A stretch of DNA of 64,000 nucleotides, from NCBI RefSeq assembly GCF_900141755.1, contig NZ_LT670844.1:7164501-7228500 (forward strand), in the 5' to 3' direction. A program made the position numbers and the translations under genes. Below, in pieces: positions 1 through 64,000 of this stretch. The DNA is from Bradyrhizobium lablabi (GTDB taxonomy: Bacteria; Pseudomonadota; Alphaproteobacteria; Rhizobiales; Xanthobacteraceae). Under the pieces are notes generated by a model, which saw nothing but the letters and a program-made list of their open reading frames with translations, did not search any database and was not told where the DNA came from. How positions within the stretch are numbered: position 1 is the first letter of the stretch; every line of letters starts with the position of its first letter.

Positions 1-441
1 ATGCTGGTTGCACAGCAACCGCACTTTGGATTTGGGCTGTTCGGCAACAACGTTTGGTAAGAACCAGCTGGTAAGCTGGGTGTTTAGCGCGGCGGTTTTG
101 CGCCGACCTTCGTTCTCGCCCCGCATCCTCTGAGTTTGTTCGCCGCTATCAGATGCCGCCAGGCAGTTCGATGCCTGCTTCCATCAAATCGCGAAGGAAT
201 TTCCGCACCAGCAGCATGTTGGTTTCTTGCAGCACCGCGGGTCCTACCCAATATGGGTATGGCGACGGTCTCGCAGCGTCAATAGCGACTTGTGAGCGGA
301 ATGATTTTCTCCGATAGATCACTGAGTTGCCGTGTGCGCAATTGGGCACGCGCCCTGGAAGCGCCGAGCCGACACTCGTCCCGCTTCAATTTACTGAATG
401 GCTTACGATTCCCGATTCGGCATTTCGAATGGTTGGACCAC
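1..441. other. Left-edge region without a secure gene
   Basis: An open frame on the plus strand runs from the first base to a TAA at 58-60 and ends in GLFGNNVW. It could be the last residues of a gene that begins outside the window, but nothing else supports it. A 66-codon minus-strand frame (149-349) ends in a plausible peptide but has no ribosome site and no family I recognise. The rest of the stretch up to the ATG at 442 shows no convincing coding or RNA signal. Confidence 0.3.
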
Positions 442-657
442 ATGACATTCATTATCGAAGCGACAAGAGACGATCACCGCACCGCTGACATCCGTTCCAG
501 CGTCATTGATGCGGTGATATTGGCCCGGAAGCTTGCGGCGGATGGTTTTGCGGTTTCGATCAGCACACCAGCCGGGCGTCAATACGGCGCCGATCAGTTC
601 AAGCTTTTGCTGACACGCGAAAGTTTGAGCTCGCAAGGAGCGGGCGAAGCGGAATGA
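442..657 (+). CDS. Small hypothetical protein, paralogue of the 6161-6370 product
   Basis: The protein has 71 residues and begins MTFIIEATRD. The frame is open further upstream, to 292, but the ATG at 442 matches the start of a paralogue on the opposite strand at 6370 (VTFIVQATRG). The two align over their whole length: an N-terminal TFI-x-ATR strand, a middle helix rich in alanine (DAVILARKLAADG here, AAIAKGQALAEQG there) and a C-terminal (F/Y)-x-(I/V)-S/T...G..YG/YP...F..LL segment. No signal peptide or membrane segment is visible. I do not recognise a named family. The conserved pattern across two loci in one window supports real coding. Confidence 0.6.
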   Translation: MTFIIEATRDDHRTADIRSSVIDAVILARKLAADGFAVSISTPAGRQYGADQFKLLLTRESLSSQGAGEAE

Positions 658-739
658 GGGATGCGACGGCGTAGGACACCGCCGGGACCAGGGCGAGCAC
701 GAGCGGGGCGCTATCGCTGCCGTTCGGCCGCGGCCCATT

Positions 740-1228
740 TCAAGGGCTCCGAGGACGATGCTTCGAGCGGCGTTTGACCGCTTCGGTCATTTTGCCGATC
801 AAGCTCGCCATTGACTGCCGACGGCGCGTCGCGAAGTGGACCAGCGATCTGAGGTGTCCGACAAGGGGATTTCCGCTATTTTCCAGGTCGAGTTCGAATC
901 TTTCGAGCGGAAATATCATTGCACATCCCGCCGGCTCGCTATTCCTTCGCGCAAATGAGCGCGCGGAATTTTCAAACAGAAAAATCCCGCCGATCTTGCC
1001 TCTCGCATCACGGGCAACCCAAAAGCCTTCGCTGTTGCGGCCGATGAAAAATGTCGGGATGGTGTCGTTGACGATACTGGGATCGAGCGGCTGAAACGGC
1101 GCGGTAGCTATGGTGGGCTCGTCGATCGGCGAAATGCCGCAGCGCTCGCCTTCCGGCTCGATCGCAGTGGTGGAGGTTGTTGGAGCACACCGAAACAGGT
1201 TTGGGCTGGTTAGCGGCACGGCGATCAT
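740..1228 (-). CDS. Hypothetical protein with FIGRN...GFWVA motif
   Basis: From the ATG at 1228 the product is about 162 residues; the frame stays open to 1372 and the true start is uncertain because no strong Shine-Dalgarno is seen. Around residue 60 it carries TFFIGRNSEGFWVA followed by ARGKIGGIFLFENSARSFA. The same pattern (VVFIGKNRRGNWVA, then GLYGGLFVNRAQAIKYA) occurs in the product at 3494-3760, so the two are distant paralogues sharing a roughly 40-residue beta-rich module. The C-terminal third, rich in Arg and Ser, is not shared. No function is known to me. Confidence 0.55.
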   Translation of the reverse strand: MIAVPLTSPNLFRCAPTTSTTAIEPEGERCGISPIDEPTIATAPFQPLDPSIVNDTIPTFFIGRNSEGFWVARDARGKIGGIFLFENSARSFARRNSEPAGCAMIFPLERFELDLENSGNPLVGHLRSLVHFATRRRQSMASLIGKMTEAVKRRSKHRPRSP

Positions 1229-1500
1229 GGTGTCTTCGGCGGTTGCGGGCGTTCCCAAGGCACGGCCGTGGGCGAATGCGAATGATAAGCAGACGATGCC
1301 GTAGGAATGCGAGACGGGTTGGCGTCGCGCATCATAAGAAAAGTATAAGTATCGTGGGGCGAGCGGCCGCAAGGTTAATGCCTTAAGGTATTTATAGCGC
1401 GGCTATGAGAGCGCGCAGGAGGTCGTCTCGATTTCCTATGCGGTAATCTGCATCTTCGGATCGATAGCTCGCGATATGAGCTGACGATGGAGATCGGAAG

Positions 1501-1797
1501 ATGGCTCGCTCTCTTGCTGGCGGCGATGAACTTCCCGGCTTGATCCGCAACGATGGCCTTCAGAAAGGCTACAGGTTCGGCAGGATTCACGTCAGACGCG
1601 TTCGCGTGCGGACCGCCTTGAGCCGCGTTAGCGGCCGTCTGAAAGAGCTGATCGAAGCCGTCGCCGATGCGAAGCTGCGTCGGATGGAGCGCGAGCTTGA
1701 GCTTCGCGGTGCTGGTTTCGTGCGGGTCGAAGAGAGCCTTGTGGCGCGCCAATCGGCTTCGACAGCGCGTCCGCGGGGATCGAGATGGGAAAAATAG
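1501..1797 (+). CDS. Possible small hypothetical protein
   Basis: A 98-residue frame whose middle reads LSRVSGRLKELIEAVADAKL and then RRMERELELRG, a strongly amphipathic helical stretch of a kind common in short rhizobial proteins. The reverse strand has a longer but compositionally poor frame over the same bases. No clear ribosome site was found before the ATG at 1501, so the start may be further in. Called on amino-acid texture only. Confidence 0.35.
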   Translation: MARSLAGGDELPGLIRNDGLQKGYRFGRIHVRRVRVRTALSRVSGRLKELIEAVADAKLRRMERELELRGAGFVRVEESLVARQSASTARPRGSRWEK

Positions 1798-1837
1798 TCT
1801 CCACCGATTCCGGTTACCATTCCAAGAGGAGCGTCCG

Positions 1838-2005
1838 ATGCTTCGGCTTCCTTCCACCGTATCCCTTCTTATTTCCCTCCTGCGCCGCGCCCTCTGGGAC
1901 GGGTCAGCCGGGAAGTACCACCCGGAAGATCACTATATGCGTGGTCCCGGGCCGAAATGGCGGGAAAAGCATTTTGGCGACCGCACGCCCGCCGGCGGCC
2001 GGTGA
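1838..2005 (+). CDS. Small hypothetical protein, 55 aa
   Basis: The ATG at 1838 is preceded by a near-perfect Shine-Dalgarno, AAGAGGAG at 1824-1831, with six bases of spacing. The product starts MLRLPSTVSLLISLLRRALW and ends with a hydrophilic tail containing HYMRGPGPKWREKHFGDR. The N-terminal half could be an amphipathic or membrane-associated helix. It converges on the dapA-like gene at 2058. The function is unknown; the ribosome site is the main reason for calling it. Confidence 0.45.
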   Translation: MLRLPSTVSLLISLLRRALWDGSAGKYHPEDHYMRGPGPKWREKHFGDRTPAGGR

Positions 2006-2057
2006 GTGAGTCTCGGCAGACAGCTCTCCGCACGCTGCGGCCTTGCGGATTTGACCA

Positions 2058-3014
2058 CTACGATTTGGCCGCCGCATCCTCGTGAGAGCGACGCCGGCTT
2101 TCGCCGGGACCGGCGAGATCCTCGCCGATCGCCGCGATTGCGCCGGCGACCTCGGCCTTCGCGGCATCGGTGAGTTCAACGATGGGCAGGCGCGTGGCGG
2201 GTGACATGAAGCCGAGCAGGCAGAGCGCATATTTCAGCGCTGCCGGGTTCTCCCTGGAAAGTGCTGATGTCAGCGGCGCCAGCCGATGTTGCACATATCT
2301 CGCGGACTGCAGGCGCCCTTGCCTGGAGCTCGAATACATCGCCAGGCACAGATCCGGCGCGACGTTCGAAATCGTCGAGATGGAGCCATCCCCGCCATTG
2401 GCGAAATAAGCCAACGCCGTCGCATCGTCTCCGGACAACAGTCGAAAGCCTGACGGCAGCAGCGGCCGCAACCGCATCGGACGCGCAACGTCGGCTGTCG
2501 CATCTCTTAGTCCGATGAACTGTTCCGCCTCGGCGAGCCGGGCGAGGGTGTCGTCGGCGAGTTCGCGGATCGTGCGGGAGGGAATGTCGTGCAGAATGAT
2601 AGGCAGGTTGGTCGCCTCCGCGATCGCCCGAAAATGCGCATGGATGCCGGCCTGCATCGGCCTGTTGTAATAGGGCACGACCGAAAGCACCGCGTCCGCG
2701 CCGGCGCGTTCGGCGCGCCGCGTCAGTTCGATCGCGTGGCTGGTTGAATTCGACCCCGCTCCGGCAATGACGCGGACGCGGCGGCGGGCCACCTCGACGG
2801 CGACACCGACGATGCGCTGTTGCTCGACAGGCGTTAGCGTCGAGGCTTCGCCGGCGGTCTCGCAAACCACGATCGCCGGGACACGTGCGTCGATCTGACG
2901 TTCGCAAAGTTTGGCCAAGGTCGCGAGGTCGACCGCGCCGCTTTCGTCGAACGGCGTCGGAAGATCGGGGATGTAGCCCGCGAGCCAGGTAGCGGGAAAT
3001 GCCGGCGCGGCCAT
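2058..3014 (-). CDS. DapA-family (dihydrodipicolinate synthase/N-acetylneuraminate lyase) protein with Lys-to-Arg at the Schiff-base position
   Basis: The 318-residue length and layout are those of the DapA/NanA TIM-barrel aldolase family, whose members normally condense or cleave pyruvate through a lysine Schiff base. PTPF near residue 20, ETAGEASTL near 53 (canonical GTTGE-x-x-TL) and VVPYYNRP near 112 are visible. The usual G-(I/V/L)-K-(E/D)-A-(T/S) site reads GLRDAT, with Arg170 encoded by AGA (2507-2505) where the catalytic lysine should be. The first Thr of GTTGE is also Ala-like in position. The protein is therefore probably not a classical lysine-biosynthesis enzyme. It lies six bases downstream of the 3021-3464 gene and is likely cotranscribed with it. 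Confidence 0.85.
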   Translation of the reverse strand: MAAPAFPATWLAGYIPDLPTPFDESGAVDLATLAKLCERQIDARVPAIVVCETAGEASTLTPVEQQRIVGVAVEVARRRVRVIAGAGSNSTSHAIELTRRAERAGADAVLSVVPYYNRPMQAGIHAHFRAIAEATNLPIILHDIPSRTIRELADDTLARLAEAEQFIGLRDATADVARPMRLRPLLPSGFRLLSGDDATALAYFANGGDGSISTISNVAPDLCLAMYSSSRQGRLQSARYVQHRLAPLTSALSRENPAALKYALCLLGFMSPATRLPIVELTDAAKAEVAGAIAAIGEDLAGPGESRRRSHEDAAAKS

Positions 3015-3020
3015 TGGATG

Positions 3021-3464
3021 TCACGCCGCCTTTTCGATATGCCAAAAACCCTGCCGGCAGGCGGAGAGCACGAGACCCTGCTGGCACCTGACCCCGGCCT
3101 CGATCCGAAAGCCGATCTGCTCCAGGCGGGCACGGACCTTCAGGCAGAAGCCGCTTTCGCGAGAAGGGATCAGAACGGCGATCGCCGCGTTGGCGCAGAG
3201 CAGCGGCGAGATCTGGGTAAGAGCGGCCTCGATCTCGTGAAGCGAATTTTGGGAGGTGACGAGGCCGACCGAATATTGTCGCCTTGGCAGGCGGCTGGCG
3301 GTAGCTGTGGCGACGCGAATGAATCCGCGCCGCCGCAGCGCCAGACAGAGCTCCATTCGATCGGCGCCGGCGACGATCACGCGATGCAGGCTTGATAAGC
3401 GGGTGAGCCCGATCATGGTGTCCACGACCTGCTCGCCCTCGGGGACTGAATGAGGCTGAACCAT
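3021..3464 (-). CDS. Conserved hypothetical protein upstream of dapA-like gene
   Basis: The start was set at the ATG at 3464 because GGAG lies six bases before it; the frame remains open to 3497. The 147-residue product is cytosolic in appearance. It contains MIGLTRLSSLHRVIVAGAD, then ELCLALRRRGF, a pattern reminiscent of a nucleotide-binding beta-alpha-beta unit, and a central HEIEAALTQISPLLCANAAI segment. Three cysteines sit in the C-terminal half. I do not recognise the family. The six-base gap to the DapA-like gene suggests an operon of two, but gives no functional clue. Confidence 0.6.
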   Translation of the reverse strand: MVQPHSVPEGEQVVDTMIGLTRLSSLHRVIVAGADRMELCLALRRRGFIRVATATASRLPRRQYSVGLVTSQNSLHEIEAALTQISPLLCANAAIAVLIPSRESGFCLKVRARLEQIGFRIEAGVRCQQGLVLSACRQGFWHIEKAA

Positions 3465-3493
3465 TTGGCGCTCCATAACGGTCGGCCGGCTTG

Positions 3494-3760
3494 TCATGCG
3501 ACGCGCCGCGCGCTCGTGGCGGGATCGGACGAGGGGAGCTTGCCATCGATGTCGAGCTCGATCCCGCGCGACAGCTCGACGATCGTCTCCGGATGGTGGC
3601 CATTCTCGAACAGCGCGTATTTGATGGCTTGCGCGCGGTTGACGAACAGGCCGCCGTAGAGGCCGTTCTGTTCCTGGGCGACCCAGTTGCCGCGCCTGTT
3701 CTTGCCGATGAAAACGACGGTGGATGCAGCGCTTAACGATGGAGGTTCGACGAGCTTCAC
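3494..3760 (-). CDS. Small hypothetical protein with FIGKN...GNWVA motif
   Basis: A GTG at 3760 preceded by AAGGAA gives an 88-residue protein starting (M)KLVEPPSLS. Residues 15-50 carry VVFIGKNRRGNWVAQEQNGL, then YGGLFVNRAQAIKYALFENG. This matches the central module of the 740-1228 product. The tail (HHPETIVELSRGIELDID) is acidic and specific to this copy. Proteins of this texture are frequent and uncharacterised in bradyrhizobia. The gene sits 29 bases upstream of the 3021-3464 gene, so it may lead a three-gene transcript ending with the DapA-like gene. Confidence 0.6.
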   Translation of the reverse strand: MKLVEPPSLSAASTVVFIGKNRRGNWVAQEQNGLYGGLFVNRAQAIKYALFENGHHPETIVELSRGIELDIDGKLPSSDPATSARRVA

Positions 3761-4015
3761 GTTGGTATTCCTTCTCTTGACGAGCAGCGCTAGGTCCCGA
3801 CGCGGCCGGATGTTCCGCCGCTTTGTCTTGTTTGCAAATGTTCGGAGGGGAGTGATCGATCGGGAGACTGCCTTACTCATGCTCCCAATATCTTCCCGCC
3901 CGGATATGAATTCGAGGCAGGCAAGACGGCGATCTCATAAGCGCCGCATAAGCTGGCGCGAGGCTGCCCCAAACCGGGACGGTGGCGCGCGCGACGCGCG
4001 GCCGGGAAGTGCCGC

Positions 4016-4046
4016 AATAAAAAAGCCCCGGGCGATGCCGGGGCTT
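4016..4046 (-). terminator. Rho-independent terminator of the outer-membrane barrel gene
   Basis: An 8-bp perfect stem (AAGCCCCG at 4023-4030 paired with CGGGGCTT at 4039-4046) with an 8-base loop is followed, on the minus strand, by a run of Ts (As at 4016-4024 on the plus strand). It lies 26 bases past the stop codon of the barrel gene at 4072. Confidence 0.85.
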
Positions 4047-4071
4047 GGAGGTGGTGGAGAGATGGAAAAAA

Positions 4072-4845
4072 TCAGTATTTCGCGACCACCGGCGAGTCCC
4101 AGTGGAATTTGTAGTTCACGCCGACAAGCGCGGTTTGCACCCGCTGCCGCGTCAGGATGGTTTCGCCGGTAATGGCCTGGCCGGGTGTCGTGGTGAAGTG
4201 CTGCGCGAAATCATCTTCGAAGAAGATATAATTGTATTCCGCGAACACCGACCAGTTCGGCGCAAACATCCATTCGAGGCCAACGCCGACGTCCATGCCG
4301 GGCATCGTGAAGCTGCCGGAGGACTCAAACAGCGCGCCGCTTCGCAGGAAGACCGAATTGCGATTGGTCACCCACGCCATACCGCCCTTGCCGTAACCGA
4401 GCAGCGTCGGCGTCCACAAATAACCGATCCTACCGGTTGCCGTGTAGATCGCCTTGAGACTGTTGGTCTCCGTGAACCCCGGGACATCCGGAATCAAATG
4501 CCTGCCGTTGACATTGCCGAAGTCGAAGCTGCCGCCGACACCAAACACCAAATTGCTGGCCTGGAAGTCACAACCGGCCTGACCGCCTCCGACAAACCCG
4601 CTGTCGTTTTCGCGGCCGTAATTCGCGAAGGTGGGGCCGATCCCGTCCTGGCCTACCTGCGTCGTATCCATCTTGCTCCAGGCGCCGCCGACGTTGCCGC
4701 CGATGTAGCAACCAGTCCAGGGGTACACGACCGGTGCGACGACCGGCCGGGCCTTGACCGCCATGTCGGCGGCCGAGGCAACGCCGGTTGCGCCCAAGCC
4801 GACCAAAATGCCCGCGGCAAAAGCCAGTTTCAGATGTCGGTTCAT
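4072..4845 (-). CDS. Omp31/Omp25-like outer membrane beta-barrel protein
   Basis: The 257-residue product has a signal peptide (MNRHLKLAFAAGILVGLGAT, cleavage after VASA-A). The mature start ADMAVKARPVVAPVVYPWTG is typical of alphaproteobacterial small outer-membrane barrels. It continues with alternating aromatic strands and ends VVAKY, a terminal aromatic residue that fits recognition by the BAM assembly machinery. The last strands (LVGVNYKFHWDSPVVAKY) match the C-termini of the barrels at 12442 and 17274, so it is a more distant paralogue. AGGGGGAA precedes the ATG. A long AT-rich leader lies upstream and a strong terminator downstream, indicating a single-gene transcript. The function is structural or porin-like and otherwise unknown. 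Confidence 0.85.
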   Translation of the reverse strand: MNRHLKLAFAAGILVGLGATGVASAADMAVKARPVVAPVVYPWTGCYIGGNVGGAWSKMDTTQVGQDGIGPTFANYGRENDSGFVGGGQAGCDFQASNLVFGVGGSFDFGNVNGRHLIPDVPGFTETNSLKAIYTATGRIGYLWTPTLLGYGKGGMAWVTNRNSVFLRSGALFESSGSFTMPGMDVGVGLEWMFAPNWSVFAEYNYIFFEDDFAQHFTTTPGQAITGETILTRQRVQTALVGVNYKFHWDSPVVAKY

Positions 4846-5168
4846 ACATTCCCCCTGCGCGGCCCCGCGGCCAAAGAACGAGTCTTGAAGGAATTATTAA
4901 ATTGAATGTTTCGCTTGTGCGACTGCGAACTGCACGATGTGGACTGCGCAAACTCACTTTCCCCGCGCGCGTTGTACATCTGCGACATCGCAAGGCACCA
5001 AAAAAAATATAAAAATAATATAGTTCGATATCTCGCGCGTTGATTAATCACGGGAATATTAGGGGAGACGACCTTACATATCCCGACATCTCTCCGTCAC
5101 GTTTCAGCGTTGCCGGCGTGGCGCTTCAAGGCGAAGGGCGCTTTGCGATTCACCAACGAGTGTGAAAA
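4846..5168. other. AT-rich upstream region of the barrel gene
   Basis: No gene is seen. The stretch 4998-5060 is unusually AT-rich for this genome (runs of A, then AAAATAATATAG and TTGATTAATCA) and probably holds the promoter of the minus-strand barrel gene. The 18 bases at 5005-5022 are the exact reverse complement of 6011-6028. Confidence 0.5.
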
Positions 5169-5339
5169 TCATCCTCGCGCGCCGCGAAGGCGCGGCTCGA
5201 ATAGCGATGTGAGTAGATCGGCGCGGTTGGGGCGGCCGATCAGAACCACGCCATCGCCTTCGCCGACAACGGTGGTTGCCGGCGGGGCCGTGAACACATC
5301 GCCGTCGCGGCGATTGATCTGAATGACGTCGTTCGCGCC
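5169..5339 (-). pseudogene. Remnant of a TrkA-C/RCK_C regulatory domain
   Basis: The minus-strand frame ending at 5169 reads GANDVIQINRRDGDVF, TAPPATTVVGEGDGVVLIGR, then a short tail. This matches the pattern of the C-terminal half of a TrkA-C (RCK_C) domain, which binds ligands in potassium channels and Trk uptake proteins: an N-terminal strand, a P-x-x-x-T/V turn and G-D-x-x-x-x-x-G. No channel, membrane segment or Rossmann domain is encoded upstream. The frame instead runs into a 14-bp direct duplication (CGGCTCTTTGCAAA, about 5341-5368) and an AT-rich patch. It is therefore most simply a truncated relic of a potassium channel or transporter gene. Confidence 0.5.
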
Positions 5340-5460
5340 ACGGCTCTTTGCAAACGGCTCTTTGCAAATAATACGCAAGCAATATGCAAGCCACCCGGAC
5401 TGGCTGGGTCGCACCGCATTCCGAAACGTTTCGTCCCCTCGAGGCGAATACCAAAATGAA

Positions 5461-5491
5461 AACCCGCCCGAAGCTGAAATTCGGGCGGGTT
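5461..5491 (-). terminator. Strong hairpin, probable terminator
   Basis: A perfect 12-bp inverted repeat (AACCCGCCCGAA at 5461-5472 and its complement at 5480-5491) has a 7-base loop. On the minus strand it is followed by TTTTCATTTT, the better tail; the plus-strand tail (CGCTTTAGCTTA) is weaker. The gene it serves is unclear: the frame at 5608-5793 or the short frame at 5840-5962 are the only minus-strand candidates upstream. Confidence 0.65.
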
Positions 5492-5839
5492 CGCTTTAGC
5501 TTAGGGGTAAAACACGACGCCTTGTTCAAGGGCACCGCACAACAATTCTATCACCAGATTCTGCACTGCACTACAAAAGATTCTCGATCACCACACTTCT
5601 ATGCCCGTTAGACATAACGGGAGGAACATCGCTCGATCATTTCGCGCGAATGAGCGGAGCGCGATCTCAGTTTGTAGATCGGGACGGGCGTGCCACGGCA
5701 TTTGTTAACGGCGAGATCGCAGGCCGGTCTGCTCCTTGTAAGTCTTATCATCGATAAAATGATGCGCTCGCTGCGACATGTTGCAAGCCGCAACCGGGGG
5801 CATGATCAAATTGCCCAATTGGCGCGGTCCGAGCGCGCA

Positions 5840-5962
5840 TCAGAGCCGATCGCGAGTCTTCCAGACCAAAAAAACAAAAGCCGCGGTCAATCCGGCCGCG
5901 ATGAGCATCCAGTTTTGGCCTTCGAAACCGAGAAAATTGAAATGCTTGACCAAAAATTGCAC
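5840..5962 (-). CDS. Possible 40-aa single-pass membrane protein
   Basis: A short frame from a GTG at 5962 reads (M)QFLVKHFNFLGFEGQNWML, then IAAGLTAAFVFLVWKTRDRL and stop. It has an amphipathic N-terminus, one clear transmembrane helix and a positively charged cytoplasmic end, the layout of small bacterial membrane proteins. The ribosome site is weak (GGGGCGGA) and the frame has no ATG, so confidence is limited. AT-rich promoter-like sequence lies upstream at 6005-6030. Confidence 0.35.
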   Translation of the reverse strand: MQFLVKHFNFLGFEGQNWMLIAAGLTAAFVFLVWKTRDRL

Positions 5963-6160
5963 CGCGTCCGCCCCATTTTTTGGGCAGATTAATGGGTTCC
6001 GCGGCGAAAATATATTATTTTTATATTTATTTGTCAGTCCAGGCCACCGCGGCCCGCGAGCTCAATGGCGCTTCGCTTAGCGTCCTCCGACGCGGCACAG
6101 CTCTCGGAGATCGCTGCGGAGGAAGTTTGGTGGCCAGTTAGACCTTGGTAGCAAGGATGC

Positions 6161-6370
6161 TCAAAACAGTGAACGGGCGGGAAGTGCCGGACCAAGCGAA
6201 AGCAGTCTGTCGAACTCGCTGGGGTAGTAGCGGATGCCATCCGGCCCTGTGATGAAGACCTGCCAGCCCTGTTCTGCAAGGGCCTGTCCCTTGGCGATCG
6301 CGGCGGCAACGCTCAACCGTATCGTCGTCGTGCCTTCTTCGCCTCTTGTTGCCTGCACAATGAAGGTCAC
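6161..6370 (-). CDS. Small hypothetical protein, paralogue of the 442-657 product
   Basis: The GTG at 6370 was chosen because AGGGA lies five bases before it and because the resulting start, (M)TFIVQATRG, lines up with the paralogue at 442. The 69-residue product shares with it the alanine-rich central helix and the G-x-x-(V/F)-x-(I/V)-(T/S)...G-x-x-Y/Q-Y...F-x-x-LL ending. It is likely cytosolic, with no known family. The 3 x 15-bp repeat at 6499-6543 lies upstream and may belong to its promoter. Confidence 0.6.
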   Translation of the reverse strand: MTFIVQATRGEEGTTTIRLSVAAAIAKGQALAEQGWQVFITGPDGIRYYPSEFDRLLSLGPALPARSLF

Positions 6371-6498
6371 GGCAATCCCTTTTGCGCAATGCCCGATGTC
6401 GCGTTCTAGCAATTTCCGTTCCAGCGTCTTGGAGCGCGTGCGCTGTTGTTGCCGCAAGATTCATTCGTATTGCGTCGTTTCAATGTTCGAGTCGGATG

Positions 6499-6543
6499 AA
6501 AGATACTTCGATCAAAGATACTTCGATCAAAGATATTTGTATC
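6499..6543. repeat. Three tandem 15-bp direct repeats
   Basis: AAAGATACTTCGATC occurs twice in perfect tandem (6499-6513, 6514-6528), followed by a diverged third copy AAAGATATTTGTATC (6529-6543). The array sits between two minus-strand genes, upstream of the one that starts at 6370. It could be a tandem operator or simple slippage; all three units read in phase as codons on the plus strand, but no gene there is convincing. Confidence 0.8.
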
Positions 6544-6567
6544 AAACGTAAGATTTGGATCAGAACA

Positions 6568-6789
6568 TCAGACATGAGATTTCGAGCGCACCTCGATCGA
6601 CAGGCCATTTAGAAAATCCTCCAGGGCCTGCCGGCCGGCCAGTTGAGCCGCGTGATGGGAGCGGAAGCCGCCTTCCCACAATCTGACGCCCATCGGCTTG
6701 CGTTTGCGGCGTATCTCCCAGCACCAGGCGTTCTGATCGCTCCAGGAAACGGCAACGTAGAATGACCGGCGCGGCGAAGGACGGAGCAT
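6568..6789 (-). CDS. Small hypothetical protein, 73 aa
   Basis: The product reads MLRPSPRRSFYVAVSWSDQN, then AWCWEIRRKRKPMGVRLWEG, then a helix (HHAAQLAGRQALEDFLNGLS). The W/Y-rich N-terminal strand pair followed by a helix and a basic end is a recurrent architecture among uncharacterised rhizobial proteins. It has no signal peptide. It lies downstream of kdpE on the same strand, 78 bases away, so it could be cotranscribed with the kdpD-kdpE pair. No function can be assigned. Confidence 0.5.
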   Translation of the reverse strand: MLRPSPRRSFYVAVSWSDQNAWCWEIRRKRKPMGVRLWEGGFRSHHAAQLAGRQALEDFLNGLSIEVRSKSHV

Positions 6790-6866
6790 AGCGATTCTAG
6801 GCCCCTTCGGTTTGACGGAAGGGCTTTTGCGAGCGCCGGTCGTCGGCTGTGCGACACCGCATCGCT

Positions 6867-7580
6867 TTAGTCCGCTGACGAATTTTCAAGGCGGGCCTGA
6901 AGGCGATAGCCGACGCCCGACTCCGTCACCAGCAGGCGCGGGTGATTGGGATCGGTTTCGATTTTCTGCCGCAGTTTGCGAACCAGAATTCGCAAGTACT
7001 GGATATTGTCTCTCTGGTTGCCGCTCCAGATCTCTTTGAGGAGCTGGTCGTGCGTCACCACGAGGCCGACATGCGTCGCCAGGATGTGGAGCAGGCGATA
7101 CTCTTTTCTGGTCAATCGGATCTGGCCGCTATTGAGAGAAACGGTGCGGCCGACGAGATCGACCGACAGCGGACCGGCGACGACGATCGGATTTTCCGTC
7201 GCGGTCTTGAAATATCGTCGCAGCGCAGCCTCGCTGCGCGCGAGCAGTTCGGCCATGCCGAACGGCTTGACCACGTAATCATCGGCTCCGGACTGCAGCA
7301 GCCGAACCTTCTCGTCCTCATCAGACACCACCGAGAGAATGATGACGGGCACGTTCGACCATGATCGAAGTCGTTCGAGAACTTCCGTTCCATGGAGGTC
7401 CGGCAGAGCCAGATCAAGAATGATGAGGTCTGGTGCGCTAAATGTCGCGGCCTTCAATCCCTCCTCGCCGTTTTCCGCCTCGAGCACGCTGAAGCCGCGA
7501 AGTTCGAAACCCGCGCGAAGAAACCGTCTTATCTTTGGCTCGTCGTCGATCAAGAGCACGACGTTGCTGGGTTTATTCAT
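6867..7580 (-). CDS. kdpE: KdpE-like OmpR-family response regulator (copy 1)
   Basis: At 237 residues it is full length for KdpE. The receiver domain (residues 5-120) shows the acidic pair DDEP, the phosphoacceptor Asp in LIILDLALPD, Ser in VIILSV and Lys in DDYVVKPFG. The C-terminal winged helix (about 130-230) includes LTRKEYRLLHILATHVGLVV and the recognition-helix region DNIQYLRILVRKLRQKIE. Its ATG overlaps the end of the kdpD-like gene by eight bases (ATGAATAA), so translation is probably coupled. No kdpABC potassium pump genes are in the window, so the target may instead be the adjacent porin cassette. A second copy lies at 13606. Confidence 0.88.
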   Translation of the reverse strand: MNKPSNVVLLIDDEPKIRRFLRAGFELRGFSVLEAENGEEGLKAATFSAPDLIILDLALPDLHGTEVLERLRSWSNVPVIILSVVSDEDEKVRLLQSGADDYVVKPFGMAELLARSEAALRRYFKTATENPIVVAGPLSVDLVGRTVSLNSGQIRLTRKEYRLLHILATHVGLVVTHDQLLKEIWSGNQRDNIQYLRILVRKLRQKIETDPNHPRLLVTESGVGYRLQARLENSSAD

Positions 7581-9186
7581 CTCTCAGCGCTGCCAATTCA
7601 GAAGGCTCCATTGAAGCGCCGGGCAGGGCGATGGAAGCCGTCGTTCCCTGTCCCTGGCCCCGGCTCGAGACATCAATGGTTCCGCCGTTTGCCTTGACAA
7701 AGGTTGATGCGATCCAAAAGCCGAGGCCCGACCCCGGAATGCTGGCCCGATGGCGCTGGCTGCGGAATGAGCGAAGGCCAAGCTGTTGCCGCTCGTCCGG
7801 CGTTATTCCGACGCCTTGATCGGAAATCGACAGAACGACGCGATCCGCTTCCGCCCGTGCGCGGATCGAAATCGTCGAGCCGGACGGCGAGTATTTGGCG
7901 GCATTTTCGAGAAGCTGTCCGCAGGATTCCTCGATCAGACCTGAATCCACATTGACCAGCGGCAAATCTTCGCCGAATTCGACCTCGACCTCATGGGCCA
8001 GCAATTGCCGGGCTCTTCCCTTGACGGCTGCGTTGACGATGTCCCTTGGATCTGCCCATTCGAGGCGCGGGCTGACGCCGCCCGCGGTAACCCTTGTCGC
8101 ATTGAGAAGGTTTCGAATGAAGCCATCGAGCTGCGCCGCTTCATCGGAGATTGCCTCGACCAGCGAATGAAGCGGGCCGTTTCCCCGGACGTCAGGCATC
8201 GAATCCATCACGCTTGCCGAACCCCGGATGGCGGCGAGCGGCGTGCACAATTCATGCGAAAGCGTGCCATGGAAGGCGTCTCGCAACAGCTGCGCCTGCA
8301 GATGCAGCCTTGCGTCCGCCATCGCCTTTTCGATATGGAGACGCTGCAGCGTCATGGACACTTCTTCAAGGATGCTCTCGACGCGGCGCGTCTTGAGGGC
8401 AACCGCTTCGCGCGAGCCGTCTCCGATATTGACGGCAACGAGGCCATGAACCGCAGTTTCGGAACTGACCGTTCCAAGCAACCAGACGTCCTGTGTCGCT
8501 TCATTGACGATCGCGTGGGCGGGATCGCCGATTTTTGCGGGCATCGCGGCGACACGGTCTCGCACCAGTGTTGGAACCGAGCCTGAATCGGGCGGCTCAA
8601 AGCGATCATCGGCGCCGGCTGCGAAGAATACGACCTGTTGTCCGAGCGTGCGAGACAGGTAGTTCTCAATGGCCGCGATCAGGTCCGATACCGTGAAACA
8701 GGCCGCCAAGCGTCGCGAGAATTCGTAAAGCTGCAGAATTTCGGTTTCGCGCCGGCGTACCGCGTCGGTCTCCTGGCGCAAGCGTGAGGCCAGATTGCTG
8801 CTGACCAGCGCCACCACCAGAAACACCAGCAAGTCGATGACCTCTTGCGGATCGTCGACGCGAAAACTGAAGAGCGGAGGAAAAAAGAAGAAATCGGCCG
8901 CGGCCATGCCGGCGATCGATGTCAGGGTGGCCGGCCAGATTCCCCACCTGGTTGCGGCGACAATGACGGGTATCAGGTAAGCGACCGGGACGAGGCTGGC
9001 AGCGACCGCCTTGTCAAGCGGCAGCAGGACGGCGGTGACCAGGCCGACCGACAGCAAGGACAACAGCAGAGGCAGCACGTCCGCCCGCAAGACACGATAC
9101 GCAGTTAGCTCGTCATCCGGCTGCAGGACGCCCTCATTGCCGCTTCCAACCGGCCTCGCACGCGCCTTTGCGGGCTTTGGCACCAT
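7573..9186 (-). CDS. KdpD-like sensor histidine kinase lacking the N-terminal KdpD/Usp domains
   Basis: The protein has about 537 residues from the ATG at 9186 (the frame is open to a GTG at 9243; neither has a good ribosome site). In order it has a DUF4118 four-helix membrane block (LLSLLSVGLVTAVLLPLDKA to VFLVVALVSSNLASR), a GAF-like segment, and a HisKA domain with LSHELCTPLAAIRGS. The HATPase domain has N-box NAAKYSP, G1 DQGVGI and G2 GSGLGFWIA. E. coli KdpD is near 890 residues because of an ATP-binding and Usp-like front half that is absent here. Such short forms still pair with KdpE. The likely input is a membrane or turgor/ion signal; this is inferred. Confidence 0.85.
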   Translation of the reverse strand: MVPKPAKARARPVGSGNEGVLQPDDELTAYRVLRADVLPLLLSLLSVGLVTAVLLPLDKAVAASLVPVAYLIPVIVAATRWGIWPATLTSIAGMAAADFFFFPPLFSFRVDDPQEVIDLLVFLVVALVSSNLASRLRQETDAVRRRETEILQLYEFSRRLAACFTVSDLIAAIENYLSRTLGQQVVFFAAGADDRFEPPDSGSVPTLVRDRVAAMPAKIGDPAHAIVNEATQDVWLLGTVSSETAVHGLVAVNIGDGSREAVALKTRRVESILEEVSMTLQRLHIEKAMADARLHLQAQLLRDAFHGTLSHELCTPLAAIRGSASVMDSMPDVRGNGPLHSLVEAISDEAAQLDGFIRNLLNATRVTAGGVSPRLEWADPRDIVNAAVKGRARQLLAHEVEVEFGEDLPLVNVDSGLIEESCGQLLENAAKYSPSGSTISIRARAEADRVVLSISDQGVGITPDERQQLGLRSFRSQRHRASIPGSGLGFWIASTFVKANGGTIDVSSRGQGQGTTASIALPGASMEPSELAALRDE

Positions 9187-9681
9187 GAGCAGATCAGAAT
9201 TCAAAAAATATGCCTCGTAGGTAAGACATCGAATGCTCGTCACGACGAAGGATCGTCACAATGGCTCGCTAACAGCCTTCGTGAGACCTAGCCCCCGGCA
9301 ACGTTTGATCGCGACGCAAGAGTTATAAAAGTTAAGAGTATCTGCTCGCAGGGCTAGCGATCGCTAACCGCAGCGCGTCGCGAAAAAATCGTTCACCGTT
9401 TTTGCTTCAATCGTTGCCTCGATGTCGCCAACTACCCAGCAATGCGAGCATTCTCTATAACGACGTAGAAAATCTATGTTGTTGAGAGAGCAAGGAAATA
9501 TAAAAAACATATATAAAATCGAATTGCCTATTCGATCCGCCCACGTTTTTGGCGCGTCTGAGCAGCTTTTCAGCAGAATCCGGGAGCTGGGGCTGGTCAG
9601 CCGGTTCTCATATCGCGGCCAAACAGCATAGAGAATCAATGTACCAACCGCGCGCCGTGCTTCGGCGCTCGAGGTTCGCAA
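9187..9681. other. AT-rich intergenic region between kdpD-like gene and unknown gene
   Basis: A 105-codon minus-strand frame (9364-9681) has poor composition and no ribosome site and was not called. The segment 9480-9520 (GAAATATAAAAAACATATATAAAATCG) is strongly AT-rich and may hold a promoter for the minus-strand kdpD-kdpE pair. In block 2 of the duplication the equivalent interval is only 271 bases and contains no kinase. Confidence 0.4.
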
Positions 9682-10296
9682 TCACCCGGGCGAAGCGCCG
9701 TCGGGGTGCGGCAGCCTTCCGTCCGGCGTCCGCGCCATCGCGTTGATGTAGTTGAGCGCCTGTTTTTCACCGGCAAGCTCCGGCTTCGACGCACGATACA
9801 ATTCCGCTTCGCTGGGTTGACGATGCGGAGGAGGGGCGAGGGTCGCGATCGCGCTCGAGCTGATGTATTTCGGCGGATACAGATAGAATTCCATCAATGG
9901 CATATGCGGGCTGCGCCCATTGCGCTTGAGAATCGCTTGCGCCAACGATCCCGCTTCCGGGTAGATCGCGCTCCAGCCCGCAAAACTGCTGGCCAATATC
10001 TCCAGCGACAAAATCGTCGTCGCGATCCCAGCGAAGCCTTCGTTGGACTTCTTTGCACTCCTGGTCGTCGAAGCCTTTTTGAGAAGGCGACGAAACTCCC
10101 GATGCTTCTCGATGAAGGGCCCGAGCCGCGCCTTCCACATGATGTCCGGCAGGCACGAATAGCCGTGCAGCTCGTGGTAGCTCTCGATCAGGCTGCGGCA
10201 TTGCGCCGTCAGGCTCTTCGGCAGGAAGCCGGGATCGAAGTTCGCAGCCTTGTCGGCGAGAACGGCGCCACCTGAATCGTTCGCAACCTCTGCCAC
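9682..10296 (-). CDS. Unknown protein of the porin cassette (copy 1)
   Basis: The start at the GTG at 10296 follows the conserved AAGGCGAGGC that also precedes copy 2 at 15139; the frame is open to an ATG at 10338. The two copies are about 80 percent alike from FLPKSLTAQCRSLIESYHEL to SAIATLAPPP. The shared core has a Cys/His-containing helix (QCRSLIESYHELHGYSCLPD), a basic helix (KKASTTRSAKKSNEGF), a hydrophobic helix (ILSLEILASSFAGWSAIYPE) and MPLMEFYLYPPKYISS. Copy 1 has an extra C-terminal tail of some 40 residues. There is no signal peptide. The family and function are unknown to me; its fixed position beside the porins suggests a linked role. Confidence 0.65.
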   Translation of the reverse strand: MAEVANDSGGAVLADKAANFDPGFLPKSLTAQCRSLIESYHELHGYSCLPDIMWKARLGPFIEKHREFRRLLKKASTTRSAKKSNEGFAGIATTILSLEILASSFAGWSAIYPEAGSLAQAILKRNGRSPHMPLMEFYLYPPKYISSSAIATLAPPPHRQPSEAELYRASKPELAGEKQALNYINAMARTPDGRLPHPDGASPG

Positions 10297-10759
10297 GACT
10301 TTGCCTCGCCTTGCGATAAACGAACAGATTTCGCCCAACGCGTCGCAGCATAACGAGCAGTGGCATATATCTTCGATAGGTAGTCAGGGTCGCCTTCGTA
10401 GGAAAAAAATAGGACGAGGCGTCGCTGATGATTCAGCGCGCGAAAAATTGTTGTGTTGGTTCTTCTAAGTATTGCGAAAAAGTCACATCGCGGGACAAAC
10501 TGTTGCGGCGCACCGCGAGAATTCGCGGAAACGTCACGAATTTCGCCTGGCATTTGAGCAAACCACCAGGGAATTGGCTCGAGCTTGTGCAGTCGAGCGC
10601 CAAAATGCGGCTTTCCCTATTTTTTCCCAATTAAATGCCGCGCCAAGTCCAATCGATAATTTTTGCCCCCTTGGGAAAGATGAGCAGGGTTAACGGACTC
10701 GTGAGCGCGTCTGTAAGGCGACTGTAAGGCGACTACAAACAACAGGTTGGGGCAAGACT
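10297..10759 (+). promoter_or_regulatory. Conserved upstream region of porin 1
   Basis: This divergent intergenic region aligns with 15140-15597 upstream of porin 2 along most of its length. Shared blocks include ATATATCTTCGAT near 10363, an 80-base stretch from CATCGCGG at about 10488, and the leader from AGGGTTAACGGA (about 10687) to the porin start with CAACAGGTTGGGGCAAGACT. The porin 3 leader retains only the final piece (AACAACAGCTTGGGCGAAACA). Noncoding conservation over 450 bases between duplicates suggests retained promoter or leader-RNA function, although recent duplication alone could also explain it. Confidence 0.6.
10721..10742. repeat. 11-bp perfect tandem duplication in the porin 1 leader
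   Basis: CTGTAAGGCGA occurs twice head-to-tail, 18 bases before the porin 1 start codon. The other two porin leaders carry no such duplication, so it is specific to this copy. Confidence 0.85.
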
Positions 10760-12379
10760 ATGAAAAGACTTCTTCTAGCGGGCGTCGCGGTGTCAGCGAT
10801 TGGTCTGAGCAGCGCGGCACAAGCGGCCAATCCGTGCCCCTACGGCGGCGATCCCTACAAGAATTATGATTGCCTCGACCCTTATCTCGGCACCGACTTC
10901 CTCAGCCGCTTCATCAACTACTACCGGCTCGAATGGGGACATGACGTTGCGCCTGCCGATCCGAAGGCGCCGTCGTCACGCCGCCCTGAGAGCGAGGTGC
11001 CGCCGGCGCCGCAGAGCACGCCGCCGATGCCGTTCGCCGAGTGGCCCTATGGCGGCAGCACCAACCTCGGCGTGACCCGGCCGAGCTCGGTCGACAGCCC
11101 GCTGATGGCGGCGATGTCGAATACACCGTTCGGCCAGTGGATGAACGACATGCACATCCAGGTCTACGGCTGGGTCGATCCCGGCGGTAACCTCTCGACC
11201 AACTCGGTCCGCGGCGGCAACGCGCCGGCGGCCTATAGCTACAATCCGAACACCGTGCAGCTCGATCAGGCGGTGCTCTATATCGAGCGTCTGCCGGATA
11301 CGGTTCAGAAGGATCACATCGACTGGGGCTTCCGTCTCGCGCCGATCTACGGCGAGAATTATCGCTACACCACCGCGTTCGGGCTCTGGAGCTACCAGCT
11401 CCTGAACCAGAACAAGAACAACGGCTACGACATGCCGATGGCCTATGGCGAGGTGTTCATTCCGCAGGTGATGGAAGGCTTGCTGATCCGGTTCGGCCGT
11501 TACATCTCGATCCCGGACATCGAGGCCCAGCTTGCGCCGAACAATTACATGTACTCGCACTCGATGACCTATACCTTCGACAACTATACCAACACCGGCA
11601 TCGAAGCGACGCTGGCGGCGACCAAGAACTGGATTTTCCAGGCAGGCTTTATTGACGGCACCGAGGCGATGCCCTGGCATGTCGGTGCAAGGATCGCCAA
11701 TCCGTTCCCGAATGCGCTCTATCCCGGACTAACCATGCCGAAAGATCCGGGCGCGGTTCCGACCATCACCCTGGGCGTGCGCTGGACCAGCGACGACGGC
11801 AAGGACGACCTCAATCTCGTTGCGGACGGCATCAACGGCGGCCAGTGGGGTTACAACAACCTGCAATGGTACGGTGGCACGTACTACCACAAGTTCAACG
11901 ACCAGTGGCACATCTCGATCGAATCCTACAACGAGCACCAGAACAACGTAGCTAATCTGCTCAATCCGCAGGCGCTTGCCATCATCAATAACGGCGGCAC
12001 GCCGTTCTCACCGCAATACATGCCGTTCAACGCACCGTTCGGCGCGATCTGCAAGACGGCCGCGGTGCTGAGCTGTACCGCCGAATTCCAGACCGCGCTG
12101 ATGTATCTGAACTACAAGCCAACGCCTTTGGACAACATCTCCTATCGCGCCGAATTCGTCGACGACAAGGAAGGCCAGCGCACCGGTATCAAGACGCGCT
12201 ACATCGAGACCGGCATCGGCTGGCAGCACTGGTTCTCGCCCCAGATCGAAATCCGGCCCGAGGTTTCCTACTACAAGGCGCTGGATAATTTCGCATTCAA
12301 CGGCAACCCGAACCTCTTGATCGCGCCGACCAAGAAGTACGCCATCATCGGTGCGGCGGACATCATCATTCATTTCTGA
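10760..12379 (+). CDS. Large OmpL-like beta-barrel porin (copy 1)
   Basis: The 539-residue product has a signal peptide (MKRLLLAGVAVSAIGLSSAA, cleavage after AQA) and a mature N-terminus with two Cys (PCPYGGDPYKNYDCLDPY) that could form a disulfide. The body resembles the OmpL-like beta-barrel porin-2 family (PF07642 by recall), with alternating strands such as YGWVDPGGNLSTN and IEATLAATKNWIFQAGF. It ends IIIHF, a terminal Phe fitting BAM recognition. A second Cys pair (AICKTAAVLSCTAE) sits near residue 430. Three near-identical porins lie in this window. The presumed role is passive outer-membrane uptake of an unknown solute. It is followed after 62 bases by a small barrel gene. Confidence 0.88.
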   Translation: MKRLLLAGVAVSAIGLSSAAQAANPCPYGGDPYKNYDCLDPYLGTDFLSRFINYYRLEWGHDVAPADPKAPSSRRPESEVPPAPQSTPPMPFAEWPYGGSTNLGVTRPSSVDSPLMAAMSNTPFGQWMNDMHIQVYGWVDPGGNLSTNSVRGGNAPAAYSYNPNTVQLDQAVLYIERLPDTVQKDHIDWGFRLAPIYGENYRYTTAFGLWSYQLLNQNKNNGYDMPMAYGEVFIPQVMEGLLIRFGRYISIPDIEAQLAPNNYMYSHSMTYTFDNYTNTGIEATLAATKNWIFQAGFIDGTEAMPWHVGARIANPFPNALYPGLTMPKDPGAVPTITLGVRWTSDDGKDDLNLVADGINGGQWGYNNLQWYGGTYYHKFNDQWHISIESYNEHQNNVANLLNPQALAIINNGGTPFSPQYMPFNAPFGAICKTAAVLSCTAEFQTALMYLNYKPTPLDNISYRAEFVDDKEGQRTGIKTRYIETGIGWQHWFSPQIEIRPEVSYYKALDNFAFNGNPNLLIAPTKKYAIIGAADIIIHF

Positions 12380-12441
12380 TGCGTGGAAAGATCGCGGCGG
12401 CCTTAGCCGTCAGACGCAGAACAGTTCGATAGGGGAATACA
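12380..12441 (+). other. Conserved 62-bp porin-barrel spacer (copy 1)
   Basis: Between the porin stop and the barrel start, all but the first base are identical to 17212-17273 in block 2. It contains a GC-rich segment able to form a short hairpin (CGGC-CTTA-GCCG) and ends with AGGGGAA, the ribosome site of the barrel gene. Confidence 0.6.
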
Positions 12442-13185
12442 ATGAAGCGAATTCTTTTCACCACCGTCTCGCTCGGGATGCTGGGCCTGATATCGCCCGC
12501 GCTTGGCGCCGATCTTCCGATGAAGGCTCCGGTGGTCGCGACGCCGCTGTATGACTGGTCCGGCTTCTATGTCGGCGTCTATGGCGGCGGCGGTTTCGGC
12601 AACCACAATCTCAACAACGCGCTCGGCCCTCTCGGCTTTGCCAATTTCACCATCAACTACGACTCCACCGGTGCCATCGGCGGCGGCGAGGTCGGCTACA
12701 ATGTGCAGAGCGGCAATATCGTGGTCGGTGTCGAGGCCGATGGGTTCTGGTCCGGCATCAAGGGCAGCGATCTCAGCCAGTTCAACAACGGCACGCTGCC
12801 GATCTTCGCGATCGACCAGACCAAGCTCAAGGATGGCGCCTCGTTTCGCGCCCGCGCCGGCATTGCCGCTGACCGCTTGTTGCTGTTCTTCGACGGTGGC
12901 TGGGCTTTGGGCTACCTGGATCATACCAACACCGTTCCCGGCGTCGGCGTCGATGCGTTTACGGTTCACCGCAGCGGCCTGGCCGCCGGCGGCGGTATCG
13001 CCTATGCGATCACCAACAACCTGATCGGCAAGTTCGAATATCGCTACTACGATTTCGGCAGGTTCGTCCGCAGCAACCCGACAACCGGCGTGCTGCCCTA
13101 CACCGTCGACAGCACCTATTCGGTCGTGACGCTGGGCCTCGACTACAAATTCAACTGGGGCGGCCCGGTCGTTGCGAAATACTGA
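12442..13185 (+). CDS. Omp25/31-like outer membrane barrel (copy 1)
   Basis: The 247-residue product has a signal peptide (MKRILFTTVSLGMLGLISPA, cleavage after LG-A). Its mature start, ADLPMKAPVVATPLYDWSGF, is typical of alphaproteobacterial small barrels, which are usually 8-stranded. It ends NWGGPVVAKY, a terminal aromatic. It is nearly identical to the product at 17274 (about 90 percent). A Gly-rich YVGVYGGGGFGNHNLNN turn follows the first strand. It lies 62 bases after porin 1 on the same strand and has its own ribosome site, AGGGGAA, so the two are likely cotranscribed. The role is probably structural or permeability-related; no substrate can be inferred. Confidence 0.88.
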   Translation: MKRILFTTVSLGMLGLISPALGADLPMKAPVVATPLYDWSGFYVGVYGGGGFGNHNLNNALGPLGFANFTINYDSTGAIGGGEVGYNVQSGNIVVGVEADGFWSGIKGSDLSQFNNGTLPIFAIDQTKLKDGASFRARAGIAADRLLLFFDGGWALGYLDHTNTVPGVGVDAFTVHRSGLAAGGGIAYAITNNLIGKFEYRYYDFGRFVRSNPTTGVLPYTVDSTYSVVTLGLDYKFNWGGPVVAKY

Positions 13186-13227
13186 TCGGTTCGCCTGAGC
13201 TGATGGCGGCACCCTGATGGATCGAGT

Positions 13228-13257
13228 CTGAAATCCCCGATCCCGTCAGGCCGTTAG
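13228..13257 (+). pseudogene. Deletion scar of the block-2 lipoprotein gene
   Basis: The bases CTGAAATCCCCGATCCCGTC then AGGCCGTTAG match, in frame and with the same stop, the last codons of the lipoprotein at 18063-18236 (PKSPMWSGQQAGQ there, LKSPIPSGR here). The rest of that gene is absent between barrel 1 and the small-protein gene. Either block 1 lost it by internal deletion or block 2 gained an insertion; the in-frame terminal match favours loss. Confidence 0.5.
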
Positions 13258-13287
13258 GTGAGTGCGGGTTTTCATTTGGAGGCAGAG

Positions 13288-13509
13288 ATGACCTATTTGA
13301 TGGGAAGAAGTGCGCGAATCGGGTTCGCGACCGTGGTTGCAGCGATCGTGACCGCGGGGTTCAGCGGCAATGCGCTCGCAGCTCACAAGGGACACCGGCA
13401 CGTTCACGGCACAGTCTATGAGAGCCGCGCGCAGCTCGTCTCGCAACCGCCGGCGCAGCTTGGGCCGATGCGTTACTACGGCGGTCCGAAATCGCCGATG
13501 TGGCGATAA
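13288..13509 (+). CDS. Small secreted protein with C-terminal RYYGGPKSPMW motif (copy 1)
   Basis: The ATG at 13288 follows TTGGAGGCAG. The 73-residue product begins MTYLMGRSARIGFATVVAAI and has a signal peptide cleaved after ALA. The mature peptide has a His-rich start (AHKGHRHVHGTVYESRAQL) and ends MRYYGGPKSPMWR. The copy at 18267 is about 90 percent identical, and the lipoprotein at 18063 shares only the C-terminal motif, which is therefore the functional hallmark. The His cluster HKGHRHVH could bind a metal; this is inference. It is the last gene of block 1. Confidence 0.75.
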   Translation: MTYLMGRSARIGFATVVAAIVTAGFSGNALAAHKGHRHVHGTVYESRAQLVSQPPAQLGPMRYYGGPKSPMWR

Positions 13510-13605
13510 CGCGGCGCGCGGAGCGTCACCTTTGGTGAGGTTCGTTTGCCGAGCCAGGTCCGATTGTTTGACATGCGATCCGGCAAGTTGCACGGACCAA
13601 TCGTG

Positions 13606-14322
13606 CTAGGACTTTGCAACATCCCCGAACCGGGCTTGCAGGCGATAGCCGATGCCGGACTCGGTGATCAGCAGCCGCGGATGATCCGGATCGGGTTCGA
13701 TGATCTGCCTGAGGTCGCGGACGAGGATTCGCAGATACTGAATATTCTTTCGGACGTTGCCCTTCCAGATCTCCTCCAGCAATTCGTCGTGCGTGACCAC
13801 CAGGCCGACATGTTTGGCGAGGATGTGCAGAAGGCTGTACTGCTTTCGGGTCAATTTGATCTGGTAATTATTCAAAAGGACGGTTCGGTCGACGAGATTG
13901 ATCGACAGCGGACCGGCGACCACGATGGGGCTCTCGGTGGCCGACTTGAAATATCGCCGCAGTGCAGCCTCGCTGCGCGCCAGCAGCTCGGCCATGCCGA
14001 ACGGCTTCACCACGTAGTCGTCCGCGCCGGCCCGGAGCAGGCCGACTTTTTCTTCCTCGTTCGATTCGACCGAAAGGATGATGATCGGGACATCCGACCA
14101 GGACCGGATTGTCTCGAGCACCTCCGCTCCACGACGGTCGGGCAGGGCCAGGTCGAGGATAATGAGATCCGGCGAATTGAAGGTCGCCGCTCGCAGTCCT
14201 TCGGCGGCGCCTTCGGCTTCCTGCACGGAAAAGCCGCCGTGAAGCTCGAAACCCGCGCGGATGAACCGTCTTATCTTGGGTTCATCATCAATCAGGAGCA
14301 CGAGATTTGTGAGTTTGCTCAT
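13606..14322 (-). CDS. KdpE-like response regulator (copy 2), without a cognate kinase gene
   Basis: The 238-residue product is about 75 percent identical to copy 1, with an intact receiver (DDEP, phosphoacceptor in LIILDLALPD, Lys in DDYVVKPFG) and winged helix (LTRKQYSLLHILAKHVGLVV). One residue is inserted in FELHGGFSV. No histidine kinase gene precedes it: the 271 bases before the next gene are too short. Its ATG overlaps a TGA (ATGA) that closes a short open frame, just as copy 1 overlaps the end of its kinase. It probably receives phosphate from the kinase at 7573 or another kinase, and could control the neighbouring porins differently from copy 1. Confidence 0.85.
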   Translation of the reverse strand: MSKLTNLVLLIDDEPKIRRFIRAGFELHGGFSVQEAEGAAEGLRAATFNSPDLIILDLALPDRRGAEVLETIRSWSDVPIIILSVESNEEEKVGLLRAGADDYVVKPFGMAELLARSEAALRRYFKSATESPIVVAGPLSINLVDRTVLLNNYQIKLTRKQYSLLHILAKHVGLVVTHDELLEEIWKGNVRKNIQYLRILVRDLRQIIEPDPDHPRLLITESGIGYRLQARFGDVAKS

Positions 14323-14390
14323 TGGCCGTATCCCGCCAATTCAGAATCCTCGGTCCGGGCGAAGGACATTAAGACGCGGCGGGATAGGCA
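14319..14390 (-). pseudogene. Possible 3' remnant of a second kdpD-like gene
   Basis: The minus-strand frame that ends at the TGA overlapping the kdpE copy-2 start reads ARTEDSELAGYGQ. The end of the intact kinase gene reads GASMEPSELAALRDE at the same position relative to kdpE. The shared SELA and the underlying TCTGAATTGGC, plus the identical arrangement, suggest that the rest of the kinase was deleted. The match is only about a dozen residues. Confidence 0.35.
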
Positions 14391-14593
14391 AACGCGCCGC
14401 AACCCCATGAAAGGCCCGTATTCCATACTGTTGTTGAGTCAGACGTTGCCCCGTTACCGAAAGCTATTTCCGGACAACACGAACGTGCATTGTTTCCGTA
14501 TAAGAAATCAATGTGGCTACGTCGCAGAAGAAGTATGAATAAAGATAGGATTGCTGGAACGAGCGGTGGCCTGGAATCGTTGCCGCTCGATGT

Positions 14594-15139
14594 CTAGCCG
14601 CCGACCGAAAACACCTTGGCAAGGTCGGAGGCGCCAGGCAGATCAACAGCGCCCAGCTTGCTCGGCGGCGGCGCGAGCGTCGCGATGGCGGCGGAGCTGA
14701 TATATTTCGGCGGATACAGATAGAACTCCATCAAGGGCATATGCGCGCTGCGCGCATTGCGCTTGAGGATCGCCTGCGCCATCGATCCCGCTTCCGGGTA
14801 GATCGCGCTCCAGCCGGCAAAACTGCTAGCCAATATCTCCAGCGACAATAGCGTCGTGGCGATCCGCACAAAGCCTTCATTGGACTTCTTTGCGCTTCTG
14901 GTGGTCGAGGCTTTCTTGAGGAGTTGCTGAAACTCCCGATGCTGCTGGATGAACGGTCCCAGCCGGGCTTTCCACAGGATGTCGGGCAGGCACGTGTAGC
15001 CGTGCAGCTCGTGATAGCTCTCGATCAGGCTCCGGCATTGCGCTGTCAGGCTTTTTGGCAAGAAACTGAAATCAAGGTTTTCAGCCTTGTCGGGAAACGC
15101 CGCGCTATCTGCGTTGGCAATCTGTGCAACGGCTTCCAT
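14594..15139 (-). CDS. Unknown protein of the porin cassette (copy 2)
   Basis: The 181-residue product starts at an ATG at 15139 preceded by GAGGCGGGACG. It matches the 9682-10296 product from FLPKSLTAQCRSLIESYHEL through MPLMEFYLYPPKYISS to ATLAPPP, after which it ends with a different short tail (SKLGAVDLPGASDLAKVFSV). Substitutions are mostly conservative, which implies selection on the protein. It lies in the same place as copy 1, divergent from the porin. No family is recognised. Confidence 0.65.
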   Translation of the reverse strand: MEAVAQIANADSAAFPDKAENLDFSFLPKSLTAQCRSLIESYHELHGYTCLPDILWKARLGPFIQQHREFQQLLKKASTTRSAKKSNEGFVRIATTLLSLEILASSFAGWSAIYPEAGSMAQAILKRNARSAHMPLMEFYLYPPKYISSAAIATLAPPPSKLGAVDLPGASDLAKVFSVGG

Positions 15140-15597
15140 CGTCCCGCCTCGCCAAGAGCGAACAGATTCCGCTCAATGCGTCAGCTTAGCGATGGGCGAC
15201 ATATATCTTCGATGTGCAATCACAGCCATTTGCATAGAAAAAATATAGCCAATGAATGCGTGAGTTTTTTCAGCAGCAGGCGAGAGCGTGCTCAATCGGC
15301 GCTAAGCGTCGGGAATGTAGCGCAAAAGACACATCGCGGAACAAACTGCTGCGACGCATCGCGCAAATCCAAAGAAATGTCATGAATTCCGCCGCGCGCT
15401 TGAGCAACGCGATGAGCAATTGACGCTTTCGGATGCAATCAGCGTCAATCGCATTCGTTCAGCTATTTATTTTTAATCTATTCGCCGACGAAACCGTATC
15501 GATTTTTCTTAAGCCCCCAACGAATGATCGATCACGAGGGTTAACGGAATCGTGAGAACGCCTGAAGGCGTCTGTGGCAACAGCTTGGGGCAAGACT
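15140..15597 (+). promoter_or_regulatory. Conserved upstream region of porin 2
   Basis: This is the counterpart of 10297-10759, with matching blocks at ATATATCTTCGAT (about 15200), CATCGCGGAACAAACTGCTG (about 15332) and AGGGTTAACGGAATCGTGAG (about 15538). The AT-rich TATTTATTTTTAATCTATTC (about 15463) precedes the last block and is the best promoter candidate. It contains no gene; a 153-codon plus-strand frame running through it is not credible. Confidence 0.55.
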
Positions 15598-17211
15598 ATG
15601 AAAAGAATTCTTTTGGCGGGCGTCGCGCTGTCAGCGATTGGTCTGAGCAGCGCGGCACAAGCGGCGAGTCCGTGCCCCTACGGCGGCGATCCCTACAAGA
15701 ATTATGACTGCCTCGACCCCTATCTCGGCACCGACTTCCTGAGCCGCTTCATCAACTATTACCGTCTTGAGTGGGGACACGAAGCCCCGCCGGCCGATCC
15801 CAAGGCGCCGCCATCGCGCCGCGACTACTGGCCCGGAACGCCGCAGGCCGTTCCGCCCTATCCGTTCACCGAATGGCCGTACGGCGGCGCCACCAGCCTT
15901 GGCGTCACGCGGCCGAGCTCGATCGACAGCCCGCTGATGGCGGCGATGTCGAATACGCCGTTCGGCCAGTGGCTGAACGACATGCACATTCAGGTCTACG
16001 GCTGGGTCGATCCCAGCGGCAACCTTTCCAGCAACACGGTGCGCGGCGGCAACGCGCCGGCGGCCTATAGCTACAATCCGAACACCGTGCAGCTCGATCA
16101 GGCGGTGATCTATTTCGAGCGTCTGCCCGATACCGTCCAGAAGGATCACATCGACTGGGGCTTCCGCATCGCGCCGATCTACGGCGAAAACTATCGCTAC
16201 ACCACGGCATTCGGGCTCTGGAGCTACCAGCTCCTGAACCAGAACAAGAACAACGGCTACGACATGCCGATGGCCTATGGCGAGGTGTTCATTCCGGGCG
16301 TCATGGAAGGACTGATGGTCCGGTTCGGCCGTTACATCTCGATCCCGGACATCGAGGCCCAGCTTGCGCCGAACAACTACATGTCATCGCACTCGATGAC
16401 CTACACCTTCGACAACTACACCAACACCGGTATCGAAGCGACGCTGGCAGCGACCAAGAACTGGATCTTCCAGGCCGGCTTGACGGTCGGCACCGAGGCA
16501 ATGCCCTGGCATGCCGGCGCAAGGATCGCCAATCCGTTCCCGAACGCGCTCTATCCGATGTCCACGATGGCGAAAGATCCGGGCGCGATGCCGAGCGTGA
16601 CCCTCGGCGTGCGCTGGACCAGCGATAGCGGCAATGACGACATCAACCTCGTCGCAGACGCCATCAACACCGGCCAGTGGGGTTACAACAACCTGCAATG
16701 GTTCGGCGGCACCTATTATCACAAATTCAACGACCAGTGGCACATCTCGATCGAATCCTACAACGAGCACCAGAATAACGTCCTGAACATTCTCAATCCG
16801 CAGGCGCTCGCCATCTTCAACGCCGGAGGCACGCCGTTCTCGCCGCAATACATGCCGTTCAACTCGCCGTTCGGCGCGCAGTGCAAGAGCGTGGCGGTGC
16901 TGAGCTGCACGGCGGACTGGCAGACGGCCCTGATGTACGTGAACTACAAGGCGACCCCGCTCGACAACATCTCCTACCGCGCTGAATTCGTCGACGACTA
17001 TCAGGGTCAGCGCACCGGCACCAAGACCCGCTACATCGAGACCGGCATCGGCTGGCAGCACTGGTTCTCGCCCCAGATCGAGGTCCGGCCCGAGGTTTCC
17101 TACTACAAGGCGCTGGATGCGTTCGCCTTCAACGGCAATCCGAACCTCGGCATCCCGGCCAACAGGAAGTACGCCCTCATTGGCTTGGCGGACATCATCA
17201 TTCACTTCTGA
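15598..17211 (+). CDS. Large OmpL-like beta-barrel porin (copy 2)
   Basis: The 537-residue product has the signal peptide MKRILLAGVALSAIGLSSAA. The ATG at 15598 is the same position relative to the leader as in copy 1. It matches copies 1 and 3 through the whole barrel; differences concentrate in short segments likely to be loops, such as DYWPGTPQAVPPYPF (residues 70-90), SGNDDINLVADAINTG and NVLNILNPQALAIFNAGG. All four Cys of copy 1 are kept. It ends IIIHF. Loop-focused divergence in a tandem array is what one expects if copies specialise for ligands or escape phage or antibody recognition. Confidence 0.88.
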   Translation: MKRILLAGVALSAIGLSSAAQAASPCPYGGDPYKNYDCLDPYLGTDFLSRFINYYRLEWGHEAPPADPKAPPSRRDYWPGTPQAVPPYPFTEWPYGGATSLGVTRPSSIDSPLMAAMSNTPFGQWLNDMHIQVYGWVDPSGNLSSNTVRGGNAPAAYSYNPNTVQLDQAVIYFERLPDTVQKDHIDWGFRIAPIYGENYRYTTAFGLWSYQLLNQNKNNGYDMPMAYGEVFIPGVMEGLMVRFGRYISIPDIEAQLAPNNYMSSHSMTYTFDNYTNTGIEATLAATKNWIFQAGLTVGTEAMPWHAGARIANPFPNALYPMSTMAKDPGAMPSVTLGVRWTSDSGNDDINLVADAINTGQWGYNNLQWFGGTYYHKFNDQWHISIESYNEHQNNVLNILNPQALAIFNAGGTPFSPQYMPFNSPFGAQCKSVAVLSCTADWQTALMYVNYKATPLDNISYRAEFVDDYQGQRTGTKTRYIETGIGWQHWFSPQIEVRPEVSYYKALDAFAFNGNPNLGIPANRKYALIGLADIIIHF

Positions 17212-17273
17212 CGCGTGGAAAGATCGCGGCGGCCTTAGCCGTCAGACGCAGAACAGTTCGATAGGGGAATACA
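17212..17273 (+). other. Conserved 62-bp porin-barrel spacer (copy 2)
   Basis: Apart from its first base it is identical to 12380-12441, although the flanking coding sequences differ more. It includes the ribosome site AGGGGAA and a small GC-rich hairpin. Confidence 0.6.
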
Positions 17274-18011
17274 ATGAAGCGAGTTCTTTTCACCACCGTC
17301 TCAGTGCTGGGGCTGATGTCGCCCGCGCTTGGCGCCGATCTTGCCATGAAGGCGCCGGTGGTCGCGACGCCGATGTATGACTGGTCCGGCTTCTATGTCG
17401 GCGTCTACGGCGGCGGCGGCTTCGGCAATCACAATCTCAACAACGCGCTCGGCCCGCTCGGCTTTGCGAATTACACGATCAACTACGACTCGACTGGCGG
17501 CATCGGCGGCGGTGAGGTCGGCTACAACGTGCAGAGCGGCAATTACGTGGTCGGCGTCGAAGGCGACGGGTTCTGGTCCGGCATCAAGGGCAGCGACCGT
17601 AGTCAGTTCAACAATGGCACGCTGCCGATTTTCGCGATCGACGAGACCAAGCTTCGCTACGGCGGCTCGTTTCGTGCGCGAGGCGGTATCGCTCTTGACC
17701 GCATCTTGCTGTTCGTCGACGGCGGCTGGGCAACCGGCAGCCTGGTTCATACCAACACCGTTCCCGGCGTCGGCGTCGATTCATTCACGGTTCAGCGCAG
17801 CGGCCTGACCGCCGGCGGCGGTATCGCCTATGCGATCACCAACAACCTGATCGGTAAGTTCGAATATCGCTACTACGATTTCGGCAGGTTCGTCCGCAGC
17901 AACCCGACAACCGGTGTGCTGCCTTACACCATCGACAACACCTATTCGGTCGTGACGGTTGGCCTCGACTACAAATTCAACTGGGGCGGCCCGGTCGTTG
18001 CGAAGTATTGA
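17274..18011 (+). CDS. Omp25/31-like outer membrane barrel (copy 2)
   Basis: The 245-residue product is about 90 percent identical to the 12442 product. Its signal peptide is two residues shorter (MKRVLFTTVSVLGLMSPALG). The mature barrel starts ADLAMKAPVVATPMYDWSGF and ends NWGGPVVAKY. Changes lie mainly in predicted loops (RSQFNNGTLPIFAIDETKLR). It is cotranscribed in all likelihood with porin 2 and followed by the lipoprotein gene at 18063. Confidence 0.88.
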   Translation: MKRVLFTTVSVLGLMSPALGADLAMKAPVVATPMYDWSGFYVGVYGGGGFGNHNLNNALGPLGFANYTINYDSTGGIGGGEVGYNVQSGNYVVGVEGDGFWSGIKGSDRSQFNNGTLPIFAIDETKLRYGGSFRARGGIALDRILLFVDGGWATGSLVHTNTVPGVGVDSFTVQRSGLTAGGGIAYAITNNLIGKFEYRYYDFGRFVRSNPTTGVLPYTIDNTYSVVTVGLDYKFNWGGPVVAKY

Positions 18012-18062
18012 CGGTTCGCCCGAGCGGATGGCGTCACGTCGCGCTCTGTAGCGGAGGGATGG

Positions 18063-18236
18063 TTGTTGAGGCGAAGGGCAGGGGTCGTGCTGGCTGTGGC
18101 AGCGTTGTGCGCGGTCGTTGCGGGATGCGTCAGCGACATGGGCGCGCCGAGCGCGGAAAATTCCGGCGCCAATCAACTTCGCTACTTCGGGGGACCGAAA
18201 TCCCCGATGTGGTCAGGCCAGCAAGCCGGCCAATAG
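18063..18236 (+). CDS. 57-aa lipoprotein with C-terminal RYFGGPKSPMW motif
   Basis: A TTG start (18063, or 18066) six bases after GGAGGG gives (M)LRRRAGVVLAVAALCAVV, then the lipobox AGC and a short mature peptide CVSDMGAPSAENSGANQL ending RYFGGPKSPMWSGQQAGQ. The basic n-region, hydrophobic core and VVAGC make lipoprotein processing by Lgt/LspA likely. The C-terminal motif is the one found in the secreted proteins at 13288 and 18267, although the rest is unrelated, so this is a second protein type carrying the same terminal peptide. It lies between barrel 2 and the small secreted protein. Asp at +3, not +2, predicts outer-membrane retention by enteric rules. Confidence 0.7.
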   Translation: MLRRRAGVVLAVAALCAVVAGCVSDMGAPSAENSGANQLRYFGGPKSPMWSGQQAGQ

Positions 18237-18266
18237 GTGAGTGCAGTTTTTTCAATGGAGGCAGAC

Positions 18267-18500
18267 ATGATTTATTTGATGGGAAGAAGTGCGCGGATCG
18301 GGTTCGCCACGCTGGTCGCGGCGCTCGTGACCGCGGGGTTCAGCGGCAATGCGCTGGCAGCTCACAAGGGACACCGGCACTTGCACGGCGCCGTCTATGA
18401 GAGCCATGCGCAGCTCGCCTCGCAACAGCCGGCGCAGCTTGGGCCGATGCGCTACTACGGCGGCCCGAAATCTCCGATGTGGCGCGGTCCGGCGAATTAG
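18267..18500 (+). CDS. Small secreted protein with C-terminal RYYGGPKSPMW motif (copy 2)
   Basis: The 77-residue product starts at an ATG preceded by ATGGAGGCAG. The signal peptide (MIYLMGRSARIGFATLVAAL, cleavage after ALA) is followed by the His-rich AHKGHRHLHGAVYESHAQL and MRYYGGPKSPMWRGPAN. Relative to copy 1 it is four residues longer at the end. Its final codons run into the leader of porin 3, 122 bases before that start. No function is known. Confidence 0.75.
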   Translation: MIYLMGRSARIGFATLVAALVTAGFSGNALAAHKGHRHLHGAVYESHAQLASQQPAQLGPMRYYGGPKSPMWRGPAN

Positions 18501-18622
18501 ACACGCTTAGCGTTGCGCCTGAGCGAATAGATCTTTTCTCTGCGCCTCCTTGGAAGATGCGCAGCGTTATCGGAGCCGCGAGAGCGCGTGAGGGCGCCGG
18601 TAACAACAGCTTGGGCGAAACA

Positions 18623-20248
18623 GTGAAAATAGCTTTTTTGGCTTGTGTCGCGTTAGCAGCGTTCGGTCTAATCGATGCGGCACAGGCGGGCGATGCGGGG
18701 AGGGGGGCGTGCGCCTATGGCGGCGATCCCTACAAGAATTATAACTGCCTCGAGCCTTATCTCGGCAGCGATTTCCTCAGCCGCTTCATCAACTACTACC
18801 GGCTCGAATGGGGGCACGACGTTGCGCCTGCCGATCCGAAATTACCGCCGGGACGCCGCGACTACTGGCCGGCGACGCCTCAGACGCTGCCGCCGATGCC
18901 GTTCACGGAGTGGCCGTATGGCGGCAGCACCAATCTCGGCGTGACGCGGCCGAATTCGGTCGACAGCCCGCTGATGGTTGCGATGGCGAATACGCCGTTC
19001 GGCCACTGGCTGGACGATATGCACATCCAGGTCTACGGCTGGCTCGATCCCGGCGGCAACCTCTCGACCAACACGGTGCGCGGCGGCAACGCGCCGGCGG
19101 CCTATAGCTACAATCCGAACAATGTGCAGCTCGATCAGGCCGTGCTCTATATCGAGCGTTTGCCGGATACGGTCCAGAAGGATCACATCGACTGGGGTTT
19201 TCGCATCGCGCCGATCTATGGCGAGAACTATCGCTACACCACCGCGTTCGGGCTCTGGAGCTACCAGCTTCTGAACCAGAACAAGAACAACGGCTACGAC
19301 ATGCCCATGGCCTATGGCGAGGTGTTCATTCCCTGGGTGATGGAAGGCCTCAACATCCGGTTCGGACGCTACATCTCTATTCCGGACATCGAGGCGCAAC
19401 TTGCCCCGAACAACTACATGTACTCGCACTCGATGACCTATACCTTCGACAACTATACCAATACCGGTATCGAAGCGACGCTGGCGGCGACCAAGAACTG
19501 GATCTTGCAGGCCGGCTTTTCGGCCGGAACCGAGTCATTGCCCTGGCATGTCGGTGCACGGATCGCCAATCCGTTCCCGAGCGCGCTGTATCCAATGCAA
19601 ACCATGCCGAAGGATCCCGGCGCGGTTCCCAGTTTCACCCTGGGCGTGCGCTGGAGCAGCGACGACGGCAATGACAACATCAATCTCGTTGCCAATGCCA
19701 TCAATGGCGGCCTGTGGGGCTACAACAACCTGCAGTGGTATGGCGGCACCTATTACCACAAATTCAACGACCAATGGCACATCTCGATCGAATCCTACAA
19801 TGAGCACCAGAATAACGTGCCTAACCTGCTCAATGCCTCCGCGCTCGCCATCATCGCCAACGGGGGCACGCCGTTCTCGCCGCAATACATGCCGTTCAAC
19901 GCTCCCGGCGGCGCAATCTGCAAGAGCGCGGCGGTGCTGAGCTGCACGGCGGAATTCCAGACGGCTCTGATGTATCTGAATTACAAGGCAACGCCTTTGG
20001 ACAACATCTCGTACCGCGCTGAATTCGTCGACGACTATCAGGGTCAGCGCACCGGTACCAAGACCCGCTATATCGAGACCGGCATCGGCTGGCAGCACTG
20101 GTTCTCGCCCCAGATCGAGGTCCGGCCCGAGGTTTCCTATTACAAATCGCTGGATGCGTTTGCATTCAACGGCAACCCGAATCTGGGCATCCCGGCCAAC
20201 CGGAACTACGCCATCATCGGCGCGGCCGACATCATCATTCACTTCTGA
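18623..20248 (+). CDS. Large OmpL-like beta-barrel porin (copy 3)
   Basis: The frame is open from 18479, inside the previous gene, but the GTG at 18623 begins a normal signal peptide ((M)KIAFLACVALAAFGLIDAA) directly after the conserved leader end CAGCTTGGGCGAAACA, so it is the start. The mature 520-residue barrel matches porins 1 and 2, with an extra DAGRGA at its N-terminus and loop changes such as NIRFGRYISIPDI (kept) versus AGFSAGTESLPWHV (variable). It ends IIIHF. No barrel or small-protein gene follows; the third repeat unit is just the porin. Confidence 0.88.
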   Translation: MKIAFLACVALAAFGLIDAAQAGDAGRGACAYGGDPYKNYNCLEPYLGSDFLSRFINYYRLEWGHDVAPADPKLPPGRRDYWPATPQTLPPMPFTEWPYGGSTNLGVTRPNSVDSPLMVAMANTPFGHWLDDMHIQVYGWLDPGGNLSTNTVRGGNAPAAYSYNPNNVQLDQAVLYIERLPDTVQKDHIDWGFRIAPIYGENYRYTTAFGLWSYQLLNQNKNNGYDMPMAYGEVFIPWVMEGLNIRFGRYISIPDIEAQLAPNNYMYSHSMTYTFDNYTNTGIEATLAATKNWILQAGFSAGTESLPWHVGARIANPFPSALYPMQTMPKDPGAVPSFTLGVRWSSDDGNDNINLVANAINGGLWGYNNLQWYGGTYYHKFNDQWHISIESYNEHQNNVPNLLNASALAIIANGGTPFSPQYMPFNAPGGAICKSAAVLSCTAEFQTALMYLNYKATPLDNISYRAEFVDDYQGQRTGTKTRYIETGIGWQHWFSPQIEVRPEVSYYKSLDAFAFNGNPNLGIPANRNYAIIGAADIIIHF

Positions 20249-20569
20249 TGGATGGAAGAGCGTGGCTCAAATTGTCCCTGCAAAGTCCAGGGGTAAAGCG
20301 CGCGCGGCCGCTGTTGTCCTTAACTTCAGCAACCCGCTGCCTATGCCGGGGGCAACAGTAGAATGTCTGAGCAAATCCGCAAATTCTATCGCTTTGGCTA
20401 TTTTCACTATATGACTTTCATCGAAAATCACTCTTGGACTCCCGTGCGGTTTTCAAGACACGTAAGCCTGATGTAAGTTCAATGCTGTATCGCAACATAA
20501 CAAACCTAATCAAAGAATGATGAGGTGTTGTTAGGCGAGTGGCCGTGCATCGCTTTGGGGGTAGTAAAC
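20249..20569. other. Intergenic region upstream of the RND efflux operon
   Basis: There is no gene here. A possible response-regulator site is at 20462-20477 (listed separately). The rest shows nothing clear beyond an AT-rich stretch near 20490-20518. Confidence 0.4.
20462..20477 (+). promoter_or_regulatory. Candidate OmpR-type operator before the RND operon
   Basis: GTAAG-N6-GTAAG gives two identical half-sites 11 bases apart, the spacing used by OmpR/PhoB-family regulators. Ten bases after the second half-site lies TATCGC, a possible -10 in a PhoB-like arrangement, about 90 bases before the adaptor start. Confidence 0.35.
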
Positions 20570-21805
20570 GTGAACGTTTTCAAAAACCTGTCGAGACGTT
20601 CTCGGGCGGTTTTTCTGGCTTTGATCGTGATCGGCGGAGCCGCGCTATTATGGAGCAAGGGTTTCATCGGCCTTGCCGATGTCCAGGCGCAGCGGAAGGA
20701 GCGGACCGCATCCACCGCCGCGGACCAGCCTGCGTCGGATAAGGCCGCCGACCTGCCCATTGTCGACTTGTCGGACAAGCAGGCGGGCTCGCTCAAGATC
20801 GGTCCGGTCGGATCGCGTGAGTTCGCGATTCTAAAGACGTCGGTCGGCACCATCGACTTCAACGAGAATGTGCTGGTCCAGGTTTTTTCCCAATATCCGG
20901 GCAAGATCCTGAAGGCGTTCTTCAATCTCGGGGACGAGGTGAAGCAGGGCGACATCCTGTTTACGATCGACAGCCCCGATCTCCTGCAGGCGGAGTCGAA
21001 CCTACTCGCCACCGCCGGTGTCCTCGAATTGCAAAAACGAGTGCTGGCGCGGGTGACGATGCTGCTGAAATCCGGAGGCAGCGCCCAGAAGGACATCGAT
21101 CAGTCGACGTCCGACGAACAGACCGCCGAAGGCAACTTCAAGGCGGCGAGAAATGCGGTTCGCATTTTCGGCAAGACCGACGAAGAGGTCGACCAGATCC
21201 TGGCGCAACGAAAGGTTGATTCCACGTTGCTGGTGCCGAGCCCGATCTCGGGAAAAGTCGTTGCGCGCAACGCGGCACCGGGATTTCTCACTCAGCCCGG
21301 CAACGCGCCCGCGCCGTTTTTGATCGCCGATGTGTCGACGATGTGGATGCTGGCGAATGTGATCGAGACCGATGCGCCGGCCTACCGATTAGGCCAGGCA
21401 GTCGAGGTCAGGGTGCCGGCCTACCCGGATACTGTGTTCAAGGGGCACGTTACGAATCTTGGGGCGATCATCGATCCAAACTCCCATCGACAGCTCGTGC
21501 GTTCCGAAATCGACGATCCCCAGCATCTGTTGCGATCGGGGATGTATGCAAGTTTTGTGATTCACGTCGGAGACCCCGTCAATTCGCTTGCGGTGCCTGC
21601 CCAGGGCGTGGTCAGGGAAGGTGACGGCACGATGACGGTGTGGGTCACAAACGACAGCCGGCGCTTCACCAAGCGAACCGTCAAGATCGGCTTGCAGCAA
21701 GGCGGCTGGACCCAGATCCTGGAAGGCCTTCAGCCCGGAGAAACCGTCGTCACGGACGGTGCGGTATTTCTGAGCAACAAGCTCTTGCTGGGCGATGCCG
21801 GCTAA
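20570..21805 (+). CDS. RND efflux periplasmic adaptor (CzcB/CusB-like)
   Basis: From the GTG at 20570 the product has 411 residues: one N-terminal anchor helix (RAVFLALIVIGGAALLWSKG), then a beta-barrel/lipoyl/hairpin adaptor layout. The lipoyl half-motif is GKILKAFFNLGDEVKQGDIL; the coiled-coil hairpin runs through LLQAESNLLATAGVLELQKR; the second lipoyl half is LVPSPISGKVVARNAAPG. The C-terminal membrane-proximal domain ends EGLQPGETVVTDGAVFLSNK. It would bridge the inner-membrane pump at 21850 and the outer-membrane channel at 25153. It has no His/Met-rich metal-binding extension, so the metal cannot be told from this subunit. Confidence 0.85.
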   Translation: MNVFKNLSRRSRAVFLALIVIGGAALLWSKGFIGLADVQAQRKERTASTAADQPASDKAADLPIVDLSDKQAGSLKIGPVGSREFAILKTSVGTIDFNENVLVQVFSQYPGKILKAFFNLGDEVKQGDILFTIDSPDLLQAESNLLATAGVLELQKRVLARVTMLLKSGGSAQKDIDQSTSDEQTAEGNFKAARNAVRIFGKTDEEVDQILAQRKVDSTLLVPSPISGKVVARNAAPGFLTQPGNAPAPFLIADVSTMWMLANVIETDAPAYRLGQAVEVRVPAYPDTVFKGHVTNLGAIIDPNSHRQLVRSEIDDPQHLLRSGMYASFVIHVGDPVNSLAVPAQGVVREGDGTMTVWVTNDSRRFTKRTVKIGLQQGGWTQILEGLQPGETVVTDGAVFLSNKLLLGDAG

Positions 21806-21849
21806 ACCACGCTTGCGCTCGTTAAATCAAATACACACGGCGAGGTCAC

Positions 21850-24800
21850 TTGATTAAGTCCCTGTTACAGTTCGGTCTGACGCGCAGCGCGATCATCGTC
21901 CTGGGCCTTGCGGTGTTCTGTGCCGCCGGGCTGATTGCCTTTACCAACTTGAATATCGAAGCCTACCCCAACCCGGCCCCTGTGATTCTGGAGATCACCG
22001 CGCAGGCGCCGGGTCTGTCCGCCGAGGAGATGGAGAAGTATTACACCATTCCGATGGAGGTTGGCCTCTATCCGACGCCAGGCGTCGTCAATGTCCGCTC
22101 GACGTCTTTTTATGGCCTGTCGTTCGTCCGGGTGACTTTTGCGTATGGTGTCGACTATTACTTCGCGCTGTCGCAAGCCTCGATCAGTTTGACCCAAAAC
22201 GTCAATCTGCCTGGCAACCAGGTTGCGCAAATTCAGCAGTCCAGCCTGGTCGGAGAAATCTACCGGTATCAACTGGTCGGTCCGCCGCACTTCGGGCTCA
22301 CCAATCTGCGGACCCTGCAGGACTATGTCGTCACGCGCCGGCTCCTGACCATTCCCGGCGTGGTGCAGATCAATTCGTGGGGCGGCACCACCAAGCAGTT
22401 CAATGTCGATGCGGACCTGCAGAAGCTCGAAGCCTACAACGTCACCGTCCCGCAGCTGATCAGCGCGCTCGGCAACGCCAACATCAATGTGGGCGGCCGC
22501 GAGATCACCATCGGACAGCAATCGGTCAATATCCGCGGCATTGGGCTCGTCGACAGCGGCGGCGCCGACGACGTCACCAAGGGATATAAGGTCCAGGATA
22601 TCGAGAACGTCGTCCTCACCCAGTCAAACGGGCTGCCGATCCAGATCAAGAACGTCGCCAAGGTCAGCGTCGGCTACGTCCCACGGCTCGGAATTGCGGG
22701 CAGGGATCACGATGATGACGTAGCAGCCGCAATCGTCGTGATGGGGCGGACCCAGCACACCAACGATATCATTCCGCGCGTTCAGGCCGCCGTGGAGAAG
22801 CTCAACAGCGACGGAAGCCTGCCGCCCGGGGTCAAGATCGTTTCCTATTACGATCGCAGCTCGCTGGTCGGCGTCACCACCCACACCGTGCTGCACAATC
22901 TGATCTTCGGTTGTCTGCTGGTTTTCCTCATTCAATGGGTTTTCCTCGGCGATCTCCGAAGCGCCATCATCGTCGGCGCCAACATTCCGTTCGCGCTGTT
23001 CTTCGCCATCATCATTCTGGTGCTGCGTGGCGAAGATGCCAACCTTCTCTCGCTCGGCGCGGTCGATTTCGGCATCATCGTCGATTCCGCCGTGATCATG
23101 ATGGAGAACATCTACCGCAACTTCCAGTCCACCCCGGAGCACCGGCAAACGCTCCTTCGCCAGCTTTCCGAGGGGTATTGGGGACCGGATCCGACATCGG
23201 TGGCGGGACACACGACCGCAAGCCAGCGGTGGAATGAGCGGTTGCGCATCATCTTCGCGAGCGCGCTGCAGGTCGACAAGGCGGTCTTCTTTACCGCCGC
23301 GATCACGGTGACCGCCTTCGTGCCGCTGTTCACGATGACAGGTGTGGAAGGGCAGATCTTCGGGCCGATGGCGCGAACCTATGGCTACGCGCTTGCGGGA
23401 GCGCTGCTCGCGACCTTCACGGTGACGCCGGTGCTGGCCGCGCTGCTGCTTCCCAAGCACATCGAGGAGGTCGAAACGGTGATCGTGCGCGGCCTGCGCG
23501 CGACCTACACGCCTGTGCTGCGCTGGGCGCTCGGCAATTTAAAGGTCGCGGTGATCATCGGCATTGTCTTCATGGCCGTGAGTTTCCTCGCGGCGTCGCG
23601 GCTCGGCAGTGAATTTCTGCCTGCCCTGGAGGAGGGCAATCTGTGGATCAGGGCGGCCATGCCGCCCACCATCTCGCTCGATGCCGGCACCGAGGCGACC
23701 GGCAAGATGCGCGAGATATTGCTGAGGCATCCCGAGGTGCTCACGGTGGTATCGCAGCATGGGCGGCCGGATAACGGCAGCGACGCCTCGCCATTCTCCA
23801 ATGTCGAGTTGTTCGCACCGCTAAAGCCCTTCGACGAATGGCCCGCTAACCTGACCAAGGAGATGCTGACGGAGGAACTGCAGAAGGAATTCAGGGAGGA
23901 ACTGCCCGGGGTCGGGTTCAACTTCTCCCAATATATCCAGGACAATGTCGAGGAAGCGCTGTCGGGCGTCAAAGGCGCCAACTCGGTCAAGATCGTCGGA
24001 CCGAACCTTGAGATACTGGAACAGCTCGCGACCAAGGTGATGGCCGAGATGGCGAAAGTCCAGGGCGTCGCCGACCTCGGAATTTTTCACCTGCTCGGTC
24101 AACCCAACCTGAACATCAAGGTCGATCGCGAAAAAGCCGCGCGCTACGGCCTCAACACCGGCGACGTCAACAGCGTCGTGCAGGCGGCGCTGGGCGGCAC
24201 CAATGCAACCACGGTTCTCGAAGGCGACCGGCAATTCAGCCTGGCGGTCCGGCTCGATCCCAAATATCGCGCCAGCATCGACGCTGTCCGTTCCGTTAAG
24301 GTCGCCTATGCGACCCCCTCGGGGACAAATGCCTACGTCCCACTCAGCGAAATCGCGGACATCACCCTCGATACCGGCGCTTCGTTCATCTATCGCGAGC
24401 GCAGCCAGCGCTACATCCCGATCAAGTTCAGCGTACGCGGCCGCGATCTCGGCGGCACGGTGGCGGAAGCCCAGGAACGGGTCGCCAAAGCCATCAAGCT
24501 TCCGAACGGCTTCCAGATCCTGTGGGCCGGCGAGTTCGACGACCTGCAGAATGCCAAGCAGCGGCTGATGATCGTTGTCCCCATCACGCTGCTTTTGATC
24601 CTTGTGCTGCTCTACGGCCTGTTCAACTCGCTGCGTGACAGCCTTTTGGCGGTTGCCGGCATCCCCTTTGCGATCGGCGGCGGGCTGATCGCGCTTTATC
24701 TCGCCGGCCTTGATTTCAGCGTCTCGGCGGCGATCGGCTTCATCTCGCTGTTCGGCGTCGCTGTCATGGACGGCATTCTCAACATCACCTATTTCCGCGA

Positions 24801-25110
24801 ACTCCGGGTTCAGGGCATGGATATCAGCGAGGCGGTGTTCCACGGCGCCGAGCAACGGATGCGGCCGATGTTGATGACCGCACTTTCGGCGGGCGTCGGA
24901 TTGTTCCCGGCGGCGATTTCCCATGGCATCGGCAGTCAGGTGCAGCGGCCTTTGGCAACCGTTGTGGTCGGAGGTATGTTTATCGGACCTCTGCTGCTGC
25001 TGGTCGTCGCGCCCGCGCTCCGAAAGATTTTTCTCTCGAGAGACCGGGCGTCCGAACCTGAAAGTGGCGGCGAAGCCGTCGCGGCGGCCGAGGGCGGTTT
25101 GGAGAGTTGA
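21850..25110 (+). CDS. CzcA-family heavy-metal RND efflux pump
   Basis: The 1086-residue product has the length and symmetry of HME-RND proton antiporters: TM1 at residues 12-32 (SAIIVLGLAVFCAAGLIAF), a large periplasmic loop, TM2-6, a second loop and TM8-12. The TM4 motif LGAVDFGIIVDSAVIMMENI closely matches the DFG-x-x-VDGAVVM-x-EN signature of the Co/Zn/Ni-type (HME1-3) pumps and not the copper type. The start is a TTG at 21850, 45 bases after the adaptor; the frame begins MIKSLLQFGLTRSA, as expected for the family. It is the motor of the tripartite system with 20570 and 25153. Substrate: divalent cation, inferred from the TM4 signature only. Confidence 0.9.
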   Translation: MIKSLLQFGLTRSAIIVLGLAVFCAAGLIAFTNLNIEAYPNPAPVILEITAQAPGLSAEEMEKYYTIPMEVGLYPTPGVVNVRSTSFYGLSFVRVTFAYGVDYYFALSQASISLTQNVNLPGNQVAQIQQSSLVGEIYRYQLVGPPHFGLTNLRTLQDYVVTRRLLTIPGVVQINSWGGTTKQFNVDADLQKLEAYNVTVPQLISALGNANINVGGREITIGQQSVNIRGIGLVDSGGADDVTKGYKVQDIENVVLTQSNGLPIQIKNVAKVSVGYVPRLGIAGRDHDDDVAAAIVVMGRTQHTNDIIPRVQAAVEKLNSDGSLPPGVKIVSYYDRSSLVGVTTHTVLHNLIFGCLLVFLIQWVFLGDLRSAIIVGANIPFALFFAIIILVLRGEDANLLSLGAVDFGIIVDSAVIMMENIYRNFQSTPEHRQTLLRQLSEGYWGPDPTSVAGHTTASQRWNERLRIIFASALQVDKAVFFTAAITVTAFVPLFTMTGVEGQIFGPMARTYGYALAGALLATFTVTPVLAALLLPKHIEEVETVIVRGLRATYTPVLRWALGNLKVAVIIGIVFMAVSFLAASRLGSEFLPALEEGNLWIRAAMPPTISLDAGTEATGKMREILLRHPEVLTVVSQHGRPDNGSDASPFSNVELFAPLKPFDEWPANLTKEMLTEELQKEFREELPGVGFNFSQYIQDNVEEALSGVKGANSVKIVGPNLEILEQLATKVMAEMAKVQGVADLGIFHLLGQPNLNIKVDREKAARYGLNTGDVNSVVQAALGGTNATTVLEGDRQFSLAVRLDPKYRASIDAVRSVKVAYATPSGTNAYVPLSEIADITLDTGASFIYRERSQRYIPIKFSVRGRDLGGTVAEAQERVAKAIKLPNGFQILWAGEFDDLQNAKQRLMIVVPITLLLILVLLYGLFNSLRDSLLAVAGIPFAIGGGLIALYLAGLDFSVSAAIGFISLFGVAVMDGILNITYFRELRVQGMDISEAVFHGAEQRMRPMLMTALSAGVGLFPAAISHGIGSQVQRPLATVVVGGMFIGPLLLLVVAPALRKIFLSRDRASEPESGGEAVAAAEGGLES

Positions 25111-25152
25111 TTGGGAAGGCGCAATGTCGGGTGTTTTGAGGGATTTGATCAC

Positions 25153-26745
25153 ATGTTGTGTTTAGCTGATCCTCGACAGCGGCTTGCTGCGCCCGACGGG
25201 CGGCCTTCCGGCGGGAAGTGGCGCGCCGTCGCCGGCGCTGCGATGGTGACGATCCTGTCATTGGCCATCACCGGCTGTGCGGTCGGACCGAATTTCAAGC
25301 CCGCGGCCGCGCCTGACGTCGACGGTTATGTGCCTGGAAAGCTTGCCTCGCCCGATCCCGGACGCGGCGGTCCTCGCGTTGCCAGACAGCATTTTGTCTC
25401 TGGCGCCGAGGTTTCGGCGCGCTGGTGGTCGGCGTTCAAATCGCCGCTGCTCAACGATCTCGTCAAGCAGGCGGTCGATCATAATCCTAACCTGCAGGCC
25501 GCGGAGGCCGCGATCAAGATCGCGCAATACAACGCCCGGGCCCAGCGCGGATTGTTCTTTCCGCAAGTCAACGGCAATTCGACGTCCTCGCAAATCCTGG
25601 TTGCCAATCCCGGCCAGGTGCCGTCTATCCCAACGGAGGGACCGCAGACCGAATTCTCGCTGGTGACCCATCAGCTGACGGTGTCGTTCGTGCCGGATAT
25701 CTGGGGCGCCAACATCCGCTCGGTTGAGAATCTGGATGCCCTGACCGAGCTGCAATTGTTCCAGCTCGAGGCCGCCTATCTGACGCTGACCAGCAACGTG
25801 GTGACGGCTGCCATTCAGGAGGCCTCGCTTCGCGGCCAGATCGCCGCGACCCAGCGGATTATCGGGATCGAACGGCATCTTCTGGATATTCTCAAGCAAC
25901 AGTTCAGCAGGGGTGCGGTTGCCAAGGCGGACGTGCTTGCGCAGGAAGCAGCGCTCGCGGCGGCCGAACAATTGCTGCCGCCGCTGGAAAAGCAGCTGGC
26001 GCAGCAGCGCGATCTGTTGACGGCGCTGGCCGGGCAGTATGCGGCTGATGAGGTCGCACAGAAATTCGATCTCGCGCATTTCGCGTTGCCGGCCAATCTG
26101 CCGATCAGCCTGCCGAGCAAGCTGGTCGATCAGCGGCCCGACGTCAGGGCGGCGGAAGCCAACATGCATTCGGCAAGCGCGCTGGTTGGCGTGTCGATCG
26201 CCGCCCGGCTGCCAAATCTCGTGCTCTCGGCCAACGGCGGATCTGCCTCCTTCAACCTTGCCGAGAGCTTCCTGCCCGGAACCGGATTCTATACGCTTGC
26301 CGCGAGCACGACCGCGCCGATCTTCGATGGTTTTGCGCTCTATAACAGGCAGAAGGCGGCCGAGGCCGCGCTCGAGCAGGCCGAAGCGCAATATCGCTCC
26401 ACCGTCATCGCCGCATTCCAGAACGTCGCGGACGCCTTGCGGGCCCTGCAGGCAGACGCCCGCGCCATGAGGGCGGCTGTCCACGCGGAAGAGACGGCGA
26501 AGGCAAGTCTCGATGTCGTTCGAAGCCAGGTGGACGCAGGTCAGGTCAATCAGCTCGCCGTCCTCAACGCCCAGCAGACTTATCTCACCGCGGCCGTGAT
26601 CCGCGTGCAAACCGAAGCCAATCGTCTCGCCGACACTGCCGCGCTATTCATGGCACTCGGCGGTGGCTGGCCGGTGACCTGCACCACGCCGGTCTGGCGC
26701 GAATGCGCGATGGCGGAAGGTCCACCACCTCCGCCCAATATCTGA
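25153..26745 (+). CDS. NodT/OprM-family outer membrane efflux lipoprotein
   Basis: The start is placed at the ATG at 25153 (the frame opens at a TTG at 25111), giving about 530 residues. The lipobox LAITGC follows a hydrophobic core (AGAAMVTILSLAITGC), and CAVGPNFKPAAAP is the classic mature start of NodT-type channels. Two TolC-like repeats follow, with long helices (DLVKQAVDHNPNLQAAEAAI, then RPDVRAAEANMHSASALVGV). It provides the outer-membrane exit of the metal efflux complex. The C-terminal PVTCTTPVWRECAMAEGPPP with two Cys is unusual and lies after the barrel/helix domain. Confidence 0.88.
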   Translation: MLCLADPRQRLAAPDGRPSGGKWRAVAGAAMVTILSLAITGCAVGPNFKPAAAPDVDGYVPGKLASPDPGRGGPRVARQHFVSGAEVSARWWSAFKSPLLNDLVKQAVDHNPNLQAAEAAIKIAQYNARAQRGLFFPQVNGNSTSSQILVANPGQVPSIPTEGPQTEFSLVTHQLTVSFVPDIWGANIRSVENLDALTELQLFQLEAAYLTLTSNVVTAAIQEASLRGQIAATQRIIGIERHLLDILKQQFSRGAVAKADVLAQEAALAAAEQLLPPLEKQLAQQRDLLTALAGQYAADEVAQKFDLAHFALPANLPISLPSKLVDQRPDVRAAEANMHSASALVGVSIAARLPNLVLSANGGSASFNLAESFLPGTGFYTLAASTTAPIFDGFALYNRQKAAEAALEQAEAQYRSTVIAAFQNVADALRALQADARAMRAAVHAEETAKASLDVVRSQVDAGQVNQLAVLNAQQTYLTAAVIRVQTEANRLADTAALFMALGGGWPVTCTTPVWRECAMAEGPPPPPNI

Positions 26746-26802
26746 CGCCGGAAGCGATCTAAGTCAGATCCGAAATCGGAAAAATCCAGTCGCGCGTGAG
26801 AT

Positions 26803-27135
26803 TCACCAAGCGACGTAAGCGCAGAGCAATGACAGGGGCAAGATCGCAGGACCGAGATACAGCCAGGTGCGGTACGCCTCAATGTCTTTCGGCAGAATAA
26901 AAATGTTGGCGATGAGCCACAGACACACCGTGAGACCTAGCCCCACGCGCAAGAGATCGCTTGGTGTCTCGAGTACAGAGCGAAGACTTTCGACCTGAGG
27001 GCTGGCGACGCGCGCGGCGATTACCGTCATGATGAGTAAAAAAACCGCGCGAACAGCTACGCCGGCGGTCCAGAAGGGAATTCTGGGATTCGATTTTTTT
27101 GGCAAATCACCTTGTAAATTCAGGTCGGTGCTCAT
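26803..27135 (-). CDS. Small membrane protein, three predicted helices
   Basis: From the ATG at 27135 the 110-residue product starts MSTDLNLQGDLPKKSNPRIP. It has hydrophobic helices at about 30-50 (AGVAVRAVFLLIMTVIAARV), 67-87 (LRVGLGLTVCLWLIANIFIL) and 92-110 (RTWLYLGPAILPLSLLCAYV). The soluble N-terminus is short. It converges on the efflux operon. I recognise no family; the texture is that of a conserved hypothetical inner-membrane protein. Confidence 0.6.
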   Translation of the reverse strand: MSTDLNLQGDLPKKSNPRIPFWTAGVAVRAVFLLIMTVIAARVASPQVESLRSVLETPSDLLRVGLGLTVCLWLIANIFILPKDIEAYRTWLYLGPAILPLSLLCAYVAW

Positions 27136-27459
27136 AGCACATTCCCGCATCAGTATGCTCAAAAACCTATCTCTTATAGCCCTGCAACAGCAAGAGGTTA
27201 TTTTATTTCTATGGATCACAGTCCATTTATATGAGTCATATAAATTAAAGGTCAGCGATACTTACCGTATAATGCTGCAGCGCATGCAAAAATTGCATTC
27301 CTGGCACGGTAGAGAGCTGCGGGCCGACTTGTTCGGCATGCCCTCAATTCACAAAAAATCAGATGATTTGCAGGGGCTTATTGTCGCCAGATGAGTGATG
27401 TATGGCACAAGCTTCGCACGTCTTTTGGCCAGCAGAACATCAGGGATGAGGAGGGGCGC

Positions 27460-27726
27460 ATGATCGGCGGAACGAAAGCGATCAGAACTCTTGTCGCCGC
27501 CGCGACAATCATTTCATCGCTCACGCTCCCGGCGTACGCCGATCCTTTCAGCAAAAGACCGGGGAGCGGCGGATATTCCGGTCCGCCCGTCGAGAATCAC
27601 CCGAAGGTCGATGAGAAGGCCTACAAGGCCGCGCTCGAGCGGATACCGGATCCCGACAAGAAGTTCGACCCCTGGGGTATCGCTCGGCCAGCCGAACCTG
27701 CGAAGACCACGAAGAAATCAAACTAG
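27460..27726 (+). CDS. Small secreted hypothetical protein, 88 aa
   Basis: GAGGGG at 27451-27456 sets the start at the ATG at 27460 (MIGGTKAIRTLVAAATIISS), a signal peptide cleaved after AYA. The mature 60 residues are polar and proline-rich, with KRPGSGGYSGPPVENHPKVD, EKAYKAALERIPDPDKKFDP, WGIARPAEP and a Lys-rich end. KAYKAALERIPDP is the sort of helical segment conserved in short bradyrhizobial periplasmic proteins. A palindrome (GCCTGCAC-G-GTGCAGGC, 27732-27748) just after the stop may aid termination. Confidence 0.65.
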   Translation: MIGGTKAIRTLVAAATIISSLTLPAYADPFSKRPGSGGYSGPPVENHPKVDEKAYKAALERIPDPDKKFDPWGIARPAEPAKTTKKSN

Positions 27727-28052
27727 GGATTGCCTGCACGGTGCAGGCGAGGGGCGCCGAAGCCATGAGGCTGTAGCTGCGCTCGTTCGAGAGTGCGATG
27801 CGGCAATCGCGTGGCGCGCGAGATGTGTGCATTGCCAACACACGACGTCCCTCGCAAATGATTGAAGTTGGCTGTTTTTTCGCCGGTCAATCGTCTTGCT
27901 GATCTTTCGCGCAGTACACGATTGATTCTTGCGCTTCCGGAAACTTGGGATCATCCTCATCCAGAGGGACAACAAGACGGCGAGCAGAGTCGTCGATAGG
28001 AAAGCATCAAAGCCTGTTCGTTTGAGTTGTCTCGAATCGAATGGAGGCTGCA
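27727..28052. other. Intergenic region
   Basis: Apart from the palindrome at 27732-27748, nothing was identified. Frames on either strand here are of poor composition. Confidence 0.4.
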
Positions 28053-28280
28053 ATGTATAAATCTCTGGCGACCGTCGCCGGAACAGTCGCGATCGTTTCG
28101 GCCGGGCTGTTGACGCCCGCCCAGGCTGGCGGCTCAGCCAGCGCGGCTTCGAAATACGGCCACTCCAGCCAGGTCGCGACCTATCAGACGCAGAGCAAGC
28201 GACAGGTGCAACGCAACGACTTCCCGATCACGGAATATTCGTCGTCGTCGGCGAGGACGCACGGGGCCAAATACCGCTAG
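28053..28280 (+). CDS. Small secreted hypothetical protein, 75 aa
   Basis: The ATG at 28053 follows TGGAGGC at the right distance, so it is preferred over the ATG at 28041. MYKSLATVAGTVAIVSAGLL is a signal peptide, cleaved after TPAQA. The mature chain is small, basic, and rich in Ser, Gln and Tyr (YQTQSKRQVQRNDFPITEYS). No Cys or known motif. Function unknown. Confidence 0.6.
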   Translation: MYKSLATVAGTVAIVSAGLLTPAQAGGSASAASKYGHSSQVATYQTQSKRQVQRNDFPITEYSSSSARTHGAKYR

Positions 28281-28310
28281 TTTGCCGAAGCTTCCGGTTT
28301 GGCAAGCCTA

Positions 28311-29207
28311 CTAGTTTGGCAGGTTTTCAAGGGCGTTCTTTGCGCTCATTGATGAAGGCAAGTCGGCGGTCATAGCCGGCGGTGCACCAGCTCCAGGCGC
28401 GTGATGCGCGTCGGCGTGGCGCGCCAAATCAGCGTCGTTCACCCATGCCCGCACGGTGGCCAGGACTTCGGGCAGGATCGCGTTGACGTCGTCCTTGGTC
28501 ATGCCCGCGCGCACGCGCGGGTCATAGAGAATGTTGAGAAGATACTGGTCGTAGACATCGAAGAAACCCATCTGGACCTCGTCATTGAACATCGTCCAGG
28601 GCACCGAGCGGTCGTCATTGATGGCTCCGAGCGCTTGCAGCAGCTCCTCATAGGCACAATCATAAAATACGAATTCTCCGGCATCGACCGGCAGGATCAC
28701 CTCGGCGCGGCGGATGCGATAAAGCTTGTCCTTGCCGATGCCGGACAGACATTCGGGACTGAGCGACTTCTGGATTCGGCTCGCTTTGCCGCTCCCATAA
28801 CGGGCACGAATGGTCCGCCTTAGATCGTGCTCCGCGACCAGCGTAACCGTGAAATTAGCGGCCTCGCGGTCGTTGGTGACGGCGACATCGAGATGATTCA
28901 CGCGTGCGCGGATGTCGTCAACGATCGCGGCGATTTCGGAACGACGGTCGGGCAGGCCCTTGCTGACCACGAAGATCCGCACCGGCTCATCGAACTTGCG
29001 AACGCGTTCCGCCGGCGCGCCGATCTGCAATTCGGCGTTGAATGCGATCTTGAAAAAGCCGTCGCGTATCTCGTCATTGGTAAAATCTTTTCGCTCGGAA
29101 GCGCGCCGGCTCGTGATGTCGGGATTTTCAGCATTCGCGGCACTGTTGCCCAGCCCGATAAGCGCGGTCAGCACGATCAACGTCTGTGTCAGCCTGCAAA
29201 AACTCAT
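28311..29207 (-). CDS. DUF2927 domain periplasmic protein
   Basis: The 298-residue protein has a signal peptide (MSFCRLTQTLIVLTALIGLG, cleavage near ANA). The central 200 residues fit the DUF2927 family as I recall it: DGFFKIAFNAELQ, the VRIFVVSKGLPDRRSEIAAI strand pair, DIRARVNHLDVAV, CLSGIGKDKLYRIRRAEVIL, then DAGEFVFYDCAYEELLQALG and NDEVQMGFFDVYDQYLLNIL. The family is widespread in rhizobia and is of unknown function, possibly a protease-like fold. Its ribosome site, AGGGAAA, is part of a duplicated segment (29212-29245). Confidence 0.8.
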   Translation of the reverse strand: MSFCRLTQTLIVLTALIGLGNSAANAENPDITSRRASERKDFTNDEIRDGFFKIAFNAELQIGAPAERVRKFDEPVRIFVVSKGLPDRRSEIAAIVDDIRARVNHLDVAVTNDREAANFTVTLVAEHDLRRTIRARYGSGKASRIQKSLSPECLSGIGKDKLYRIRRAEVILPVDAGEFVFYDCAYEELLQALGAINDDRSVPWTMFNDEVQMGFFDVYDQYLLNILYDPRVRAGMTKDDVNAILPEVLATVRAWVNDADLARHADAHHAPGAGAPPAMTADLPSSMSAKNALENLPN

Positions 29208-29211
29208 CGTC

Positions 29212-29245
29212 TTTCCCTAACGCGTGAGTATTTCCCTAACGCGTG
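29212..29245 (-). repeat. Direct repeat duplicating the ribosome site of the DUF2927 gene
   Basis: TTTCCCTAACGCGTG (minus strand CACGCGTTAGGGAAA) occurs at 29212-29226 and 29231-29245, a 19-base period. The copy nearer the gene supplies the AGGGAAA Shine-Dalgarno, so the upstream copy is a second, unused one. Confidence 0.75.
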
Positions 29246-30096
29246 GCGTCGTCGCGTCGGCGCTGCTTGCACGTCTACACCAAGCAAAATTCGTACCGTC
29301 GGTTGCTAGCAACATAGTCACAACGGCATAGGAGTTCGCGATGAGCGCGAATGGCTTGTTATAGAGAACTCATAAGGGGAGAGCCGCTCGCGCGCCGCAA
29401 AATGCGATATGAAAAAATTATTTTTTTGGTATCGAACAACTATGCGCGGATTATTTTTTACGAACGAACGAACTCGCGAACGAACGATGCGAGCGGTGAT
29501 CCGCTCTCGGAAACGATAAAGCTCAGTTCCGCGATGCAAGGACCGCAATCGGGCCTTCGCGGTGTTCGCACGGACGGCAGCACACAATCCCCCAAAACTC
29601 CAAGCCGCCACGCCATCGTTCCCTCGCGCGTTTTGCTGCGGCAATTCGTCGGGCTGTGCGGCCAAGAAGAGGCGCACGCACGCAACGGCGATTCCCCCGG
29701 AGGGCGCTGGCTGACGAGGCGGGGGCCCGCAAGTGAAGTCGGGTCCATTCAATCAAGTGGTTCACACGGGATCGCGACCTTTGCCGGAGCAGGACGCGGC
29801 CGGCGACGGGGGCGCGGTTTATTCGACATTTCCCGCGGTGGTGGAATTGAATTCGGTCGGCGTTGTCGCCTCATGGACCCCGACGCCGCCGCTGACGTTC
29901 GAGGCAAGCTGCGCTGTGCCCTTGAAATTCGCGATCTCGACGCAGCCCCATTATGAGGCCTATGGACGGTTCATCTTCCGGCCGCTGCTGTTGGGGCCTC
30001 TGCCGGGATAGCGGGCTTCGTATTCGTCCGCGCCACTCTCCGAGTGACGCTTCCCGCATTGGCGATTAGGATGGTCTTCACGGGAGGACGCTCTCC
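29246..30096. other. Long intergenic region without a secure gene
   Basis: A plus-strand frame at 29733-30011 (92 codons) and several minus-strand frames are open but lack ribosome sites and recognisable composition. An AT-rich patch at 29408-29460 with GAACGAAC repeats could be a promoter. I see no RNA gene. Confidence 0.4.
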
Positions 30097-30354
30097 ATGC
30101 CAAGAAAAGGGATCACCGGCCACGACGAATGGGTTGTCACGGAGGCGCTGGCAACGGCGCTGGTGGCGCTGGAGCAGCTTCCACCGCAACACCAGCCGCG
30201 CGCGCATATGGACGACGTCAGGAAGCTTTTGGCCGCCAGTTGCCAACATGGAACCGTCAACCTGCATTTGGCCCAGGCCAAGTGCAGATTATTTCCGGAC
30301 CTTGATCCCGCGACCGTCTATCAGGAATACGGCCTCGGGGACGGGCAAGGCTGA
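30097..30354 (+). CDS. Conserved small hypothetical protein, 85 aa
   Basis: ACGCTCTCC precedes the ATG and GGGAGG lies about 15 bases before it. The product reads MPRKGITGHDEWVVTEALAT, ALVALEQLPPQHQPRAHMDD, VRKLLAASC and ends ATVYQEYGLGDGQG. It appears soluble and alpha-helical, with no signal peptide. The helix TEALATALVALEQLP resembles a short conserved rhizobial family of unknown function. Confidence 0.6.
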   Translation: MPRKGITGHDEWVVTEALATALVALEQLPPQHQPRAHMDDVRKLLAASCQHGTVNLHLAQAKCRLFPDLDPATVYQEYGLGDGQG

Positions 30355-30498
30355 AGAGGTTGCCGTCTGTTGTTGATGCGCCTGGAGTCGGGCTGATGAG
30401 ATTTAGGTTTCCAGCCCGACCGCTTCAGGCGCGAAGATCGATCCGGGTTCGCTATTTGGCAGCACTGAAAAGCAAGACCGGTTCGCGACGCCGACGGA

Positions 30499-30735
30499 TC
30501 AATAGGCCTGCGGTAGGCAGGGCGGCGGGCCGTTATCCCAGGGCTGGCCGGCAAATGCGCCCACGCGCGGAGCCGGAATACAGGCCCGCCCGTCAACATA
30601 GCCCTCGTCAGGCATAGTCGTCGCATTGGTACGGTCAACGAGGTGCCGCGCTACGTGGGTCTCGCGAGCCATAGCGGGAGTTGCGAGCATGGCTGCGGCG
30701 ATCAACGCAGTCGCCAGAATTTTCGGCTTAGTCAT
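30499..30735 (-). CDS. Small secreted hypothetical protein, 78 aa
   Basis: MTKPKILATALIAAAMLATP is a signal peptide cleaved after AMA. The mature chain (RETHVARHLVDRTNATTMPD, EGYVDGRACIPAPRVGAFAG, QPWDNGPPPCLPQAY) has two Cys that may pair. The PWDNGPPPC ending is typical of a class of short Bradyrhizobium exported proteins. Function unknown. Confidence 0.65.
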   Translation of the reverse strand: MTKPKILATALIAAAMLATPAMARETHVARHLVDRTNATTMPDEGYVDGRACIPAPRVGAFAGQPWDNGPPPCLPQAY

Positions 30736-30933
30736 TCAATTTCTCCATCCGATATCACAAGCCAATGACGTTGGCTCCTCTTTGGAGATGGAGAAGCATT
30801 CGACCGTTTAAAGTAACATTTCCTCACGTCGGTTCAACGCAGTGCGAGATGGGTGCGACTTTCGTCGTTTGCCACCGAAGTTGAATTTGGGTTCGCTTCC
30901 TAACGCACCGCCGCCAATTGAGGGCAAGCCCCC

Positions 30934-31197
30934 TTACCTGATATCGGCCGGGCCACGGCAAGTGTGGATTTGCGGCTCGCTGACGCGACCCTTGCCGCAG
31001 CCGCCAACGAGGTAGCTGGGAGATAGATTGGGCCACGTGCTGGCAGCTGGCGCATCTGAATCTTCGGACCTCACCATGTCAGGAAAGGCCGGCTTGGTCT
31101 GAAAGGAACCGGCGGCCTGGCAAGTCGACCAAGTGGGGGCTGTGAGACCGATTACCAAGCCCACGAAGCCGAGGCGGCGAAGCACAGAGTTCAACAT
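30934..31197 (-). CDS. Small secreted Cys-containing hypothetical protein, 87 aa
   Basis: The ATG at 31197 is preferred over one at 31209 because the signal peptide (MLNSVLRRLGFVGLVIGLTA) then begins normally. The mature part ends YLVGGCGKGRVSEPQIHTCR and GPADIR; GCG-x-GR-x6-H-x-C-RGP is a motif I associate with many short rhizobial exported proteins. Two C-terminal Cys could pair. No function known. Confidence 0.6.
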   Translation of the reverse strand: MLNSVLRRLGFVGLVIGLTAPTWSTCQAAGSFQTKPAFPDMVRSEDSDAPAASTWPNLSPSYLVGGCGKGRVSEPQIHTCRGPADIR

Positions 31198-31260
31198 CTT
31201 AATCTCCACGCATAGAATTCTTTACTCTTGGGATGATCTCAGGGCGAGACTCTTGGGATC

Positions 31261-31785
31261 TCAGGGCGAGGCCTGCGTGAAATCCTGATCTGAGGTGGAT
31301 GCCTCGCGCGGGATGCGGATCACGACAACACCATGGTTCAGCGCCTGGTGACACGAGTTGCAACCGTCCGTAAGATCGGCATAGGCCTTGTCGAATCCAG
31401 CATCGTCTTTCGACTGGATCGCGCTCGCGAGTTCCGTGAACGGTTGGTCCGTAACGGAGGTGATCATGGCCGGAACGGACATATCGTGCTCTGACGGATG
31501 GGCCTGACCGAGACGCTTGAAGGCGCCTTTCAGATTCCCAAGCTCGTAGGCGGCGAAGGCCCAATTCTTTTGCTGCGCGGCCCGCCAAAGCCTTCGATGT
31601 CGCGGCTGGATCGTCGCGATCATCATGTCACTGATGCTGGGCAGATATTGAGCGGTTTGAGACTTGGGCAATTCCTGCGCTCGCACGTCGCCGTGCGGGG
31701 TAGGCAATGCCACGACAACAGCTGCAGCCGCAGAAATCGCGAGAACGGCGGCGGCGAGCCGGTGAAGGCGGTCAAGTATTTTCAC
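31261..31785 (-). CDS. Periplasmic monoheme c-type cytochrome (c'/c556-like)
   Basis: The 174-residue product has a signal peptide (MKILDRLHRLAAAVLAISAA, cleavage after VRA) and a four-helix-like body (DMMIATIQPRHRRLWRAAQQ, then AAYELGNLKGAFKRLGQAHP, ITSVTDQPFTELASAIQSKD). A single haem-binding site CNSCH near residue 145 sits close to the C-terminus, as in cytochromes c' and c556. Helices, not a class-I fold, dominate. It is divergent from the sulfite dehydrogenase gene at 32024 and shares the intergenic region with the predicted regulatory boxes, so it may carry electrons in the same pathway. Start: ATG at 31785. Confidence 0.8.
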   Translation of the reverse strand: MKILDRLHRLAAAVLAISAAAAVVVALPTPHGDVRAQELPKSQTAQYLPSISDMMIATIQPRHRRLWRAAQQKNWAFAAYELGNLKGAFKRLGQAHPSEHDMSVPAMITSVTDQPFTELASAIQSKDDAGFDKAYADLTDGCNSCHQALNHGVVVIRIPREASTSDQDFTQASP

Positions 31786-31836
31786 GGTGCAGGCGCAGTT
31801 TCACGGATCATCGAAATATTGATTTTTCGAGTCGAA

Positions 31837-31881
31837 ATGCTAACGGTCGGCGAAGTGCGGAGCCATTAAATTGCGGTTTAA
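31837..31881 (-). promoter_or_regulatory. Predicted regulated promoter of the cytochrome gene
   Basis: On the minus strand: TTAAA-CCGCAA-TTTAA (31881-31866), immediately followed by TGGCTC, 17 bases, then TAGCAT (31842-31837), ending 51 bases before the cytochrome ATG. The same arrangement is seen at 31932, 33675, 34513, 36985 and 58398. Confidence 0.5.
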
Positions 31882-31931
31882 GAAGTTCACTTGGAACTGA
31901 GACGCGATGAGGCGGAGCGGGCAGGTCGATC

Positions 31932-31976
31932 CTAAACTCGTATTTAATTGAGCAAACCGTGAAGAAACGTGATGTT
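31932..31976 (+). promoter_or_regulatory. Predicted regulated promoter of the sulfite dehydrogenase operon
   Basis: CTAAA-CTCGTA-TTTAA (31932-31947) abuts TTGAGC, then 17 bases and GATGTT (31971-31976), 47 bases before the sorA-like start. The 25 bases from GAT to GAG match the box at 33675 at 21 positions or so. Confidence 0.6.
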
Positions 31977-32023
31977 GCTCGCATCCTTTGTCGATGAACG
32001 GCATTGATCTTCCGGAGGGGTAA

Positions 32024-33259
32024 ATGACTGAACACGTCGCTCTTCGCTACGCGGTCACTCGACGGCAATTATTGGGCGCTGCCGGTGTTGGAGCGTTGGC
32101 GCTCGCAAGACCGTCCTGGGCAGAAACGACGATCAACCTTCCGCTTCCCGATGGTCCGGATGAGCGGGCGATCACGACCGCCTTTCCTCAGAAGGGCCCA
32201 ATGATCCTGCAGCGGACCCGTCCTCCGCTGTTGGAGACGCCGTTCGAGGTTTTCGACAAGGGCGTATTCACGCCCGCCGATCAATTCTATGTGCGCTGGC
32301 ATTGGGCCGTCATTCCAACCGATATCGATGTTGGAAAATTCAGCCTGACCGTGCGCGGCCACGTAAATCAGACATTGACGCTATCGTTGAACGACATCCT
32401 GCATGGCTTGCCGAGCGTCCAACTCTCCGCGGTGAACCAGTGTTCTGGCAACTCGCGCGGCCTCTTCCAGCCACGGGTGACCGGTGGTCAATGGGCGAAC
32501 GGCGCCATGGGCAATGCGCAGTGGACCGGGGTGCGGCTCAAGGACGTGCTGGACAAAGCCGGCGTGAAGCCGGGTGCGGTGCAGGTGCGGTTCAAGGGCC
32601 TGGACGAGCCGGTGGTGGCGGATGCGCCGCATTTCATGAAATCGCTGGATATCGACCACGCGCGCGATGGCGAAGTGATGATCGCCTATGCCATGAACGG
32701 GGAGCAATTGCCGTTGGTGAACGGGTTTCCGCTGCGGCTGGTGGTACCCGGCTGGTACGCGACCTATTGGGTGAAGATGCTGTCCGACATTGAGGTGCTG
32801 GATCAGCCCGATACGAATTACTGGACCAAAGTGGCCTACACCATTCCCGACACGCCCCACGCCAGCATCAAGCCTGGCGAAACAGACGTGAAAATGATTC
32901 CAATCAATCGGATGGTGCCGAGATCCTTTGTCACCAACATTCCCTCAGGCCAGAAGTTGAAAGCGACGGTCCCGACGACATTGCGCGGCATCGCGTTCGG
33001 TGGCGACTGTGGCGTGGAAAGCGTCGACTACTCGATCGATCGCGGCCAGAGCTGGCGTTCGACCAAACTCGGAAAAGACGAGGGCAAATACAGCTTTCGG
33101 CAGTGGCAAACGCAATTAACGCTGCCTGCACCCGGTGAATATGCCCTCATGGTCCGCTGCACCAACAGCAATGGCGTGGCGCAGCCGGACACACCAAACT
33201 GGAACCCCGCCGGCTTCATGCGCAACGTCGTGGAGTCCGTGAACGCGTCAGCGGTTTGA
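32024..33259 (+). CDS. sorA: Sulfite dehydrogenase catalytic subunit, SorA-like molybdoenzyme
   Basis: The 411-residue product belongs to the sulfite oxidase family. Its Tat signal, TRRQLLGAAGVGALALA, exports the folded molybdenum-cofactor protein. The cofactor-binding domain includes FYVRWHWAVIP, the molybdenum-ligating Cys in NQCSGNSRG and FPLRLVVPGWYATYWVKML. The C-terminal dimerisation domain has GDCGVESVDYSIDRGQSW. It oxidises sulfite to sulfate in the periplasm and would pass electrons to the cytochrome encoded 12 bases downstream. GGAGGGG precedes the ATG. The presence of a dimerisation domain distinguishes it from MsrP/YedY. Methionine-sulfoxide or other S-oxide substrates cannot be excluded. 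Confidence 0.85.
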   Translation: MTEHVALRYAVTRRQLLGAAGVGALALARPSWAETTINLPLPDGPDERAITTAFPQKGPMILQRTRPPLLETPFEVFDKGVFTPADQFYVRWHWAVIPTDIDVGKFSLTVRGHVNQTLTLSLNDILHGLPSVQLSAVNQCSGNSRGLFQPRVTGGQWANGAMGNAQWTGVRLKDVLDKAGVKPGAVQVRFKGLDEPVVADAPHFMKSLDIDHARDGEVMIAYAMNGEQLPLVNGFPLRLVVPGWYATYWVKMLSDIEVLDQPDTNYWTKVAYTIPDTPHASIKPGETDVKMIPINRMVPRSFVTNIPSGQKLKATVPTTLRGIAFGGDCGVESVDYSIDRGQSWRSTKLGKDEGKYSFRQWQTQLTLPAPGEYALMVRCTNSNGVAQPDTPNWNPAGFMRNVVESVNASAV

Positions 33260-33271
33260 CGGAGTATCACG

Positions 33272-33601
33272 ATGTCTCGCAACCTCCTGTCATGCCTCAT
33301 TTTGCTCGGTGTCGCGTCCACGCCTCTCGCCGCGCGCGCCGCTACACCGTTCGAACTGAAGTCGGTGAAGATCGATCTGCCCGATAGCGACAAGATGTTC
33401 GAAGGTCCGGGATCGGACGCCATCAACAACAACTGCCTTGCCTGTCACTCCGCCGGAATGGTGTTGACCCAGCCGGCTTTGTCGAAGCAGGCCTGGACCG
33501 CGGAAGTCAACAAGATGATCAACAACTACAAGGCTCCCGTGGCGCCCGAGGATGTTGGGGCGATCGTCGAGTATCTGGCTAATACCAAAGGCGCGAAATA
33601 G
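33272..33601 (+). CDS. sorB: SorB-like monoheme cytochrome c
   Basis: The 109-residue product has a signal peptide (MSRNLLSCLILLGVASTPLA, cleavage after ARA) and one haem site CLACH in INNNCLACHSAGMVLTQPAL. The Met of VNKMINNYKAPV is the likely sixth ligand. It matches the small cytochrome that forms a heterodimer with SorA in known bacterial sulfite dehydrogenases. The 12-base gap indicates one operon with 32024. Confidence 0.85.
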   Translation: MSRNLLSCLILLGVASTPLAARAATPFELKSVKIDLPDSDKMFEGPGSDAINNNCLACHSAGMVLTQPALSKQAWTAEVNKMINNYKAPVAPEDVGAIVEYLANTKGAK

Positions 33602-33674
33602 CGGTCCGCTCGTCGGCTCCGTCATCGCGCGCATTGCGCGTGATGCGGCGCCGATTTGAAAGCGATTCAAGATT

Positions 33675-33719
33675 CTAAATCCGTATTTAGTTGAGGGCAT
33701 GGAGTTGGGCCTTCATGTT
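33675..33719 (+). promoter_or_regulatory. Predicted regulated promoter of the DUF305 gene
   Basis: CTAAA-TCCGTA-TTTAG (33675-33690) abuts TTGAGG, then 17 bases and CATGTT (33714-33719), 49 bases before the ATG at 33769. It is the most perfect palindrome of the set. Confidence 0.6.
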
Positions 33720-33768
33720 CGAGAGGGAAGCGCCAGGCGCGCAATGATTGAGTCTGCTCGGAGGTAAG

Positions 33769-34320
33769 ATGATTTTGTTCTCGCGCTCCTTCATCCGCAA
33801 ACGTGCGATCTCCTTCGCAACAACTGCGTCGGTCGCGGTAGTGTCGCTTGGCATGGCCCAGGGACCAACTTCGGCGCATCGAATTCGCGCGGCGACGCCG
33901 ATCCAGTACGTCGCGGACCGGACAGACAATTCCAGCGAAGCGTCGTTCCTGTCGGAAAACGAGTCCGCGATGAGCCAGATGATGACCGACATGATGGTCA
34001 AGCCGACCGGCGATATCGATCGAGACTTCGTGGCGATGATGATCCCGCATCATCAAGGCACGATCGACATGGCGAAGGCCGAACTCAAATACGGTCAGAA
34101 CGAGCTGCTCCGCCGTCTGGCGAAGGAAATCATCGCCAACCAGCAGCAGGAGATCACGGTGATGCGGCTGGCCGTCGACGACGAACGGCCGCTGCCGTCA
34201 ACTTCGCCGGCGCAGCCAGCCGCTTCCAGTGCGCCCCGGATGTCAAAAGAGCCGATGCCGCATGAGATGACGTCCCGTGAGACCATGGGGATGTCTCATG
34301 ATGCCAAGCCGCGTGATTAA
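33769..34320 (+). CDS. DUF305 (CopM-like) periplasmic protein
   Basis: The ATG at 33769 follows CGGAGGTAAG. The 183-residue product begins MILFSRSFIRKRAISFATTA, a signal peptide. The DUF305 core is DIDRDFVAMMIPHHQGTIDM, then AKAELKYGQNELLRRLAKEI and NQQQEITVM; the HH pair in PHHQG and Met residues are conserved in this ferritin-like family, one member of which (CopM) binds copper. The tail (PMPHEMTSRETMGMSHDAKP) is Met/His-rich and could bind metal. A role in periplasmic copper or redox stress is plausible, since a two-component system follows. Confidence 0.8.
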   Translation: MILFSRSFIRKRAISFATTASVAVVSLGMAQGPTSAHRIRAATPIQYVADRTDNSSEASFLSENESAMSQMMTDMMVKPTGDIDRDFVAMMIPHHQGTIDMAKAELKYGQNELLRRLAKEIIANQQQEITVMRLAVDDERPLPSTSPAQPAASSAPRMSKEPMPHEMTSRETMGMSHDAKPRD

Positions 34321-34512
34321 GATCGACGGCTGATCATGAACCGCGCTGTCGCATGCTGCCTTTTGGCGCCATGCCGACCGTGGTGGTGGCGTGGCGCATC
34401 CGTCGCGGGCGCGGCGACGTCCGGTCCGTGTTTTCCGGTGGGCCAACCCTGGCCTGGGCCTATTCGGCGGAACAATTCTCCAGCACCGTCCCGGTTGCCG
34501 ATCCTGCCGATC

Positions 34513-34557
34513 TTAAAACCCTATTTAGTGGTGCGGCCAATTTTTCGAGCCTATGTT
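34513..34557 (+). promoter_or_regulatory. Predicted autoregulated promoter of the two-component system
   Basis: TTAAA-ACCCTA-TTTAG (34513-34528) abuts TGGTGC, then 17 bases and TATGTT (34552-34557). Transcription from here would give a leader of about 240 bases before the response-regulator ATG at 34801. No gene was identified in 34321-34800; the long open frame upstream of 34801 reads as low-quality protein. Confidence 0.5.
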
Positions 34558-34800
34558 TTTCAGGAGCGGCCCACCGCGCTTTGCCCCCGGAGGCGGTGTT
34601 CAGATGGCCGTAGAGTGGACGGCGTCGCCACGCCTTATTGCCCCCGAGTAGGGCGGGCGGCGCTGTCCGACTCCACGAAGGATGAAATTCATCATTTGCA
34701 GGCGGTCAGCATTATGGCATTGGTCTCAAGCAAGCGAACGGTTTCAGAGGGACGAGGCGCGATCGCAGCGAATGCTTTGGCCGCAATCGAGAATAAATTG

Positions 34801-35478
34801 ATGGCAAAAGTGCTTCTCATTGAGGACGATAGCGAAACAGCCGAGGAAATCACGGCCGAATTGGCCGATCGCGGTTTTGAGGTGGATTGGTCGGCCGACG
34901 GCATCGAAGGCCTCGACAAGGCCCGTGCGACCCGGCCGGATGCCATGATTGTCGATCGCCTGTTGCCAGGAATGGATGGCCTCACGGTCATCGAGGCGCT
35001 GCGCAAGGATCAGGTGCGCACCCCGGTGCTGGTGCTAAGCGCGCTTGGCGCGGTAGACGACCGCGTACGCGGATTGCGGATGGGAGGCGACGACTATCTG
35101 ACCAAGCCCTTCGCCATCGTGGAACTGGTTGCCAGGGTAGAGGCGCTGCTGCGCCGGCCGGTCGAATCGCGCGAGACGACGCTGCGGGTCGGGCCGCTTG
35201 AGCTCGATCTGATCGAGCGTACCGCCAAGCGCGGCGATCGGGTCATCGATTTGTTGCCACGCGAGTTTCGACTGCTTGAATATATGATGCAGCGCAGCGA
35301 TCAGTTGCTGACGCGGGCAATGCTGCTCGAGGAGGTCTGGAATTATAAATTCGTTCCTGCGACCAATCTTGTAGACGTGCACATGGGCCGTCTACGCCAT
35401 AAAGTGGACGGGCCCGATGAGGTCCAGATGATTCATAATGTCCGCGGTGCCGGGTTCATCCTTCGTTCGGGATCGTGA
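34801..35478 (+). CDS. OmpR-family response regulator
   Basis: The frame is open from 34336 but the domain begins at MAKVLLIEDDSETAEEITAE, so the ATG at 34801 is the start (225 residues). The receiver shows IEDD, phosphoacceptor Asp in AMIVDRLLPGMDG, Ser in LVLSAL and Lys in DDYLTKPFA. The winged helix has LLPREFRLLEYMMQRSDQLL and the recognition region TNLVDVHMGRLRHKVD. This is the CusR/QseB-like subgroup. The kinase gene follows after seven bases. The repeated 11-bp-spaced boxes in its own leader and at neighbouring genes make it the prime candidate regulator of the sulfite dehydrogenase, cytochrome, DUF305 and BA14K genes. Confidence 0.88.
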   Translation: MAKVLLIEDDSETAEEITAELADRGFEVDWSADGIEGLDKARATRPDAMIVDRLLPGMDGLTVIEALRKDQVRTPVLVLSALGAVDDRVRGLRMGGDDYLTKPFAIVELVARVEALLRRPVESRETTLRVGPLELDLIERTAKRGDRVIDLLPREFRLLEYMMQRSDQLLTRAMLLEEVWNYKFVPATNLVDVHMGRLRHKVDGPDEVQMIHNVRGAGFILRSGS

Positions 35479-35485
35479 TTTTCAG

Positions 35486-36925
35486 ATGACTCCGGCGGCG
35501 GTGCGCATCGGCTGGCGTCGAGCAGGTATACCGGGCGGCGATACTCCGATGCGTCAACCGCAGTTCATACGCTCGAGCACGTTCCACTGGGCCTTGATGG
35601 TGGCCGGCGTATTCGCCGTTTTCATCATGGTGCTGTTCGGATTCATTTACTGGAAGATCGATGACTACCTGATCGCACGATCCGACCGCGTGATCACCGT
35701 GGAGCTGGACGGCATATCCGGCCTGTCGCCCCAGCGCAGGCTCGAAGCAATCGACGAGAAGTTGAGACAGGATCCTCGAGGGGTACAGCTCGCGGCGATA
35801 TTTGCCGCCGACGGTCATCGGATTATCGGCAATATTGATAGCCTGCCGCCCAACCTGCTGATCGACGCGCCGGCGCAGAGCACCGACATCATCCGGACGG
35901 ATCGAGGCACCAGGGAAAGTCAGGTTGTCCGCGCGATCGCGCGGCGGATGCGAAACGGCGATGTGCTGGTGCTTGGGCGCAACGTCGATGAAACTATGGA
36001 AATATCGCACGTTGTTGGTCAGGCGCTCGCGCTCGGTCTGTTGCCGGCCTTCCTTCTTTGCCTGCTGGCGGGCGCCTGGCTGAGCGTACGCGCGCAGAGA
36101 CGGGTGGAAGAGGTCAACCAGCGGGTCCGTCGCATCATCGCCGGCGATCTGCGCGAGCGGCTGCCGCATCGTGACGTCGACGAACCGTTCGACAGGCTCG
36201 CCGTCATCGTCAACGGCATGCTCGACGAGATGGAGACGATGATCCACGCGCTCGCCGGCGTCGGCAACGACATCGCCCACGACCTGCGAACGCCGCTGAC
36301 GCGGGCGCGGCTCGCTCTCGAGCGCGGGCGCACCAACGCAACCACCCTCGAGCAGCTTCAGACCGTAGCCGACAAGGCGATCGCGGGCATCGACCAGGCG
36401 CTGACGATCATCACCGCACTGCTGCGCCTTGCGGAGATCGAAAACAGCCGGCGTTCCTCGGGCTTCGGCAGCGTCCCGGTGCATGAACTGCTGCGGGAGG
36501 TGGGCGACATCTATGAACCGATTGCCGAAAACAAGAACATCGTCCTCCAGGTCCAGGCTACACAGCGGCTCAATCTGCGCGGCGATCGGGATCTGCTGAT
36601 CGAGGCGGTTGCCAACCTGGTCGACAACGCCATCAAATTTACCCCCGAAGGTGGCAAGGTGGACATTGAACTGCTGCGGGGGAAGAACGAAACCATCGTG
36701 CGCGTGACCGATACCGGCTGTGGCATCAGCGAACAAGACCGCGAGGCCGTGCTGCGGCGGTTTTACCGCTCGGACAAGATTCGAAACACGCCGGGCGTCG
36801 GTCTTGGCCTCAACCTGGTGGTCGCGATCGTAAAATTGCACGGTTTCCGGTTGGCGATACATCCGGGCCCGGCTGGCTGTGTCGAGATCATCTGTCCCGA
36901 TCGGCAAGACGACTCAATCGCGTGA
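35486..36925 (+). CDS. Sensor histidine kinase (CusS/QseC-like)
   Basis: The start is uncertain: an ATG at 35486 (479 residues) or at 35549 (MRQPQFIRSS, 458 residues); the latter begins just before TM1 (FHWALMVAGVFAVFIMVLFG). A periplasmic domain of about 130 residues, TM2 (VVGQALALGLLPAFLLCLLA), HAMP, a HisKA domain with IAHDLRTPLTRARLALERG and a HATPase with NLVDNAIKFTPEGG, DTGCGI and GVGLGLNLV follow. It would sense a periplasmic signal and phosphorylate the regulator at 34801. No metal-binding His/Met cluster stands out in the sensor domain. Confidence 0.85.
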   Translation: MTPAAVRIGWRRAGIPGGDTPMRQPQFIRSSTFHWALMVAGVFAVFIMVLFGFIYWKIDDYLIARSDRVITVELDGISGLSPQRRLEAIDEKLRQDPRGVQLAAIFAADGHRIIGNIDSLPPNLLIDAPAQSTDIIRTDRGTRESQVVRAIARRMRNGDVLVLGRNVDETMEISHVVGQALALGLLPAFLLCLLAGAWLSVRAQRRVEEVNQRVRRIIAGDLRERLPHRDVDEPFDRLAVIVNGMLDEMETMIHALAGVGNDIAHDLRTPLTRARLALERGRTNATTLEQLQTVADKAIAGIDQALTIITALLRLAEIENSRRSSGFGSVPVHELLREVGDIYEPIAENKNIVLQVQATQRLNLRGDRDLLIEAVANLVDNAIKFTPEGGKVDIELLRGKNETIVRVTDTGCGISEQDREAVLRRFYRSDKIRNTPGVGLGLNLVVAIVKLHGFRLAIHPGPAGCVEIICPDRQDDSIA

Positions 36926-36984
36926 TCGCAGGCATTTTTCTCCGAAGCCGACGTGTGTTCTCAGGCTAAATCCAATTTAGCTCC

Positions 36985-37028
36985 CTGAATGCCAGTTTAA
37001 TGGCGCTGGCAAGCGATCATCCTAGATT
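36985..37028 (+). promoter_or_regulatory. Predicted regulated promoter of the BA14K gene
   Basis: CTGAA-TGCCAG-TTTAA (36985-37000) abuts TGGCGC, then 16 bases and TAGATT (37023-37028), about 110 bases before the ATG at 37137. Just upstream lies an additional palindrome CTAAA-TCCAA-TTTAG (36966-36980) with a 5-base spacer, so two sites may be present. Confidence 0.45.
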
Positions 37029-37136
37029 CAGGGCGATGCAGCTGAACATTCAGAATGCAGGTTGCGAGCATTCGCGTTCCCCCGGTTTGAGAGATTGCGA
37101 ATCTCGCAACGGATCAACCGATCGAGAACTCAAGCT

Positions 37137-37454
37137 ATGACCAGAATAAAATTCCTCAGTGTGGTGGCCATTGTGTCAGCGATAACCGTAGCGCCGGTAT
37201 TCGCGCAGGCGGCGATCCAGGAGCCGGGCGCGTTCGCATTCTACCATCCCGATGCTGATGTCCTAAATGGCGGCCGGCCCACGCCGGCTGCGGCCGCAGA
37301 TGCCATGGCCTCGGTACGATCGGGCAATCGCGACGCCTTTGCCTCCATGGACGGCAGCGGGAACAGCTCCTCGTGTGCCCGGCGTTACCGCTCCTTTGAT
37401 CCGGCCTCGGGTACCTACCTTGGCCATGATGGTTACCGCCATCCGTGTCAGTGA
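37137..37454 (+). CDS. BA14K-family exported protein
   Basis: The ATG at 37137 starts a signal peptide (MTRIKFLSVVAIVSAITVAP, cleavage after VFAQA). The 105-residue product ends with the BA14K hallmark, CARRYRSFDPASGTYLGHDG then YRHPCQ (consensus C-x2-RYRS(F/Y)DP-x-(S/T)GT(Y/F)-x-G-x-DG-x-RH-x-C). In Brucella this family is described as immunoreactive and lectin-like. The two Cys probably pair. An upstream predicted operator links it to the two-component system before it. Confidence 0.8.
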   Translation: MTRIKFLSVVAIVSAITVAPVFAQAAIQEPGAFAFYHPDADVLNGGRPTPAAAADAMASVRSGNRDAFASMDGSGNSSSCARRYRSFDPASGTYLGHDGYRHPCQ

Positions 37455-37764
37455 GGCGCCTTACGAGCGGGAGAGGGCGGCCAAGCGGGCCGTTCTCGCG
37501 CGCGGACGGTAACTCGAAAAAATCCGCAATCCCCTTCCAAAAACCTGGAACAAAAGCTCGGTCACGGCATTATGGGCGTTATGCGTGTTTGCGCACGCAG
37601 AACGGTCGGCGCCGGAATGGCGACGACTGCCGTAGGCGGAAGCGTGCGGACCATAAATTTTTTTTTATTGGTCCCGCCCGCGCGTTATGTGTGATGTTGA
37701 ACGCTGTCTGAAGCTTGAACTTCCTGTCAGCTTTCAAATTCGACAGTTCGGGAAAGGTCCTTAT
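37455..37764. other. Upstream region of the formate dehydrogenase operon
   Basis: No gene is seen. It contains a hairpin TGCGTG-TTTGCG-CACGCA (37582-37599), a T-run (37661-37668) and GGAAAGG near 37750 that serves the first fdh gene. No FNR/FixK box (TTGAT-N4-ATCAA) was found. Confidence 0.45.
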
Positions 37765-37974
37765 GTGAAGGGACGGCCCTTGACCAGCGTACGTCGGCGC
37801 GACCTACTTCGCCTTGCGATCGCCGGGGCTGGAGCGACGGCCGTAAGCACGGTGGTGCCGGAGCCGGCGGCAGCCAAACCCGTCGATCTCAATGACAAGC
37901 GCAAGGCCCGCTACCACGCCGATTCCGCAGAGGTTCAAGACTTCTACCGTGTCAACTCTTATCCAGCTCGATAA
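37765..37974 (+). CDS. Formate dehydrogenase-region TAT-target protein
   Basis: The GTG at 37765, behind GGAAAGG, starts a 69-residue product: (M)KGRPLTSVRRRDLLRLAIA, with a twin-arginine motif and hydrophobic core, then AAAKPVDLNDKRKARYHADS and EVQDFYRVNSYPAR. This matches the short family described as formate dehydrogenase region TAT target (TIGR02811 by recall), always found next to fdhA. It may act in assembly or as an accessory subunit. It is 9 bases upstream of the large subunit, so translation is coupled. Confidence 0.85.
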   Translation: MKGRPLTSVRRRDLLRLAIAGAGATAVSTVVPEPAAAKPVDLNDKRKARYHADSAEVQDFYRVNSYPAR

Positions 37975-37983
37975 GGGGGAACG

Positions 37984-40953
37984 GTGGTGCTGATCAAAAA
38001 ATCGGACCGTCATCGAGATCGCGGACGCCTCGCCGGCGTAGACGCAAGTGAGCTAGCAAGTGAGTCAAACGGTCATCTGGATCGCCGTACTTTCTTGAAG
38101 CGCTCCGGCGTTACCGCCGGCGCGCTGGCGGCGCTCGGCAACCTGCCGCTAGGCGGCGTGCGTAAAGCGGAGGCCGGTCCGCCACCTCCGCCGGGCGCAA
38201 CAGTTACCACCCGCAAGAATGTCTGCACGCATTGCTCGGTCGGTTGCTCGGTGATCGCCAAAGTCGCCAACGGCGTGTGGATCGGCCAGGAGCCTGATTA
38301 CGACAGCCCGATCAACCGTGGATCGCATTGCTGCAAGGGTGCGGCGGTTCGCGACGACGTGCTGAGCACGCGCCGCTTGCGTTACCCGGTGAAGCTCGTG
38401 AACGGCCAATGGACCCGCCTTTCGTGGGAAACGGCTATCAACGAGATCGGCGATAAGCTACTGGAAATTCGTCAGAAGTCGGGGCCGGATTCGGTGTACT
38501 GGCTGGGCTCGGCCAAATTTACCAATGAAGCCGCCTACCTCAACCGCAAGCTTGCGGCCTTCTGGGGCACCAATAATTCCGACCATCAGGCGCGGATCTG
38601 CCATTCCACCACGGTCACAGGCGTCGCCAATACCTGGGGCTATGGCGCGATGACCAACAGCTACAACGATATCCGCAATGCCAAGACCATTATGGTGATG
38701 GGCGGCAATCCGGCAGAAGCGCATCCGGTTTCGCTGCAGCATATTCTCGAAGGCAAGGAACTCAACCGCGCCAACATGATCGTGGTCGATCCGCGAATGA
38801 CACGGACCGCCGCGCACGCAACCGAATATGTTCGCGTGCGTCCGGGCACCCATATCGCCACGATCTACGGGATGCTCTGGCACATTTTCCAAAATGGCTG
38901 GGAGGACAAGGAATTCATCCGCCAGCGTGTCTACGGCATCGACGACATCCGCAAACAGGCGGCAAAATGGACGCCGCACGAGGTCGAGCGCGTCACGGGC
39001 CTGCCCGAAGCGCAGGTCAAGCACGTCGCCGAAACCTTCGCCAAGCAAAAGCCGGCGACGCTGATCTGGGCGATGGGACAAACCCAGTTCACGACCGGCA
39101 CCGCGAATGTCCGTGCCAGTTGCATCCTGACTCTCGTCACCGGGAATGTCGGATACGCCGGCGCCGGCGCCAACATTTTTCGCGGCCACACCAATGTGCA
39201 GGGCGCTACCGATCTCGGCCTCGATGTAACGACGCTGCCGCTCTATTACGGTCTCGCCGAAGACGCCTGGCGGCATTGGTGCAGGGTGTGGGAAGTCGAT
39301 TACGAGTGGATGAAGTCACGCTTCCCGAGCAAGACCCTGATGGAAACGCCGGGCATTCCGTCTACGCGCTGGTTCGACGCGACGTTGCTGCCGAAGGACC
39401 AGGTCAGCCAGCCTGATAATGTGCAGGCGATGTTCATCATGGGACATGGCGTCAACACCATTACGAGGATGCCGGAAGCCAAGCGCGGCATCGAGAAGCT
39501 CGAGCTGTTGGTGGTCTGCGATCCCTATCCGACCGCCTGGTCGGTGCTCTCGGAACGCAAGGACGGCATCTATCTTTTGCCGGCCTGCACCAGCTTCGAG
39601 ATGGATGGCTCGCGCACCGCGTCGAACCGCTCGCTGCAATGGGGCGAGAAGATCGTGGACCCGGTTTTCGAATCGAAAAACGACTACGACACGATGTATA
39701 TGCTTGCCCGCAAATTCGGCTTCGCCGACCGCATGTTCAAGAACATCAAGGTCGAGAATGGCGCGGTATCGGCGGAGGATATCCTGCGCGAGATCAATCG
39801 CGGCGGCTGGTCCACCGGTTATTGCGGGCAATCGCCGGAACGGCTCAAGGCCCACATGAAGAACCAGGCCAAGTTCGACCTGGTCACTTTGCGGGCGCCG
39901 AAGGATGACCCGGAAGTTGGCGGCGAGTATTACGGCCTACCGTGGCCATGCTGGGGAACACCGGAGTTCAAACATCCGGGTACCCCGATCCTTTACAACA
40001 CCAGCCTGCCGGTGAAGGAGGGCGGCGGCACGTTCCGTGCGCGGTTTGGCGTCGAACGCGTCGCCAAGCGCAAGGTGATTGAAAACGGACAGGAGGTCGA
40101 GAAAGAAGAGCACGTTAATCTTCTCGCCGAGGGCTCCTATTCGGTCGGGTCCGAAATCAAGGACGGATATCCCGAGTTCACCCTCGGCGTGCTCAAGAAG
40201 CTCGGCTGGGACACGGACCTGACGCCGCAGGAAATGGAGACGATCCAGCGCGTCAATCCGGCCAATCCCGACGCAGTATCCTGGTCGCTCGACCTTTCCG
40301 GCGGAATCCAGCGGGTGGCGATCGAGCACGGTTGTTCGCCCTATGGCAACGCCAAGGCACGCATGATCGCCTGGAATCTTCCCGACCCGATCCCCGTCCA
40401 CCGTGAGCCGATCTACACGCCGCGCCCTGACCTCGTCGCCGATTATCCGACATTGCCGGACGCCAAGCAGTTCCGCGTACCCAATATCGGCTTTAGTGTG
40501 CAAAAGGCCGCCGTCGACAGGGGCATCGCCAAACAGTTCCCGCTAATTCTGAGTTCCGGCAGACTCGTCGAATACGAAGGTGGCGGCGAAGAGACGCGCT
40601 CCAACAAGTGGCTCGCGGAGTTGAAACAGCACATGTATGTCGAAATCAATCCGGCGGATGCAGGCGAGCGCGGCATCAGGGACGGCGGATGGGTCTGGGT
40701 GACCGGACCGGAGAATAGTTCAAGGACGCGCATGAAGGCGTTTGTGACCGAGAGGGTTGGCAAGGGCCTCGCCTGGATGCCCTATCATTTCGCCGGCTGG
40801 TTTGAGGGCACAGATTTGCGCGCCAAATATCCCAAGGGCTCCGATCCGATCGTGCTCGGCGAGAGCGTGAACACGCTCACCACCTACGGCTACGATCCCG
40901 CCACCGGCATGCAGGAACCGAAGGCGACCCTATGTCAGATCAGGGCAGCGTGA
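37984..40953 (+). CDS. fdhA: Formate dehydrogenase large (molybdopterin) subunit, Cys type
   Basis: The 989-residue product begins at a GTG with a Tat signal (HLDRRTFLKRSGVTAGALAA), so the mature enzyme faces the periplasm. The N-terminal [4Fe-4S] site is CTHCSVGC...GSHCCKG (about residues 80-116). The metal ligand in SDHQARICHSTTVTG is Cys206, where E. coli FdnG/FdhF have selenocysteine. The chain ends with the molybdopterin dinucleotide-binding domain (NPADAGERGIRDGGWVWVTG). It oxidises formate to CO2 and H+, passing electrons to the iron-sulfur subunit downstream. Whether Mo or W is used cannot be told. Confidence 0.92.
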   Translation: MVLIKKSDRHRDRGRLAGVDASELASESNGHLDRRTFLKRSGVTAGALAALGNLPLGGVRKAEAGPPPPPGATVTTRKNVCTHCSVGCSVIAKVANGVWIGQEPDYDSPINRGSHCCKGAAVRDDVLSTRRLRYPVKLVNGQWTRLSWETAINEIGDKLLEIRQKSGPDSVYWLGSAKFTNEAAYLNRKLAAFWGTNNSDHQARICHSTTVTGVANTWGYGAMTNSYNDIRNAKTIMVMGGNPAEAHPVSLQHILEGKELNRANMIVVDPRMTRTAAHATEYVRVRPGTHIATIYGMLWHIFQNGWEDKEFIRQRVYGIDDIRKQAAKWTPHEVERVTGLPEAQVKHVAETFAKQKPATLIWAMGQTQFTTGTANVRASCILTLVTGNVGYAGAGANIFRGHTNVQGATDLGLDVTTLPLYYGLAEDAWRHWCRVWEVDYEWMKSRFPSKTLMETPGIPSTRWFDATLLPKDQVSQPDNVQAMFIMGHGVNTITRMPEAKRGIEKLELLVVCDPYPTAWSVLSERKDGIYLLPACTSFEMDGSRTASNRSLQWGEKIVDPVFESKNDYDTMYMLARKFGFADRMFKNIKVENGAVSAEDILREINRGGWSTGYCGQSPERLKAHMKNQAKFDLVTLRAPKDDPEVGGEYYGLPWPCWGTPEFKHPGTPILYNTSLPVKEGGGTFRARFGVERVAKRKVIENGQEVEKEEHVNLLAEGSYSVGSEIKDGYPEFTLGVLKKLGWDTDLTPQEMETIQRVNPANPDAVSWSLDLSGGIQRVAIEHGCSPYGNAKARMIAWNLPDPIPVHREPIYTPRPDLVADYPTLPDAKQFRVPNIGFSVQKAAVDRGIAKQFPLILSSGRLVEYEGGGEETRSNKWLAELKQHMYVEINPADAGERGIRDGGWVWVTGPENSSRTRMKAFVTERVGKGLAWMPYHFAGWFEGTDLRAKYPKGSDPIVLGESVNTLTTYGYDPATGMQEPKATLCQIRAA

Positions 40954-40966
40954 GAGAGCGGAACCA

Positions 40967-41569
40967 ATGGCCCGTATGAAATTCCTTTGCGACGCGGACC
41001 GCTGCATCGACTGCAACGCCTGCGTCACCGCTTGCAAGAACGAGAACGAGGTGCCCTGGGGCATCAACCGCCGGCGTGTCGTCACCATCAATGACGGCAA
41101 GCCCGGCGAGCGCTCGGTATCGATGGCCTGCATGCATTGCACCGATCCCCCCTGTGCGGCGGTCTGCCCGGTCACCTGCATTTACCCGACTGAAGACGGT
41201 ATCGTGCTGCATTCCAAGGATCTGTGCATCGGCTGCGGCTATTGCTTCTATGCATGCCCGTTCGGCGCGCCGCAGTACCCCAAGGTCGGCAATTTCGGTT
41301 CGCGCGGCAAGATGGACAAGTGCACCTATTGCGCCGGCGGCGGCGGGCCGGAGGCTCCCGGTAGCGCCGAGGAGTTCGAGAAATACGGCTCGGACCGTTT
41401 TGGCCAAGGTAAGTTGCCGCTATGTGCGGAGATGTGTTCCACCAAATCGCTGCTCGCGGGTGACGGCGATATCATCGCCCAGATCTACAAGGAACGAGTC
41501 CTCAAGCGCGGCTATGGCTCCGGTGCGTGGGGCTGGATGACGGCGTATCGCGAGGACGTCGAAGTCTGA
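40967..41569 (+). CDS. fdhB: Formate dehydrogenase iron-sulfur (beta) subunit
   Basis: The 200-residue product has four cluster motifs: CDADRCIDCNACVTACKNEN, MACMHCTDPPCAAVCPVTC, LCIGCGYCFYACPFG, and KCTYC with LPLCAEMCSTKSL. This is the FdnH/FdoH four-[4Fe-4S] pattern, which wires the large subunit to the membrane cytochrome b. It lacks the C-terminal membrane helix of E. coli FdnH. The ATG follows AGAGAGCGGA and lies 13 bases after fdhA. Confidence 0.92.
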   Translation: MARMKFLCDADRCIDCNACVTACKNENEVPWGINRRRVVTINDGKPGERSVSMACMHCTDPPCAAVCPVTCIYPTEDGIVLHSKDLCIGCGYCFYACPFGAPQYPKVGNFGSRGKMDKCTYCAGGGGPEAPGSAEEFEKYGSDRFGQGKLPLCAEMCSTKSLLAGDGDIIAQIYKERVLKRGYGSGAWGWMTAYREDVEV

Positions 41570-41605
41570 GCAGGCAGACCTGATGGTCGCAACCCCAGGA
41601 GGAGG

Positions 41606-42625
41606 ATGATCGTCATGATTTTTCTTGCACGCATTCGCCTCGCGATCCTGCTCGTGATGCTCCTCCTTGGCATAGCGGTGTTCGGCCCGGCGATCGCGCA
41701 GAAGCTCAATCCCGACGGCACCCCCAATCCCACCGCAAGCGTTACCAGCGAACGGGACCTTCTCAAGCAGTTCCCTCGCATCGAAGGGCGTATCGTCATT
41801 CCCGATCAAAAGGCCAGCGTGCTGATCCAGCCTGCCGGGCGGATGTGGCAGTATTTCCATGAGGTGCTGCTGCATTGGGGCGCTGCGATCGTGATCCTCG
41901 GCACCGTCGCTCTGCTCGGCCTCGCCTATCTGATGATCGGACGGGTCCGAATTGCCGAAGGACGCTCGGGAAAGAAAATCCTTCGCTTCAAAGCCTTCGA
42001 GCGTTTTTCGCATTGGCTGACCGCCGTTTCATTCGTCGTTCTCGGCCTGACCGGATTGAATATCACCTTCGGCAAAATCTTGCTCTTGCCGGCTGTCGGC
42101 CCGGATGCGTTTTCGGAAATCTCGGAGGCGGCAAAATACGTCCACAACTTCACCAGCTTCTCGTTCATGGTCGGCCTCATCTTGATCACCGTGATCTTCT
42201 TCCGCGACAACATTTTCGGCAGGGTCGATCTTGAATGGCTCAAGCAAGGCGGCGGCTTCATTAAAAACAAACACGCGCCCGCCGGACGCTTTAACCTCGG
42301 GGAAAAGCTTGTCTATTGGTTTTCCCTTGCAGCTGGTGTTGCCGTTTCCGTGTCAGGCGTTGTGCTGCTGTTTCCCTTCTATGGAACTAACATTGCCGAC
42401 ATGCAGATCGCGCAGGTCGTGCACGCCGTCGTGGCCGTTCTGTTCGTCGCCTTGATTCTTGGCCACATCTATATCGGCACGCTCGGCATGGAGGGTGCGT
42501 TCGAGGCCATGGGCACCGGCGAGGTCGATCTCAACTGGGCAAAAGAGCATCACGATCTCTGGCTTGCCCAACAACTCGCAAACCAAGACCGACAAGGACA
42601 ACCTTCGGCGACGCCGGCAGAGTGA
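41606..42625 (+). CDS. fdhC: Formate dehydrogenase cytochrome b (gamma) subunit
   Basis: The 339-residue product begins MIVMIFLARIRLAILLVMLL with a signal/anchor helix. A periplasmic stretch (RIEGRIVIPDQKASVLIQPA) and four more helices follow, in the FdnI/FdoI pattern. Haem-ligand candidates are the His of MWQYFHEVLLHWGAA, FERFSHWLTAVSFVV, AAKYVHNFTSFSFMV and VHAVVAVLFVALILGHIYIG. It passes electrons from the periplasmic subunits to quinone. AGGAGGATG places the start at the ATG at 41606 or 41615. Confidence 0.88.
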   Translation: MIVMIFLARIRLAILLVMLLLGIAVFGPAIAQKLNPDGTPNPTASVTSERDLLKQFPRIEGRIVIPDQKASVLIQPAGRMWQYFHEVLLHWGAAIVILGTVALLGLAYLMIGRVRIAEGRSGKKILRFKAFERFSHWLTAVSFVVLGLTGLNITFGKILLLPAVGPDAFSEISEAAKYVHNFTSFSFMVGLILITVIFFRDNIFGRVDLEWLKQGGGFIKNKHAPAGRFNLGEKLVYWFSLAAGVAVSVSGVVLLFPFYGTNIADMQIAQVVHAVVAVLFVALILGHIYIGTLGMEGAFEAMGTGEVDLNWAKEHHDLWLAQQLANQDRQGQPSATPAE

Positions 42626-42759
42626 GCATCCTGACGAACTCAGTGGACGCTGAGCAGGCAAATGCCGGGCGGAGGAGCCGCGCGTATTCATCACGACGAT
42701 AATTTGTCTGCGCAGTACTGCGAAAATTTGCGGGGTGCCGATACTTAAGGGGTAAAATT

Positions 42760-43977
42760 ATGGATGATGTCACGCGACGTACATTGCTGACTGCGACCGC
42801 TGCCGGCGGATTTCTGGCGGCGGCTAACGCCGGCGCGCAGACCAATGAACCGGTCCCGCAGCGGCCCGGGCACGGCGGCACCGATCCCGGTCCGCGCAAC
42901 CTCGCACGCGACCGGCAGAATCCCGATCTGCTGGTGCCGCCCTCGACCGATCACGGCACGCTGCCCAATTTGCGTTTCTCCTTCTCCGACGCGCACATGC
43001 GGCTGGAGTCCGGCGGCTGGACCCGTCAGGTCACCGTGCGGGAGCTCGGTGTTTCCAAGGATATCGCCGGCGTGAACATGCGCCTGAATGCCGGCGGCGT
43101 TCGCGAGCTGCATTGGCACAAGGCCGCCGAATGGGCCTACATGTTGTATGGCAGCGCCCGCATTACGGCGATCGACGCTCAGGGACACAACTTTGCCGAT
43201 GACGTCGGTGTCGGCGATCTCTGGTATTTCGCGTCGGGCGTTCCGCATTCGATCCAGGGTCTTGGTCCGGACGGCTGCGAATTTCTCCTGGTGTTCGATG
43301 ACGGCGATTTCGACGAGGACAATACCTTCCTGTTGAGCGACTGGTTCAAGCACACACCGAACGAGGTACTCGCCAAGAATTTCGGTGTTGCCGGCTCGTC
43401 CTTCGAGCATGTTCCCGATCCAAGCGAGCTCTATATTTTCGCCGCCGCCGTACCCGGGCCGCTCGACTCCGACAAGATTGCCGGAACGATCCCGGTATCG
43501 CCGACCTTGAGCCACAAAATGCTGGCGCAGCAGCCGATCAAGACCAAGAGCGGCACGGTGCGGATCACGGACACCAGCGTATTCCCGGCTTCCAAGACGA
43601 TCTCCGCCGCGCTGGTCGAGGTCCAGCCCGGCGGGATGCGCGAGCTGCACTGGCATCCCAACAGCAATGAATGGCAGTATTACATTGAAGGGCAGGCGCG
43701 CATGGGCGTGTTCGCGGCATCCGGCCAGGCGCGGACCTTCGATTTTCAGGCCGGCGACGTCGGCTTCGTGCCCTTTGCCATGGGGCACTATGTCGAGAAC
43801 ACCGGAACCACGCCGCTTCGCTTCCTGGAGGTGTTCAAGAGCAGTTACTACGCGGACGTATCGCTCAATCAATGGCTTGCGCTGACGCCGCCTGAGCTCG
43901 TGAGGGCGCATCTGAAGCTGGATCCCCAGACCTTGGCTGCTCTCCACAAGGAGAAGTTTCCGGTTGTGCCGGCCTAA
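42760..43977 (+). CDS. oxdC: Oxalate decarboxylase, Tat-exported bicupin
   Basis: The 405-residue product has a Tat signal ([20 protein letters not shown]) and two cupin domains. Domain 1 shows the manganese ligands H-W-H-x4-E in [14 protein letters not shown] and the fourth His in GVPHSIQG. Domain 2 has [17 protein letters not shown] and MGHYVENTG. The flexible lid reads FDEDNTF where Bacillus OxdC has FSENSTF, keeping the glutamate needed for decarboxylation as opposed to oxidation. It splits oxalate to formate and CO2, in the same compartment as the formate dehydrogenase just upstream. AAGGGG lies before the ATG. Confidence 0.9.
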
Positions 43978-44020
43978 TCTGCTTGGGCCGACGTCGCAGG
44001 AATAGCGGAACGCCGGCAAT

Positions 44021-46057
44021 TCAACTCCTGTCGTTGCCGTTGCGTTTTTGCGCCTCCCGCTCGCGCAGATAATCATCGGTGGTACGGGCTGGCTGCTTCT
44101 GCACGCCGTAGGGATCGAAACCTTCCTCGCTAGCCGCAGCTACGCGGCAATCGTCGCACATCCTGATCACATCAAGGCGTCGGGATGAGCCGGTATACAT
44201 CCAGTGCTTGCCTTCGAGCTTCGCCACCACGCGATCGATCGTGCTCTTCACGCCGAACGGCTTGCCGCAGCGGATGCAGCAAAACGGCGCCTCTTCCTTG
44301 AGGATTCGGGCAGGGGCCCTGGCGGCGTCAAAATCGAGCTGGGGTCTAAGGGAGATAACATTCTCCGGGCAGGTCGCCTGGCACAATCCGCACTGCACGC
44401 AGGCATCTTCGACAAAGCGAAGCATTGGTCTGTCGGGATCGTCGCGCAAGGCGCCCGTCGGACACGCCGAGACGCAGGCCAAACAAAGCGTACAGCCGCC
44501 GGCGTCGATCTCCACAGCGCCGAACGGCGCTCCTTCGGGAAGCGGAATGACGCCGACCGGGTCCGGTGCAGCGCGATGAAGCTCGCTCAGTGCAAAACGC
44601 AGCACGCTTCTTTTCCCTCCCAAGGGGCGGAAGCTCGCCGGACGCGGCGCCGGAGGCATCGATGGGATTGCCCGCAGCGCCTCGCCGAGAAGGTCCGGAT
44701 CGTCGGTTTCGACGGTCGCGATCCGGCCGGCGCCGAAGCCGAGCCCGGTCAGAATCGGATCCGCCAGCGCTATCGTCCGCATCAAGCCGGCGACGTCGTG
44801 GCGGGGCCGCGCTCGAAGCAGCAACCGCATCGCCGATGCGCCATAGGCGAAGGCGGCGGCGACGCTCTCCAGGCCGACCTGCGTGATCTCGTTGACCGCA
44901 AACGGCAGCACATGGGCCGGCAATCCGTCGCCGAACCGCGCCAGCGCATCGATCAGCGGTGCGCCATGGGATTCATCATGCACCAGGACGATCGCCCGTT
45001 CTCCGCCGGCTTCACGATAGGCGATAAGCATCGCGCGCAGCTTGCGCATCAGCACGTCTTCTGAAGGCAGCGCGTACGACGCAGCACCCGTCGGACATGC
45101 AGCGGCGCACTGCCCGCAGCCCGCGCAAATGTTCGCGTCAATCGCCACGTGGTCGCCGTCAGGTGTGATAGCCGATGTAGGACAAAGATCGAGGCAGCGG
45201 GTGCAGCCGACCACTTGCGAACGTGAATGGGCACATAGCGAGGCGTCGTATGCGACGTAACGCGGCTTCTCGAAAGTGCCGGTAAGGTCGCGCGCTTTGA
45301 GGACTGCCCGTAGCATTGCAGCGGGGTCGCCCGGATCGGCACGCAGATAGCCGTCGCGCAAATCGGCTGCGGGGAAGAACGCCGTCCCGCCCGTCAGGTC
45401 GAGAATGATATCGCAGCTCGATCGCGTATCGTTACGCGATGGTCCAAACACCAACGCGCTGCGCGATGACGGCAACGGTTGCGCGAAATCGTCGACCGTG
45501 ACCTCGAAAGCACCGAGATAGCCGGTGGCGCTTCTGACCTTTCCTTTCGCCACCGGAAAATCGGCTATTCGCGGAGGTACGATGGCTGCGGGCGGTTCAA
45601 TCAATACGGTGACATCAAGGTAGTCCTTGAGAAGGTTGCCGGCCTCGACCGCCGTTTCGTCGCGGCCGCAGATGAGAATGACGCCGGCGCTCTCCAGTTT
45701 GACGAACGACGCAGGCGGCGTAGGCTCGGCCGCCATCGCAAGCAGCGCCGCCATTTTCGGTCCCGCCTGGGCAGCGTCGCCGGACCATCCCCCGGTCTCC
45801 CTTATATTGGCAAACTGGATCGGACTTGCTCGTCCACTTTCCGCTGCGACCTCGGAGAATAGTGACGCCTCCTGGGTGCATCCCACAGTGAGTGGCGCAT
45901 CTGTCGCCGCGATCGCCCGGAACCGATCAAGTTCGGCGCGGCATAGTTGGGTCGCGGTCGTCGGTTCGCCACGGCAACCGCGGCGGACCGCATCTCGGTC
46001 CAGCGGCATCGTGTCGTCGCACGAGCAGATCAGGACTTGCCTGGTGGTATCAGCCAT
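44021..46057 (-). CDS. Multi-cluster 4Fe-4S protein of the formate dehydrogenase region
   Basis: The ATG at 46057 (MADTTRQVLICSCDDTMPLD) gives 678 residues; the frame opens at 46108. In order: an N-terminal Cys-containing domain (ICSC, GCTQE), a Rossmann-like stretch (AGVILICGRDETAVEAGNLL), and ferredoxin motifs VGCTRCLDLCPTSA and CAGCGQCAAACPTGA. Further ferredoxin motifs are CTLCLACVSACPTGA and CVQCGLCQATCPENV, and the chain ends with a rubredoxin/zinc-like CCIRCGKPFG...MCDDC. It resembles the 4Fe-4S binding protein that accompanies DUF3305/DUF3306/TorD genes in fdh clusters of related bacteria. A role in electron delivery or sulfuration of FdhA is inferred. Confidence 0.82.
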   Translation of the reverse strand: MADTTRQVLICSCDDTMPLDRDAVRRGCRGEPTTATQLCRAELDRFRAIAATDAPLTVGCTQEASLFSEVAAESGRASPIQFANIRETGGWSGDAAQAGPKMAALLAMAAEPTPPASFVKLESAGVILICGRDETAVEAGNLLKDYLDVTVLIEPPAAIVPPRIADFPVAKGKVRSATGYLGAFEVTVDDFAQPLPSSRSALVFGPSRNDTRSSCDIILDLTGGTAFFPAADLRDGYLRADPGDPAAMLRAVLKARDLTGTFEKPRYVAYDASLCAHSRSQVVGCTRCLDLCPTSAITPDGDHVAIDANICAGCGQCAAACPTGAASYALPSEDVLMRKLRAMLIAYREAGGERAIVLVHDESHGAPLIDALARFGDGLPAHVLPFAVNEITQVGLESVAAAFAYGASAMRLLLRARPRHDVAGLMRTIALADPILTGLGFGAGRIATVETDDPDLLGEALRAIPSMPPAPRPASFRPLGGKRSVLRFALSELHRAAPDPVGVIPLPEGAPFGAVEIDAGGCTLCLACVSACPTGALRDDPDRPMLRFVEDACVQCGLCQATCPENVISLRPQLDFDAARAPARILKEEAPFCCIRCGKPFGVKSTIDRVVAKLEGKHWMYTGSSRRLDVIRMCDDCRVAAASEEGFDPYGVQKQPARTTDDYLREREAQKRNGNDRS

Positions 46058-46269
46058 CGCTCTCACAATTTCTTGTAGCGGAAGCCCGTCTTCCGGATGC
46101 TGCGGCATGCTGGCCGGGATGCCCGGAGAAGTATATATTATTCCTCATGGAAAGTGCGATGCTGGCGTAGCCAACGGACATTCCGTCGCGTCCGCCATCG
46201 GGTGTGTTTGCGCTGAGAATGCCGTTCAGACGCCGGGTAGCGCGATCCGGTTGCGGGAGGGCCGAACAG

Positions 46270-46809
46270 GTGAAACTGCTGCGCACCATCCGGCTCGATC
46301 CGTCGGATTCATTCATATTTGAAAAGGCGGCAGAGCCCGGCGAATGGGCTGTGTCGGGCGCCTTTGCGTTCGCCCATTGCGATCCGGCAAATTTGCGGGG
46401 CAAGGCGCGCACGGCCTTTCGCGCCGGCTTTTTGGGATTGGAGTCGCTTGGCTGTTCGACGCTGGCGCAGATTGTCGAAGCGAGCGAAAGCGATCGTGGC
46501 GCCGTTGTCGAGATGCTGGCGTCGCAACTCGTCGCGCATTTCGGCGCCCCCGATCTTGCCGCCGCGCGTCGGGCCGCAGAGGAGGAGACGAGCTTTGCGG
46601 CATCGCTGTGCGACCATCCGCCGGGCGTTGTTGTCGCCGTGACCCGCAGTTACGACAAGGGAGTAATCCGCGAGACGTTCCGCACGCTGCGTCCACGCGA
46701 CGGGGCCGGCCATGCGCCCGCTTTCGAATTTCTGGAGGTGCTCGGCGATGATGATGCGTCTAGTGAACATCTCGATCTCGGAAGACTGGAGAAGGGAGCG
46801 CATCGTTGA
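46270..46809 (+). CDS. DUF6505-family protein of the fdh cluster
   Basis: GGGAGGG at 46254-46260 sets the start at the GTG at 46270: (M)KLLRTIRLDPSDSFIFEKA, 179 residues. It continues AEPGEWAVSGAFAFAHCDPA, FRAGFLGLESLGCSTLAQIV and HFGAPDLAAARRAAEEE, matching what I recall as DUF6505. The family appears soluble and is found almost only beside formate dehydrogenase genes. Its stop overlaps the next start (TTGA). It is divergent from the 4Fe-4S gene and leads a six-gene run to 49803. Confidence 0.75.
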   Translation: MKLLRTIRLDPSDSFIFEKAAEPGEWAVSGAFAFAHCDPANLRGKARTAFRAGFLGLESLGCSTLAQIVEASESDRGAVVEMLASQLVAHFGAPDLAAARRAAEEETSFAASLCDHPPGVVVAVTRSYDKGVIRETFRTLRPRDGAGHAPAFEFLEVLGDDDASSEHLDLGRLEKGAHR

Positions 46810-47819
46810 GTGCATCGCGCGACTTCTGGATGTCCTGCGGTCATCATTTGCTTGATCGCGACAACACGGGCAGGTTGCTTGTTACCGACGAATTCCTGAA
46901 GGCCTATCTGGCGCGTCCTGAGCTCGTGCCTCCGCCGGAGGCATGCGCGGCGGAACGACGGCTGCACCAGGCGATGTTGAGCGATCCACGGCGGTCGGTC
47001 GCGGCTGCGCAGGTTGCCGAGGTCGCCGACACCGACGCACGCGAAAATTGGGAGATGATGATTGCCTGGCGCGATCATCTGGTGAAGCACCGCACGCTGG
47101 AGGCCGCCTACCTCGAAATTATCAGGCGCAAGATCAAATTCCCCCATGTTCTTATCGGCCAGGCGATGCAAGCGATCTTGCGAAACGTATTGGATGATTG
47201 CGATGATGTTTTCGTGCTGCGGGCCGCCGAAATGCTCTTCCGTCCCCAGAAATTGATCATTGCGGAACGTTCCGTGGTCGCCGTCGACGAAGAGACGGAG
47301 GCGTCGCTCGATCGGCAGCCCCAATCGCCATTGGCTGCGTTGCTGGGATTGCCGGCGGTGACCGAATTCGACATGCTCAACGATGTAACCGTAGGCGGTT
47401 ACTGGGAGCGCAGCGACCGCTTCGACATGGCGCTCGACCTGACTGCCGGTCAACGCGGTTTGGTCGCGCTTGGCGACGTCCTCACGCGCTGGCTGCGGCA
47501 TTTGCTTGCAATCGATGTCGTGATCGAACCCCTGGCGGAACTCCGCAATACGCCATTGTCATGGTACGTAGGGCTGAGCTCCGATGCTACGCGCATCGGC
47601 GATGCCCTTTGGGATGGCGGCGATCTCGGCGATGCGATGCGGGCCCAGTTGGTTGGCCTGTTCCGGCTGACTTTCCGCAATCCGGAAGATATGATCGAAA
47701 AGGTCAGGGGGGAACCGGTCTATCTCTTGGCGGCCATGACGGCTGACGAGGTGTTGCGGTTGAAGCCGCAAAATCTCCTGACCGGCCTGCCGATCCGACA
47801 CGAGGAGGCGGTGAATTGA
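46806..47819 (+). CDS. DUF6352-family protein of the fdh cluster
   Basis: The start is a TTG overlapping the previous stop by four bases (TTGA). The 337-residue product begins (M)SASRDFWMSCGHHLLDRDN and continues with a helical body (EVADTDARENWEMMIAWRDH), then a C-terminal region (NPEDMIEKVRGEPVYLLAAM). It matches DUF6352 by recall. No Cys cluster, signal or membrane segment. It is probably an assembly factor for the formate dehydrogenase; this rests on context only. Confidence 0.75.
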   Translation: MSASRDFWMSCGHHLLDRDNTGRLLVTDEFLKAYLARPELVPPPEACAAERRLHQAMLSDPRRSVAAAQVAEVADTDARENWEMMIAWRDHLVKHRTLEAAYLEIIRRKIKFPHVLIGQAMQAILRNVLDDCDDVFVLRAAEMLFRPQKLIIAERSVVAVDEETEASLDRQPQSPLAALLGLPAVTEFDMLNDVTVGGYWERSDRFDMALDLTAGQRGLVALGDVLTRWLRHLLAIDVVIEPLAELRNTPLSWYVGLSSDATRIGDALWDGGDLGDAMRAQLVGLFRLTFRNPEDMIEKVRGEPVYLLAAMTADEVLRLKPQNLLTGLPIRHEEAVN

Positions 47820-48319
47820 GATCGACAGCGCTTGCGCATATTCCGGTTGGCGTCGTGGTCGAACGGCGCAAGGCCAAGAGCATGTGGGTCGATTATCTGT
47901 GGCGACCGGTCTCCGTGTTTGCCGGAAAACCGGCAGCCGCCCCTTGGACGGCGCTCGCTGCCGGGGCGGAAAGCTCGTTGTTCCTTGCGGGTGAGGCCGT
48001 GATCGAATTGCATCGGACCGAGACGACAAATTATCGCGCCAACCTCGCATCAGGCGCGCCGGCATTGTGGGTTGCCTTGCGTCCCATTGCTTCGGAGCGG
48101 CCCTATGAGATTCTCGCCGTAACGGCCGATCCGGCGGAAGGAGAAGCGTTTACCGACGCCGGCAGCAATCTGGTCGAAGCCGTACCCATGCCGCCCGACA
48201 TCGTAGCAGCCGTCGATCAATTCGTCGCCCAGCATCATGTCGAGCGTCCCTTCGTCAAGCGTCAGCGCGATCAGCAGACCGCCTCCTCCCGGCGAGCGGG
48301 ATGGGAGAACGAGGAATGA
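47816..48319 (+). CDS. DUF3305 protein of the fdh cluster
   Basis: Again a TTG start in a TTGA overlap, with GAGGAGG at 47803-47809. The 167-residue product reads (M)RSTALAHIPVGVVVERRKA, KSMWVDYLWRPVSVFAGKPA then ETTNYRANLASGAPALWVAL, the DUF3305 pattern. DUF3305 and DUF3306 occur as a pair next to formate dehydrogenases in alpha- and betaproteobacteria. Function not established. Confidence 0.85.
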   Translation: MRSTALAHIPVGVVVERRKAKSMWVDYLWRPVSVFAGKPAAAPWTALAAGAESSLFLAGEAVIELHRTETTNYRANLASGAPALWVALRPIASERPYEILAVTADPAEGEAFTDAGSNLVEAVPMPPDIVAAVDQFVAQHHVERPFVKRQRDQQTASSRRAGWENEE

Positions 48320-48942
48320 CGGAGCCCGCTAATTTCCTCTTGCGCTGGGCGCGATTGAAGCGCGAGTCGGATGCCGGGCGGGCCGAACCAAGCGCGTCGC
48401 CTCAGACCGATGCGGCGGCCGACGAGGCCTTTGACCTGGCAAGTCTGCCATCGATTGAAGCCATCACCGCCGGCACGGACATCCGCGGATTTCTGCAAAG
48501 CTGCGTGCCTGCCGAATTGACGCGAGCGGCACTCCGTCAGGCCTGGGCGAGCGATCCGGCAATTCGCGACTTTATCGGCATCGCCGAAAACCAGTGGGAT
48601 TTCAATGATCCGGATGCGCTGCCCGGTTTCGGTCCGCTGTCGGCTAAAGAGGGCGCACCGGCACTTCTGGCGCAAGCGCTTGGCACGCGCGACGAACCCG
48701 CTGAGATGGCCTCGGAAATGCCGATATCAACGGAGCAGTCGCTGTCGGCCACCACCGATCACAAGCCCGCCGTTTTCGATCAGACTGTTCAGCAAACGTT
48801 TGACGTCCCGGCGTCGAGCAGCGACGTTCGCAGTGTATCAAACGACGGGAGTGGAGGAGATAAGACCGCCGAGAGCGATCGTGTTACCGAACGAGGCGAC
48901 CTTCCACGAATTCATCGTCACGGCAGTGCTTTGCCGCGCTAG
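48316..48942 (+). CDS. DUF3306 protein of the fdh cluster
   Basis: ATGA overlap with the preceding gene sets the start at 48316 (MTEPANFLLRWARLKRESDA), 208 residues. The DUF3306 core is DEAFDLASLPSIEAITAGTD, IRGFLQSCVPAELTRAALRQ, AWASDPAIRDFIGIAENQWD and FNDPDALPGFGPL. The C-terminal 90 residues are low-complexity and polar. It is partnered with DUF3305 at 47816. Confidence 0.85.
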   Translation: MTEPANFLLRWARLKRESDAGRAEPSASPQTDAAADEAFDLASLPSIEAITAGTDIRGFLQSCVPAELTRAALRQAWASDPAIRDFIGIAENQWDFNDPDALPGFGPLSAKEGAPALLAQALGTRDEPAEMASEMPISTEQSLSATTDHKPAVFDQTVQQTFDVPASSSDVRSVSNDGSGGDKTAESDRVTERGDLPRIHRHGSALPR

Positions 48943-48993
48943 TGTTGGATAGCTGCGGCCGGTTCGGTCGTCTCAATATGTCACAGGTCAAGA

Positions 48994-49611
48994 ATGGAGC
49001 CTGCGCAAGAGTCTGGATCTCACATTTCTCCCGAGCGCGACGATGAGATCGATCGTGCTCGTGCGCAGGAGTATGCGCTGCTGGCGACCTTGCTTTCGCG
49101 CAGTCCCGATAGCCAAATGATTGAGCGGCTGGCCTTGCTGCGCGGCGACGCCAGCTCGCTCGGTGTCGCGCATGCCGCACTCGGTGAGGCCGCCAGGCGG
49201 ACGAATGAAGACGATGTTGGGCGGGAATATTTTGATCTATTCATTGGCCTCGGGGGAGGGTTGCTGTTGCCGTATTCGTCCCATTATCTAACGGGCGCCC
49301 TCTACGGACGCCCGCTGGTGCGAGTGCGCGAGAACCTTCAGCTGCTGGGCATCGAAAAAGCGCCGGAGCGTTCGGAGCCGGAGGATCATGCCGCGCTGCT
49401 TTGCGAGATCATGGCGCGTCTTGTCGGCGGCGATATAACGGCTCCGTCAGGCGCTGATCGTGACTTCTTCGAACAGCATCTCAAGCCTTGGATAAGCCGC
49501 TTCTTTGTCGATCTCCAGCACGCCAGACCGGCGAAGTTTTACGCGTGCGTGGGCGCGGTCGGACGAACTTTCGTGGCACTCGAAACGGAGGCTTTTGCCC
49601 TCGCGCCTTGA
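48994..49611 (+). CDS. TorD-family molecular chaperone for formate dehydrogenase
   Basis: The 205-residue product is all-helical with the TorD/DmsD signature features: AREYALLATLLSRSPDSQMI near the start, DVGREYFDLFIGLGGGLLLP followed by YSSHYLTGALYGRPLVRVRE, then EPEDHAALLCEIMARLVGGD. Such chaperones bind the Tat signal of a molybdoenzyme and hold it until the cofactor is inserted. The most likely client is FdhA (37984) or its small TAT partner. Start: ATG at 48994. Confidence 0.85.
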   Translation: MEPAQESGSHISPERDDEIDRARAQEYALLATLLSRSPDSQMIERLALLRGDASSLGVAHAALGEAARRTNEDDVGREYFDLFIGLGGGLLLPYSSHYLTGALYGRPLVRVRENLQLLGIEKAPERSEPEDHAALLCEIMARLVGGDITAPSGADRDFFEQHLKPWISRFFVDLQHARPAKFYACVGAVGRTFVALETEAFALAP

Positions 49612-49677
49612 GCAACTAATTTCGGACGGCCTTTGTCGATTGTCCGAACCGTTCTATTTGGAAACAGGAGAAATACG

Positions 49678-49803
49678 ATGCGTGAGTTCATCGCGGTATG
49701 CCTGGTTGCCGGCACTATTGCTGTCGCGGCCGCCGCCGTCCTCGACAATTTCGTGCAGCAGCCTTCCTCGGTCGCGTTTGCGGAACCCAGCGCGAGGATC
49801 TAG
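49678..49803 (+). CDS. 41-aa single-pass membrane protein of the fdh cluster
   Basis: ACAGGAG at 49664-49670 precedes an ATG whose product reads MREFIAVCLVAGTIAVAAAA then VLDNFVQQPSSVAFAEPSARI. It has a single transmembrane helix at residues 4-22 and a short periplasmic tail. It lies 66 bases after the TorD gene on the same strand, and short membrane proteins in this place are what one would expect of an accessory subunit of the cytochrome b complex. It was too short for standard gene calling. Confidence 0.65.
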   Translation: MREFIAVCLVAGTIAVAAAAVLDNFVQQPSSVAFAEPSARI

Positions 49804-49936
49804 TACCAGGATCAGTTTGGGTTCCCTGAACGGGCCTCGCGGATAAGTGATCCCGGCCGTGGCCCTCGCTGCACACCGCTTTGAACCTGTCCGCAGCTGC
49901 GCAGACACAATGATGGTTCAGAGACGGGAGCTTGCC

Positions 49937-50143
49937 ATGATGCGTCTGACGATTTCTGCCATCGCGGTTGTAGCGCTGATGGGGGCTGCGGCCGCCATGC
50001 TGCCGCGATCGCCTTCGATCGAGCTGTCGGCCGCTGCCATGCCGCCACTGCAGGAACTCCATACCATGGCGGGCGTAAGTACGCTTCCGGTTCAGGACAT
50101 CGAGGACCAATCGCTGGTTTTTCCGCCGGCGGCAAAACGTTAA
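49937..50143 (+). CDS. Small exported hypothetical protein, 68 aa
   Basis: GACGGGAG lies before the double ATG at 49937-49942. MMRLTISAIAVVALMGAAAA is a signal peptide or anchor. The rest is LPRSPSIELSAAAMPPLQEL, HTMAGVSTLPVQDIEDQSLV and a basic end. The MPPLQELHTMAGVSTLPVQDI segment is a motif I associate with a recurrent short family in bradyrhizobia. Function unknown. It converges on the 50196 gene. Confidence 0.6.
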   Translation: MMRLTISAIAVVALMGAAAAMLPRSPSIELSAAAMPPLQELHTMAGVSTLPVQDIEDQSLVFPPAAKR

Positions 50144-50195
50144 GAGGGCTTCCCTCAGCCTGGAAAGCGCCGGACGAAGCTGCCGTGCGTTTGCC

Positions 50196-50555
50196 TCAGG
50201 TGTTGGGGCTGAGTTCGGCGGCGGCGTCGAACGCGTCGAGCGCGCGGGTAGAATAAACGACGGCCGCGCCGGCATTGACGGAGACTGCCACGCCCAGCAC
50301 TTCGGCGAGTTCCTCCCTGGTCGCGCCCCGTTTGAGGGCCGCCGCGGTATGCACCGTGATGCAGCCGTCGCAGCGCAGGGTGATGGCGACCGCAAGCGCT
50401 ATCAGTTCGCGAGCCTTTTCATCGAGATGGCCCGTCTTATGGCCTGCCCCGCTCAGGGTGGCGTAGCCTTTGACGACATCGGGGTTGAGTTTGCCGAACC
50501 CGCCAACCCCGGCGGTGAGCTGCTGCCGATATGTATTCCAATCCAGCATGTGCAT
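50196..50555 (-). CDS. Carboxymuconolactone decarboxylase/AhpD-like protein
   Basis: The 119-residue product matches the CMD/AhpD fold: LDWNTYRQQLTAGVGGFGKL, LDEKARELIALAVAITLRCD, then the redox motif CDGC-x3-H and AALKRGATREELAEVLGVAV. The Cys-x-x-Cys/His arrangement is that of AhpD-type peroxidase-reducing proteins, so it is likely an antioxidant or disulfide-relay protein. It lies downstream of the catalase gene on the same strand, in keeping with an oxidative-stress role. Confidence 0.85.
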   Translation of the reverse strand: MHMLDWNTYRQQLTAGVGGFGKLNPDVVKGYATLSGAGHKTGHLDEKARELIALAVAITLRCDGCITVHTAAALKRGATREELAEVLGVAVSVNAGAAVVYSTRALDAFDAAAELSPNT

Positions 50556-50682
50556 GACGCTTCCCTCCGAGGCGATGCGCCGCCGATCTGGCGGGCAGTA
50601 TGGTCGAGCAGGGCTTTGACGGGGAGCCGGGGCTCGATCGCCCGGCTCCTGCTAGTGATCATCGTGGATATGCCGGCGTGTC

Positions 50683-52164
50683 TTAATCGACCAACGCCGG
50701 CTGTTTGAGGCCGAGGGCCTTCGCCACCCCGGCCCCGTAGGCCGGATCGGCGCGCGTGCAATTGTCGACGTACCGCTGCTTGATGTGCAGCCTGGCGTCG
50801 CCCATCGCCCGCGCGGTGTTCTCGAACAGAACCTGCTGCTGGGCAGGCGTCATCTTCCGGAACAAATTGCCGGGCTGCTCCCAATGATCGTCGTCAACGC
50901 GGTGGTCAAAGTGCGCCGCGTCGCCCTCGATCGGCATCGGAGGTTCGGCGAAATCGGGCTGGTTATCCCAAAGTCCGGCGCTGTTGGGGTTGAAGGTGAG
51001 CGTCCCGCCCAGATTGCCGTCGGTCCGCATCTTGCCGTCGCGGTGATAGCTTTGGAACGGGCATTGGGGCGCGTTGACCGGGATATGGTTGAAGTTGATA
51101 CCGAGCCGGTAGCGTTGCGTGTCGCCATAGGAGAACAGCCGCCCCTGGAGCATCTTGTCCGGCGAGAAGCCGATGCCGGGCACGATGTTGGCGGGCGAGA
51201 AGGCGGCCTGTTCCACTTCCGCGAAATAGTTGTCCGGGTAGCGGTTGAGCTCCATCACGCCAACCTCGATCAGCGGATACTCCGCCTTCGGCCAGACCTT
51301 GGTCACGTCGAAGGGATTGTGCCGATGAGTCTGCGCCTGGGCGTCAGTCATCACCTGAATGAAAAGCGTCCAGCGCGGAAAGTCGCCCGCCTCGATCGCG
51401 TTGAGCAGGTCGCGGCCGTTGCTTTCGCGATCCTTGGCGACGAGGGCCTCGGCCTCCGCGTCGGTGAGGTTCGCGATTCCCTGCTGGGTGCGGAAGTGGA
51501 ACTTGACCCAGACACGTTCATTGGCGGCATTGAGCATCGAGAAGGTATGGCTGCCGAAAAGGTGCATGTTGCGGAAGCTCTTCGGGATGCCGCGATCGGA
51601 CATGATGATGGTGACCTGATGCAGCGCCTCGGGGAGCAGCGACCAGAAATCCCAATTGTTGTCCGCGCTGCGCAGCCCGGTGCGCGGGTCGCGCTTGATG
51701 GCATGGTTGAGGTCCGAGAACCGCAGCGGGTCGCGGAAGAAGAAGACCGGCGTGTTGTTGCCGACGATGTCCCAGTTGCCCTCCTCGGTATAGAACTTGA
51801 GGGCGGTGCCGCGGATGTCGCGTTCCGCATCGGCCGCGCCGCGCTCGCCGGCTACCGTCGAGATGCGGGCGAACATCGGAGTTTTCTTGCCGATCTTGGA
51901 AAAGATTTTGGCCTTGGTGTAGCGAGTGATGTCGTGCGTCACCGTGAAGGTACCGTGGGCGCCCCAGCCTTTGGCGTGCATGCGCCGCTCCGGGATTACT
52001 TCCCGGTCGAAATGCGCCATCTTTTCGATCAGCCAGATATCCTGGAGCAGCGCCGGGCCGCGCCGACCGGCGGTCATGATGTTGGTGTTGTCAGCTACCG
52101 GCGCGCCGGTGGCATTAGTAAATCGCTTCGTTTTGGACATGGTGGGCTCCTGGGTTTTGGACAT
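50683..52164 (-). CDS. katA: Monofunctional haem catalase
   Basis: The product has 493 residues from the ATG at 52164, or 485 from the second ATG at 52140 ([20 protein letters not shown]). It is a clade-3, small-subunit catalase. The distal haem site is [20 protein letters not shown] with catalytic His, followed by Asn in [12 protein letters not shown]. The proximal haem Tyr lies in [14 protein letters not shown]. It detoxifies hydrogen peroxide. A 24-bp tandem duplication gives it two ribosome sites and two starts. An aminolevulinate synthase gene for haem synthesis lies upstream on the same strand. Confidence 0.93.
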
Positions 52165-52177
52165 AGTGGACTCCTGA
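52130..52177 (-). repeat. 24-bp tandem duplication of the catalase ribosome site and start
   Basis: Two units, 52130-52153 and 52154-52177, each contain (minus strand) an AGGAG Shine-Dalgarno, seven to eight bases, ATG and TCCAAAAC. They differ at only two or three positions. Since 24 is a multiple of three, both ATGs are in frame and the protein starts [13 protein letters not shown]. Confidence 0.85.
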
Positions 52178-52275
52178 AATGCGAGACTTCGCGCGTCGCC
52201 GCCGGCCGATGCTGTCTGACCGATGCTTCCGAAAGCCTCAGCGCTTGAATTATCGATTGGAGGACGCGGAGAGGT

Positions 52276-52935
52276 TTACCCACGCCAGGCGGAAGCGCGG
52301 ATCACGCTGCAGAAATTGACCCGGGTGAAGTGCGGGTCCTTATCCGCGAGTACGTCGGCGTTGACGTTGCCGAAGGTCGTCTCCGGCTTGTGCTTGTTGC
52401 CGTCGTAGAAGGCCTGGATGATGTCTTCTTTGAAACGCGCGCTACGCGGATGTGCATGCACCACCGCCTCGCGCTCCGCATCGCCGAATTCGGAATAAGC
52501 GAGACCAAGTACATCCATTTCGACGCCGGCCGTCACTAGAGCTACGACCGGGTGCATGTGCGGGGGGATGCCCGGCGTCGTGTGCAAGGCGATCGCGGTC
52601 CAGACAGTTTCAACGTCTTGTTGATGGACTCCGTGGCTTCGCAGGAAGTCACGGGCGGTATTTGCGCTGTCAACCTCGAAGCGTTCCTGCGTGCTGCTGT
52701 GCTGATGCGTCAAGCCCATGTCGTGGAACATCGCGCCTGCATAAAGCAGTTCGGGATCGAATCTTAATCCGCGACGCTTGCCTGCCAGGGCGCCCCAGTA
52801 GTACACGCGGCTCGAATGGTGAAACAGCAGCGGTGATTCGGTGTCCCGCACCAGCTCCGTTATTTCACGCGCGAGCTTGCTGTCGGGAATCCTGATTCCC
52901 GCGAGATCGACATTCGTCGCAAGACTGGTCGTCAT
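52276..52935 (-). CDS. HD-domain protein (cyanamide hydratase-like)
   Basis: The 219-residue product carries the HD metal site: LLFHHSSRVYYWGALAG, then LLYAGAMFHDMGLTHQH, IALHTTPGIPPHMHPVVAL and a C-terminal acidic site. The layout, with PEL(L)YA...FHDMGL and H-x-x-P-x4-P-H-x-HP, resembles the small HD-domain subgroup annotated as cyanamide hydratase-like phosphohydrolases. No partner domain. Substrate unknown. It lies between catalase and hemA but has room for its own promoter on each side. Confidence 0.8.
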   Translation of the reverse strand: MTTSLATNVDLAGIRIPDSKLAREITELVRDTESPLLFHHSSRVYYWGALAGKRRGLRFDPELLYAGAMFHDMGLTHQHSSTQERFEVDSANTARDFLRSHGVHQQDVETVWTAIALHTTPGIPPHMHPVVALVTAGVEMDVLGLAYSEFGDAEREAVVHAHPRSARFKEDIIQAFYDGNKHKPETTFGNVNADVLADKDPHFTRVNFCSVIRASAWRG

Positions 52936-52983
52936 TGTACGTTTCCTGATGATGGGTTGAATGGATATTTCGAGCGTTGAGGG

Positions 52984-54339
52984 TTACTGTGGCTCCACGG
53001 CCCGATCGCGCTGATCGATGCCAGGCGCGCTGTTTGGTGCATTGTTGAGCGACAGGCCCGCGAGAATCGAGCCTGATCCGCGCGGCGAGCGGCGAGGTGA
53101 CGTCGGACGGATCGTGGGGCGGATGGATTTCGACGAGGTCGTGAGGCCGACCTCGGCCCAGACTTCCGCCAGCGCCTCGACCAGGTGCTCGATATCGGCG
53201 TCGCTGTGATACGGCGCCGGCGTGATCCGCAGCCGCTCGGTTCCGCGGGGCACGGTCGGATAATTGATAGGCTGGAGGTAGATGCCGTACCGACCGATGA
53301 GGGTGTCGCTGATCTGCCGGCACAGCACCGCATCGCCGACCATCACGGGCACGATGTGGCTTTCGTTGCGGAGATGGGGCACGCCGGCCTGGTCGAGCCG
53401 CAAACGGAGCCGTGCCACCCGATCCTGATGCCGTTCGCGTTCTACGGTGCTGGTCTTTAGATGACGAATGCTGGCCAACGCACCGGCCGCGATCACCGGA
53501 GGCAGCGAGGTGGTGAAGATGAAGCCCGGGGCGAAGCTGCGTATGAAGTCACAGATCGTAGCCGACGCAGCCACATAGCCGCCGATCACGCCGAACGCCT
53601 TTGCCAACGTGCCTTCGATGATAGTTAAGCGATGACTTACCCCTTCGCGGTCCGCGACGCCGCCGCCATTGGGGCCATAAAGGCCAACGCCATGCACTTC
53701 GTCCAGATAGGTCATGGCGTTGTGCGCGTCCGCGACGTCGCATAGCTCCGCGATCGGCGCAATATCGCCGTCCATGGAGTATACGGATTCGAAAGCCACC
53801 AGTTTTGGTGCGTGCGGATCAAGATCCGACAGTTTTCGCTCGAGGTCGCGCGGGTCGTTGTGAGCGAAGATGCGCGTCTGGGTGCGGCTATGCCGCATGC
53901 CCTCGATCATCGAAGCATGGTTCAGCTCATCCGACAGGATCGTGCAGCCGGGCATCCGGGATGCCAGCGTGCTGAGCGACGCCATATTGGAGACGTAACC
54001 GGAGGTGAACAGCAGGGCGGCTTGCTTGCCGTGCAGGTCGGCCAATTCGCGCTCAAGCAGAACATGATAGTGATTGGTGCCGGCAATGTTGCGAGTGCCG
54101 CCCGTGCCCGCGCCACAGCGATCGAGCGCCTCATGCATGGCCGCGAGGACGGCGGGGTGCTGTCCCATACCCAGGTAATCGTTGGAGCACCACACCGTGA
54201 TCTCGCCCGTCCAGCTGGCGTGACGATGGGTGGCGCGGGGGAAGGCCCCCGCGTTACGCTCCAGATTGGAAAATATACGGTACCGTCCTTCGCGATGGAG
54301 TTCCTCAAGCTGCCGGCCGAAATGGGCTTCGTAGTTCAT
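52984..54339 (-). CDS. hemA: 5-aminolevulinate synthase with a C-terminal tail
   Basis: The enzyme condenses glycine and succinyl-CoA to 5-aminolevulinate, the first step of haem synthesis in alphaproteobacteria. Visible are [33 protein letters not shown], the Asp of [12 protein letters not shown] and the PLP-binding Lys (about residue 246) in [37 protein letters not shown] marks the C-terminal domain. The core ends near residue 405, as usual; a further 45 residues ([18 protein letters not shown] and beyond) are low-complexity and may reflect a lost stop codon or frameshift. This may be a second, stress-linked ALAS supplying haem to the nearby catalase. Confidence 0.92.
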
Positions 54340-54351
54340 GTCATGCTCCGA

Positions 54352-54747
54352 TCAGCGCTGAACGGCTGACGTCGTCGGTTCAAGGTCGCTCTCGATGCAA
54401 CGGCGGTCAGGCGGCCTGAAGCTTGCGGAACCATCTGCGGTCGGCCTCCAGGCGACAACTGAAGCGATCGATGCACTTCTTTGAGCAGAGGGCTGTTTGG
54501 CAGGAGTAGTAACGGATGAGGCCAAAGCGTCTGCTGCAGATCGCGCAACGCTTCGCTGCGTCGTTTCGAAAACATCGCGGGTTGTTGTGCATTGCCGCCT
54601 CCTGTGGGAATCGCGTGGGTAGTGGTTCGTGAGCATCCATGGCTCGCCGTCGCACCTCGCACACACGTGAAGTGCGGCCTCGGGATCGTAGTGTTGCTCC
54701 AGGTCCCGCGGCTCATAGGGACATCGCTCGCAGAGTTTGACCCTCAT
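54352..54747 (-). CDS. Cys-rich small protein, possibly read through into the next frame
   Basis: The ATG at 54747 begins MRVKLCERCPYEPRDLEQHY, DPEAALHVCARCDGEPWMLT, NHYPRDSHRRRQCTTTRDVF. The CxxC...CxxC pattern is that of a small zinc ribbon. After about 60 residues the frame goes on for 70 poor-composition residues over the gene at 54407-54592, ending at 54352. Homologues would be expected to stop near residue 62; a lost stop is likely. It may be cotranscribed with the next gene, which it overlaps in a different frame. Confidence 0.5.
   Translation of the reverse strand: MRVKLCERCPYEPRDLEQHYDPEAALHVCARCDGEPWMLTNHYPRDSHRRRQCTTTRDVFETTQRSVARSAADALASSVTTPAKQPSAQRSASIASVVAWRPTADGSASFRPPDRRCIESDLEPTTSAVQR
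54407..54592 (-). CDS. Small zinc-finger-like Cys-rich protein, 61 aa
   Basis: GGAGGCGG just upstream supports the ATG at 54592. The product reads MHNNPRCFRNDAAKRCAICS, RRFGLIRYYSCQTALCSKKC, IDRFSCRLEADRRWFRKLQA. The CAIC...ALCSKKC arrangement plus the basic helix after it suggests a treble-clef type zinc site. Such proteins recur next to Cys-rich genes like the one at 54747 in bradyrhizobia; function unknown. Confidence 0.65.
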   Translation of the reverse strand: MHNNPRCFRNDAAKRCAICSRRFGLIRYYSCQTALCSKKCIDRFSCRLEADRRWFRKLQAA

Positions 54748-55134
54748 GTACCGGCTCCCGACGCTCAAACGTCTTCGCTGTCATTCCAGATTGCAGCGAG
54801 AGTAAAGCGTTAGAGATCGATGCCTCAATTGTACGTAGGTAAGCATCCAGTATCGAAAGGGATCGGAAGGCTCATACGGAGGTTTGTGATGCGTGCCTTA
54901 CACCCGGTTTTTGGGAACCGCGTCCACAGCCCGCGAGACGGCCGCAATCGAATTGCCGCGTATCCCCCGAAATGCTCTAATCGTGGCCATCGGAGAGGCC
55001 CGGGTGCTCGGTGAATGGTGGAGAACCAGACCACGAATTTCCGGAATGCGGCCATGCTGCTTTTCTTCGGCGGCGTCGGTACGGCTCGGTGGTGGTCAGC
55101 AGCCTGGTTACCCTGAGCGAGGCGAGCAAGGAGA
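54748..55134. other. Intergenic region upstream of the PAS histidine kinase
   Basis: Short frames on both strands are open (for example 54820-55014 plus) but have no family resemblance. CTGAGCGAGGCGAGCAAGGAG just before 55135 supplies the ribosome site of the kinase. Nothing else was recognised. Confidence 0.4.
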
Positions 55135-57939
55135 ATGACCAAACCTGTTAAAGCCGATCTCTCTCAACGACGGCAGAAGATGCCGACGGCGTTCTATTAC
55201 GCATTGGCTGTCTTCTCGGTCGCGGTAGCGGTCATTGCTGCGGAAGCCATCACACGTTTGTTGAGCGCGGAGGCGATCGCATCGTCGATGCTTTGCGCCG
55301 TCATTTTCACAGCCTGGTTTGGCGGTTTCGGCCCGGCATTGTTGGCGATCACGCTCGCCGTCTTATCCTTTCATTATTACCTGGTGCCGCCAATCAACTC
55401 GTTTACGTGGAAGCATGATCTGTTTGGCGTGGGTATTTCGGAGGTGCCGCGGCTAATACTGTTTTCCATTGTATCGATCCTCATTGCATTCCTGATCTCG
55501 GCGCAGAGAAAAACCACGGAAAGCCTGCGGCGCTCTCGCGACGAGCTGCGAACAGCGATCGCGGATCAAAAGCGGATTGAAGCCGCGCTGCAAAACGCAT
55601 TTGACGAGATCAAGAAATCCGAAGACCGCCTCCGAATCGTCATCGACACCATCCCGACGCTGGTGTGGCGCGCTGGGACCGACGGGGCCACCGAGTTCCT
55701 TAATCAACGATGCCTTGATTATACGGGTCTTTCGCTTGACGAGGCTCTGGAATGGGGGTGGGCCAGCGCCATTCATCCCGATGACAGCGCGGGCATCCTG
55801 GCGACGTGGCGTGCGATACGGACGTGGCGCACGCGAGGCGAAACCGAAGCGCGGCTTCGGCGATTCGACGGCGAATATCGTTGGTTTTTGTTCCGCATCG
55901 AGCCACTGCATGATGAGGCGGGCAATATCGTCGAGTGGTACGCGTCGGGCACCGACATCGAGGACCGCAAGCAGATCGAAAATGCCCTGCGTCAGAGCGA
56001 AGCGTATTTGGCTGAAGCCCAGCGATTGAGCCATACAAGCAGCTGGGCCTGGGATGTGCGCCTTCAGGAATTCGTGTTTCGCTCGGCGGAAGTATACCAC
56101 CTGTTTGGGCTCGATCCTGAAAAGGACGCTGTGTCACCTCAGCCTTTCCTGGATCGTATTCTCCCCGAGGACAGGGACCGGGTTAGCGAGATGGCGCGGC
56201 GAGCCGTCCGAGAGAAGGCGGACCTCGAAGTCGATTTCCGCATAGCGCGTCCGGACGGTTCGGCAAGATACGTGCATTCGGTCGGACATCCCGTTGTCGG
56301 TGACGACGGTGAAGTGGTCGAACTCGTTGGGACGCACGTCGATGTCACCGAGCAGCACCTCGCAAAGGTCTCGCTGCAAGAGGCTTTTGACGAGATCAAG
56401 AAATCCGAAGATCGCCTCCGACTTGTCATCGACACCATCCCGACGCTGGTCTGGCGCGCCAGCCCGGAAGGGATCCCCGATTTCCTTAATCAACCAGCCC
56501 TCGTCTATACCGGCATCTCATCGGACCAGGCCGAAACCGGCTGGCCTCGCGCTTTTCATCCTGACGACATGAAGGGCATGTTGGTGAAGTGGGCCGCAAT
56601 ACGGGAATCAGGTATGCCCGGCGGGCTCGAAGCCCGGCTCCGCCGCTTCGACGGTGAATATCGCTGGTTTTTGTTCCAAGCCGTGCCGCTGCGCGATGAG
56701 GCGGGAAACATTGTCAAGTGGTACGGGTCGTCCACCGACATCGAAGACCGCAAGCGGGCGGAGGAGGCGCTTCGCGAGAGCGAGCAGCGCTTTCGTGATT
56801 ATGCCGAAACGGCCTCCGATTGGTTCTGGGAGACCGGACCGGACCACCGCTTCATCCGTCTACGACAGCACATCGGTGCGACGGGCAGCGCGCGCTTTCC
56901 CCCAATTGGCTTGACTCGCTGGGATGCTGCAACCGATGTCGAATTGGAACCTGAAAAATGGCGAATTCATCGGGCGGCGCTTGACGCACGTCGGCCATTT
57001 CGCGATTTCGTATACAGCACCGGTGCAGACCGGGTTGGAGCGGCGAGATACGTCCAAACAAGCGGCAAGCCCATCTATGACGCAAGCGGCAATTTTCTCG
57101 GCTATCGCGGCACAGGCACCGATATCACGGCGACGATCCGCGCCGATCACGCCGAACACGCGCTGCACGAAGCGCAGGCAGAACTCGCACACGTTACACG
57201 CGTGACCACGCTGGGAGAACTGACGGCCTCCATCGCCCATGAAGTAAACCAACCGCTCGCCGCCGTCGTCGCCAACGCCGAAGCTTGTCTACGCTGGCTC
57301 GGCCGCGAGACACCCAACCTGGAAGCGGCGCGCCGCTCGGCGGAATGGATCATAAGCGATGGCAATCGGGCCAGCGACGTGATGCAACGCGTCCGGGCGC
57401 TCGCGAAAAAGTCGACCATTGAAAGGGTGCCGCTCAATATCAATGACCTCGTCAGGGAGACCGTCGCGCTGGTACAGCATGAGCTGATCAGCCACCAGGT
57501 GCTATTGCGAACGGAGTTGGCGTCCAATCTTCCCATGATCGAAGCCGATCGAGTCCATTTGCAGCAGGTTATTATCAATCTGGTGATGAACGGTATCGAA
57601 GCCATGCAGCCCGTCGCGGACCGGCTCCGCGAACTGGTGATACGCTCGCTCCAGGACGAAGCGCCACAGGTGCTGGTAAGTGTGGCGGATTGCGGGGTTG
57701 GGATTTCGGCCGAAAATGCGGATCGGTTGTTCAACGCCTTCTTCACGACCAAGCCGAGCGGCATGGGTATGGGACTCTCGATCTGCCGTTCGATCGTGGA
57801 GGCCCACGGTGGCCGACTGTGGTCCACCGGAAACCTGCCTCACGGCGCCACGTTTCATTTCACCCTGCCGGTGAGGGCAGACCTGGCGTCGGACCCTCGC
57901 GCCGTCGAGTTGCCGGCGGCGGACGCGTCGGGAAGCTAG
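55135..57939 (+). CDS. DUF4118 and multi-PAS sensor histidine kinase
   Basis: The 934-residue product starts at an ATG after GCAAGGAGA. It has a DUF4118-like membrane block at residues 17-122 (YYALAVFSVAVAVIAAEAIT to LILFSIVSILIAFLISAQ), four PAS domains (about 155-285, 290-410, 415-545, 550-680), HisKA with [20 protein letters not shown], and a C-terminal HATPase with [17 protein letters not shown] and [23 protein letters not shown] 1 and PAS 3 are nearly identical. The histidine kinase half closely matches that of the protein starting at 58540. No response-regulator gene is adjacent. The signal is unknown. Confidence 0.88.
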   Translation: MTKPVKADLSQRRQKMPTAFYYALAVFSVAVAVIAAEAITRLLSAEAIASSMLCAVIFTAWFGGFGPALLAITLAVLSFHYYLVPPINSFTWKHDLFGVGISEVPRLILFSIVSILIAFLISAQRKTTESLRRSRDELRTAIADQKRIEAALQNAFDEIKKSEDRLRIVIDTIPTLVWRAGTDGATEFLNQRCLDYTGLSLDEALEWGWASAIHPDDSAGILATWRAIRTWRTRGETEARLRRFDGEYRWFLFRIEPLHDEAGNIVEWYASGTDIEDRKQIENALRQSEAYLAEAQRLSHTSSWAWDVRLQEFVFRSAEVYHLFGLDPEKDAVSPQPFLDRILPEDRDRVSEMARRAVREKADLEVDFRIARPDGSARYVHSVGHPVVGDDGEVVELVGTHVDVTEQHLAKVSLQEAFDEIKKSEDRLRLVIDTIPTLVWRASPEGIPDFLNQPALVYTGISSDQAETGWPRAFHPDDMKGMLVKWAAIRESGMPGGLEARLRRFDGEYRWFLFQAVPLRDEAGNIVKWYGSSTDIEDRKRAEEALRESEQRFRDYAETASDWFWETGPDHRFIRLRQHIGATGSARFPPIGLTRWDAATDVELEPEKWRIHRAALDARRPFRDFVYSTGADRVGAARYVQTSGKPIYDASGNFLGYRGTGTDITATIRADHAEHALHEAQAELAHVTRVTTLGELTASIAHEVNQPLAAVVANAEACLRWLGRETPNLEAARRSAEWIISDGNRASDVMQRVRALAKKSTIERVPLNINDLVRETVALVQHELISHQVLLRTELASNLPMIEADRVHLQQVIINLVMNGIEAMQPVADRLRELVIRSLQDEAPQVLVSVADCGVGISAENADRLFNAFFTTKPSGMGMGLSICRSIVEAHGGRLWSTGNLPHGATFHFTLPVRADLASDPRAVELPAADASGS

Positions 57940-58040
57940 AGCATGATCCGGAAAAGTGGGTACCGGTTTTCCGAAAAGATCATGCTCAAAACAAGAAGTT
58001 AGAGCGGGATGACGATTCGAAGAAAAGTCATCACGCTCTA
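57939..58040. repeat. Two-hairpin palindromic repeat between convergent genes
   Basis: The first hairpin has outer arms GAGCATGATC (57939-57948) and GATCATGCTC (57978-57987), with CGGAAAA/TTTTCCG inside. The second has TAGAGCGGGATGAC at 58000-58013 and GTCATCACGCTCTA at 58027-58040 (one mismatch). This pair is a familiar dispersed element in Bradyrhizobium-type genomes, by recall. The first arm begins at the last base of the kinase stop codon and the second ends at the stop of the minus-strand gene, so it may act as a bidirectional terminator. Confidence 0.75.
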
Positions 58041-58253
58041 GGCTGCCGGCCGGCCAGCGGCTGGCTGCGATGGAGTCAAGACGGCACCCGCCCTCGATAC
58101 AGCCGCGGCAGTGATCGCATCGCTGCTACCTTGCGAAATATTGCTCGGGGCAAAGTCGCCAAAAAGGATAGCGGCCGTACTGATGACGGCCACAAGTGCG
58201 GTCACCACCACGGGTATCAAGTCGTCGCGCCGATCGTTTGCTTGAGTGCGCAT
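58038..58253 (-). CDS. Small single-pass membrane protein, 71 aa
   Basis: The ATG at 58253 starts MRTQANDRRDDLIPVVVTAL, VAVISTAAILFGDFAPSNIS; a charged N-terminus (NDRRDD) is followed by one transmembrane helix and a Ser/Ala-rich tail. The frame is open further upstream, but this start gives a classic N-in anchor. NDRRDDLIPVVVTALVAVIS is a short conserved motif I associate with a widespread bradyrhizobial family. The stop codon lies inside the palindromic repeat. A predicted regulated promoter (58398-58355) precedes it. Confidence 0.7.
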   Translation of the reverse strand: MRTQANDRRDDLIPVVVTALVAVISTAAILFGDFAPSNISQGSSDAITAAAVSRAGAVLTPSQPAAGRPAA

Positions 58254-58354
58254 GGCCGATCCTGCTGCTTCCTGGGCCTCAATATGGGTTTGCCGTCCGT
58301 TGCCCCCAGCATGCGATATCGGAGCACCGAACCGCACGGGAACTATGAGAGAGA

Positions 58355-58398
58355 GATATAGCAGCGGTGCATGGAACGGCCATTAAATTGGCTTTTAA
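58355..58398 (-). promoter_or_regulatory. Candidate regulated promoter of the 71-aa membrane protein
   Basis: On the minus strand TTAAA-AGCCAA-TTTAA (58398-58383) abuts TGGCCG, then 16 bases and TATATC (58360-58355), about 100 bases before the ATG at 58253. The core CAATTTAATGGC is shared with the cytochrome promoter at 31881-31837. Confidence 0.4.
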
Positions 58399-58539
58399 GG
58401 CTTTAAATTCGGCTTGAAGCGGCAGCTTCAAAGGCTACCCATACGTTCGCCTTTTCGAGCGTCTGGTTTCGGATTGACGAACGCGAGTAAACGTAAACTA
58501 ATCACTATGCTAAAGTAGCGCTCCCGGCAGGAGGTCCGC

Positions 58540-61500
58540 GTGAAGGAGCTCTCGAGCTACGTATTCTCGCCGCTGCGGGAGGGAGATCTTGCTCTCTATC
58601 GGGGCTCCGGCAATGGCATGTCGTCGATCCTGCTTGTCGCGGCGGAAGAAACGTCGTTCGGTTGCGTCGAGCGGCTTGAACACGAATATGAGCTGAAAGC
58701 CGAACTCAACGCTGACTGGGCGGCGCGACCGGTCGCGCTGACCCGCTACAACGACCGCCTGGGGCTGGTGCTTGAAGATCCCGGCGGGGCGCCGCTCGCT
58801 CGACTGCTCGGCCGGCCACTGGACGTATCGCGATTCCTGCGCATCGCTATCCCGCTCGTGGGAGCGCTTCGCCGGGTGCATGAGCAAGGCCTCATCCACA
58901 AGGACATCAAGCCGGAAAATATCCTCTTGGACGCGGCGAGCGGCGGCGTGCACCTGACAGGATTCGGCATCGCCTCGCGTTTGCCGCGCGAGCATCAAGC
59001 CCCTGAGCCGCCGGAGGTGATCGCGGGGACACTCGCTTACATGGCGCCGGAGCAAACCGGCAGGATGAACCGCTCGGTGGACTCCCGCAGCGATCTCTAT
59101 GCGCTGGGTGTCACTTTTTATGAAATGTTGACGGGACAGCTTCCTTTCGTCGCCGCCGATCCGATGGAGTGGGTACATTGCCACATCGCGCGGCAACCGG
59201 TACCGCCCAACGAGCAGTTTGCCGGCGTCCCGGAGCCGCTCTCGGCTATCGTGATGAGGCTCCTCGCCAAGACCGCCGAGGAACGCTACCAGACAGCCGC
59301 TGGGGTTGAGGCCGATCTCCGGCGCTGCCTGGCGAAATGGGAGGCGGCCGGCGGCATCGAGCTTTTTCCGCTGGGCGCGCAGGATAGTTCAGATCGGCTG
59401 CTCATCCCGGAGAAGCTTTACGGCCGGGAGCGTGAGATAGATGCGCTGGTCGCGGCTTTCGACCGAATTGTGGCGCAAGGCACGACTGAACTCGTGCTTG
59501 TGTCCGGGTATTCCGGCATAGGCAAGTCCTCGGTGGTGAACGAGCTGCACAAGGCGCTCGTCCCTTCGCGTGGCCTGTTTGCCTCAGGCAAGTTCGACCA
59601 ATACAAGCGCGACATCCCGTACTCCACCCTGGGCCAAGCCTTCCAGAGCCTTGTTCGCTCGCTCCTTACCCAAAGCGAGCGGGAGCTTGCACGGTGGCGG
59701 GATGCCTTGAGCGAGGCGCTGGGCCCAAACGGTCAGCTCATCGTCAACCTCGTTCCCGAGCTGGAGCTCGTGATCGGGAAACAACCACCGGTCGCGGACC
59801 TGCCGCCGCAAGACGCGCAGAACCGCTTCCAGATGGTGTTCCGGCGTTTCCTCGGGGTGTTCGCGCGCAAGGAGCATCCGCTCGCGCTGTTTCTCGATGA
59901 TTTGCAATGGCTGGACGCAGCCACGCTCGACCTTCTCGAGCATCTGGTCACCCACCCGGAGGTGCGGCACCTGCTGTTGGTCGGCGCCTACCGCGACAAC
60001 GAGATCGGTCCCTCTCATCCGCTTCTGCGAACGCTCGATGCTACCCGTAGAGCGGGGGCGTTGGTGCAGGAGATTGGTCTTGCGCCACTCGCCCGAGAGG
60101 ACCTGGAGCGGCTCATTGCGGATACACTTGGCTGCACGTCGGACAATGCCGCTCCGCTGGCGCGACTGGTGCATGAGAAGACGGACGGCAATCCGTTTTT
60201 CGTCATTCAGTTCATTTCTACGCTGGCTGAAGAAGAGCTGCTCCGCTTCGACCATGACGCGGCGTGCTGGCGCTGGGAGCTCAATCGCCTTTACGCCAAG
60301 GGTTTCACGGACAATGTGGTTGACCTTATGGTCGGGAAGTTGACCCGCCTGCCGGTCGAGACCCAAGCTGCGCTGCAGCAGCTCGCCTGCCTCGGTAACC
60401 ACCCAGATGTCACAATGCTTTCGATCGTCCTTGGGAAATCGAGCGACGAGGTGCGTTCGGATCTCTGGGACGCCGTTCGTCTGGAACTGGTCGAATATTT
60501 GGATGGCTCGTACAAGTTCATCCATGACCGAGTCCAGGAAGCCGCATATTCGCTCATGCCGGAACGGTTGCGCGCCGAGGCGCACTTGCGCATCGGAAGG
60601 CTGCTCGCGGGAAATACCCCGCCGGACAAGCGCGAGGAGGTCATCTTCGAGATCGTAAATCAGCTCAACCGCGGCGCCGTCTTGATCACCTCGCGGGACG
60701 AGTGTGAGCAACTCGCCGAATTCAACCTGCTCGCGGGTCAGCGCGCCAAGGCCACTACCGCCTACGCCTCGGCGCTCACCTATCTCACCGCAGGTGCGGC
60801 CCTGTTGGCGGAAGATTCGTGGGAGCATCGGCACCAGCTCAGCTTTGCGCTGGAGCTACACCGGGCCGAATGCGAGTTCCTCACCGGCGCGCTGGCGGAA
60901 GCGGAGCAGCGCCTGGCGGCGCTGTCAGGCCGTGCCGCGAATACGGTGGAACGAGCCAGGGTCGCATGCTTGCGCGTGGATCTGTACACGACCCTCGATC
61001 AGAGCAGCCGCGCCATTGCCGTCGGTCTCGACTACCTCCGGCATCTGGGCATCGATTGGTCGCCGCATCCGACAGAAGAGGAAGCGCGCCGCGAATACGA
61101 GCGGATCTGGTCGCAACTAGGCAGCCGTACGATCGAAGCCCTGATCGATCTGCCTTTGATGAGCGATCCGGCATCGCTGGCGACGCTGGACGTTCTGACC
61201 AAGATCGGGCCACCCGCATTCTATACGGATGCGAACCTTCTTGCCGTGGTCACCTGTCGCGCGATCAATCTCAGCCTCGAGCACGGCAACTGCGACGCTT
61301 CGTGCGTCAACTACGTGTACCTTGGCATCATCGCGGGCCCGCGTTTTGGCGACTATCAGGCGGCATACCGCTTCGGTCAACTCGGCTACGACCTGGTTGA
61401 AAGATGCGGGCTGACGCGTTTCCAAGCCAGGATCTATATGGATTTTGGCAATGTCGTTCTGCCCTGGACGAGACATGTCCGGCTTGGCCGTGATCTGGTG

Positions 61501-64000
61501 CGCCGCGCGCTCGAGGCGGCAAACAAGGCCGGCGACCTCACTTACGCCGCCTACTGCGGCAACGAATTGAACACCAACCTTCTCGCCGCGGGCGATCCGC
61601 TTGCCGAGGTGGAGCGCGAAGCCGAGCGCGGCCTCGCGTTCGCGCGGAAGGCGCGATTCGGCTTTGTTGTTGATACCATTGCCAGCCAGCTCGGGCTGAT
61701 CCAGACACTGCGCGGCCTGACGCCTAAATTCGGCTGTTTTGATGATGAGCAGTTTGACGAGGCTCGGATCGAGCGCCGTTTTTCAGAAAATCCTGACCTC
61801 GCGTTTGTCGAGTGCTGGTACTGGGTCCGCAAGCTTCAGGCGCGATTCTTTGCCGGCGACTATGCTTCGGCCCTCGAGGCCTCCTTGCGGGCGCAACGGC
61901 TATTGTGGACATCGCCATCCTACTTCGAAAAGGCCGAATATGTGTTTTACAGCGCGCTGTCGCATGCCGCATCCAGCGACGCCGCGCCGGCAAACCAGCG
62001 GCGGCAGCATGTTGAGCAAATAGCGGCCCATCACGGGCAGCTCCAGCTCTGGGCGGTGAATTGCGCGGACAATTTCGAGAACCGCGCCGCGCTGGTCGGC
62101 GCTGAGATGGCCCGCATCGACGGCCGCGATGTCGATGCGATGCGCCTCTATGAGCAGGCCATCGGCTCGGCCCGTGCCAACGGCTTTGTTCACAACGAAG
62201 CGCTCGCCAACGAGCTCGCCGCGAGCTTCTACGCGTCGCGTGGCTTCGAGAAGATTGCCCGTGCGTATTTGCAGGACGCCCGCCATGGCTATCTGCGTTG
62301 GGGGGCCGACGGCAAGGTGCGACAACTCGAACAGCTTCATCCGCATCTTCGCGACGTACCAGTGCCTGTATCAGCCACCACTACCATTGGCGCGCCCGTC
62401 GAGCGGCTGGACGTCGGGACGGTGCTCAAGGCCGCGCAAGCGGTGTCCAGCGAAATCGTCCTCGGTGAGCTCATCAAGACGCTGCTGCGGATCGCGGTCG
62501 AACATGCCGGCGCCGGGCGTGGCCTGCTCATTCTGTTCGACGGCGAGGAGCCACGAATCGCGGCGGAAGCGACGACCGGCCGCGGCCAGGTTCAGGTCAT
62601 GCTGCGCGAGACGGCCCCGTCAGCGGACGACCTCCCCGAATCCATGCTTCAATACGTGATCCGGACGCGGGAAAGCGTGATCTTAGATGACGCCTTGGCG
62701 CAGAATCCGTTCTCGGCGGATGAGCACATTTACCGAAAGCGCGCCCGGTCCATCCTCTGCCTGCCGCTGGTGAAGCAGTCCAAACTGATCGGGGTGCTCT
62801 ATCTCGAGAACAACCTGGCGTCGCACGTATTCACGCCCACCCGGATTTTGGTGCTGGAACTGCTGGCGTCGCAAGCAGCGATTTCGCTGGAGAACGCCCG
62901 TCTTTATGACGATCTCCGCGAACGGGAGGCCCGGATTCGCCGCCTGGTCGATGCCAATATCATTGGGATCATGATATGGACGGTCGATGGCCGCATCCTG
63001 GAAGCAAATGAAGCGCTACTCGGGATGTTGAGCTATAGCCGTGAGGACCTCGTCTCGGGTGGGATAGGGTGGGCGGAACTGACACCCGCCGAGTGGGTCC
63101 CCGCCGACCAGGATGCGTTGGCCCAGATGAGTACGACCGGAAGCTGCAAGCCGTTTGAGAAGGAATATTTCCGCAAGGACGGTAGCCGCGTTCCCGTGCT
63201 GATCGCCGGCGCGCTGTTTGAGTGGAAACAGGACGAAGGGGTCGCCTTTGTCATCGACATGACCGACCGCAAGCAGGCCGAAGAGAAGCTGCGCGCCAGC
63301 GAACAGCGCCTGCTCGACGCCCTCATGGAGCTCGCTCACGTCAATCGCGTCACCACGATGGGGCAGCTTACCGCCTCTATCGCCCATGAAGTGAACCAGC
63401 CGCTCGCCGCCGTCGTTGCCAACGCGGAGGCTTGTTTGAGCTGGCTCGACCGCGAAACTCCCGATCTGGACGCAGCGCGCCGCTCAGTGAACTGGATTAT
63501 CGACGACGGCAATCGGGCGAGCGAGGTGATCCGGCGCGTCCGGGCGCTGGCGAGAAAGAGCAACCTTGAGAAGGCGCCGCTCGACATCAATGGCGTCATT
63601 AGTGAGACCCTTGGGCTGGTGCAGCGCGAGTTGATCGGTCACCGGGTGTCGCTGCGGACGGAGTTGGCATCCGCGCTACCCGCGGTCCTGGGTGATCGGG
63701 TCCAGTTACAGCAGCTGATTACCAACCTGGTGATGAATGGCATCGAAGCAATGCAATCGGTCACCGATCGGCCGCGCGAACTGGTCGTCCGATCCCACCA
63801 GGACGAGACACAACAAGTGCTCGTAAGCGTGACGGATTGCGGCGTGGGGATCTCCGCCGGGAACGCGGACCGGCTATTTAACGCCTTCTTTACCACCAAA
63901 TCGAGTGGCATGGGCATGGGATTAGCGATCTGCCGTTCGATCGTGGAAGCCCATGGTGGGCGACTATCGGCTTCCGGCAATGAAGGGCCGGGTGCAACCT
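58540..64000 (+). CDS. Multidomain kinase-like/AAA ATPase/GAF/PAS/histidine kinase, truncated by the window edge
   Basis: GCAGGAGG precedes a GTG at 58540; the frame stays open for more than 1,820 codons. Residues 1-270 are a Ser/Thr-kinase-like domain: the catalytic loop is HKDIKPEN (about 112-120), but DFG reads GFG, with Gly141 replacing Asp, and no P-loop or VAIK lysine is evident. Next is an AAA/STAND-type ATPase with Walker A GYSGIGKS (about 322) and Walker [11 protein letters not shown] (about 448), then a long TPR-like helical region. GAF (about 1290-1450), PAS (1465-1590), HisKA with [15 protein letters not shown] and HATPase with DCGVGI and [19 protein letters not shown] follow. Such proteins are annotated as trifunctional kinase/ATPase/sensor. 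It is incomplete at its C-terminus. Confidence 0.88.

Follow-up and report, generated by a model that had tools for sequence, protein, structure and literature searches.

Judged from the letters of the 64-kb window (the whole 64,000-nucleotide stretch that was analysed) and of related genomes, an OmpR-family response regulator of Bradyrhizobium lablabi very probably activates its own promoter and some twenty others, of stress and metabolism genes, by way of a common mirror-image box. The putative operator is a 16-bp inverted repeat, YTAAAT-N4-ATTTAR, which abuts the -35 and is sometimes doubled 20 bp upstream, and its probable owner is the response regulator encoded at 34801-35478, next to a sensor histidine kinase (Table 1). 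Once the kinase is triggered, the regulator would bind the box as a symmetrical dimer, with the right arm of the dyad touching the -35 (TGG or TTGAG); with that arm at the -35, the dyad centre would therefore lie near -43, where contact with sigma region 4 is possible. By holding sigma region 4 the regulator would recruit RNA polymerase (class II activation), and both binding and activation at the box would presumably depend on its phosphorylation. Its own operon would be switched on by positive autoregulation, together with about 20 further sites, behind which stand sorAB, three DUF305 genes, genes for BA14K-type and other small exported proteins, rpoH, fdhD, and genes for oxalate decarboxylase, an fdhF/ydeP-like oxidoreductase, a cupin, a cyoA-like protein and an RND pump. 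For this orphan two-component system, shared by a large group of bacteria from soil and nodules, the box would thereby become readable and the targets could be listed from the genome, independently of the signal. One predicted switch would link the oxidation of sulfite to the handling of oxalate and formate, to a heat-shock sigma factor and to several small exported proteins of the DUF305 and BA14K kinds.

The box is present at all six promoters named in the original prediction (five, and a sixth candidate at 58398), scoring 23.1-30.3 bits with a matrix built from 103 relatives' sites. That matrix gave seven matches of at least 20 bits in the window, the seventh being the one at 37653. Control matrices matched almost nothing in the window: the reversed matrix had no match of at least 14 bits, and 200 column-permuted matrices had a mean of 0.03 and a maximum of 2 matches of at least 20 bits. 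Scans of the window for tRNAs and Rfam families returned no match. Exact sharing of the -35 to -10 spacing, previously ascribed to three promoters, was confirmed, but the number is four, with 17 nt in the cytochrome-like, sorA, DUF305 and regulator promoters (counted by hand on the letters from the TTG/TGG hexamer).

Table 1 Boxes, -10 elements and genes in the 64-kb window (window coordinates; each box site is 19 nt long; bits refer to the relatives' matrix for boxes and to protein family models for genes).
Feature	Position	Strand	Details
Exported protein (predicted), cytochrome-like	31261..31785	-	one CxxCH motif by eye
-10 of cytochrome-like gene	31837-31842		TAGCAT; spacing to -35 17
Box + -35, cytochrome-like gene	31863..31881	-	TTAAACCGCAATTTAATGG; 29.7 bits; R1 E=0.0024
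Box + -35, sorAB	31932..31950	+	CTAAACTCGTATTTAATTG; TTGAG class; 30.3 bits; R1 E=0.006
-10 of sorA	31971-31976		GATGTT; spacing to -35 17
SorA-like sulfite dehydrogenase (molybdopterin oxidoreductase)	32024..33259	+	PF00174 184 bits
SorB-like c-type cytochrome	33272..33601	+	NCBIfam SorB 80.7 bits, below cut-off 93
Box + -35, DUF305 gene	33675..33693	+	CTAAATCCGTATTTAGTTG; TTGAG class; 29.2 bits; R1 E=0.0014
-10 of DUF305 gene	33714-33719		CATGTT; spacing to -35 17
DUF305 protein	33748..34320	+	PF03713; one of three paralogues in the genome behind such a box
Autoregulatory box (predicted) + -35, response regulator gene	34513..34531	+	TTAAAACCCTATTTAGTGG; R1 E=5e-6
-10 of regulator gene	34552-34557		TATGTT; spacing to -35 17
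OmpR-family response regulator (proposed box owner)	34801..35478	+	PF00072 86.5 bits, PF00486 78.7 bits (Pfam run with an earlier start)
Sensor histidine kinase	35486..36925	+	TIGR01386 181 bits, below cut-off 292.55
Second 15-bp dyad, starting 19 bp upstream of BA14K box	36966..36980	.	CTAAATCCAATTTAG; by eye
Box + -35, BA14K gene	36985..37003	+	CTGAATGCCAGTTTAATGG; 23.1 bits; R1 E=8.7 (weak)
-10 of BA14K gene	37023-37028		TAGATT; spacing to -35 16
BA14K-like exported protein	37137..37454	+	PF07886
Weak seventh candidate box	37653..37671	+	ATAAATTTTTTTTTATTGG; 21.9 bits; T-run; precedes formate dehydrogenase-like operon 37687-41569
99-aa small protein, probable target	58041..58337	-	no Pfam match
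-10 of sixth promoter	58355-58360		TATATC; spacing to -35 16
Sixth box + -35, ahead of 99-aa small protein	58380..58398	-	TTAAAAGCCAATTTAATGG; 29.4 bits; R1 E=0.0087; additional dyad 20 bp upstream (by eye)

Across the 7.9-Mb genome, the strict pattern YTNAAN6TTTARTTGAG occurs six times versus 0 for its control, and the looser pattern YTVAAN6TTTARTKG 24 times versus nine, so that some of the 24 must be chance matches. The sequence-only profile R1, whose E-values are rough, was trained on 75 relatives' sites (from the 103 non-redundant ones, themselves kept from 190), none of them from the B. lablabi genome; the matrix and R1 nonetheless both go back to 16 B. lablabi sites, since R1's training sites in relatives were gathered by means of that matrix. 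R1 found 22 sites at E<=0.1 genome-wide, 16 of them within 78 kb around the regulator (1% of the genome), and its top match in the whole genome was the regulator's own box (E=5e-6). The box of the third DUF305 paralogue was weaker than most (E=0.16).

The geometry of the box differs from the original prediction, which had described 11-base tandem half-sites of the PhoB type; read as a direct repeat, the two arms clash at one base, A versus T. A head-to-tail dimer on a direct repeat of 11-bp half-sites would suit a member of the OmpR family, whose archetype OmpR binds direct repeats (PMC7380067), and with this 11-bp offset good agreement is seen in three of five half-site columns (overlap 0.99, 1.00 and 0.68). 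The third half-site base, however, differs between the arms (A or G in the left one, T in the right one), with an overlap of 0.02 for a direct versus 0.75 for an inverted repeat, in which the four core pairs reach 0.75-1.00 and the flanking and inner pairs 0.51-0.85; these overlaps are partly circular, the looser pattern having already barred T at the third base. The de novo word count is not circular: among all words made of two 4-mers with gaps of 0-14, the exact inverted repeat TAAA-N6-TTTA was the commonest, found in 32 of 52 non-redundant upstream regions (kept from 81), versus a maximum of 12 for any word in 20 shuffled sets. With the strict pattern, which leaves the third base free, A was present in 6/6 matches. 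Moreover, the upstream copies are whole dyads at -20, found in 12 of 101 sites versus 0.02 expected (two of the 103 sites lay too close to the locus end), and exact -20 tandem dyads recur in relatives. The head-to-tail half-sites 10-11 bp apart of a PhoB/OmpR-type box were not found, and we consider this arrangement improbable; the sequence architecture is that of a CopR/PcoR/AgrR-type box, a 6-4-6 inverted repeat adjoining the -35. The -10 columns, which lie outside the matrix, hold 0.9 bit each at a fixed distance from the box, and the predicted position touching the -35, as for an activator, was borne out. In a GC-rich genome, conserved positions that hold only A/T and reach the -35 might suggest an AT-rich core promoter, i.e. 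a UP-like element plus -35 read by no specific regulator. However, reversed and column-permuted matrices match almost nothing, second dyads recur at 20 bp, and 61 of the 63 same-genus genomes lacking the regulator have no site at E<=0.1, making a bare core promoter highly improbable.

Ownership of the inverted repeat by the adjacent OmpR-family regulator, as originally proposed, is supported by conservation at the regulator's own promoter and by co-occurrence of gene and box. In the 400 bp ahead of the regulator gene, the best matrix match reached at least 18 bits in 66 and at least 15 bits in 74 of 80 relatives' loci (the best 80 of 203 relatives, some of them near-duplicates), falling below 15 bits in six, while the reversed matrix reached 18 bits in none of the 80; the median best score was 24.0 versus 0.04 for the reversed matrix. 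The same loci (1.59 Mb) held 190 matches of at least 20 bits versus 0 for the reversed matrix. The own-promoter box spans Bradyrhizobium, a Xanthobacteraceae MAG, Neorhizobium and Agrobacterium, the regulators of the last two (72-73% identical) having an upstream site of 18.3 bits on their own strand and 29.3 bits on the divergent strand. Among 117 same-genus genomes, 53 had the regulator and sites, 61 had neither, one (G132, with 0 matches) had the regulator only, and two (G171 and G194) had sites without a close regulator (Fisher 1e-29, relatedness ignored). In the family, sites at E<=0.1 were found in 9/9 genomes with the regulator and in 0/23 without it, the latter picked by hand from 110 and mostly large; four of these 23 had one match each at E 0.2-0.7. 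At least three of the nine regulator-bearing family genomes (G105, G088 and G117) supplied training sites, as did, probably, further same-genus genomes, and the independent part of the co-occurrence evidence is the zeros in regulator-free genomes. Two or more sites were found in 36 of the 54 regulator-bearing same-genus genomes; in single-match genomes the pairing is close to trivial, because the match is mostly the regulator's own promoter. It might be argued that the palindrome is bound by another regulator which tends to accompany the two-component system, the response regulator being itself no more than a target: palindromes suit many dimeric regulators, 2/117 genomes have sites and no close regulator, and a longer cassette is found in 14/25 G170 sites and also once in regulator-free G171. 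G171's single site is a copy of that cassette ahead of a truncated gene, and in G194 a system 50% identical to this one lies among the sites. Against such an additional regulator stand the breadth of the own-promoter box across these taxa and the 6-4-6 layout, shared with the closest OmpR-family relatives that have been characterised (PMC7380067), and we regard it as quite improbable.

The response regulator itself has a receiver domain followed by a Trans_reg_C winged helix, the OmpR-family arrangement. Its top NCBIfam model, the best of 89 matched, is TIGR01387 (cztR_silR_copR; 215.3 bits, below the cut-off of 279.2), and among solved structures the chain nearest in sequence belongs to the response regulator PrrA (1ys6, 185 bits). 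AgrR of Cupriavidus metallidurans, an OmpR-family regulator close to CzcR/CopR, recognises a 16-bp 6-4-6 inverted repeat (ATKACANNNNTGTMAT), with extra in-phase half-site repeats at some operators, a type II position at most promoters and positive autoregulation (PMC7380067). The B. lablabi system resembles it in the 6-4-6 dyad, extra in-phase repeats, type II position and predicted autoregulation, whereas its half-sites read YTAAAT, the extra repeat consists of a complete dyad placed 20 bp upstream, and its predicted targets are genes for Mo-enzymes, oxalate/formate genes, rpoH and genes for small exported proteins instead of silver/copper/czc genes. CopR of Pseudomonas syringae and PcoR of the E. 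coli plasmid pRJ1004 likewise have an inverted repeat within 16 bp (PMC7380067), and TIGR01387 is the best model here; unlike them, the present regulator falls below the cut-off of that model and has no copper-resistance operon among the targets examined. HprR and CusR of E. coli, also of the OmpR family, share one recognition sequence and each bind the control region of their own genes (PMC8249747), where the B. lablabi regulator also has a predicted site; in contrast to the system here, they are classed as single-target, with H2O2 and copper as signals. Regarding target genes, the rhizobium Sinorhizobium meliloti likewise regulates an operon for a periplasmic sulfite dehydrogenase and a cytochrome: its sorT is controlled by RpoE4, an ECF sigma factor that sulfite brings into action (PMC3511301). 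The B. lablabi operon differs in its sorA-type enzyme and in its predicted control by a two-component system. CorSR of Myxococcus xanthus is a two-component operon with a DUF305 lipoprotein and a cbb3-type cytochrome, serving copper tolerance (PMC3707914); it shares the tie between a two-component system, DUF305 and a cytochrome, but CorR is a sigma-54 activator, of a different regulator family.

The sequences support the proposed single regulon, and the suggestion that sulfite oxidation, DUF305 and BA14K answer to one signal stands as a prediction, with upstream sites at 2/3 relatives' loci for sorA, 16/17 for DUF305 and 11 loci for BA14K, but these genes would form just a slice of a larger regulon. 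The lone DUF305 miss (L265) is an internal match, and its gene start has a site. The sulfite dehydrogenase is called SorA-like since it scores below the SorA equivalog cut-off (555.5 bits versus 600, over 394/396 positions), with lower scores for SorT (168) and MsrP (42). In E. coli, msrPQ and cyoA are among the HprR/CusR targets. The cytochrome-like product has no match in Pfam or NCBIfam, and its gene may be a target private to the strain, because none of its homologues at three relatives' loci has an upstream site. A link of the 37653 candidate to the formate dehydrogenase-like operon gained little or no support: the box is a T-run of 21.9 bits, and the lone relatives' match (L100) stems from a gene start annotated at the wrong place. 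A copper signal was not supported. The sensor kinase has two hydrophobic stretches, and the periplasmic part between them (residues 61-185) contains 0 Cys, 2 His and 2 Met, with no hint of a metal site; among the first genes behind sites, run against Pfam, there was no copper-export gene, copper ATPase, multicopper oxidase or copper-resistance operon, one RND pump and the three DUF305 genes being ambiguous as metal-resistance targets. From the target list, we would guess at envelope or acid/oxidative stress as the signal. Among the matches listed in mostly non-subscription literature, no paper concerned this two-component system by title. Shared regulation would offer a testable handle on the role of DUF305 and BA14K proteins.

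Genomes with a regulator at least 90% identical have 8-39 sites, versus a median of 2 in other genomes, and together with the gene/box pairing over more than 100 genomes this jump in one lineage makes a clean natural case of regulon growth. A tentative and rather doubtful scenario is that in one Bradyrhizobium lineage a local self-activating two-component system grew to a regulon of 8-39 sites, partly by spread of a cassette to new places, and that in parallel the system uses two promoter classes, perhaps read by different sigma factors, one candidate being RpoH, whose gene is itself a predicted target of the regulator, so that a feed-forward loop would result. A dispersed promoter cassette of about 60 bp (box, -35, conserved 25-nt spacer and -10) accounts for part of the high site numbers. 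In G170, 25 of whose 39 sites were examined (11 of these were aligned with two from other genomes), 14 loci share at least 0.7 of the 25-nt spacer, so that the 39 sites, being partly cassette copies, overstate the number of independent sites. Where the downstream frame is clear, most copies stand ahead of genes from two small-protein families, and the G171 copy stands ahead of a truncated gene; both observations make it less certain that the cassette moved as a bare promoter. The two promoter classes, TGG/CTATNT and TTGAG/CATGTT, cover 81/103 relatives' sites, the remaining 22 having been left out of the comparison. As reader of the TTGAG class, RpoH gained little or no support: the rhizobial consensus sequences given in PMC4843759, CTTGAA-N15-16-CCTATAT for RpoH1 and CTTGCC-N15-16-CCTATCT for RpoH2, fit the -10 of the TGG class better than CATGTT.

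All six promoters named in the original prediction carried the claimed element, letters included, in the window sequence and in a scan with a position weight matrix scored in bits (table below). Consistently with the predicted 16-17-base spacing, the TTG/TGG -35 was separated from the -10 by 17 bases in four of the six and by 16 in two, and a (G/C/T)ATGTT -10 was confirmed at sorA, DUF305 and the regulator. The matrix did not match background as often: in the window it gave 7 matches of at least 20 bits vs a mean of 0.03 for 200 column-permuted matrices. Across the genome (the window, 7164501-7228500, belongs to one 7.91-Mb contig), the strict pattern YTNAAN6TTTARTTGAG matched six times, ahead of sorA, three DUF305 paralogues, an fdhF/ydeP-like gene and fdhD, while its reverse never matched. 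The looser YTVAAN6TTTARTKG gave 24 matches, 14 of them within one 70-kb stretch, against 9 for its control, so some must be due to chance. A matrix made from 16 of these sites served to collect sites in relatives, and 75 of the relatives' sites, none from this genome, went into a sequence-only profile, R1. With R1, 22 sites reached E<=0.1 (E-values are rough), and 16 of these cluster in the stretch 7196347-7274111, roughly 1% of the chromosome. The promoter finding is real, and stronger than the original prediction could know; its geometry needs correction.

Box copies, predicted targets and promoter cassettes (five-digit positions, window; others, genome)
Feature	Position or locus	Strand	Basis
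Box	31881	-	window scan
Box (sorA)	31932	+	window scan
Box (DUF305)	33675	+	window scan
Box (regulator)	34513	+	window scan
Box (BA14K)	36985	+	window scan
Box, sixth candidate	58398	-	window scan
Predicted targets: regulator, sorAB			site ahead of gene
Predicted targets: three DUF305 genes			one site R1 E=0.16
Predicted target: BA14K			R1 E=8.7
Predicted targets: other small exported proteins			site ahead of gene
Predicted target: RpoH			354 bits, above cut-off
Predicted target: oxalate decarboxylase			546 bits, above cut-off
Predicted target: second bicupin, oxalate decarboxylase-like			site fits loose pattern, not R1
Predicted target: FdhF/YdeP-family oxidoreductase			973 bits, above cut-off
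Predicted targets: FdhD, cupin, RND pump			site ahead of gene
Predicted target: CyoA-like subunit			COX2 20.7 bits, below cut-off 22
Further site	438423
Promoter cassette, G170 loci	L230-L254, L266-L285
Cassette copy, this genome	7787833 (L192)

Two half-sites repeated directly every 11 bases had been proposed. In column statistics of 103 non-redundant sites, the third base of such half-sites overlapped by only 0.02, though the other columns fitted, whereas the four core pairs of an inverted repeat were complementary (overlap 1.00, 0.75, 0.99 and 0.93; other pairs 0.51-0.85). Since the third-base count is partly circular, the loose pattern already excluding T there, we ranked every 4-mer/gap/4-mer word by its occurrence in 52 non-redundant regions upstream of regulator genes: TAAA-N6-TTTA came top, in 32 regions, while no word exceeded 12 in 20 shuffled sets. 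Beyond the matrix, columns 40 and 43 showed a conserved -10; with the start inferred about 7 bases past it, the dyad would be centred near -43, the position typical of class II activators. Of 101 sites, 12 had a second dyad starting 20 bp upstream vs 0.02 expected (two were also counted at -21); 3, 1 and 1 sites had one at -59, -55 and -52, and three had one 20 bp downstream. A weak seventh candidate box (window 37653-37671), within a run of T, precedes a formate dehydrogenase-like operon. Box-like sites at genome positions 147473, 437478 and 7417448 have TTATCT 18 nt after TGG, and the first two have downstream sequence in common, as well as a small paralogous ORF.

We propose that the regulator (34801-35478), an OmpR-family protein, would when phosphorylated sit as a symmetrical dimer on YTAAAT-N4-ATTTAR against the -35 and recruit polymerase, with autoregulation built in. 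The predicted ownership by this adjacent regulator is backed by the box at its own promoter and by co-occurrence in the genus. With the matrix from 16 of this genome's sites, the best match in the 400 bp preceding the regulator reached at least 18 bits in 66 and at least 15 in 74 of the best 80 of 203 relatives (some near-duplicates; almost all belong to Bradyrhizobium, the rest to Tardiphaga, Neorhizobium, Agrobacterium and three MAGs from other or unnamed genera), while the reversed matrix reached 15 bits in none of these 80 regions. Two failing loci (L135, L145) had a strong site further upstream, ahead of a DUF305 gene adjoining the regulator. Where the match reached 18 bits, the box preceded the regulator start by 117-340 nt (288 nt in this window), which often gives the predicted transcript a long leader (window 34558-34800 and relatives). 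In Neorhizobium and Agrobacterium (L171, L172), a conserved dyad between the regulator and a divergent gene of about 580 aa, with an apparent twin-arginine signal by eye, may serve both.

Of 119 genomes sampled from the family, 9 had a close regulator relative (at least 76% identity); the others had at most 56% identity among the matches listed, and one had none. At R1 E<=0.1, sites were present in 9/9 family genomes with the regulator and 0/23 without it (hand-picked among 110); at E<=1, four of these 23 had one match each. Among 117 genus genomes, 53 had regulator and sites, one the regulator only (G132), two sites only (G171, G194) and 61 neither (Fisher p=1e-29, relatedness left out of account). 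In many genomes the single match is the regulator's own promoter, which makes the pairing nearly automatic there; 36 of the 54 had two or more matches. G194, with four sites, is hardly an exception, because a two-component system sharing 50% identity lies among them and may represent an older relative of this regulon; in L263 and L264 (7485-9522), its response regulator and kinase stand amid box-like sites, rpoH, cupin and DUF305 homologues. The single G171 site (L272), perhaps a leftover, belongs to a copy of the cassette and precedes an apparently truncated frame resembling the latter part of an aminotransferase.

The relatives' sites fell into two promoter classes (22 in neither were left out): a TAnnnT/C -10 followed 0/20 TTGA -35 elements vs 47/61 TGG elements (Fisher 3e-10). 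The TTGA class has CATGTT or a similar -10 and includes DUF305, sorA, fdhF/ydeP-like and fdhD promoters; all 16 DUF305 sites (of 17 loci) had TTG at -35. A good -35 may compensate for a poor -10, or two sigma factors may be involved; the RpoH consensus as quoted in PMC4843759 does not separate these readings. TTGAG with CATGTT is found at 31932, 33675 and L001-L006, vs TGG with CTATNT at 34513 and 58398.

In its workings the system comes nearest to AgrR of C. metallidurans, for which PMC7380067 describes a 16-bp 6-4-6 inverted repeat, type II position and autoregulation, together with extra in-phase half-sites; according to the same paper, the target of CopR and PcoR is likewise an inverted repeat contained in 16 bp. 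By these likenesses, the regulator would work like a CopR-type regulator. We do not place it in the heavy-metal family, because it scored below the TIGR01387 cut-off and we saw no metal operon in the targets examined. A literature search of limited coverage found no paper on this two-component system; the predicted regulon and box are new, the regulator of a known kind.

In relatives, blastp of the downstream frame assigned 136 of 190 matches to a gene: regulator (61 loci), RpoH (17), DUF305 (14), BA14K (11), RND (9), glycine-rich exported protein (6, more by eye), oxalate decarboxylase (2), SorA (1) and a few others. A site preceded DUF305 in 16/17 and SorA in 2/3 loci, several being near-duplicates and nearly all chosen for the regulator. 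Judging by the functions of some predicted targets (oxalate decarboxylase, the YdeP-like and cyo-like products, RpoH and exported proteins), our guess is envelope, acid or oxidative stress as signal. Copper as the signal found no support, because kinase residues 61-185 hold no Cys, two His and two Met.

Growth of the regulon is an evolutionary twist worth follow-up. The ten genomes whose regulator is at least 90% identical to this one (three with two copies) had 8-39 sites, whereas the other 44 regulator-bearing genomes had no more than 7, with a median of 2. This high number is due in part to a promoter cassette of box, conserved spacer TGTCGGCGGATTGCGAACCTACATC and -10, which precedes members of two or more unrelated small-protein families. 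In G170, a relative, 14 of 25 examined sites shared the 25-nt spacer. Across 13 aligned copies (11 from G170, one from G171, one from this genome), average similarity was confined to about 60 bp around box and -10, with background on either side. The spacer occurred in 8/117 genus genomes, seven of the at least 90% group plus the regulator-free G171, and 16 of 20 spacer places had a box of at least 18 bits. Because most copies with a clear downstream frame precede an FGxHxW-type small protein or glycine-rich exported proteins, two unrelated families, gene duplication accounts for some of the recurrence, and spread of the bare promoter perhaps for some more; by eye, one copy may precede a LysR-type gene.
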